A stretch of DNA of 35,622 nucleotides from Actinomycetota bacterium (GTDB lineage Bacteria > Actinomycetota > Humimicrobiia > Humimicrobiales > Humimicrobiaceae): NCBI GenBank assembly GCA_004376325.1, contig SOKC01000123.1:1-35622 (forward strand), read 5' to 3'. A program made the translations under genes and the position numbers. A model generated the notes under the pieces. The model searched no databases. It was not told the origin of the DNA and was given only the letters and a program-made list of their open reading frames with translations. Numbering within the stretch: the first letter of the stretch is position 1; every line of letters begins with the position of its first letter. Below are positions 1 to 35,622 of this stretch, piece by piece.

Positions 1-2
1 CG

Positions 3-725
3 ATTATCATTGTCTCCCATGATCTGGGTACTATTTCTGATTTATGCAGTAAGGTTGTATTTTTAAAAGATGGAGAAATAAAAGATATAGGCAAACCTTT
101 GGTTGTTGTTGCAAAATACAGGGCTTATATTGAGGAGTTGGATAAGAAGAGGATCATTGAACAGCAGAGAGCTGAGAGGAAAAAAATATTTAAGACGGTA
201 ATAGAAGGTAATAGAAAAGTAATTGACGGAGAAGAGATAAGCAAGCTATCAAATTTAAGTGTAAGTGGGGAGACTCTTAATAGGTTTGGAAGCGGGGATG
301 CAGAGATTCAAAATATTAAGCTCCTGGATGACAAAGATAGAGAAATAGACTTCTGCAAGTATGGGGATGATGTAAAGATAATATATGAGGTGTTATTTAA
401 AAAAGAAGTTGAAGAACCTATTTTTGGAATGAGAATTACAGATTTTAAAGGTAATATTGTTTATGGTACCAATACCAGATTAAATAATATTAAGACTGGC
501 ACGTTTAAAAAAGGTGACTTGATAAAAGTAATTTTTAACCAGAAGATAAATTTAATCGGAGGAGCATATTCGGTATCTCCTGCTGTTGGTTATAACGATA
601 ATAAAACCTACTGTGACTGGATTAATGATATGCTTACTTTAAATGTAATACATAATAATAAAGCTGAAGGAATATCAGATTTAAATCCTGAAATAATCAT
701 TAAAAAAACTGATTCTAGAAAATAA
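3..725 (+). CDS. wzt: Wzt-type polysaccharide ABC transporter ATP-binding protein, 3' part (5' end outside window), with C-terminal Wzt_C-like glycan-binding domain
   Basis: Frame open from base 3: IIIVSHDLGTISDLCSKVVFLKDGEIKDIG, an ABC ATPase H-loop (SHD) and D-loop-distal region, followed by a beta-rich domain (EIQNIKLLDDKDREIDFCKYGDDVKIIYEVLF...) typical of Wzt C-termini. The track start at 99 is internal. Confidence 0.88.
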   Translation: MIIVSHDLGTISDLCSKVVFLKDGEIKDIGKPLVVVAKYRAYIEELDKKRIIEQQRAERKKIFKTVIEGNRKVIDGEEISKLSNLSVSGETLNRFGSGDAEIQNIKLLDDKDREIDFCKYGDDVKIIYEVLFKKEVEEPIFGMRITDFKGNIVYGTNTRLNNIKTGTFKKGDLIKVIFNQKINLIGGAYSVSPAVGYNDNKTYCDWINDMLTLNVIHNNKAEGISDLNPEIIIKKTDSRK

Positions 726-787
726 TTTTTTTTATATGATATAATTGAAAAGGAATATTAGTTTAATAATATTATATATAATAAGTT

Positions 788-1012
788 ATGAAAAAATATA
801 AATTTTCTATAGTAATTGAAAAGAATTCAGAAGGATATTTCGCTTTCTGTCCAGAGCTTCAGGGGTGCTATACGCAAGGCAATACTTATGAGGAAGTACT
901 TGAAAATATTGAAGATGCTATAAAACTCCACATAGAAGATAGGATAGAATGTGGGGAAGGGATACCTCAGTCTGAGTCTGTAAGTTTAACCTCTCTTGAA
1001 GTAGCAGTATGA
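788..1012 (+). CDS. hicB: HicB-family antitoxin (type II TA)
   Basis: 74 aa, 'FSIVIEKNSEGYFAFCPELQGCYTQGNTYEEVLENIEDAIKLHIEDR' is the HicB/UPF0150 partial RNase H fold signature; ATGA overlap with the hicA-like ORF. Confidence 0.9.
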   Translation: MKKYKFSIVIEKNSEGYFAFCPELQGCYTQGNTYEEVLENIEDAIKLHIEDRIECGEGIPQSESVSLTSLEVAV

Positions 1013-1239
1013 GTGGGAAGTTACCAAGAGTTACTGCTTCCGATGTAATAAAAGTATTAGAAAAGATTGGATTTTCTCTTGTTAGGCAGAGCGGTAGTCA
1101 TAAAGTTTATAGAAATAAAAGTGGTGAGAGAGCTACTATACCTTATCATGCTGGGAAGATTTTGCATCCTAAAACATTAATAAGTATTTTAAGAGATGTA
1201 GATTTGACAGTAGATAAATTCAAAGGGTTAATGAAATAG
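1009..1239 (+). CDS. hicA: HicA-family mRNA interferase toxin
   Basis: 76 aa, 'LEKIGFSLVRQSGSHKVYRN...ATIPYHAGKILHPKTLISILRD': GSH catalytic His and dsRBD-like HicA pattern. Confidence 0.9.
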   Translation: MSGKLPRVTASDVIKVLEKIGFSLVRQSGSHKVYRNKSGERATIPYHAGKILHPKTLISILRDVDLTVDKFKGLMK

Positions 1240-1261
1240 GTTAAGAAAGATTAAAATAATA

Positions 1262-1900
1262 CTATCTCCACGTTAAAAGTTTAAAATTCGAATTATTTTT
1301 TCTGAATCTTTTATTATTCACAATATATGCATTACCGAAAAGGCCTAACAAGTGTCTATCAGATTTATTGTCCGCAAAACAATATGATTCCTCCCAATTG
1401 ACATCTTCCTTTTTATATTCATCCAAAAGCATTTTGATTTTATTTTCACCATAACAGTCTTCACCGCAAATAGTGATTTTTCCATTTTTGAAATTGGTTT
1501 TTGTACAGATTAATTTTGAAAATCCTAATTTGTCTTTTATTTTTTTCAGGTAAAAATCAGGTGAAGCACTTAGAAGTACAAGTTCAAATCCATTTTCTTT
1601 TAACTTAGATATCTCTTTTTTGGCGTCTTTAAAAACTAGTCTCAGCAGATATTCTGAAAAACCATCAGCTATTTTTTCTGGGTCTTTTATCTTTGATGAA
1701 TCTATAACCAGATTAAGGAATTTTTCTTTATACTTCTTTTGGGAGTAAATTTTTAGGAAAAATTTTATTGTTTCCAGGTTCAATCGGAAAAGATCAGGTA
1801 TATTTTTCCAGGAGAAATTGAAATATCTTAGGAAAAATAAGACCATTGAATCTCTTTTTATCAATGTTCCATCAAAGTCAAATATTGCTATTAACTCCAT
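1262..1900 (-). CDS. HAD-superfamily IB phosphatase (PSPase-like)
   Basis: N-terminal FDFDGTLIKRDS (DxDGT), 'LVLLSASPDFYLKKI' (S motif), 'CFADNKSDRHLL' (DxxxD). Overlaps the UbiA gene by 10 nt. Confidence 0.87.
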   Translation of the reverse strand: MELIAIFDFDGTLIKRDSMVLFFLRYFNFSWKNIPDLFRLNLETIKFFLKIYSQKKYKEKFLNLVIDSSKIKDPEKIADGFSEYLLRLVFKDAKKEISKLKENGFELVLLSASPDFYLKKIKDKLGFSKLICTKTNFKNGKITICGEDCYGENKIKMLLDEYKKEDVNWEESYCFADNKSDRHLLGLFGNAYIVNNKRFRKNNSNFKLLTWR

Positions 1901-2946
1901 ATTTTTAATAAAAATTCAAGGTATGGATTTAATATTTTTGCTAAAACCAGCACTATTATGGTTAATATAGTAAAAAAATAAAATTCTTTATGTTTTAGTA
2001 ATTTTTCAGGTTCTTTTGCTGGACTATCCTTTTTTAATGTTAATTTAAAATACCAGATAAATGAAGCAATAAACACTGGAACAGCCAAAATAACACTGAT
2101 AGAGTATTTGATGCATATAATTGCCAGGGAAAAGGATACCAGTGATATATATCCTATAATAGATACAATCAGATTTTCCTCTGTATAATATTTAAATGAC
2201 TTTCTATATTTTGCTGCTTTTTGAGGATCATTTATAAATCTATATTCGGCCAGTCTCTTACATGCCATCAGGAAGGCACCAAAGGCCCAGAAGGATACTA
2301 TGAAACTAACAGGTGGGAAAAAGACCATTTGCATAGCATACCATCCAATGACGAATCTAATTGGGTTATTAATTGATTCAGAAATAACATCAAGGTAAGG
2401 TAATTCTTTAGTCCTGAATGGTCTGACATTGTAAAAGAAACCCATTACAATTAAACTTATAATTGCAAAGAACACTTCTATAGGTAGATAAACAAAACTT
2501 ATTACTGCTGTTATTAAAACTAATAAAAGTGATCCAAAGAGAACCTTTTTCTTTGAAATTTTACCTGATGGGATAGGACGTTTTTTCTTAACTGGATGAT
2601 GCTTGTCAAATTCAGAATCTATTAATTCATTTATTCCGTAATTGGCTGAGGAAGCCAGGCATGTGCAAAGAAGGGCTATTAATATTAATTTGATGTTTTC
2701 ATAGGTAATGGAAGCATTAAAAAAAATGTAGGCAGTAAAGCTTCCAACTAACATAAATATATTCTTAAACCAGTGGCTGGGTCTGAAAACTCCAATATAG
2801 TATAATATTTTATTCTTGTATGTCAGTTTATAATTAGTAGTTGTCATACTAATAATATTAAGTATTAATGTTTTTAATAATATAAAGGTTTTTTTTAAAA
2901 ATATAAACAAAAAAATAATAATAAGTATTGAAAAAATCGGTTCCAA
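1891..2946 (-). CDS. UbiA-family prenyltransferase, decaprenyl-phosphate phosphoribosyltransferase (DPPR synthase)-like
   Basis: Polytopic; 'FRPSHWFKNIF' and 'NYGINELIDSEFDKHHPVKKKRPIPSGKIS' match the DPPR-synthase type NxxxDxxxD...K.RPI.SG. The track start is TTG at 2946; an ATG at 2847 (MTTTNYKL) is an alternative start. Confidence 0.82.
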   Translation of the reverse strand: MEPIFSILIIIFLFIFLKKTFILLKTLILNIISMTTTNYKLTYKNKILYYIGVFRPSHWFKNIFMLVGSFTAYIFFNASITYENIKLILIALLCTCLASSANYGINELIDSEFDKHHPVKKKRPIPSGKISKKKVLFGSLLLVLITAVISFVYLPIEVFFAIISLIVMGFFYNVRPFRTKELPYLDVISESINNPIRFVIGWYAMQMVFFPPVSFIVSFWAFGAFLMACKRLAEYRFINDPQKAAKYRKSFKYYTEENLIVSIIGYISLVSFSLAIICIKYSISVILAVPVFIASFIWYFKLTLKKDSPAKEPEKLLKHKEFYFFTILTIIVLVLAKILNPYLEFLLKIWS

Positions 2947-2957
2947 AACATATTTTT

Positions 2958-4112
2958 TTATAAGATAATTTCATTATATATATTCAGAGTTTTTCTGGCA
3001 GTTTTTTCCCAGCTAAATTTTTGAGCCTGCTTAAGTGACTTCTCTTTTAACTTTTTTTTTATCTTCTCATTTTTAAGGATATATGATATTTGCTTTGATA
3101 TCTCCCTATAATCTTCAGATGGAACCAGTATTCCTGCATTGCCTACAACTTCCTTAAGTGATGATGAATCAGAAGCTATTACTGGAAGTCCACAAGACAT
3201 GGCTTCAAGTGGTGGAAGACCAAAGCCTTCAAAGAAGGAAGGATAGACAAAGATTTCTGCCTGATTATATATCTGGACAAGATCTTTATCTGAAACTCTT
3301 CCAATAAAAAGTATATCGTCTTTATAAGGACTTAGTTCCCTTTCCCTGTAGGTAGCCTCACTTTTCCAACCTGTTCTTCCAACAATTACTAATCTGTAGT
3401 TAAAGTCGTTGTTATTATGCTTTATATAGTTAAATGCTTTTATTAAAGTAGGGTAATTTTTCCTTGGTTCTATAGTACCTGCCGATAGAATATATTTTTT
3501 ATCTATTCCATATTTTTTAAGCACCTTTTTATCTTTTTCCTGGTTTGCAAGTTTTTTGAACTGACTGTCCGATGCCAGGTAGACTACTTTCACCTTAGCA
3601 GGATCTATTTTAAAAAATTTTATAATATCATCTTTAGTGCTTTTTGAATCAGCAATAATTATTTTTGCTAATCTGGCATTTCTTTTAACTTCTTTAGTAT
3701 ATTTTTTAATAAACCAGTCAAAATTAAACTGGGGAAATCTTATAAAAGCCAGGTCATGTATGGTTAAAATTATGATTTTATTTAAAGTAGGCGGAATAAG
3801 GTAATCCGGGCAGTGAAGCAAATCTGCTTTAAAACCCATAAGCTCAATGGGCGGAAATCTTAGCCTGTTCCATAAGTTTAATTTCTTTTGAGTGGTTTTA
3901 TACAATTTGAATTCAATTTTATTATCTGTGCAGGTTGATTTAATTCTATTTATTATTTCTAGATATTTGTCTGTTACGTATCTTCCAGTTAAAATGTATG
4001 TATTTTTTTTATCAATTTTTAGAAGATTTCTTACCAGGTTTGTTATATATCTGCCTGCACCTATATCCTGGCCGTGATTTAAAACAGTAGATATATCAAT
4101 TCCAATTCTCAT
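2958..4112 (-). CDS. GT4-family glycosyltransferase
   Basis: 'ILSAGTIEPRKNYPTLIKAF', 'FVYPSFFEGFGLPPLEAMSCGLPVIASDSSSLKEVVGNAGILV' (GT4 C-terminal EX7E motif). Confidence 0.92.
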   Translation of the reverse strand: MRIGIDISTVLNHGQDIGAGRYITNLVRNLLKIDKKNTYILTGRYVTDKYLEIINRIKSTCTDNKIEFKLYKTTQKKLNLWNRLRFPPIELMGFKADLLHCPDYLIPPTLNKIIILTIHDLAFIRFPQFNFDWFIKKYTKEVKRNARLAKIIIADSKSTKDDIIKFFKIDPAKVKVVYLASDSQFKKLANQEKDKKVLKKYGIDKKYILSAGTIEPRKNYPTLIKAFNYIKHNNNDFNYRLVIVGRTGWKSEATYRERELSPYKDDILFIGRVSDKDLVQIYNQAEIFVYPSFFEGFGLPPLEAMSCGLPVIASDSSSLKEVVGNAGILVPSEDYREISKQISYILKNEKIKKKLKEKSLKQAQKFSWEKTARKTLNIYNEIIL

Positions 4113-4123
4113 CTTTTTAAATT

Positions 4124-6490
4124 TTAAGTTATTTTATTAATGAACCGGTGAACTGATATAGGTTCATATTCAAATTTACCATGGAGTATTTCTTTAAATA
4201 TGCTGCTTTCAATGATAAATTTTGTATTCCCAAGGTTGGTAAGATAATTTACCATTTCTTCGTATCTCTCATTTCCAAGAAGTGCATGTAATCTTCTGTA
4301 TGAATGCAGCAAATTTGAAATGGAATAGACAGGTTCATTTTTAATAAAATCAAAATAGTTTCTTTCACCCCAGCTGAATTTAAGAATATCTGTATCAAAG
4401 ACCTGTCTTGAAAATTGTATATCTTTTCTTTTTCTTTTTAGGTATCTAATGCTTTTTTTAAAATCGCCCGTTATTTTTTTTGCTATGGGCTTTAAATTTT
4501 TATCTTTTAAATTTTGCTTTTGAATATTTAGTTCAATATCCATTATTCTTTTCAGATTATGTGATTCAGCATTCTTATAAATTGTTTTAAGTAAATTTAG
4601 CTTTTGATAATAATATTTCTGGGTAAAGGCAGAAGCGTCATCTCTGAAGCAAAAGGCGTATTTGTGATAGCAGATTGCAGTAGGACATGATCTAAATTTG
4701 TAACCCTGCTGGTTTGCTCTGTAACAGAAGTCAACATCTTCATAAAATAAAAAGAAAGTTGGGTCAATTTTTCCAACTTTATTTTCAGAAAAGATATCCT
4801 TTTTTAAGAATGCAGATGTAAATGAAACCCCAAAAATATCCTCAGGTCTATTATACTGGTCTAAATCTAATTGGCCTATTCCATGATATCCAATATAATA
4901 ACTGATGTCTAAATAAATTCCTGTGCTTTCCAGAAAATCCCGCAGGTAGTATAGTTTAATTTTTGGAGCAAGACCTATATAAAGGCTATCAAGTTTATTA
5001 ATCTCTCCCACCAGCATTTCAACAGCATCATGATTGTAGGTAATATCAAAATTTGATATTAAAACATATTCACAGTCAGTATGTTTAATTGCTTGATTCA
5101 AGGCTTCACCCAGGCCTAAGTTTCTTTCGGATAATATTACCTTTATATACCTGTACTCTTTTTTAATAGAGTCTAAAACATTATTGGTGGAATTATTGTC
5201 AAAAATTATAATTTCAATGTTTTTATGAGACTGATTTTTAATTGAGTCAAGACATTCTTTAAGACAGGAGTAGGAAGAATTATAGTTAACTATGATAACA
5301 GCTACCCTCTTACTTTTAGCAGGTTTGATTTTATCTTTATATTTTTTTACTAATACATCTGAATCTTTGAGTCCCAGTATGTTTTTTATTACTTTATCGT
5401 ATTTTTTTACGATGTTTTCCCATGAAAATTTCTTCGCGTATTCTATACCGTTTTTACCCATTTCCAGTCTTAATTTTGAATCACTGATTAGAATATCTAA
5501 TTTTTCTGTGAATTCTTGAGTATTATCTACAACGAATCCTGTTTTCCCGTCCACTGATACCTCTGGATGTGCGCCGATTCTGTAGCAAATTGTAGGCTTG
5601 TTAAAGCTCTGGGCTTCAGCAATAGGTAAGTCAAACCCTTCCCAATGGGAACATGTTGCATAAATATTACACGACTTGTATATTAGTGGCATAAGTTCCT
5701 CAGGTGCATTGCTGATGGCCAATATTCCCTGGTTCTTAAGCAGTTCTTCATCATTTTTTGAGCCATATCCAACAGCCAGAAGTTTAATGTTTTTGTATTT
5801 TTTAGATAAAGTTTGATAAATATTTGCCAGCTCAGCCAGTCCTTTGTAAGGTTGATTGGTAAGATTTAATCTTCCAACATATAGTATTATGATGTCTTCA
5901 GGGCCAGCCCCAATTTTTTTTCTAAAGTTATCAATATCCTCTGTGGATAAAACTCTTTGCTGGTAGTGGTCACAGCCGTTATAAATATAAGTGGCTTTTC
6001 CTCTTATTTTTTTTGGCAGACGGTTTAATAAATATTTAGATACTGCTACTATCTTGTTTGCTTTCTTAAAATAAGAAAGATTCTGGCTTATTTCCATATA
6101 TTTAAATCTAATCCTTCTTTTTAGAGGCAATCCACCTACAGATATTATTCCATGGTCCACAACTAAAACTGGCTTGTTTAATTTGGGTATTAAGCTGTAG
6201 AATGGAAATGACTGTATTATAAATAAGTCTACATTTCTACTGTTAAGATAAGGAACCAGTTTTCTTATCCTTCTTTCATAAATTATGGGATTATCTGCAG
6301 GTTTAAAGTAGTGAAGTTTTTCTATTCCGTATGATTTTCTATTAGTAAAGGTTTCATCAAAATAATTGCAATACACTTTACAATTATATCCTGATTTTGC
6401 CAGGCCATCTGCAAGTCTGTCTACAACTAAATCAACTCCATGACCTTTAATCATTCTATCAGTTATAAAAGCCAGATTTATTTTTCTCAT
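4124..6490 (-). CDS. Bifunctional glycosyltransferase, N-terminal GT4 + C-terminal GT2
   Basis: 788 aa; GT4 half 'ATCSHWEGFDLPIAEAQSFNKPTICYRIGAHPEV'; GT2 half 'VAVIIVNYNSSYSCLKECLDSI...EIIIFDNNSTNN...ISNFDITY...DPTFFLFYEDVDFCYRANQQGYK'. Confidence 0.92.
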   Translation of the reverse strand: MRKINLAFITDRMIKGHGVDLVVDRLADGLAKSGYNCKVYCNYFDETFTNRKSYGIEKLHYFKPADNPIIYERRIRKLVPYLNSRNVDLFIIQSFPFYSLIPKLNKPVLVVDHGIISVGGLPLKRRIRFKYMEISQNLSYFKKANKIVAVSKYLLNRLPKKIRGKATYIYNGCDHYQQRVLSTEDIDNFRKKIGAGPEDIIILYVGRLNLTNQPYKGLAELANIYQTLSKKYKNIKLLAVGYGSKNDEELLKNQGILAISNAPEELMPLIYKSCNIYATCSHWEGFDLPIAEAQSFNKPTICYRIGAHPEVSVDGKTGFVVDNTQEFTEKLDILISDSKLRLEMGKNGIEYAKKFSWENIVKKYDKVIKNILGLKDSDVLVKKYKDKIKPAKSKRVAVIIVNYNSSYSCLKECLDSIKNQSHKNIEIIIFDNNSTNNVLDSIKKEYRYIKVILSERNLGLGEALNQAIKHTDCEYVLISNFDITYNHDAVEMLVGEINKLDSLYIGLAPKIKLYYLRDFLESTGIYLDISYYIGYHGIGQLDLDQYNRPEDIFGVSFTSAFLKKDIFSENKVGKIDPTFFLFYEDVDFCYRANQQGYKFRSCPTAICYHKYAFCFRDDASAFTQKYYYQKLNLLKTIYKNAESHNLKRIMDIELNIQKQNLKDKNLKPIAKKITGDFKKSIRYLKRKRKDIQFSRQVFDTDILKFSWGERNYFDFIKNEPVYSISNLLHSYRRLHALLGNERYEEMVNYLTNLGNTKFIIESSIFKEILHGKFEYEPISVHRFINKIT

Positions 6491-6531
6491 ATTTTTTAAA
6501 ATTTTTAGTTTTTTACATTTTATACTAGATG

Positions 6532-6559
6532 TTGTTTAAAATAAATTGTTTGTTATAAT
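6532..6559 (+). promoter_or_regulatory. Candidate sigma70-type promoter for the 6615 gene
   Basis: TTGTTT (6532-6537), 16-nt spacer, TATAAT (6554-6559), in the intergenic gap between two divergent GT fusion genes. Confidence 0.5.
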
Positions 6560-6614
6560 TTATCCTAATTTATTCAAAAAACTTGAGCTTAATCGGTTTT
6601 AGGAGATTAATTTT

Positions 6615-9128
6615 ATGAGAGATATTCTTACATATCCTCAGATTTCAATTTCAATTATAAATTTAAATGGGAAAGATTATCTTGGGCAGTGCCTTGACAG
6701 CATAAAAAAACTGGATTATCCCGAAGATAAATTGGAAACAATTGTCATTGATAACGGTTCAAGTGATGATTCTGTAAATTTCATTAAATCAAATTATCCA
6801 CTGGTAAAATTAATCAGTAATGATAAAAATATGGGTTTTGCCTTTGCAAATAATCAGGCAGCAAAAGAAGCAAATAGTGAGTATATAGCCTTTTTAAACA
6901 ATGATACAAGAGTTGATAAGAACTGGCTTATAGAACTTCTAAGACCTATATATAAGAATAAAGAAGTTGTAGCTTCTGGCTCAAAGGTCCTTTCTATTGA
7001 CGGAAAAAATATCGATTTTGTTGGAGGAATGATAAATTTTGAAGGAAAGGGCTTTCAAATAGATTATGGAATTCCTGTAGAAAAAGGCAATTATAGCCAG
7101 TACAGGTATCTTCCTTTTGTAAATGGCGGGGCTATGCTTGTAGACAGGAAGATATTTTTAGGTGCTGGAGGGTTTGATGAAGACTTTTTTGCCTATTATG
7201 AGGATGTAGATTTTGGCTGGAGGTTATGGGTGCTGGGATATAAAGTTGTTTTTGCACCTGAATCTGTTGTCTACCATCACCACCACGGAACTTCTAAAAT
7301 CTTCAGTGAGGATAAGCTAAGATTTTTAAAAGAAAGAAATTCTCTGTATTCTATTTTTAAAAATTATGATGATGAAAACTTATCAAAAATACTAGCTGCT
7401 TCTCTGGCAAGTGTTTTTAACAGAGTTTTTGTAGATTTGAAATTTGATTATAAGAGTTATTATGACTTGAGTACTGAAAGATCCAAGGATGCTGAAACTG
7501 GTGACCAGAAAATTTCAAAAGAGCCTCTCAGCTCCTTAATGGCAGCCAGAAATTTTTTTGATGATCTGCCAAAACTTATAGAAAAAAGAGAGAGGATTCA
7601 AAGCAGGAGGAAAAGAGACGATAAGGCGTTATTCACCTATTTTAAAGGACAGTTTCTTGCAGTTTCACCGGATAGGCAATACCAGAAAAATCAGATAGAT
7701 ATGTTAAAATCGCTTGGAATCTATAAAGTATTTGAAAAAGAAATAAAAAGGACACTGCTTATAATTTCAAGTGAGGTTATATCTAAAGAGATGGCAGGTC
7801 CTGCAATCAGGGTGTGGAACTTCGCAAAAGTTTTAGCCGAGCATATGAATGTAATACTGGCTGCTCCGAATAAGGTTAGTCTGCAGGAACAGGAATTTAA
7901 AATAATCCAGTTTAGAAATGATGCAGAATTAAAGGAAATTATAAAGGATGTTGATATTATATTAACCGGTGGAATGACATTTTCTAAATACGGCAGTATA
8001 AAAAAATCAGGTAAATATTTAATTATTGATATTTATGATCCTTATAACCTCGCAACCCTGGCTGAATATGAGGATGAACCCATTAAGAAAAGGTTGGAAA
8101 TCCATAAATCAATTTATTATATTTTTAATGAGCAATTGCACTATGGAGATTTTTTCATCTGTGCTTCTGAAAGGCAGAGGGATTTCTGGCTGGGAATGCT
8201 GGCAGCGCTAAACAGAGTAAATCCTTATTCTTATAATGAGGATCCAACTTTAAAGAAAATGATAGATGTGGTGCCATTTGGGCTTCCTACTAATAAACCC
8301 ATTCATACCAGGGAGGTATTAAAAGGCCAGATTGATGGAATTGGAAAGGATGATTTTGTAATTATATGGGGTGGTGGAATTTATAACTGGTTTGATCCTT
8401 TGACCCTTATAAAATCTATGGCTAGAATTGCTGAAATAAGGGATGATATTAAACTGTTCTTTATGGGTGTGAAACATCCCAATCCACAGGTAAGAGAGCT
8501 AAGACTGGTAAATGATACTATTGATCTGGCAAAAAAATTAAATATTTTTGGTAAAAATGTCTTTTTTAATTATGGGTGGGTTGAATATAATGAGAGGCAA
8601 AATTACCTTTTGGAATCGGATGTAGGGATAATTACCCATCCTTTACATATTGAAACAAGATTTTCATACAGAACCAGGATATTGGATTATCTCTGGGCGA
8701 GTCTTCCTATAATTTCAACTGAAGGTGATTATTTAAGTGAGATGGTGGAGAAAGAAGGATTGGGTATTACTGTAAGAGATGGTAATGTTGATGATATTGT
8801 GAATGCCATAACTAAGCTTGCTGATGATAAAGAATTTTATAATGAATGTTTAAATAATTTAAGGGATATTTCAAGAGAATTTACATGGGAGAAAGTGTGC
8901 AGGCCTGTTATATCTTTTTGTAGAGATCCAATTCCAACTTCTTACAGGAAAAGAGAAGGATTTGAAAATATCTTTGATGATAAGGGTCAAAATTCATTAA
9001 AAAAAAATAACACCCACTCGAATAAAAAAGGATTTTCCTACTTAGTGAAAAGATTTTTACACCACTTATTTAAAAGTGGTCCCAGGCTGACTTCAAGATT
9101 TATATCCAACTATTTTAAGGGCAGATAA
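6615..9128 (+). CDS. Bifunctional glycosyltransferase, N-terminal GT2 (rhamnosyltransferase-like) + C-terminal GT4
   Basis: 837 aa; GT2 'ISIINLNGKDYLGQCLDSI...VIDNGSSDDSVNF...FLNNDTRVDKNW...FFAYYEDVDFGWRLW'; GT4-type half 'GPAIRVWNFAKVLAEHMNVILAAP...VPFGLP...RTRILDYLWASLPIISTEGD'. Confidence 0.92.
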   Translation: MRDILTYPQISISIINLNGKDYLGQCLDSIKKLDYPEDKLETIVIDNGSSDDSVNFIKSNYPLVKLISNDKNMGFAFANNQAAKEANSEYIAFLNNDTRVDKNWLIELLRPIYKNKEVVASGSKVLSIDGKNIDFVGGMINFEGKGFQIDYGIPVEKGNYSQYRYLPFVNGGAMLVDRKIFLGAGGFDEDFFAYYEDVDFGWRLWVLGYKVVFAPESVVYHHHHGTSKIFSEDKLRFLKERNSLYSIFKNYDDENLSKILAASLASVFNRVFVDLKFDYKSYYDLSTERSKDAETGDQKISKEPLSSLMAARNFFDDLPKLIEKRERIQSRRKRDDKALFTYFKGQFLAVSPDRQYQKNQIDMLKSLGIYKVFEKEIKRTLLIISSEVISKEMAGPAIRVWNFAKVLAEHMNVILAAPNKVSLQEQEFKIIQFRNDAELKEIIKDVDIILTGGMTFSKYGSIKKSGKYLIIDIYDPYNLATLAEYEDEPIKKRLEIHKSIYYIFNEQLHYGDFFICASERQRDFWLGMLAALNRVNPYSYNEDPTLKKMIDVVPFGLPTNKPIHTREVLKGQIDGIGKDDFVIIWGGGIYNWFDPLTLIKSMARIAEIRDDIKLFFMGVKHPNPQVRELRLVNDTIDLAKKLNIFGKNVFFNYGWVEYNERQNYLLESDVGIITHPLHIETRFSYRTRILDYLWASLPIISTEGDYLSEMVEKEGLGITVRDGNVDDIVNAITKLADDKEFYNECLNNLRDISREFTWEKVCRPVISFCRDPIPTSYRKREGFENIFDDKGQNSLKKNNTHSNKKGFSYLVKRFLHHLFKSGPRLTSRFISNYFKGR

Positions 9129-9158
9129 ACAGGAAAGAGAAAAATTCTTAAAATAAGT

Positions 9159-10235
9159 ATGAATTTAGAAAGTCAAAATAAGAAATCAAAAAAAAGGTGG
9201 CTTATACTTAGAATCATAAATATTGTAGTTGTGGTGGGCCTTGGGGTATTTCTTGTTTACTATTTGTTAAATCAGATTGATATAGAAGATATTAAAAGTG
9301 CTTTTATTAATATTTATACACCTTCTCTTATAATTGGTTTAATTCTTATATTCTCAATTGATTTTTTTAGAGCCTATAGGGCAAAAATTTTAATAGGGTC
9401 TGGCAGAATCAGAATGGTTGATATGTTTTTGGTTTCCCTTATACGAAATGGCTTTAACATGGTTCTGCCTGCAAGGACAGGAGAACTATCCTATATTTAT
9501 GTTCTTAAAAGAAAATTTAAATTTCCTGTAGAGATTGGTATTTCAACGCTGATGATTGCACTTGTTTTTGATTTGATCATTGTTTTTTCAATGATTGTCA
9601 TTTCTATAATTATTGTGGGTATAAATAAATATGCTGTTTCTTCTACCAGTGTTATTTTAATTGCTGTAGCACTTCTTATTTCCTCTTTGCTGGTCTTATT
9701 TTATCTGTCAAAATTTGTAGGACTTTTTATTAAAATATTTGATAGAATTTTGTCAAAATATAGAGTAAGTAAAAGTAAAGTTATTCAAAATATATATAAA
9801 AAATTAGTTGAGACCAATAAAAATATTGAATTAATTAAAAAAAGGGGAATATACTGGAAAGTATATTTAATCTCAGTACCTTCTCGAATTTTAAAATATG
9901 CAGCTTATTATTTTTTGATTCATGCAGTACTTAAGCCTATGGGCTTTGGTTTTAATGATCTTTCCTACTGGGTTATTATACTGGCTACAGCAGCGGCAGA
10001 AATATCTGCTGTTCTGCCTACCCATTCCCTTGCGGGCCTGGGTACCTATCAAGGGGTATTTGCTCTTGCATTTATAATGTTAGGTTTTGGTAAAGAGATA
10101 TCTATTATAGTTGGGTTTAGCTACCATATTATAAATTTGATTTTTACTATAGCATGGTGCCTTATAGCAATGGTTATATTAAGCTTACCTGTCTATAGAA
10201 TAAAGGAACAAAAATATCAGGAAAGTGGAAAGTAA
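9159..10235 (+). CDS. UPF0104 / LPG-synthase-TM family (flippase-like) membrane protein
   Basis: Multi-TM; 'VSLIRNGFNMVLPARTGELSYIYVLKRKF' and 'ISAVLPTHSLAGLGTYQGVFALAF' are hallmark family motifs. Confidence 0.88.
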   Translation: MNLESQNKKSKKRWLILRIINIVVVVGLGVFLVYYLLNQIDIEDIKSAFINIYTPSLIIGLILIFSIDFFRAYRAKILIGSGRIRMVDMFLVSLIRNGFNMVLPARTGELSYIYVLKRKFKFPVEIGISTLMIALVFDLIIVFSMIVISIIIVGINKYAVSSTSVILIAVALLISSLLVLFYLSKFVGLFIKIFDRILSKYRVSKSKVIQNIYKKLVETNKNIELIKKRGIYWKVYLISVPSRILKYAAYYFLIHAVLKPMGFGFNDLSYWVIILATAAAEISAVLPTHSLAGLGTYQGVFALAFIMLGFGKEISIIVGFSYHIINLIFTIAWCLIAMVILSLPVYRIKEQKYQESGK

Positions 10236-10241
10236 GATTTT

Positions 10242-11087
10242 ATGAAAATATTAATCACCGGAAGCAAGGGGCAGTTGGGCATTGAACTGATAGATATCGC
10301 TCCCCAGGAGCATAAGATTTTCGGGTATGATCTTGATATGGATATTACTGACAGGTTTGCTATTGAAAGCAGGTTTTCGAAAGTTAAGCCTGACCTGGTT
10401 ATTCATTGTGCTGCCTTTACCGATGTGGATGGATGTGAAGGCTTTAGGGACAAAGCTTTTTTGGTAAATAGCACAGGTACGGAAAATTTAGCAAAAGTTG
10501 CAAGAAAATATGACTGCGAATTTGTTTATATAAGCACAGATTATGTTTTTAATGGAAAGAAAGATATGCCTTATGTTGAGGAAGATATACCAGATCCTGT
10601 AAGCATATATGGAAAATCAAAGCTTGCTGGAGAGGAGGCAGTAACTAATATACTTGAAAAATTTTATATTTTAAGAACAACCGGGATTTACAGCAGGTAC
10701 GGCAAAAATTTTGTAGAAACAATAATAAGAGCTTCAAAAAATTGCAGAGAGCTTGAAGTAGTAGATGACCAGGTATGTACGCCAACCTATAGCCTGGATG
10801 TTGCTGAATGCATATATAAACTTATAGAAACTGGAATGTACGGCATCTATCATGCCACCAATGATGGACAATGTTCATGGTACCAGTTTACAAAAGAAAT
10901 CTTTAAAATCCTGGGTAAAAGGGTGACTGTAATTCCTGTTAAAAGTGGTAGATTGGGAGGAAGAGCTTCGAGGCCTTCTTATTCAGTGCTTGCTAACTTA
11001 AAACTTGAAAAAAATAAAATATATTTCATGAGACACTGGAAAGAGGCTTTAAAAGGTTTTTTAGAGAGTTGCAGGATAAATGGATAA
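10242..11087 (+). CDS. rfbD: dTDP-4-dehydrorhamnose reductase (RfbD/RmlD) family
   Basis: 'MKILITGSKGQLGIEL' Rossmann start, 'VIHCAAFTDVDGCE', 'YISTDYVFNGKKDMPYVEEDIPDPVSIYGKSKLAGEEAV' (YxxxK). Confidence 0.93.
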   Translation: MKILITGSKGQLGIELIDIAPQEHKIFGYDLDMDITDRFAIESRFSKVKPDLVIHCAAFTDVDGCEGFRDKAFLVNSTGTENLAKVARKYDCEFVYISTDYVFNGKKDMPYVEEDIPDPVSIYGKSKLAGEEAVTNILEKFYILRTTGIYSRYGKNFVETIIRASKNCRELEVVDDQVCTPTYSLDVAECIYKLIETGMYGIYHATNDGQCSWYQFTKEIFKILGKRVTVIPVKSGRLGGRASRPSYSVLANLKLEKNKIYFMRHWKEALKGFLESCRING

Positions 11088-11090
11088 ACA

Positions 11091-12059
11091 ATGAATAAAA
11101 AAATAGGAAATATTATAAGAATTGTAGTAAGTCTTTCCCTTCTTTCATTTTTAATTTACAGGAATAAAGATAACTTTGAAAGCATTATAGATAAATTAAA
11201 GGATCTTAATGTAACTTTTTTGGTTATAGCTGTGCTTCTCTATACTTTAGCTTTAGCCTGTATACCATTGAGGTGGGGAATACTGCTTAAAGCTCATAAT
11301 TATTATATTTCAGGTAGTTTCCTGCTGCAGTCTGCATTTATTGGCTTTTTTTATAATAATCTGCTTCCAACGAGTATAGGCGGAGATTTTTATCGTGTAT
11401 ATGATCTTTATAAAAATAAGAATGTACCCATCAATGAAAACATTTCTGCTGTGGTTATGGAAAGAGTCATTGGCAACATAACCGGTATAACTTATTTTAT
11501 ATTTTCTTTTGCTTTTGGTATATTTGGATATCTAACCAGGGGGACTAAAATAGGGCTGGCAATTTCGCTTTTTGTTATTTTATTTTTTTTTACCCTGCTT
11601 TTCAGGCCAAGGCTGTTTAAAATACATGTCCTGCTTGCAAGATATAGAATCTTTTCTAAAATAAGGCCTAAGCTAAAGTCTTTTCACCAAATTCTTGTAA
11701 GTTACAGGTATAAGATTAAACACCTGTCTATAAGTTTTTTTTATAGTTTACTGCTGCAATTAATCTTTATGACCAGTCATTATTTTGTTTCACTGTCCCT
11801 GGGACTTGACCTTAAATTTTATATGTTCATTTTTGCAGTGCCTTTTGCTTCTTTAGCTGCGAGTATTCCTATTTCTATTGGTGGTATTGGAATAAGAGAG
11901 AATGCAATTGTTTTTGCAGTGATGAGTTTTGGTGTGGTGGAAAGTCAGGCAACTCTATTTTCTTTTATTATTTTATTTATTATTTTATTTAATGGACTGC
12001 TTGGAGGGATTGTATATTTATTTAAAAATATTTTTTACAGATCCAGAGGTATAATTTAA
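11091..12059 (+). CDS. UPF0104 / LPG-synthase-TM family (flippase-like) membrane protein
   Basis: 'FFYNNLLPTSIGGDFYRVYDLYKNKN...VVMERVIGNITG', 'AASIPISIGGIGIRENAIVFA'. Confidence 0.9.
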   Translation: MNKKIGNIIRIVVSLSLLSFLIYRNKDNFESIIDKLKDLNVTFLVIAVLLYTLALACIPLRWGILLKAHNYYISGSFLLQSAFIGFFYNNLLPTSIGGDFYRVYDLYKNKNVPINENISAVVMERVIGNITGITYFIFSFAFGIFGYLTRGTKIGLAISLFVILFFFTLLFRPRLFKIHVLLARYRIFSKIRPKLKSFHQILVSYRYKIKHLSISFFYSLLLQLIFMTSHYFVSLSLGLDLKFYMFIFAVPFASLAASIPISIGGIGIRENAIVFAVMSFGVVESQATLFSFIILFIILFNGLLGGIVYLFKNIFYRSRGII

Positions 12060-12078
12060 TTGTTTGGAAGTTATAACC

Positions 12079-12954
12079 ATGAAGAAAAATAGAGGAAAAA
12101 TTCTTTCTACTATAATATTATTTATTATTATTGTTTTACCTGTAATTACTGCTAATTCCTGCAATTCTTCTATAGAATCAGAAAAACAATTAAAGGAAGA
12201 GGAATCACAATATCCCACATCAAATAATTACCAGGGCCTTAGGACAGAAACAAAGAATATAAATTTAGAGGAATTGGTTGATAACTACCCCAGGATAGTT
12301 TGTTTTGGAGATTCAGTTACCTTTGGATGGAATGTAGATTATAAGGATTCTTATCCTAATATATTGGAAAAACTATTACAGAAGGATTATCCAAAGGTAA
12401 AGGTTATTAACAGTGGTATTGGCGGAGACACAGTAATAGATGCTTATAATCGATTAGAAAGTGATGTTATTAGTTTTGAACCTCATTTAGTTATAATTAA
12501 TCTTGGACTAAATGATGGCTGGATCCAGGAGGTGGTTGAAGATGGAAACGGTGGTGAAGTTGAAGAGCCTTCAGATAATGAAAATAAAGAGATAGGTTTA
12601 AACACCAATGTTGATCTTGAAACTTTTAAGAAATATTATTGCGACATCATAGAGATAATAGAGTTAGCAGATATTAAAATCATTTTAATGGGAATAAACC
12701 CGGTTCTCGGTGATCCTTCTCTTGTAAATGATAATATCGCAGGAGGGCAGATAGAAATTTATAAAATGTATAATGAGCAAGTTAGAGAAATAGGTTTAGA
12801 TAGTAATCTGGTCTATTTAGATTTATGGAGTATCTTTAACCAGGATTATAAAGCTCATGATTATTTGCAGAATGATGGCATTCATCCTGATGAGAATGGG
12901 TTAGAACTAATAGCAAAAAGTATATATGATGCTTTAAAAATATGTGATTTTTAA
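12079..12954 (+). CDS. SGNH/GDSL-family hydrolase, secreted (putative lipoprotein)
   Basis: 'IVCFGDSVTFGW' (block I), 'SGIGGDTVIDA' (II), 'INLGLNDGW' (III), 'DGIHPDENG' (V, DxxH); N-terminal hydrophobic segment ending near Cys. ATG at 12079 has GGAAG at 12065-12069; the track TTG start at 12064 is less likely. Confidence 0.88.
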   Translation: MKKNRGKILSTIILFIIIVLPVITANSCNSSIESEKQLKEEESQYPTSNNYQGLRTETKNINLEELVDNYPRIVCFGDSVTFGWNVDYKDSYPNILEKLLQKDYPKVKVINSGIGGDTVIDAYNRLESDVISFEPHLVIINLGLNDGWIQEVVEDGNGGEVEEPSDNENKEIGLNTNVDLETFKKYYCDIIEIIELADIKIILMGINPVLGDPSLVNDNIAGGQIEIYKMYNEQVREIGLDSNLVYLDLWSIFNQDYKAHDYLQNDGIHPDENGLELIAKSIYDALKICDF

Positions 12955-13025
12955 TAAATAGTTAAAGTTAAGTTTAGAAGAAAATATAATTTATTTTGTT
13001 TTAATTATAAAAATTTTTATGGTGA

Positions 13026-13055
13026 TTGTATTAATTTTGAATTAAAATCTATAAT
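13026..13055 (+). promoter_or_regulatory. Candidate sigma70-type promoter for the 13093 gene
   Basis: TTGTAT (13026-13031), 18-nt spacer, TATAAT (13050-13055), in the 138-nt gap before the GT-C gene. Confidence 0.4.
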
Positions 13056-13092
13056 ATTTAGAATATAAGGTAACACAAAAGACGAGAATGCT

Positions 13093-14412
13093 ATGAGGGT
13101 TAAATCATTTTTTAGAAGTATTGGTAAAGTAATAGTAACCAAAGAAATTTTTGAGAATAAAAACTTATTAAGACTTCTTTATAAATATTTTCTTGTTGGT
13201 ATGCTTATTAGATTAATTCTTCTGCCATTTTTTTTCCAAAGAGATTTGTTATCAACTTATCAAAGAGCAGCACAGACTGTTTTTGGAGGTAATTTAGGTT
13301 CTGACTTTCAGCAGTTTATAATCAATTCTATTCATTCAATTTATTTATTTATAATAAAATCTATTTTACCAATAGTTGGTGAATATTCTGAAATACTACT
13401 TCAAACTGATACCTGGTCTTCCTGGGTTAATTTTATTAGTAGTGAAAATGTCTTCATAGTTATATCTCTATTTAAGGTACTATACCTTATATTTGATATT
13501 TTATGCATGTTCCTGGTTATGCGGCTTTTATTTGACGATGAACCGGAAAAGAAGCTAAAAGTTTTCAAACTTTGGGTTTTAAATCCTTTTGTGATATTCA
13601 TACTTTATATATTCGCAAGGCATGATATTATAGGGATTTTTTTAACTCTTGTTGCTCTACTTCTGGCAAAGTATAAAAGGAAGTACTGGGCAATTTTTGT
13701 TCTGGCTCTTGCTGTAGCGGCCAGGTTTTTCCCTATGATGATTCTTCCTATTTTAATTTTTTACCTGGCAGATAAGAAGAAAGATTATATTATTTTATTT
13801 TCAGCGGGTATCTCAGGTCTTATTGCAGTTGAGATATTCTCATACTTTTATTTTGGAAGAAGTGTAATATTTTCGCTTATTAATACACAACACTTTAATT
13901 ACATACTTTCTTCTAAATTAGAACTGGTAATTCATGATAGAATATTTATATTTATTGCAGTGTATATAATAATTATTCTAAGCTATTTGCATATCAGGAA
14001 AAAAACATTTGATATATTTTTAAATTATTGTGCCATTATTTACTTGATGTATGTAAGTATATGCTATTTTCATCCTCAATATCTTTTGTGGGTTGTGCCT
14101 TTCTTGATTTTAATTTTTGTTAGAAAAAAAGTACTTTACAGGTATCACTGGGTTCAATTTGCTTTACTTATGGTTATATTAATATATTGGGGAGATCTTG
14201 TAACAAAATTTGTTCTAGCCCCAATAGACCCAAAATACTTTATTTATTTAACAGGTCCTATACCAATTATAAATAGATTTTATAGTCCTTCCAAGTTTGT
14301 AAATATATTTAGAAGTGTTTTTACTGGAGTATCATTATGGATGATATATTTAATATACAAGGAGAATAAAAATATTTCGTTAGAAAACTCTATAAATAAT
14401 AATAAAAAATAG
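13093..14412 (+). CDS. GT-C-fold polytopic membrane glycosyltransferase (GT87/PIG-M-like)
   Basis: ~10 hydrophobic segments; 'LNPFVIFILYIFARHDIIGIFLTLVALLLAKYKRKYWAIFVLALAVAARFFPMMILPI'; 'CYFHPQYLLWVVPFLIL'. Confidence 0.75.
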   Translation: MRVKSFFRSIGKVIVTKEIFENKNLLRLLYKYFLVGMLIRLILLPFFFQRDLLSTYQRAAQTVFGGNLGSDFQQFIINSIHSIYLFIIKSILPIVGEYSEILLQTDTWSSWVNFISSENVFIVISLFKVLYLIFDILCMFLVMRLLFDDEPEKKLKVFKLWVLNPFVIFILYIFARHDIIGIFLTLVALLLAKYKRKYWAIFVLALAVAARFFPMMILPILIFYLADKKKDYIILFSAGISGLIAVEIFSYFYFGRSVIFSLINTQHFNYILSSKLELVIHDRIFIFIAVYIIIILSYLHIRKKTFDIFLNYCAIIYLMYVSICYFHPQYLLWVVPFLILIFVRKKVLYRYHWVQFALLMVILIYWGDLVTKFVLAPIDPKYFIYLTGPIPIINRFYSPSKFVNIFRSVFTGVSLWMIYLIYKENKNISLENSINNNKK

Positions 14413-14428
14413 CTTAGAAAAAAGTAAT

Positions 14429-15148
14429 ATGAATATAAGTATTAAAGTTTTAAAACTAATCCTATTTAGTCTATTGATATTTCTAATTTTAGTAATTGGT
14501 ACTGGGTGCAACGGAATATTTTTTATTCCAGGGGCTAGTTATGGATATTACATATGGGAGGATAGTGAAGATAATATTCATATTGCCTGGAGCATAGATA
14601 GAAAAGAATCAGTTTTTAGTGGGTGGATTGCTACAGATGGTAAAATTAATGAATATAATTTATTGGGGTGGGAGGAAAATGATAGTATAAAATTATCTGA
14701 AGATTCTAGCAGGATTGAATTTAATGCTTCACTTGACGAAAATGATTATTCGGATGAAATTATTCTTGTTATAGATAATTATAGCTATTTAGAGTTTGAT
14801 CTAAGAATAAATGATGGATATGATCTTTCCAGAATTAATATTGGAGAATTTATAAATAGTCCTAAAGATAATATTTTTAGGATAGAAAAAGGTTACTTTA
14901 ACCAATTAAATAAAAAACCGTGGTATCAGAAACATCCATTATCCGGACTGTTTTATAAGCTTTCAGCCAACATCATTTTCAGCTTAGTCTATATATTCAT
15001 ATTAGGAGTAATAATTATTGAAATACTTAGAGTAACTGTGATAAGAAGAAGTAGCAGATACTGGTGGTATATTGTTATTTCATATTGTGTTTTGATTTTG
15101 ATAGATTCAGGAGTATATTTGTTTTTAACAAAATTAAGTTTTATTTGA
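14429..15148 (+). CDS. Uncharacterised putative lipoprotein with two C-terminal TM segments
   Basis: Signal-like hydrophobic stretch ending VIGTGC, beta-rich middle region, then two hydrophobic helices near the C-terminus. Close downstream of the GT-C gene. Confidence 0.6.
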   Translation: MNISIKVLKLILFSLLIFLILVIGTGCNGIFFIPGASYGYYIWEDSEDNIHIAWSIDRKESVFSGWIATDGKINEYNLLGWEENDSIKLSEDSSRIEFNASLDENDYSDEIILVIDNYSYLEFDLRINDGYDLSRINIGEFINSPKDNIFRIEKGYFNQLNKKPWYQKHPLSGLFYKLSANIIFSLVYIFILGVIIIEILRVTVIRRSSRYWWYIVISYCVLILIDSGVYLFLTKLSFI

Positions 15149-15199
15149 ACAAATTCACAAAGATAATATTAACAACATCATCTCTTGCTTGAATTAGCT

Positions 15200-16774
15200 T
15201 TATTGTTGTTGATTATAATTTTTTATTTCTGTTACATCAAAAAAGTTATAAGGCTGCCAGTATGGTGAATAATAACATTTATCTTCCAGTAATTCATAAT
15301 CTCCATCAAAATAAATATTAAAAATTAATCTAAAAGTATTAACAGGAGTTATAGAATCATATAAAAGATTGCTACCATTTTGTGGTAAGTAGTATGCATT
15401 TAATATGAATGTACTTTCTCTAAGCATTTCAGCAGTTGGGTAAAGCCATCCAATATTAGCAGGATCTTCCCTATCGCCATGAGGGTCGCCAAGTGTTAAC
15501 CGTGCACCATGATCTCCCTGAAGTACTATAATTGGAGGGACTTCTGATTTTGATAAAATTTCTTCAATAAGAATTTTAAGCTTACTATTTACAAAAATTA
15601 ACTGATTCAAGTATTTTTCCTTATCCCAATATGCGGCTAATTTATATTCAGCTTCAGGAATAAGTTCACCATTAGCACCAAAGAAAAATGGAGGATGAGG
15701 AGTCATTATGTGTGCGAAAATATATTTTGGTCCCTCTATTTGGTGTACTTTGGCAAGATTTGAGAAAGAATATAGCACCTTTTGTATGCCAGAATCAACA
15801 ATAATATATTTCTCAAATGGTTTTAACATGGTTGTTTGAATTAGTAATATATTAAATTCATTAAACCTATTAACTCGAATGCTTATATCTGCATTTCTGT
15901 TTCTATCTGTGGGACCCCAGCCTGAACTATCAAAGTGGACAAACTGATATCCTTTTGAATGTAAAAATTTCCAAACATTACTATTTGTAATCATCTGGTA
16001 AGGTATTGTCCTATCATCAGATTCTAATCCTACCTTATCACTTAGATAATTAATATATTCCATATTAAGTGATGATGCTAAGGATGAGGTAGTCCATGGA
16101 TAATTACACCGGCTTTTAGAAGCTACATAGAAACCTTTTTCAGTTAAAAAATTGATAAATTCATGATTATCATAATCATAAAATTCTTCCAGAGAACTTT
16201 CCCCAGCGTAACCATCAAGAATTATATAATAGATATCTGGTAATTCAGTCAGGCTTTCGGATATAACAGCTTCTCCATCTTGTAATACTATACTGCTGTC
16301 TTCTTGTATATCTCTTGTTTTAAACTTATAGAATCCAATATTTACCAGAGAAAATAAAACCAGGACAACAGCTATCACGTTTAAAATATTACTAAAGTTA
16401 CGTAAATTTTTTTTTGTCCTTATAGTAAAATAAGTACCTAAAATAAATAATATAAGCCAGACAACCAGTAAGTATCTATGCCCGCCAATTACAAAATTAC
16501 CTATTTTAAAACCCTTTATTTGCTCATAAATACGACCGTAAGAAAAAAATAAAAATAAAAATATAGATACAATGATTCCTGCTTTTCTACTATCTTTTTT
16601 AAGGATTAACCATAACAAACCTACAGCAATGATAGTGAAACCTAATATAATAGCTATTGGTATTAAAATTTCAGATAATGAGACTATTGAAAGTTTTCCA
16701 ATATTATAAGAGTAAAGAAATAAAATAGGAAATATAGCAAATAAAAATGGATGAATAATAAATGTTTTTTTCAT
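15200..16774 (-). CDS. Membrane-anchored sulfatase / alkaline-phosphatase-superfamily protein (LtaS/phosphoglycerol-transferase-like)
   Basis: ~5 N-terminal TM; 'LPDIYYIILDGYAG', 'CNYPWTTSSLASSLNMEYIN' (Thr nucleophile region), 'HIMTPHPPFFFGANGE', 'LQGDHGARL' metal-ligand motifs. Confidence 0.85.
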   Translation of the reverse strand: MKKTFIIHPFLFAIFPILFLYSYNIGKLSIVSLSEILIPIAIILGFTIIAVGLLWLILKKDSRKAGIIVSIFLFLFFSYGRIYEQIKGFKIGNFVIGGHRYLLVVWLILFILGTYFTIRTKKNLRNFSNILNVIAVVLVLFSLVNIGFYKFKTRDIQEDSSIVLQDGEAVISESLTELPDIYYIILDGYAGESSLEEFYDYDNHEFINFLTEKGFYVASKSRCNYPWTTSSLASSLNMEYINYLSDKVGLESDDRTIPYQMITNSNVWKFLHSKGYQFVHFDSSGWGPTDRNRNADISIRVNRFNEFNILLIQTTMLKPFEKYIIVDSGIQKVLYSFSNLAKVHQIEGPKYIFAHIMTPHPPFFFGANGELIPEAEYKLAAYWDKEKYLNQLIFVNSKLKILIEEILSKSEVPPIIVLQGDHGARLTLGDPHGDREDPANIGWLYPTAEMLRESTFILNAYYLPQNGSNLLYDSITPVNTFRLIFNIYFDGDYELLEDKCYYSPYWQPYNFFDVTEIKNYNQQQ

Positions 16775-16780
16775 AATATT

Positions 16781-18172
16781 TTAATTCTCTTTCTTCTTCA
16801 TTAAATACATGGTTCTTTTAGAATCCTTAATATTCTCAGCATTTTTTATAGTAAAATATTTTTTAAATTCAATCTCAAAGTTTTGCTGTGTATAATCAGG
16901 AAAAATATCTTCTCTTGTTGACAGGAGTCTTTGAACCTGAGAGTCGTCTTTGGGGACAAATTCAATGATGAGTGATTTACAGATTGAATTGAAGAAATTT
17001 GCGATTTTACCAATTGGAAGGTTATTAGAAATGGCTAAATGATGAATTAAAGCAAGAGCGAAAGCTGTGTCTGTTGGTCCACGTTCAATAAGAGACATTC
17101 TCTCCTGATTTTCCCAGCCAATAGCAGGACTTGGGTTAGTTAAGTCAAGCAGTAATGGGATAATATTAGTTTCACCCTTTTTAACGCTTCTGAGGTAATT
17201 TTTTTCAACTGCAGCAGGATCGATGTCAAAAGAGATTGTATGTATTCTCCTGTTGCTGGCAATACGACTAAACAAACCATCATTTGCACCGAGATCCCAA
17301 ACAGTTTCTGGATTAATCATATCCAAAAATTTAGCTACAATCTCCTTTTTATGATCAATTGCTGCTGGAGAATAGTTAGTATCTTCATAATAATCAGCCC
17401 ATTCAGTTCCTTTAGCTTTCCAATACATTTTACGGGTAGCAGATTCTAAGCTGTCTATAAGACCCATGAAAGACAGGCGGCTTATTTTATGTCCACCTAT
17501 TTTTACTGCTTTGTCAGCATAGTGTTTTTGGCTTTTGGCGTGAAGATGAATATGAGAAAGCAGTGAAGCCTTAAAACTGGTACTTGATGGAAGAAGAGAA
17601 CTTGCCAGATCTAAGGGTATTCCATCTATAAAAATTCTAAATAATTGATTTAGTCGAATATCTTTATAGCTCATTAGTGCCAGGGGTGCAAGAAAATGCT
17701 GACATACCTGTCTGTATGCAATCCAGGATTGTCCTGGATGATATTTCTCGAAAGAAAGTGTATCAATAAAGGTTGGCCTGCCTTTTCTGAATTGTATATT
17801 ATAAGCGCTACAATCTTTTAAAGTCATTTCAAAGTCCATTGCTATTTTCTGGATCTTAAAAGTGGCTAGTGCTGCATCCTTTAGTTGACTGAAGCACCAT
17901 TCATAAGGATATGATATAAATGGTATGGGCTCAGGTTTTATTATTTTATATGCTTTATCAGGTTCTAAACCATCAATATCAATTTCTTTATGAGGAATAA
18001 GCAAATTTGTATCCACAAGAGTCTTATAAAGACCGGATTCCATAAGATGGTCATAATTTTCTTTATATATGGTATTTATCTGACGGTAAATCGAACCATC
18101 TTTATAAAAAAGAAATCCGCACGGATCCCTAAATGAGCTTGGTTCATTAACACTAGTTTTTATCTTGTCCAT
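16781..18172 (-). CDS. Class I SAM-dependent methyltransferase (NoeA-like annotation class)
   Basis: 'DPCGFLFYKDGSIYRQINTIYKENYDHLMESGLY' N-terminal region and 'TVWDLGANDGLFSRIASNRRIHTISFDIDPAAVE' SAM-binding motif. ATG at 18172 is preceded by AGGAG (18185-18181, 8-nt spacer), so the track start at 18241 is too far upstream. Confidence 0.85.
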   Translation of the reverse strand: MDKIKTSVNEPSSFRDPCGFLFYKDGSIYRQINTIYKENYDHLMESGLYKTLVDTNLLIPHKEIDIDGLEPDKAYKIIKPEPIPFISYPYEWCFSQLKDAALATFKIQKIAMDFEMTLKDCSAYNIQFRKGRPTFIDTLSFEKYHPGQSWIAYRQVCQHFLAPLALMSYKDIRLNQLFRIFIDGIPLDLASSLLPSSTSFKASLLSHIHLHAKSQKHYADKAVKIGGHKISRLSFMGLIDSLESATRKMYWKAKGTEWADYYEDTNYSPAAIDHKKEIVAKFLDMINPETVWDLGANDGLFSRIASNRRIHTISFDIDPAAVEKNYLRSVKKGETNIIPLLLDLTNPSPAIGWENQERMSLIERGPTDTAFALALIHHLAISNNLPIGKIANFFNSICKSLIIEFVPKDDSQVQRLLSTREDIFPDYTQQNFEIEFKKYFTIKNAENIKDSKRTMYLMKKKEN

Positions 18173-18389
18173 CTTCTTTACTCCTGGAAGGTAATCTCTT
18201 AAAGAAACCATAAATCCTGCGCCAGAATATCTTAATTCCAAATGCTCCTCCTACTGCAATAGCTATGATTATCTGAATCATATAACTACCGGTTCCGGCA
18301 TCAAGGTATGCGTAAAGCATGTTAGGAGTTATAAGATAAAAAAAGGTTATGAAACCAAGAGCAGTTAAAAAGGTTTTAAAATATTTCAT
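18153..18389 (-). CDS. Small membrane protein with 'YLDAGTGSYMIQ' motif, upstream partner of the methyltransferase/sulfatase
   Basis: 78 aa, signal/TM, then LYAYLDAGTGSYMIQIIIAIAVGGAFGIKIFWRRI; overlaps the methyltransferase start by 20 nt (translational coupling). Confidence 0.78.
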   Translation of the reverse strand: MKYFKTFLTALGFITFFYLITPNMLYAYLDAGTGSYMIQIIIAIAVGGAFGIKIFWRRIYGFFKRLPSRSKEDGQDKN

Positions 18390-18659
18390 AGAAACTCCAT
18401 TTCTTGAATAAATAAATTATAACAAATAAGTGCATGAAAGCCCTTTTACTTAATTTGTTTTATGTATTTTCACTGTATTGTCGCTTTAGTAATATAATAG
18501 TATAAATAATAAAAGACTACTCTAAATAATTAATTTAACAGAGTAGATTTTATTAGGCATATATTATAGCAAAAATATTTTTATATTAAATTAGTTTTTT
18601 GCTTAATAAAATTCGTTTTTATATAATAGGTTAAATATTTTTTAAAGTAAATGAAGTAA

Positions 18660-18797
18660 ATGAGGAAGTTTATTCTAAAAAATAAAATAAAAATATTAGC
18701 AACTTTTTCCTTTATAATTCCTTTTATTGTTTATCTACTAACCTTAATATTATGTTATATTGGTTTTCAATTAGCAACCTCAAAAAAATATATTTGA
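18660..18797 (+). pseudogene. 5' remnant of a DUF2723/GT-C gene (45 codons)
   Basis: MRKFILKNKIKILATFSFIIPFIVYLLTLILCYIGFQLATSKKYI*. Residues 4-29 align without gaps to the N-terminus of the 24675 (-) DUF2723 protein (FILKYSILILAFLSFLIPFIIYLLTL), 19/26 identical. tttatctactaacctta is identical at 18730-18746 (+) and 24580-24596 (-). Confidence 0.6.
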
Positions 18798-18870
18798 TTT
18801 AGATATTCTATGTGTGAGAAAATGATGGAGATAACCCTATAACCAAAAAATTTAGAAATTAACATTATAA

Positions 18871-21066
18871 ATGATTAATAAATTTGCTAAAACACTTCCA
18901 ATCATAATATTAATAATTATCATTATAATAGGGTTAGCATTAGTTATCATTTCATATTTACCTTTTGAATTAGTTAAAACAGAAATAGACATTTTTACTC
19001 AAGATGGAACTTCTGATTTTTTTACAGCAGGACTCTTATTAAAATCAAGATTTGTTGGAATTGCAATAATCATTATATGTTGGATATTTAGCACTGTTAT
19101 AAAAGAGAGCCAACAATTATTTTCTAGCACCATAAGTTCATGCCCTTCTTTCTTCAAAGAGATTGGACATAACTTTCGGAAAATAATAAAAAAAGAAAAT
19201 AAAACACACCTTTATACTTTTGTCATAATAATGACTGTAGCAATTGCAATAAGATTGTATTTCTTATTACAGCCAATACGTTATATTGAAGCTTCTACTT
19301 TTATATATTATGCCCAAAAGCCTTTATTCATTGGACTTTCAGACTATTCCTATCCTAATAATCACCTTTTCCACACTTTTTTGGTTCATATTGCTTATCT
19401 TTTTTTTGGCAGCTCATTATGGGCAGTGCGTTTACCTGCACTAATTTTTGGAATACTTATAATCCCAATGACCTATATAGTTGCACGTATGTTTTATAAT
19501 AAATACGTAGCACTTCTCTCAACTGGTATCGTAGCTTCATCATCGATACTAATTGAATATTCATCTAATGCTACTGGCTATACTACAATAATTTTCTTTT
19601 CCATAGCAATTACTGCTCTTGCAAAATATCTAATAAACAATAAAAATTCATTTGCATGGTTGCTTTTTGCTATATTGTCTATACTTGGATTTTATACAAA
19701 ACCAATTATGCTATATTCATTTGGAATTGTTATTATTTGGCTTCTAGCATCAATTATATTTAGAGACACAAAATTGACTCATATCTACCTATTTAAAAAT
19801 TTGATTATTTCCTTAATTATCACATTCATTTCAACATTTATATTATATTTACCTGTTCTATTAGGGTCTCTCATAAAGCAAACTACTATTAACAAAAATA
19901 TAAAGTTATCATGGTCAGATTTTATTACAGTATTTCCATCATCAATGCATCAGATTTGGAGTCAATGGAATAGAGATATTCCAATTGTAATAAGTATACT
20001 TCTTATAATAGGTTTTTTTACCTCATTAATTTTTCATAAAAAAATTACAAACTATAAAATTCCAATCATTCTGGCAGCATTTACCTGGCTTACCTTCTTA
20101 CTTTTAATACAAAGAGCTATACTTCCTGAACATGGATGGCTATTTTTATTACCTCTTTTTATAGTGGTATCATCTGCAGGAATAATCTTCCTACTGGGGT
20201 TAGTTTTTTCTAAGATGAGAAATTACAAGTCTTTAGTATTCTCTATTATCGCTCTCATTTTATCAATAGGTCTTGGTTTCACAGTTTTTTTCTCCCAATC
20301 AATCTTTTATTCTAATGAAAAAGAAACACTTAGAGATGCAGAAGAAATTACCATCATGCTAAAATATCATCTTAAATCTGGTGATAGAATTGTGGCCAGT
20401 CCTCCCTCTGACTTACCATTAGTGTATTATTTTAATAAACACAATATTTCAACTGATTACTTATTATATACTGATTTCTATTCAAGCACTCGCGTATTTA
20501 TAATAGAGAATAAGTCAATTAAACAAACAATAAATGATGTCTTAAAATATCATAATTTATCACTTACAGGCTTTAGTAAGCCAGAGCTATTCAGTGAATT
20601 TGCATCTGCTTATATTTACAAAACAAATAACTTAAAATTTGAAAGTAAACTCATCCTTGATTTTAGAGAATATAGTAATGGTGAATTTCAAAATTCAAAA
20701 TTATCTTCGGACAAAAAAGAAATAATAATTGAAGAGGGTGAAAATAAACTTAAAATATGCAAAATACCGATTACAATCAATAGTGGTACTGATTATCTTA
20801 TTAGTTTTAAAATAAAGAAAACTGAAAATTTAGACAATGTTATATATTTTGACCTTTTTGGTGAATATTACGATAGGCCTGAGCAGGAATTTAATTTAAA
20901 ACCTGAGAAAATTAGTGAAGATTATACACAAATAGTTGAAGTTTTAAATTCTAATAAAGTCCCCCCTAATATTGATATTTATTTTAGAATATTTACTTAT
21001 TCTACTGGAGAAGCGATAATCAAAGATCTAGAAATCTATGATATTACAACCTGTACACAACCATAA
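18871..21066 (+). CDS. GT-C glycosyltransferase (ArnT/PMT_2-like) with C-terminal beta-sandwich (CBM-like) domain
   Basis: 'IRYIEASTFIYYAQKPLF...SYPNNHLFHTFLVHIAYLFFGSSLWAVRLPALIFGILIIPMTYIVARMFYNKYVALLST' is the PMT_2 pattern; soluble C-terminus 'SKLILDFREYSNGEFQNSK...NYDRPEQEFNL'-like beta-rich tail. Confidence 0.8.
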   Translation: MINKFAKTLPIIILIIIIIIGLALVIISYLPFELVKTEIDIFTQDGTSDFFTAGLLLKSRFVGIAIIIICWIFSTVIKESQQLFSSTISSCPSFFKEIGHNFRKIIKKENKTHLYTFVIIMTVAIAIRLYFLLQPIRYIEASTFIYYAQKPLFIGLSDYSYPNNHLFHTFLVHIAYLFFGSSLWAVRLPALIFGILIIPMTYIVARMFYNKYVALLSTGIVASSSILIEYSSNATGYTTIIFFSIAITALAKYLINNKNSFAWLLFAILSILGFYTKPIMLYSFGIVIIWLLASIIFRDTKLTHIYLFKNLIISLIITFISTFILYLPVLLGSLIKQTTINKNIKLSWSDFITVFPSSMHQIWSQWNRDIPIVISILLIIGFFTSLIFHKKITNYKIPIILAAFTWLTFLLLIQRAILPEHGWLFLLPLFIVVSSAGIIFLLGLVFSKMRNYKSLVFSIIALILSIGLGFTVFFSQSIFYSNEKETLRDAEEITIMLKYHLKSGDRIVASPPSDLPLVYYFNKHNISTDYLLYTDFYSSTRVFIIENKSIKQTINDVLKYHNLSLTGFSKPELFSEFASAYIYKTNNLKFESKLILDFREYSNGEFQNSKLSSDKKEIIIEEGENKLKICKIPITINSGTDYLISFKIKKTENLDNVIYFDLFGEYYDRPEQEFNLKPEKISEDYTQIVEVLNSNKVPPNIDIYFRIFTYSTGEAIIKDLEIYDITTCTQP

Positions 21067-22624
21067 TTTTTGTTCCACCAATTTTTATTGAAAAATATTC
21101 ATCTTCATATGGATATTCATCTTTGTGCCACCTGTAATTACTTATAAAATATTTTGCCTCATCTAAACTATCCCTTTTCACATAAACCAATCTTTTTCTA
21201 TCATCAGAAGGTAAAATAAGAGAATTGTACCATCCACAAGCATTGGCAACATAAATTTTTATAACCTTGTCTTTATCATTTTTTAAAATATATTCTAAAG
21301 CCTGCCTGTATGATAATCCCCAATAGTCTAATTCAAAGCTATTTTTTACCTCCTTCATATTCTTACCAGCTAATATATTAAAATATACATTCTGATGGGG
21401 ATGATACCTTATCATAAATTGAGCTGTATGAATTAAGCTAGATGCTATAATAAGAATAAAAATTATATTTATAACCCTATAACTTAACCCTTTAAATTTT
21501 ATCTTAATAGATTTAGATAAATATATCAGACCTTCCAAAGAAAGTATTACAATAGGAGGGTAGATAAAAAGCATATGTCGCCATGCATCATGTACCACCG
21601 ACTTTAATATAATTATAGATGCCAGTGGCAAAAAGAACCATAGTATAAATATAAGATCATCTCTCCTATTAATATAACACTGTTTCGGATTTTTAAACAA
21701 TAGCTTTATTACAGAAAAGCACCCAATAAGAAATAAAGCAGTATATAATAACGGAGTGGTGACAAGTATCCATATGGGAATATAGTGCCAGGGTACTCTT
21801 AAACTACTTATATAATCTCCTAAGTATAGCATAGATCCAATCCATGGATAACGACTCATCTCTTTAAAGGCTTCTATAAAATGATAAACTGGATTCTCCC
21901 ATAAAGTAGGCCAGAAAAGTATAGTAAAAGAAATCAGCAAAGCCATATATAACAGGAAACTTCCAATAATCTTCTTATTTTTTATCTTAATTGGCTTAAT
22001 TATTAATAAATCAGCAAAAAGAAAAATAACGGTAAACAAAGGAACAATAATTCCTAAAATTCGTATATCAATAAGTAAGGCACAGATTAATGCATGAATA
22101 GCTGCTCTGGGTAAGGTTTTTCTATTTAAATAACTAACCAATGTGTATATACTTATTATAAACATGGACAAAAAAGGAAGATCTTTTGGGTTATAAAATG
22201 AATGAGCAAATATTCGAGGGCTTAAAATCAAAAACAAACTACCTAAAAGACCAATTTTCCAACTGTTAAACCTATATTTACATAATCTATAGAAAAAAAA
22301 TACACTTGTATAAAACAATAGAAAAGTAACTAAATGTCTCATTAAATATATATATCTTGAATCTGTCAGATGTAAAATTTTTTCTATCACAGTCAATAAC
22401 ATTGTAAAAAATGGTCCATGATATTTATTCTTAATATTGAGTAACTCTTGATCTCCTTCCATAACATATCTTATTACTGTCACTCCATAGTCTCTTTGAG
22501 CCTGATCATCCCACGTCATGCCAAAATCTTTAAAGATAAATATACCAATAAGCAGAAAAACCATAAAAAATAAGCATACTAGAATTTTATATTTTTCTTC
22601 AATTAAAATCTTAATTTTAACCAT
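21044..22624 (-). CDS. GT-C glycosyltransferase (ArnT/PMT-like)
   Basis: 'KDFGMTWDDQAQRDYGVTVIRYV' (acidic TM1 loop), 'LSPRIFAHSFYNPKDLPFLSMFIISIYTLVSYLNRKTLPRAAIHALICALLIDIRILG'; ~10 TM; SD GAGAGG before ATG. Confidence 0.8.
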   Translation of the reverse strand: MVKIKILIEEKYKILVCLFFMVFLLIGIFIFKDFGMTWDDQAQRDYGVTVIRYVMEGDQELLNIKNKYHGPFFTMLLTVIEKILHLTDSRYIYLMRHLVTFLLFYTSVFFFYRLCKYRFNSWKIGLLGSLFLILSPRIFAHSFYNPKDLPFLSMFIISIYTLVSYLNRKTLPRAAIHALICALLIDIRILGIIVPLFTVIFLFADLLIIKPIKIKNKKIIGSFLLYMALLISFTILFWPTLWENPVYHFIEAFKEMSRYPWIGSMLYLGDYISSLRVPWHYIPIWILVTTPLLYTALFLIGCFSVIKLLFKNPKQCYINRRDDLIFILWFFLPLASIIILKSVVHDAWRHMLFIYPPIVILSLEGLIYLSKSIKIKFKGLSYRVINIIFILIIASSLIHTAQFMIRYHPHQNVYFNILAGKNMKEVKNSFELDYWGLSYRQALEYILKNDKDKVIKIYVANACGWYNSLILPSDDRKRLVYVKRDSLDEAKYFISNYRWHKDEYPYEDEYFSIKIGGTKIMVVYRL

Positions 22625-22785
22625 TCTAACCTCTCATAAATTTTTTACGGGTGAACTTCTACATAAAAATTTGCATGTATCTTTGGCTATCCTCACTATA
22701 GAATCGCTAAAATTTGCCTAATGGACAGGGACTTCTTTTACTCTAAGTAATATTTATATTTCACTTATCAACAAACTCTATTGTT

Positions 22786-24675
22786 CTATCCTTTTATTTC
22801 TATTTCAATATCATCAGAGTTAATATATACGTCATGTGCAGTAATCCTAAACTTCACTTGAGATTTCCCAGGCCTGGTTCCTCTCAATTTTAAAATTAAA
22901 TTAATTTCATCTTCTGCCTCTACCACATATGAACCGCTTACCCACATATACATGCCTCTACTTATGCCAGGATCCTGATTAATATATCCCTCAGGTTCAA
23001 CCTCTACAAGCTCAATATTATCAGGGAGTTCAAGCTCAAGTGAAGAAATCTTTACTCTTTTTTTATTTTTATTTTTTATTATATATTCGACAGTAAATTT
23101 TTCACCAAATTTTTTACTATATTCATCAATTACATATTCAATTTTAATACTTACCTTTGGACTTACTACTTTATATAGTTCCAAAAATTCTTTATACCTG
23201 GGCCAATAATACTGTTTACCTATGCGCTCTGTGTTAAATTGTAATTTAAGAAAATTTTTATTTCCAACAAAATATACAGGAACATCCTTCTCAAGACTTT
23301 CAACCATATCCCCAACTGAATATTTAGGGTTGTTATGATAAATAAACTCTATTTCCTTATCCCCATATTCATATTCGTTCACAAACATACCAACATTGCT
23401 TGAGAATGCAAGTACATACATAATCGAATTTTCTTCCATGTTATCAATAGCCTTGTCCCAGAATTTATAAACATCTCCAGGTTCAGAACGGTCAACTCTA
23501 TTATAATTAGCATATATTAGTGAAAAAGGTTGGAAGACAAAAAATAAAAATATAATTGATAACGAAAAATATTTTAAAATGTTATCTATTTTTAATATTT
23601 TCTTATTAGATAATAACTTTTCAAATACAAATTTAATTGAACCAACTATAAGTAAAAATCCAAATGAAATGTAAATAGACATAATTAGCATTATATTTAG
23701 TACATAATTAGGGACTGCCCAGCCTATGTATTGAGTTATTATAGCAAGGTTAAAGATTATTAATAAAAGTGAGGAAATAGCAAATTTTTTATTTTTCTTA
23801 ATTAAATAGACAAATCCTATGATTGATAAAATTATTAATAGAATGCCATAATTCTTATAAATAATCTCTAAATAGTCCTTAAAAACTTCAAAAGCTGTTG
23901 AAATAGGCCTATCCCCAAAACTGCCACCATGAATTTTTCCCGATGTTGTTCTTCCAGTAACATAGTAAATGAATGTCTTAAAACTAGTTACACTTCCATA
24001 TCCCTGAAGCGATCTTATTGGAAGATAAATATATGATAAAAGTGGTAAAATAAAACATAATAGACTGATTGGGATTACTTTAAGGTTTCTAAAAATTCTT
24101 GGGTTTATAATAATTATATATATAAGAAATGCTGGCATTATAAAAAACGCAATAGGATGATTTGTTAAACTTAAACCCAAACAAAAGAAAAAAAAGTATA
24201 GATGTTTTCTTTCTCTACTTCCATTATATAGCAGTGCTGAGAAAACCACCAAGGCTATAAAAAAACTATTTAACGTATCAAACTCCAACCTATTGGCTAC
24301 GCTCCAAAATGGATACACAAAAGCAAATGTAAAAGAACTTATTAAGCTTATTAACTCATTTTTTACAAGCTTATTTATTGATAAAAATAAAAATAAAATT
24401 GTAAGTGCCCCAAATATTGCTGAAAATAAATTAAGTCTATAAGCTAAATCACCAACTGGTAAATATGTGATTAGTTTGCCAAGTAGCGAAAAAGTTGGAT
24501 ACCCGGTTGGAACAAAGATTTGCATCTTGGGTATTTGAAGTGCATACCAGCTTGTATCCCCTCCAACCAATTTACGCTCTAAGGTTAGTAGATAAATAAT
24601 AAAGGGTATTAAAAATGACAAAAACGCTAATATTAATATACTATATTTTAAAATAAAATTTTTTAATTTTATCAC
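22786..24675 (-). CDS. DUF2723 (TMEM260-like) GT-C protein with C-terminal DUF11/CARDB-like beta domain
   Basis: 'LVGGDTSWYALQIPKMQIFVPTGYPTFSLLGKLITYLPVGDLAYRLNLFSAIFGALTI' is the DUF2723 N-terminal pattern; C-terminal ~110 aa 'VSIKIEYVIDEYSKKFGEKFTVEYIIKNKNKKRVKISSLELELPDNIELVEVEPEG' resembles DUF11. Confidence 0.82.
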   Translation of the reverse strand: MIKLKNFILKYSILILAFLSFLIPFIIYLLTLERKLVGGDTSWYALQIPKMQIFVPTGYPTFSLLGKLITYLPVGDLAYRLNLFSAIFGALTILFLFLSINKLVKNELISLISSFTFAFVYPFWSVANRLEFDTLNSFFIALVVFSALLYNGSRERKHLYFFFFCLGLSLTNHPIAFFIMPAFLIYIIIINPRIFRNLKVIPISLLCFILPLLSYIYLPIRSLQGYGSVTSFKTFIYYVTGRTTSGKIHGGSFGDRPISTAFEVFKDYLEIIYKNYGILLIILSIIGFVYLIKKNKKFAISSLLLIIFNLAIITQYIGWAVPNYVLNIMLIMSIYISFGFLLIVGSIKFVFEKLLSNKKILKIDNILKYFSLSIIFLFFVFQPFSLIYANYNRVDRSEPGDVYKFWDKAIDNMEENSIMYVLAFSSNVGMFVNEYEYGDKEIEFIYHNNPKYSVGDMVESLEKDVPVYFVGNKNFLKLQFNTERIGKQYYWPRYKEFLELYKVVSPKVSIKIEYVIDEYSKKFGEKFTVEYIIKNKNKKRVKISSLELELPDNIELVEVEPEGYINQDPGISRGMYMWVSGSYVVEAEDEINLILKLRGTRPGKSQVKFRITAHDVYINSDDIEIEIKG

Positions 24676-24743
24676 TACTTAAAAAGTAAAACTAATATAT
24701 TATGTCTGTTATACTTGATTTAGTCATTATATCACAAAGGTTT

Positions 24744-24778
24744 ATAGAACTACGTAAAATTTTTTACAATAGTTCTAT
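24744..24778. repeat. Imperfect palindrome / hairpin in divergent intergenic region
   Basis: ATAGAACTA (24744-24752) pairs with TAGTTCTAT (24770-24778), 9 bp; inner GTAAA (24754-24758)/TTTAC (24763-24767), 5 bp. Confidence 0.55.
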
Positions 24779-24844
24779 CTTACAAATAATATTAAAATAA
24801 GAATCATTACTAATTACATGCATATTATTTATAATATTTAGATA

Positions 24845-24873
24845 TTGAAATAGTGATAGACAGATAATATAAT
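24845..24873 (+). promoter_or_regulatory. Candidate sigma70-type promoter for the GT2-DUF2304-UPF0104 operon
   Basis: TTGAAA (24845-24850), 17-nt spacer, TATAAT (24868-24873); AAGGA SD precedes TTG start at 24927. Confidence 0.6.
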
Positions 24874-24926
24874 GTTTTTAATTTATACCAATAAGATAGC
24901 AAATTATATTAACAAGGATAATGTAA

Positions 24927-25613
24927 TTGGAAAATAAAGTTAATATATATGTAGTTGTACCAGCTTACAACGAAGAAAACACCATCTCTGATGTTATTAC
25001 AAATCTAAAAAATAACAATTACAAAAATATAATTGTTATAGATGATGGGTCTACAGATTCTACTTATAAAATTGCAAAAGAAAACAAAACTATTGTAATA
25101 AAGCATCCAATTAATTTAGGTGCAGGTGCAGCTGTAAAGACTGGGACTGATTATGCATTGTCAATAGGTGCAGATATTATAATTATTTTTGATGCAGATG
25201 GTCAACATATGGCAAAAGACATAAATAATTTAATAAAACCTATTATAAATAAAGAAGTAGATGTTACACTAGGCTCAAGATTTTTGGATAAAAAAAGCAA
25301 TGTTCCTCTACTAAAAAAAATAATCTTAAAAGGTGGTGTAGTATTGGTATTTCTAATGTATGGAATTTTGCTAACTGATGCACATAATGGTCTTAAAGCC
25401 TTGAGTAGAAAGGCAGCTGAAAGAATAATTATCAATGCAAGAGGTTGGGAATATTGTTCTGAAATAATAGAAGAAATAAAAATAAAAAAAATAAAATACA
25501 AAGAAATTCCTGTAACCATAAAATACTCATCATATTCAATTAAAAAAGGCCAAAAAATCTATAATAGCTTAAACATTTTTCTGAAAATGATAAAAAAATG
25601 GCTCATAGAATAA
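24927..25613 (+). CDS. GT2 polyprenyl-phosphate sugar (DPM/DPG-synthase-like) synthase
   Basis: 'VVPAYNEENTISDVI...IIVIDDGSTDSTYKIAKE...HPINLGAGAAVKTGTDYAL...IIIFDADGQHMAKDINNLI...VTLGSRFL'. TTG start. Confidence 0.9.
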   Translation: MENKVNIYVVVPAYNEENTISDVITNLKNNNYKNIIVIDDGSTDSTYKIAKENKTIVIKHPINLGAGAAVKTGTDYALSIGADIIIIFDADGQHMAKDINNLIKPIINKEVDVTLGSRFLDKKSNVPLLKKIILKGGVVLVFLMYGILLTDAHNGLKALSRKAAERIIINARGWEYCSEIIEEIKIKKIKYKEIPVTIKYSSYSIKKGQKIYNSLNIFLKMIKKWLIE

Positions 25614-25629
25614 AAATAGGAGGATAAAA

Positions 25630-25977
25630 ATGATAAAACCGATCCAAGTTATTGCTATTGTATTCGGCATTTTTGCTTTAATTAAAGTAATTCTGAAAAT
25701 GAAAAATAGAAAATTATCACTGAATGAGTTCATATTTTGGTGTTCTATATGGGTGGTTCTTATAGTTTTATCAATCTTTCCACAAATTAGTGGAAATATT
25801 GCAGATTTTTTTGGTTTCACCAGAGGAATTGATTTTTTCATTGTATCAAGTATCTTATTAATATTTTACCTAATATTTAGAATATATATTAAATTAGAAG
25901 AATTAGACGATAAGATTACAAAATTGGCAAGAAGTATCGCAATTAAAGAAATAGCCAATAATATAAATAAAACTTAA
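25630..25977 (+). CDS. DUF2304 membrane protein
   Basis: Three hydrophobic segments plus 'EFIFWCSIWVVLIVLSIFPQISGNIADFFGFTRGIDFFIVSSILLIFYLIFRIYIKLEELDDKITKLAR', a typical DUF2304 partner of GT2. Confidence 0.9.
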   Translation: MIKPIQVIAIVFGIFALIKVILKMKNRKLSLNEFIFWCSIWVVLIVLSIFPQISGNIADFFGFTRGIDFFIVSSILLIFYLIFRIYIKLEELDDKITKLARSIAIKEIANNINKT

Positions 25978-25989
25978 AAAGTAAAAAAA

Positions 25990-27024
25990 TTGCCAGCACT
26001 AACTAAGAATAAAAAACTTATAATCAGACTTTTAATAAGCATTACAATTACCGTTTTCTTCATTTATTTTATTGTCAAAAATTTAAATATAAATGATTTT
26101 AAAAACCTTATTAACAACATAAATATCTACTTTATATTAATTGCTTTAAGTATACACACAATATGTTACCTTGTAAGAAGTTTAAGAATTTTAGTTTTAC
26201 TTAAAATCAAATTTTCTGAATTTAATAATATTTTCTTTACAGTCTCAAGACATTATATTTTAAATAAAATCCTTCCTGTAAGAATAGGAGAATTATCTCT
26301 TGTATACTTTCTTAAAAATGAACAAGAAATATCTTATACTAAAGGTTTGGGAGCATTACTTTACTTAAGAATTTTAGATTTACTAGCTGTGCCCTTATTT
26401 TTTATTGTAGCTTTTTCAATCAACTTTTCATCCTTTTCTAACTCAAATAACATAATTATATTACTTATCTTCTTAATTCTCTTTATAATGCTATTTTTTG
26501 TTTTTATTTTCTTAGGTAAGATTTTAAACTTAATTTTAAAATTTCTAAAATTATTACCAAAAAAAATAAAGTGGCTTGAAAAAAATATTTATTTTAAATT
26601 TTTAGAAAAATATAAAAATTTAGCTGATGAAATCAACAAATTTATTAAACTCAAAACAAATATAAAAGTAATTATTCTAACAATATTAAATAGATTATTA
26701 AACTCCCTGGTAGCATACACTATCTTTTTTGGATTTGGAATAAGTATAGGATTTATTAATTTTATAATAGGCTCTACCCTATCCATACTAACCGAAGCAT
26801 TACCAGTTAGTGGAATTGGTAGTTTTGGCACTTTTGAAGCTGGTTGGACACTAGGATTTGTATTAATCGGTTATAACCAGAAGCTTTCATTATTAACAGG
26901 ATTTGGAGTAAACATAATATTTTTTATTTTTACCATATTCCTATTAATTATTAGCTTCTTCTTATCTAAATATAGGGAAATTATTACAAGAAAGTTTCTA
27001 AAATTGGTCAAAGGTAATAGTTGA
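25990..27024 (+). CDS. UPF0104 / LPG-synthase-TM family (flippase-like) membrane protein
   Basis: 'RHYILNKILPVRIGELSLVYFLKNEQEISYTKGLGALLYLRILDLLAVPLF', 'EALPVSGIGSFGTFEAGWTLGFVLIGY'; TTG start; 3' end overlaps the next ORF by TTGA. Confidence 0.87.
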   Translation: MPALTKNKKLIIRLLISITITVFFIYFIVKNLNINDFKNLINNINIYFILIALSIHTICYLVRSLRILVLLKIKFSEFNNIFFTVSRHYILNKILPVRIGELSLVYFLKNEQEISYTKGLGALLYLRILDLLAVPLFFIVAFSINFSSFSNSNNIIILLIFLILFIMLFFVFIFLGKILNLILKFLKLLPKKIKWLEKNIYFKFLEKYKNLADEINKFIKLKTNIKVIILTILNRLLNSLVAYTIFFGFGISIGFINFIIGSTLSILTEALPVSGIGSFGTFEAGWTLGFVLIGYNQKLSLLTGFGVNIIFFIFTIFLLIISFFLSKYREIITRKFLKLVKGNS

Positions 27025-28889
27025 TTATAGATGATGGTAGTTCAGATAACACAGGTATGAGTGGTATTAGTAAATTTTTAAAATATAATAAAAGATGGAT
27101 TTATCTTGCAGTTATAATTGTTATTATAGCTGCTGCAGCATCATATTCTACATATTATTATTTTAAGGTTTACCTGACAAGGCCAAATTTTGATGATGAG
27201 TCATTTAATTTTATATCCAGTGATTCAAACGAATATGTAAAACCCGGGGAACAAATAACATATATAATAAATTATAAGAATACGGGAAACAGGGATGTAG
27301 ATAATCTGGAAATAGAGTCAAAGGTACCAGAACATGCAGTTTTTATATCATCAAACCATGATGAAATTTTAGAAAATACCAGTGGAGCATTAACTTTTAA
27401 AGTTGGTGATGTTGAAAAGGATAGAAAGGGTACAATAGCTTTTACAGTTGAAGTAAACAAACCACTGGATGATGGTACTTTGATTGTATTTGATGGAGCG
27501 AAATTTAATTATAAGATTGGCCAGGATACTTTTAATAGAGAGGTCAGTGAAGATTTAAGTAATAAAGTTGAAAGCAGTCCCGATCTAAATAACTTTGATT
27601 TAGAAGCTGTTGATATAAATGGCGGAGTATTAAGATTAGGTGACATAATACAATATAAACTGGTAGTGGAAAATACTGGCGATATGAACGCTGCTAATGT
27701 AGAAATCAAAAGTAATTTATCAAAAAATGTAACTATAGTTGAAAGTTCTATTACTGATTCAGGTGAGTATAAGAGTAGTAGTGTCTTATGGAATATTGAT
27801 AATTTAGAAATAAATAAACCTAAAACTTTTTCATTTAAAGTCATAGTAAATGATGATTTAACTTCTGAAGAACTTATTACTAATAGTAGTGCCTTAAAAT
27901 ATGGGTCTGATGTTGTCATTGAAAAATCAGTAGAAGAAAAACTGAGCCTTTTTACTGATTTAACTACGTCAGAGGCATTTTTATATGATGTAAATGGTGG
28001 GCATCTTTGGGCTGGTGAGACCATAAATGCAAAAATTGTCATTAGAAATACTGGTGAAAAAGCAGAAGAAAGTTATCGGCTTATTTGTCCTACACCAGGG
28101 GGAGCAACTTATATCAGCAGGTCAGGTACTGCTGAAGGAATTAGCTGGAGTGATGATATAAGAGGACTGATTTGGGACTTAAAGAATCTGGGAGTGGGGG
28201 AAGAAAAAGAAATAATTTTTAATATGAAGGTAAATGAAAGTTTGGTTAATTCAGGTGGGGTAATAACTACCGATTTTAAGATTGAAAGCAGTAGTGGAGA
28301 AATAGAAATACCGTCCAAAAGTATAAATGTTAGAGGGCGTGTTAATATGACTATCGTAGCGATGGGTGATTCTTTAATAACCAAGTCTAATTGGGTGCAA
28401 ACGTTTGATGAACTTCTGGAAGCTAATTATCCATATGCAGATTATAATACGATTGCAAGTGCAAAGGGTGGTGAAATGGCTCGTAACGGTTATGCAAGAT
28501 TTGACAGCACAGTTGCAGTTCATAATCCACAAATAATCATAATAGCTTATGGGACTAATGATGCTGGCGTTGGACTTTGGAATTTCAGAGACAATCTGGA
28601 AGGTATTGTGATTAAGTCAAAGAATTTAGGTGCGAGAGTGTTTATAAATCTTATTGGTCCTATTGACTGGCCGGGGAAAGAAGATTATCCTAAATATAAT
28701 GATGAGATTAGACAAATTGCTGCCAGAAATGGTGCTGTTGTTATAGATGTATTGACTCCTCTTTCACAAAACCCAGGGGGATATTTTGTTGATAGAATGC
28801 ATTACAGTTCCGCTGGTGCTTCAGTTGTAGCACATACAGTATTTAGTTATGTCTCTCAATATCTGGGTGATATTGGTCAGAGGCTGTAA
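27021..28889 (+). CDS. Membrane-anchored protein with three DUF11-like repeats and C-terminal SGNH/GDSL hydrolase domain
   Basis: TM (WIYLAVIIVIIAAAA); three ~125-aa repeats (27201-27575, 27582-27950, 27963-28337) with '(V/A)GD..QY.(L/I)..(N/K)NTG(D/N)...N.EI.S' pattern; SGNH motifs GDS, KGGEMARNG, GTND, DRMHYSSAG. ATG at 27057 (MSGISKFLK) may be the native start. Confidence 0.85.
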   Translation: MIIDDGSSDNTGMSGISKFLKYNKRWIYLAVIIVIIAAAASYSTYYYFKVYLTRPNFDDESFNFISSDSNEYVKPGEQITYIINYKNTGNRDVDNLEIESKVPEHAVFISSNHDEILENTSGALTFKVGDVEKDRKGTIAFTVEVNKPLDDGTLIVFDGAKFNYKIGQDTFNREVSEDLSNKVESSPDLNNFDLEAVDINGGVLRLGDIIQYKLVVENTGDMNAANVEIKSNLSKNVTIVESSITDSGEYKSSSVLWNIDNLEINKPKTFSFKVIVNDDLTSEELITNSSALKYGSDVVIEKSVEEKLSLFTDLTTSEAFLYDVNGGHLWAGETINAKIVIRNTGEKAEESYRLICPTPGGATYISRSGTAEGISWSDDIRGLIWDLKNLGVGEEKEIIFNMKVNESLVNSGGVITTDFKIESSSGEIEIPSKSINVRGRVNMTIVAMGDSLITKSNWVQTFDELLEANYPYADYNTIASAKGGEMARNGYARFDSTVAVHNPQIIIIAYGTNDAGVGLWNFRDNLEGIVIKSKNLGARVFINLIGPIDWPGKEDYPKYNDEIRQIAARNGAVVIDVLTPLSQNPGGYFVDRMHYSSAGASVVAHTVFSYVSQYLGDIGQRL

Positions 28890-28937
28890 TATTTTAAATG
28901 TTTGTTTTTTTATTATAAACATAGATAAGGTCAGAAT

Positions 28938-29099
28938 ATGATGTGGAAGATATGGATAATTAAATTTTTATATTATTTATTTTTTGGAATTATCTTTTTA
29001 ATAGCTGTTTTTATTTTCTTAGAAATAATGGATATTGGTTTTTATAAAGAATATTTTGGTGATTTTATTTATAATATGATTGATAAGTTAAATTTTTAA
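28938..29099 (+). CDS. Small single-TM protein (53 aa)
   Basis: MMWKIWIIKFLYYLFFGIIFLIAVFIFLEIMDIGFYKEYFGDFIYNMIDKLNF*; AAGG SD before ATG; not in ORF track (<60 aa). Confidence 0.5.
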   Translation: MMWKIWIIKFLYYLFFGIIFLIAVFIFLEIMDIGFYKEYFGDFIYNMIDKLNF

Positions 29100-29148
29100 A
29101 TCTCTGGTTTTTTTCTTGAATATTCATTAGGGTAAGGATTCTTATATA

Positions 29149-30192
29149 TCATGATTTACTGTTAGATAGTTTTTTAGTGGTTGAATGTTTTATATAATTA
29201 GGCCTTACACTATACGTGATACCCCCAATTATTCCAATAAATATTAACATTAAAAATATTAACAGGGCGCATATGGCAGCTTGCTCACTACCTACTCCCA
29301 TTGCTGTTATAATAAAGACCAGAGTATTTTCTCTAATTCCTATTCCTCCAATTGAAATAGGGACCATAGCAATGATAGTCACCACTGGAACTATAAATAT
29401 AAAGGCGGTTAAATTCAAATTAATTCCTAAAGATTTCGCAGCGAGGAAATAATTTAATATAACTGCGAATTGGAGTAAAAAACTATATATCAATACCCTG
29501 ACAAGAACCCATTTAAATTTTTTAAAACTTAAAAAAGTAAAATAAATATTGGCTAATTTTTCTTTTACTTTCTTTAAAAATTTTATTTTATTTATTAGTT
29601 TATTTAACCGGAGTATGGAAGGATTTAGTATAAGAAATGCAATGATAATACATATTATAAAGAATATTATTACTGGAATTATAAAAGACCGATTTCCAAT
29701 TGCTGTAAATCCTAAAAATAGTGCTATGATAGCATAAGTTGAAGCACTTATAATACCTGAAAATCTTTCTACTATAATTATTGAGGCGGATGTCTCAATC
29801 GGTATATTAGCTTTTTTAGCTGCATCATAAGTTCTAAAAACATCTCCGCCTATACTTGTAGGTAGAAAATTATTAAAGAAAAAACCTATGAGAACTGTGA
29901 GAGTTAAGGTAGTGGTACCAAGTTTTACTTTTTGAGTTCCAAGTAAGGTGTTCCATCTGACAGCAGTAATCCATATGCCAAAAATATGTGTGGACAGAGA
30001 AAGTATTAGCAAAGGCTTATTTACAGATTTTATAATTTCAAGGGCACTTCTTATATCCTTAAACTGTGTTTTTACAAGAAAAACAATTAATGAAACACTA
30101 ATTATTATTCTAACCAGCAGGAGTATTAGTTTTTTATTTTCTCTGTAGAAGGATATAATTCTGTTTTTCATTTTTTTATTTATTATTCTCAA
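29149..30192 (-). CDS. UPF0104 / LPG-synthase-TM family (flippase-like) membrane protein
   Basis: 'FFFNNFLPTSIGGDVFRTYDAAKKANIP...IIIVERFSGIISA', 'IAMVPISIGGIGIRENTLVFIITAMGV'; close paralogue of the 11091 protein. Track start is TTG at 30192; ATG at 30171 is an alternative. Confidence 0.9.
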   Translation of the reverse strand: MRIINKKMKNRIISFYRENKKLILLLVRIIISVSLIVFLVKTQFKDIRSALEIIKSVNKPLLILSLSTHIFGIWITAVRWNTLLGTQKVKLGTTTLTLTVLIGFFFNNFLPTSIGGDVFRTYDAAKKANIPIETSASIIIVERFSGIISASTYAIIALFLGFTAIGNRSFIIPVIIFFIICIIIAFLILNPSILRLNKLINKIKFLKKVKEKLANIYFTFLSFKKFKWVLVRVLIYSFLLQFAVILNYFLAAKSLGINLNLTAFIFIVPVVTIIAMVPISIGGIGIRENTLVFIITAMGVGSEQAAICALLIFLMLIFIGIIGGITYSVRPNYIKHSTTKKLSNSKS

Positions 30193-30936
30193 CTATTTTC
30201 TAGACCTTGCAACCCTGGCAGGAATTCCTGCTGCTATTGAGTGTGGAGGTATATCTTTAGATACCACCGATCCAGCTCCAATAATAGTTTCTTTCCCAAT
30301 GGTAGTATTATCAAATATTTTAGCACCTGCTCCAATCCAGCAGTTTTTTTCAATTTTTATACCATGTGAAGGTTTATTCTGTTCAGATATGGGAATGTCT
30401 GTTCTGGAATAATCATGCCCGCCTCCAATAATATAGACATAAGCAGCAATTAATGTATTCTCACCAACTGTCACTTTACTTCCAGAAAATATTTCACTAT
30501 TAAATCCTATATTTACATTTTTTTCGAGAATAATATCACCATTTTTACAGCTTAATATGCTATTTCTACCAATAAAAACTTGTTCTTTTATGTATATACC
30601 TTTATTATCCAGTCCTTTAGCATCCAGCACACAGTAGTCATCAATTACCACATCGCTTTCGATTGTTATCTTATAAGGATGTCTTAAGGTTATGGCTCTG
30701 CCGAAGATAACTCCTTTTCCAACTTTTTTAAGCAACAGAGGGTAGAAAAGATTTCTAAATAAAATACCTATTGCTCCTGGCATGTTTTGAAAAAGCATTG
30801 TTATTATCTCGTATTTCATTAAGCTGAGCATTCCTTTCTTACCCACAAATAAATCCATATACTTAGAAATTGTAGACTGATTTTTTGCAAAAAGATGCTT
30901 TTGTATTTTATCCTCATATCTCTCTATTTTAATCAT
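30193..30936 (-). CDS. Left-handed beta-helix (hexapeptide repeat) acyltransferase
   Basis: 'VGKGVIFGRAITLRHPYKITIESDVVIDDYCVLDAKG...IFIGRNSILSC..GDIILEKNVNIGFNSEIFS...GIKIEKNCWIGAGAKIFDNTTIGKETIIGAGSVVSKDIPPHSIAAGIPARV'. Confidence 0.9.
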   Translation of the reverse strand: MIKIERYEDKIQKHLFAKNQSTISKYMDLFVGKKGMLSLMKYEIITMLFQNMPGAIGILFRNLFYPLLLKKVGKGVIFGRAITLRHPYKITIESDVVIDDYCVLDAKGLDNKGIYIKEQVFIGRNSILSCKNGDIILEKNVNIGFNSEIFSGSKVTVGENTLIAAYVYIIGGGHDYSRTDIPISEQNKPSHGIKIEKNCWIGAGAKIFDNTTIGKETIIGAGSVVSKDIPPHSIAAGIPARVARSRK

Positions 30937-30988
30937 CTCCTTTTTTATATCCTGTATTATTAAATGTTGTGATTAAGGTATTTTAATA

Positions 30989-31969
30989 TTATATATATCC
31001 ATTATCTATATACCATTTTGCGGTGAGATGTATACCTGTTTTTAAGTCAAATTCAGGCTTGTAACCTAAAACTCTTTTAGCTTTAGAAATATCAAAAGCT
31101 CTATTCTTTTTAAAAAAGGCAATTCTTCTGCGATATAAGGGAGGCTTCTTCCCGAAGGGTTTATAAATATATTCTATTATGGCAGATAAAATTTCTACAG
31201 GTATTAATGGTAAATGGATCTTTGGTAACTTAACATCAAATTCGTCTGCGATAATTTGAAATAATTCATTTAAAGTTGTATATCTTTCACCTCCTATAAT
31301 AAATACTTCTCCTATTGCCTCTTTTTTTTCTGATGCAAGGATGAAGCCTGAAACTAAATCTTTAATATATACCATATGATAAAGGGCATTGCCGCTGCCG
31401 ATCATATATAATTTTTTATGAGCTATCATTCTGAACATTTTAAGCAACCTTAAATCTCCAGGCCCATATATAGCACAGGGCCTGACAACAGAAGCGGGAA
31501 GTTTTTTATCTCTTACATATCTTAGCACCTCTTTTTCCGCTGCACACTTCGATTCTTGATAAACATCTCCCGGGCTATAGGGTGCTGTTTCATCGGCAGG
31601 TGGATTTTTAACCGAACTTACTACTCCAATAGTACTGCAGTACACAAATCTTGAAACTTCATACTTTAAGCAGGCGTTAATTATATTTCTTGTGCCTTTG
31701 AAATTTACATCCCAGTAGGCTTTTGCAGGAAGGTTTGCCTCTCTGTATGCTGCAGCAATATTGAATACCTTATCAGTGCCTTTGACAGCCCTGAATACAC
31801 TATCCTTGTCAGTGATATCTCCAATTATTACTTCGGCTCCAAGTTTTTTTAGATTATCAATTTTACTTGTAGGTCTTGCTAACACTCTAACATTTATATT
31901 CCGATCTAATAATTTTTTTACTAAATGCCCACCAGTAAATCCACTACCTCCAGTAACAAGAGCTTTCAT
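30989..31969 (-). CDS. NAD(P)-dependent epimerase/dehydratase (extended SDR)
   Basis: 'MKALVTGGSGFTGGHLVKKLL' (TGxxGxxG), 'FVYCSTIGVV', 'YQESKCAAEKEV' (YxxxK), 'VVRPCAIYGPGDLRLLKMF'. Confidence 0.9.
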   Translation of the reverse strand: MKALVTGGSGFTGGHLVKKLLDRNINVRVLARPTSKIDNLKKLGAEVIIGDITDKDSVFRAVKGTDKVFNIAAAYREANLPAKAYWDVNFKGTRNIINACLKYEVSRFVYCSTIGVVSSVKNPPADETAPYSPGDVYQESKCAAEKEVLRYVRDKKLPASVVRPCAIYGPGDLRLLKMFRMIAHKKLYMIGSGNALYHMVYIKDLVSGFILASEKKEAIGEVFIIGGERYTTLNELFQIIADEFDVKLPKIHLPLIPVEILSAIIEYIYKPFGKKPPLYRRRIAFFKKNRAFDISKAKRVLGYKPEFDLKTGIHLTAKWYIDNGYI

Positions 31970-31984
31970 AATGATTCTCCATCG

Positions 31985-32986
31985 TTATTTTCTTAAATTA
32001 TCTTTCAAAAATATCCCTAAGTATTCTCTTGGGATTCCTATAAATGTTCTCCTCCTGATTCTATCACAATCTTTACATGGTATAATTTTATTCATTTTGC
32101 TAGTTTTAAATTTTTTTCTTATATCTTTTATTGTTTTATGATTGAAAATTTCCTTTATTGAATTTTTATTTAGATCTCCAAGTAAAATTTTTCCTAAGAA
32201 ATCCTGTGGGCATAAATAGACTTTTCCATTATAAAAAATAGTAAGTGAATACCAGGGAAATGTGCATGAAATTGTCCTTTTATTTTCTTCGTAATTTTTC
32301 CCCAGTTCTTTTAGTTTTAGAAAACCTCCCCAGTTATGGGGATGTCTTGTGACCAACTTATCTAATGGAAGATTACTGAATCTTTTTAAAAATTTCTTTT
32401 TTTGTTCCATAATTTCTTCCAGGGATAATTTATCGTCAAATTCCATAACTTGAATAATAGTGAAAGGTTTCTTTGATTTTAATTCTTTTTTTATTCTTAA
32501 GAAGTCAATTATATTATTTAAGCTTTTTTCATAACTTGCCCCAATTCTATTTTTCTCATAGGTCTTTTTGGTGTACCCATCAAAAGAAAATGAAATCAGA
32601 TCCAGACCTGATAATATTATTTTCTTGCTAAGTTCTGGATTAAGCAGTGTAGCGTTAGTATGGATTCTTGTCTTGATACCCCTGCTTTTGGCATAAGAAA
32701 TTATTGGTATAAGTTTTGGATGTAAGAGTGGCTCGCCTCTATGGAAAAGGTTAATATCATAAACATTACCTGCTGCTTCATTTATTATTTTTTTATATAA
32801 ATCAAAATCCATATCCCCCTTTAAGCTGGGAGGAATATCTTTATTTACACAGAGCCTGCATTTTAAATTACATCTGCTGGTAATTTCTACCCATAATCTT
32901 ACAGGCATGTAATTACAATTACTTTTTTTTAAGATATAATTTAAGTAGATTCTGGCAAGATTAAAGAAGTGACTTATTTTCTTCAT
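31985..32986 (-). CDS. Radical SAM / SPASM domain protein
   Basis: 'EITSRCNLKCRLC' (CxxxCxxC), 'FHRGEPLLHP', C-terminal 'YNGKVYLCPQDFLGKILLGDLNKNSIKEIFN...CKDCDRIRRR' SPASM-type Cys cluster. Confidence 0.92.
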   Translation of the reverse strand: MKKISHFFNLARIYLNYILKKSNCNYMPVRLWVEITSRCNLKCRLCVNKDIPPSLKGDMDFDLYKKIINEAAGNVYDINLFHRGEPLLHPKLIPIISYAKSRGIKTRIHTNATLLNPELSKKIILSGLDLISFSFDGYTKKTYEKNRIGASYEKSLNNIIDFLRIKKELKSKKPFTIIQVMEFDDKLSLEEIMEQKKKFLKRFSNLPLDKLVTRHPHNWGGFLKLKELGKNYEENKRTISCTFPWYSLTIFYNGKVYLCPQDFLGKILLGDLNKNSIKEIFNHKTIKDIRKKFKTSKMNKIIPCKDCDRIRRRTFIGIPREYLGIFLKDNLRK

Positions 32987-33000
32987 TTTACTTTTATTTT

Positions 33001-34008
33001 TTATGAGATTATATCTTTAATTACATAGGTTGGCTTCTCTTGAGCTTCGTGATAAATCCGCATGGTAATTTCTGCTAGCAGCCCCATAGTGATAAGCTGG
33101 ATACCTATAAAAATCATAAAGATTGAAAGTATAAAAAGCGGTCTATCAGCCAATCCTTGATTAAAAAATATTCTCATAATAATTAAGTAGGCAGTTATTA
33201 TAAAACCAACTGTACCGGAAAAGAGTCCAACCAGTCCAAATATCTGTATGGGTCTTTGTGAATAGCTTAAAAGAAATTTTATAGTGATTATATCAAGGAT
33301 AACCCTTATAGTTCTTGAAATTCCATATTTTGATTTGCCAAATTTTCTGCTGTGATGTGTTACCGGGATCTCAGCCACTTTTACTCCCATCCAGCTGGCT
33401 ACTGCTGGAATGTATCTGTGCATCTCTCCGTAAAGTTCTATATTTTTTACCACTTCTCTCTTGTAAGCCTTAAGTGTACAGCCATAGTCATGAAGATAAA
33501 CTCCAGTTAATTTTGATATAATTTTATTTGCAATAACTGAAGGAAATCTCCTGGTAATGGCTTTATCTTTTCTATTTTTTCTCCACCCACTTACTATATC
33601 GTAACCTTCATTTAATTTATTTAACATTACTGGAATATCCTGAGGATCATTCTGCAGGTCAGCATCAAGAGTAATAATTGCATCTCCTTTGGAATAATTA
33701 AACCCGGCACTTATTGCAGCAGTCTGGCCAAAATTTCTTCTAAATCTTATAATTTTGTAAGAGCTGTTTTTTTTGTGAATTTCCAGTAATTTATTATATG
33801 TCCCGTCAACACTCCCATCGTCAATAAAAATTACCTCATAATCTATGCCTAATTTTAAAAGTGATTTGTCTAATTCTTTATAGAGACGATCAACACTTTC
33901 CCTCTCGTTATATATTGGAATAACAATGGATAAATCTATTTTTTCTTTAGAATTATTATTAATGGTATTAGTATTATCAATTGAATTTGTTTTAATTCTA
34001 TTAGTCAT
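33001..34008 (-). CDS. GT2 polyprenyl-phosphate glycosyltransferase (GtrB/ArnC-like) with two C-terminal TMs
   Basis: 'LSIVIPIYNERESVDRLYKEL...VIFIDDGSVDGT...RRNFGQTAAISAGFNYSKGDAIITLDADLQNDPQDIP...HSRKFGKSKYGISRTIRVILDI'. Confidence 0.93.
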   Translation of the reverse strand: MTNRIKTNSIDNTNTINNNSKEKIDLSIVIPIYNERESVDRLYKELDKSLLKLGIDYEVIFIDDGSVDGTYNKLLEIHKKNSSYKIIRFRRNFGQTAAISAGFNYSKGDAIITLDADLQNDPQDIPVMLNKLNEGYDIVSGWRKNRKDKAITRRFPSVIANKIISKLTGVYLHDYGCTLKAYKREVVKNIELYGEMHRYIPAVASWMGVKVAEIPVTHHSRKFGKSKYGISRTIRVILDIITIKFLLSYSQRPIQIFGLVGLFSGTVGFIITAYLIIMRIFFNQGLADRPLFILSIFMIFIGIQLITMGLLAEITMRIYHEAQEKPTYVIKDIIS

Positions 34009-34969
34009 AAAATGAGCTTCCTTCTTCCTTTTTTTTATACCATTTTATAAAGTTTTCGATACCTTCCTCTATAGAGGTCTCAGGTTGATATTTTAACATT
34101 TTTTTAGCTTTTCTAATATCAGCATAAGTTGTAAACACATCCCCGGGTTGAGCATCTGCATATTTTATAACAGCTTTGCGGTTAATTGCTTTTTCTATTA
34201 AGTTTATCAGTTTTAATAAATTAATTGGTTTTGAGTTGCCTAAATTTATAATTTCATATCCATTGATCTTATCGAGGCTGCTAATAATACCAGAGATTAT
34301 GTCATCAATATAGGTATAATCCCGTGATGAGGTTCCATTGCCATATACTTCTATAGGTTTTTCCTCTAATATGTGTCTGGTAAATTTATGAATAGCCATT
34401 TCAGGTCTCTGGCGTGGGCCATAAACGGTGAATAACCTGAAGCAAAGAATAGAGATATCGTATAGATGATGGTAGGTGTAACAAATAAGCTCACCTGATT
34501 TTTTGGTTGCAGCATAAGGAGATATTGGATTATCTACATTATCATCTTCTGAAAATGGGACTTTTTTGTTGTCACCATATACTGAAGACGAAGAGGCGAA
34601 AATGAATTTTTTTATGCCATAATCTTTGCAGGCTTCTAAAAGATTAATGGTTCCTTGAACATTTACTGCTTCATAAAGCAAAGCATTGCTTAACGAGGGT
34701 CTTACACCTGCTCTTGCAGCCAGGTGAATTATTATGTTTATCTTTTGAGCTGAGAATATCTCATTTATCTTTTCCTTATTTAATATGTCTAACCTGTATA
34801 AGGTGAAATTTTTGTTATCTATAATATTTTTTAGGTTGTTTTCCTTTATTTTTGGGTTATAGTAATTATTAAAATTGTCTATGCAGATTATTTTGTGATT
34901 CAGATCTATTAATTTTTCACAGAGATGGGAGCCTATAAATCCAGCTCCACCAGTAATAAGTATATACAT
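34001..34969 (-). CDS. NAD-dependent UDP-sugar epimerase (UDP-glucuronate/glucose 4-epimerase-like)
   Basis: 'MYILITGGAGFIGSHLCEKLI', 'HLAARAGVRPSLSNALLYEAVNVQGTINLLEAC', 'FASSSSVYGDNKKVPFSEDD', 'YAATKKSGE', 'FTVYGPRQRPEMAIHKFTRHI'. Confidence 0.93.
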   Translation of the reverse strand: MYILITGGAGFIGSHLCEKLIDLNHKIICIDNFNNYYNPKIKENNLKNIIDNKNFTLYRLDILNKEKINEIFSAQKINIIIHLAARAGVRPSLSNALLYEAVNVQGTINLLEACKDYGIKKFIFASSSSVYGDNKKVPFSEDDNVDNPISPYAATKKSGELICYTYHHLYDISILCFRLFTVYGPRQRPEMAIHKFTRHILEEKPIEVYGNGTSSRDYTYIDDIISGIISSLDKINGYEIINLGNSKPINLLKLINLIEKAINRKAVIKYADAQPGDVFTTYADIRKAKKMLKYQPETSIEEGIENFIKWYKKKEEGSSFYD

Positions 34970-35036
34970 GTTAATGTTTTTAAAAAGCTTTTAAATTATT
35001 CTGTAATGGTAATAAAATTATTAACTAATTATACAC

Positions 35037-35078
35037 AAAAAAAAATTTTAGCAATATTGAATTTTTTAAGTTTTGCTA
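35037..35078 (-). terminator. Possible Rho-independent terminator of the right-edge minus-strand gene
   Basis: On minus strand TAGCAA...TTGCTA (35073-35078 / 35049-35054, 18-nt loop) then a T9 run (35045-35037). Stem is short and AT-rich. Confidence 0.35.
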
Positions 35079-35172
35079 GTTGAGCTTGGTGTTTAAAAAT
35101 AATATATTAAAATTCTTGTTCCTAATAGACACAAGGCATCTATAGAGAGATAATTCCATTTTTTTTATGTTT

Positions 35173-35622
35173 TTATTTATAAAAATCAATTTTACTAAAA
35201 TAAACTGCTAAGTTTCGATTATCATTATTTATCCCAAGTTGTATAGGGCTTATTAAATATTTAAATTTAAATTTTAAAATATTATATTCCTCTATTAATA
35301 ATTCTTTGGGGATAGTAAGGGTATATTTTTTTTGCTCAGGGCTATCTAAAGTAAATTTTCCTATATTATTACCATTTAAAAAAATTTCTACTGTCTGGTC
35401 TATTTCGGGAGTGTATAATGACATCATGGTTATATCAAGATTATAATTTGTCTGATCTTCAAAGTTTAAGAAGAGCAAAGACTCTTTCTGGTTGGCCCAT
35501 GTTCCAAGTTCATCTATAAAAGACCAGCCATAATTTAAATAATTAGAATTATTTAATTCATTAAATAAAAAGGTAAATTTATTATCATCAAGATCAACTT
35601 TTATTATCTCTTCTGATGTTGG
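35173..35622 (-). CDS. C-terminal portion of a larger protein: beta-sandwich domain ('GWS...E.GTW' type, seen at C-termini of membrane glycosyltransferases); 5' end outside window
   Basis: Frame open to window edge: ...NYLNYGWSFIDELGTWANQKESLLFLNFEDQTNYNLDITMMSLYTPEIDQTVEIFLNGNNIGKFTLDSPEQKKYTLTIPKELLIEEYNILKFKFKYLISPIQLGINNDNRNLAVYFSKIDFYK*. Track start at 35478 is internal. Confidence 0.65.
   Translation of the reverse strand, partial: PTSEEIIKVDLDDNKFTFLFNELNNSNYLNYGWSFIDELGTWANQKESLLFLNFEDQTNYNLDITMMSLYTPEIDQTVEIFLNGNNIGKFTLDSPEQKKYTLTIPKELLIEEYNILKFKFKYLISPIQLGINNDNRNLAVYFSKIDFYK

Follow-up and report, generated by a model that had tools for sequence, protein, structure and literature searches.

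A 36-base glycosyltransferase family 2 fragment fused in frame to a DUF11-SGNH gene, a probable recombination scar in a surface-glycan locus

A short leader at the 5′ end of a membrane-anchored DUF11-SGNH gene is likely to be a crumb of a glycosyltransferase family 2 (GT2) gene left at an illegitimate-recombination junction, open and in frame, with the start of the SGNH gene probably at TTG 27021. The leader (27021–27056, + strand, 36 bases) reads LIIDDGSSDNTG, the nucleotide-binding active-site motif of GT2 proteins. It lies in the window, the whole stretch of 35,622 bases that was analysed, which is contig C64 of a draft genome of 1.33 Mb in 140 contigs, 95 % complete. What is described is an ordinary scar of gene reshuffling, carried by a single genome among the relatives examined.

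The open reading frame from TTG 27021 to 28889 encodes 622 aa, starts (L/M)IIDDGSSDNTG-MSGISKFLKYNKRW, and continues after the motif as MSGISKFLKYNKRWIYLAV. There is no stop between the leader and the DUF11-SGNH coding sequence, with which it shares a frame. The codon before the TTG is TAG (27018–27020), the frame upstream of the leader being closed by TAA TAG. When scored by a position-specific matrix built from 42 GT2 motifs of relatives, the leader reached 33.7 bits, within the range of the true GT2 motifs (30.1–44.0 bits, n=42), against a null maximum of 9.1 bits across the six frames of 30 Markov-shuffled windows. It therefore carries the VIDDGSxDxT-type motif of Glycosyltransferase family 2. 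With scores so far apart, it is exceedingly improbable that this is a native 5′ region resembling a GT2 motif by chance, even though its source gene was not found and the 9-mer ATTATAGAT also occurs in the native upstream region of the relative G003. Only 12 residues are present of a full GT-A domain of about 160, and Pfam did not find PF00535 in the 622-aa reading frame. The first-pass annotation had reported a near-consensus GT2 motif at the start of this reading frame, fused in frame directly after a stop codon and adjoined by no further GT2 homology, and all of this is borne out.

The protein downstream was also correctly named as DUF11-SGNH. Its native part (27057–28889, + strand, 610 aa) contains DUF11 repeats (PF01345) and a C-terminal GDSL/SGNH domain (PF13472, Lipase_GDSL_2, E 3.3e-14), with the catalytic blocks GDS at residue 437, GTND at 499, and DRMH at 579. 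This part is 84 % identical from residue 1 to that of the closest relative, G011, and 73 % identical to that of G006. The homology with G011 starts at ATG 27057; the 11 bases upstream of the G011 start codon differ from those of the window, the G011 contig ends there, and no overlapping contig extending it upstream of the start codon was found. The comparison set comprised 18 SGNH copies from relatives, and for 17 of these the upstream sequence extended over 1 kb or more. In none of the 18 did the N-terminal tail, or the stretch of 400 bases upstream, hold a GT2-like motif. Orthologues sharing this leader had been named beforehand as the observation that would overturn the scar reading, and this search leaves that reading standing. 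The cytoplasmic tails of the relative SGNH proteins vary widely in length and sequence, therefore extra residues before the membrane anchor are tolerated.

Gene order places the leader at a break. In the relatives G003 and G027, TMEM260, GT2, DUF2304, and SGNH genes follow one another in a single direction, the TMEM260 match there being the C-terminal part, and DUF2304 is directly 5′ of SGNH. TMEM260, GT2, and DUF2304 remain grouped in other members of the family, and TMEM260 genes precede SGNH in G002, G006, G008, and G022. In these last four genomes (loci L032–L036), SGNH is separated from the full TMEM260 gene by a second, C-terminal TMEM260-like match, which suggests a local duplication. 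In the window, the TMEM260-like gene (22786–24675) is on the − strand, inverted relative to GT2 and DUF2304, with which it is co-directional in relatives. The intact GT2 gene (24927–25613, + strand) belongs to the conserved TMEM260-GT2-DUF2304 run and is polyprenyl-phosphate-sugar-synthase-like, its best NCBIfam match being to a polyprenyl-phospho-sugar synthase model with a score under that model's cut-off. It is followed by the DUF2304 gene (25630–25977, + strand). In the window alone, a flippase-like gene (25990–27024, + strand; LPG_synthase_TM, PF03706, E 1e-27; TIGR00374) stands between DUF2304 and SGNH. Its best relative across the family and 397 phylum genomes is no more than 29 % identical, and no plasmid-borne relative was found. 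As this gene is peculiar to this genome and absent between DUF2304 and SGNH in G003 and G027, the junction at 27021–27056 coincides with one end of a genome-specific segment.

On the 3′ side of SGNH, the genes for LPG4, an acyltransferase, an epimerase, a radical SAM protein, GT2c, and a second epimerase are colinear with those of G011 and G006, indicating that the sequences flanking the junction are parts of one locus. In locus L036 (G022:C4, 4366–5597), the match to the LPG4 homologue is split into two pieces that overlap, which may point to a frameshift or a partial duplication. Since the window is a contig from a 140-contig draft and the contig of the closest relative ends 11 bases upstream of the equivalent start codon, an assembly chimera joining two unrelated molecules at 27021–27056 was considered; it is unlikely. 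DUF2304 and SGNH, which flank the segment upstream and downstream, adjoin each other in G003 and G027, which shows that the two sides belong together, and no long repeat of the 281 bases around the junction exists elsewhere in the genome to cause a misjoin. Furthermore, joining by k-mers would call for the 36-mer in each of the two sources, and the GT2-SGNH fusion would then already have to exist in one of them.

A sharp base-composition step at this point had been read as a sign of foreign DNA, with an AT-rich cassette ending here. This does not hold. Total GC is 0.229 in the flippase-like gene versus 0.337 in SGNH, whereas GC3 is alike in the two (0.192 and 0.210), the difference lying in codon positions 1 and 2. 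GC at four-fold sites differs somewhat (0.167 and 0.245, respectively), though not beyond the spread among the genes of the window (0.120–0.331). The step in total GC arises because a hydrophobic membrane protein adjoins a secreted one, and reflects their amino acid composition. Total GC steps between adjacent genes are therefore worth checking at synonymous positions.

The leader also shares a 13-mer (27025–27037) with the intact GT2 gene (25036–25048), as had been pointed out. The sharing is real; a recent common origin does not follow from it, given that such a match has a probability of about 7 % if both sites merely encode [VI]IDDG with local codon usage. Over the 36-mer, the leader and this GT2 gene (at 25032) are identical at 23 of 36 bases, with 21.8 of 36 expected for back-translated motifs, and duplication of the neighbouring GT2 gene is not supported as the origin of the leader. 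The short size of the leader and the 13-mer in common with a GT2 gene 2 kb upstream would suit a templated insertion, copied during repair from another GT2 gene of the same genome. This is very unlikely, as the best GT2 motif of the genome has only the identity that the protein motif alone predicts and the assembled genome contains no match to the leader within 3 mismatches. Nor was a copy within 3 mismatches present in the family or in the 397 phylum genomes, and no exact match to the 36-mer was found in viral contigs. Besides the 13-mer family, a search for repeats at the junction returned only short AT-rich matches.

Thus, the scar with its GT2 crumb stands on the motif, its absence in relatives, and the break in gene order, while the AT-rich cassette and the 13-mer drop out as arguments for it. 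As expected of a gene remnant, the fragment is homologous to a gene family with most of the gene missing, is absent from the orthologous loci, and sits where gene order breaks. An intact source gene was not recovered from the sequences searched; it would be supportive of a remnant, and does not strictly define one, as donors can be unsampled. What is inferred is the recombination itself and the loss of the remaining GT2 sequence. That the bulk of a GT2 gene disappeared from this very place, as first proposed, is one way in which this may have happened, and no relative examined has an intact GT2 gene directly 5′ of SGNH. The crumb either came in from an unsampled donor together with the flippase segment or is the residue of a GT2 gene once present here, and the data are compatible with both.

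The proposed course of events is as follows. In a surface-glycan locus that changes fast, illegitimate recombination would have made the junction. Sequence inserted or replaced between the DUF2304 and SGNH genes would have brought in the flippase-like gene and left an internal GT2 crumb, with the native upstream region of SGNH replaced up to its start codon. By chance the crumb would have been open and in frame, so that the SGNH protein would have gained 12 extra cytoplasmic residues before its membrane anchor.

Direct reading places the TTG start of the extended SGNH reading frame in a TTGA (27021–27024, + strand) that overlaps the TGA stop of the flippase-like gene. An AAAGG (27010–27014, + strand), which is Shine–Dalgarno-like and forms a duplex of −4.0 kcal/mol with a generic anti-Shine–Dalgarno sequence, lies 6 nt before the TTG, which is a workable spacing. 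By the same generic duplex, the best stretch available to ATG 27057 runs right up to the ATG, and it is unlikely to be a functional ribosome site. Given the overlap, the AAAGG, and the lack of a usable site before ATG 27057, TTG 27021 is the likeliest start, and translation of SGNH probably begins there. The scar may have taken the place of an initiation region that SGNH had lost. The overlap would also be consistent with translational coupling of SGNH to the flippase-like gene. A promoter scan of the region returned many promoter-like matches with little discrimination.

These features, together with a leader that is open in frame with every GT2 consensus residue intact, would be expected if selection had kept it, either as a functional N-terminal extension or as a retained ribosome site and start codon, which is compatible with its origin as a scar. 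Yet the leader occurs in one genome only, the tails of relatives are free to vary in length and sequence, the in-frame state has a 1 in 3 chance, and a clear Shine–Dalgarno site is missing from many genes of the window. Retention by selection is accordingly rather doubtful. Equally tentative is the suggestion that the scar is in use, with the GT2 crumb supplying a start codon coupled to the flippase-like gene, and giving a surface hydrolase, deprived of its own region for starting translation, a new N-terminal tail.

A further gene remnant was observed in the window and counts in favour of the scar reading. At 18660–18764 (+ strand), MRKFILKNKIKILATFSFIIPFIVYLLTL represents the first 29–35 residues of a TMEM260-like protein, the remainder being lost; it is identical at 19 of 29 residues to the N-terminus of the intact TMEM260-like gene at 22786–24675, and is directly upstream of a PMT-like gene at 18871. 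A match at about 13018–13121 (− strand) is a possible but weak third case of a TMEM260 N-terminal remnant; it reaches 33 % over 30 residues, with E 7e-4 against a small database, and may be mere membrane-segment similarity.

The probable scar upstream of SGNH illustrates on a small scale that a glycan locus, when reshuffled, leaves behind fragments of genes, and that these can turn into new protein ends. Its broader lesson is a modest one: where a motif match is found in a short leader, a scar should be considered before a domain.

Literature searches covering remnants of genes in glycan loci, and also DUF11-SGNH proteins, returned little of relevance here. Compared with GT2 proteins (PF00535), the 12 residues of the leader fit the nucleotide-binding active-site motif, but the rest of the domain is absent and enzyme activity is impossible. 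The SGNH protein has the same domain order and catalytic blocks as the membrane-anchored DUF11-GDSL/SGNH proteins of its bacterial family, G011 being the nearest of these, and differs in that, among the copies examined, only this one has a GT2-derived leader. A parallel is the aliD remnant, the first 153–174 nt of a gene of 1,959 nt, which is present in nearly all pneumococcal cps loci (PMC5111408). Both are short leftovers of a lost gene in a recombining surface-glycan locus; in contrast to aliD, the crumb described here is internal to its gene, consists of 36 bases only, runs in frame into the following gene, and is found in a low-GC lineage recorded as Actinomycetota. Surface-polysaccharide loci are thus already known to contain small gene residues, and that described here is unusual solely because it is internal, is very short, and keeps the frame.
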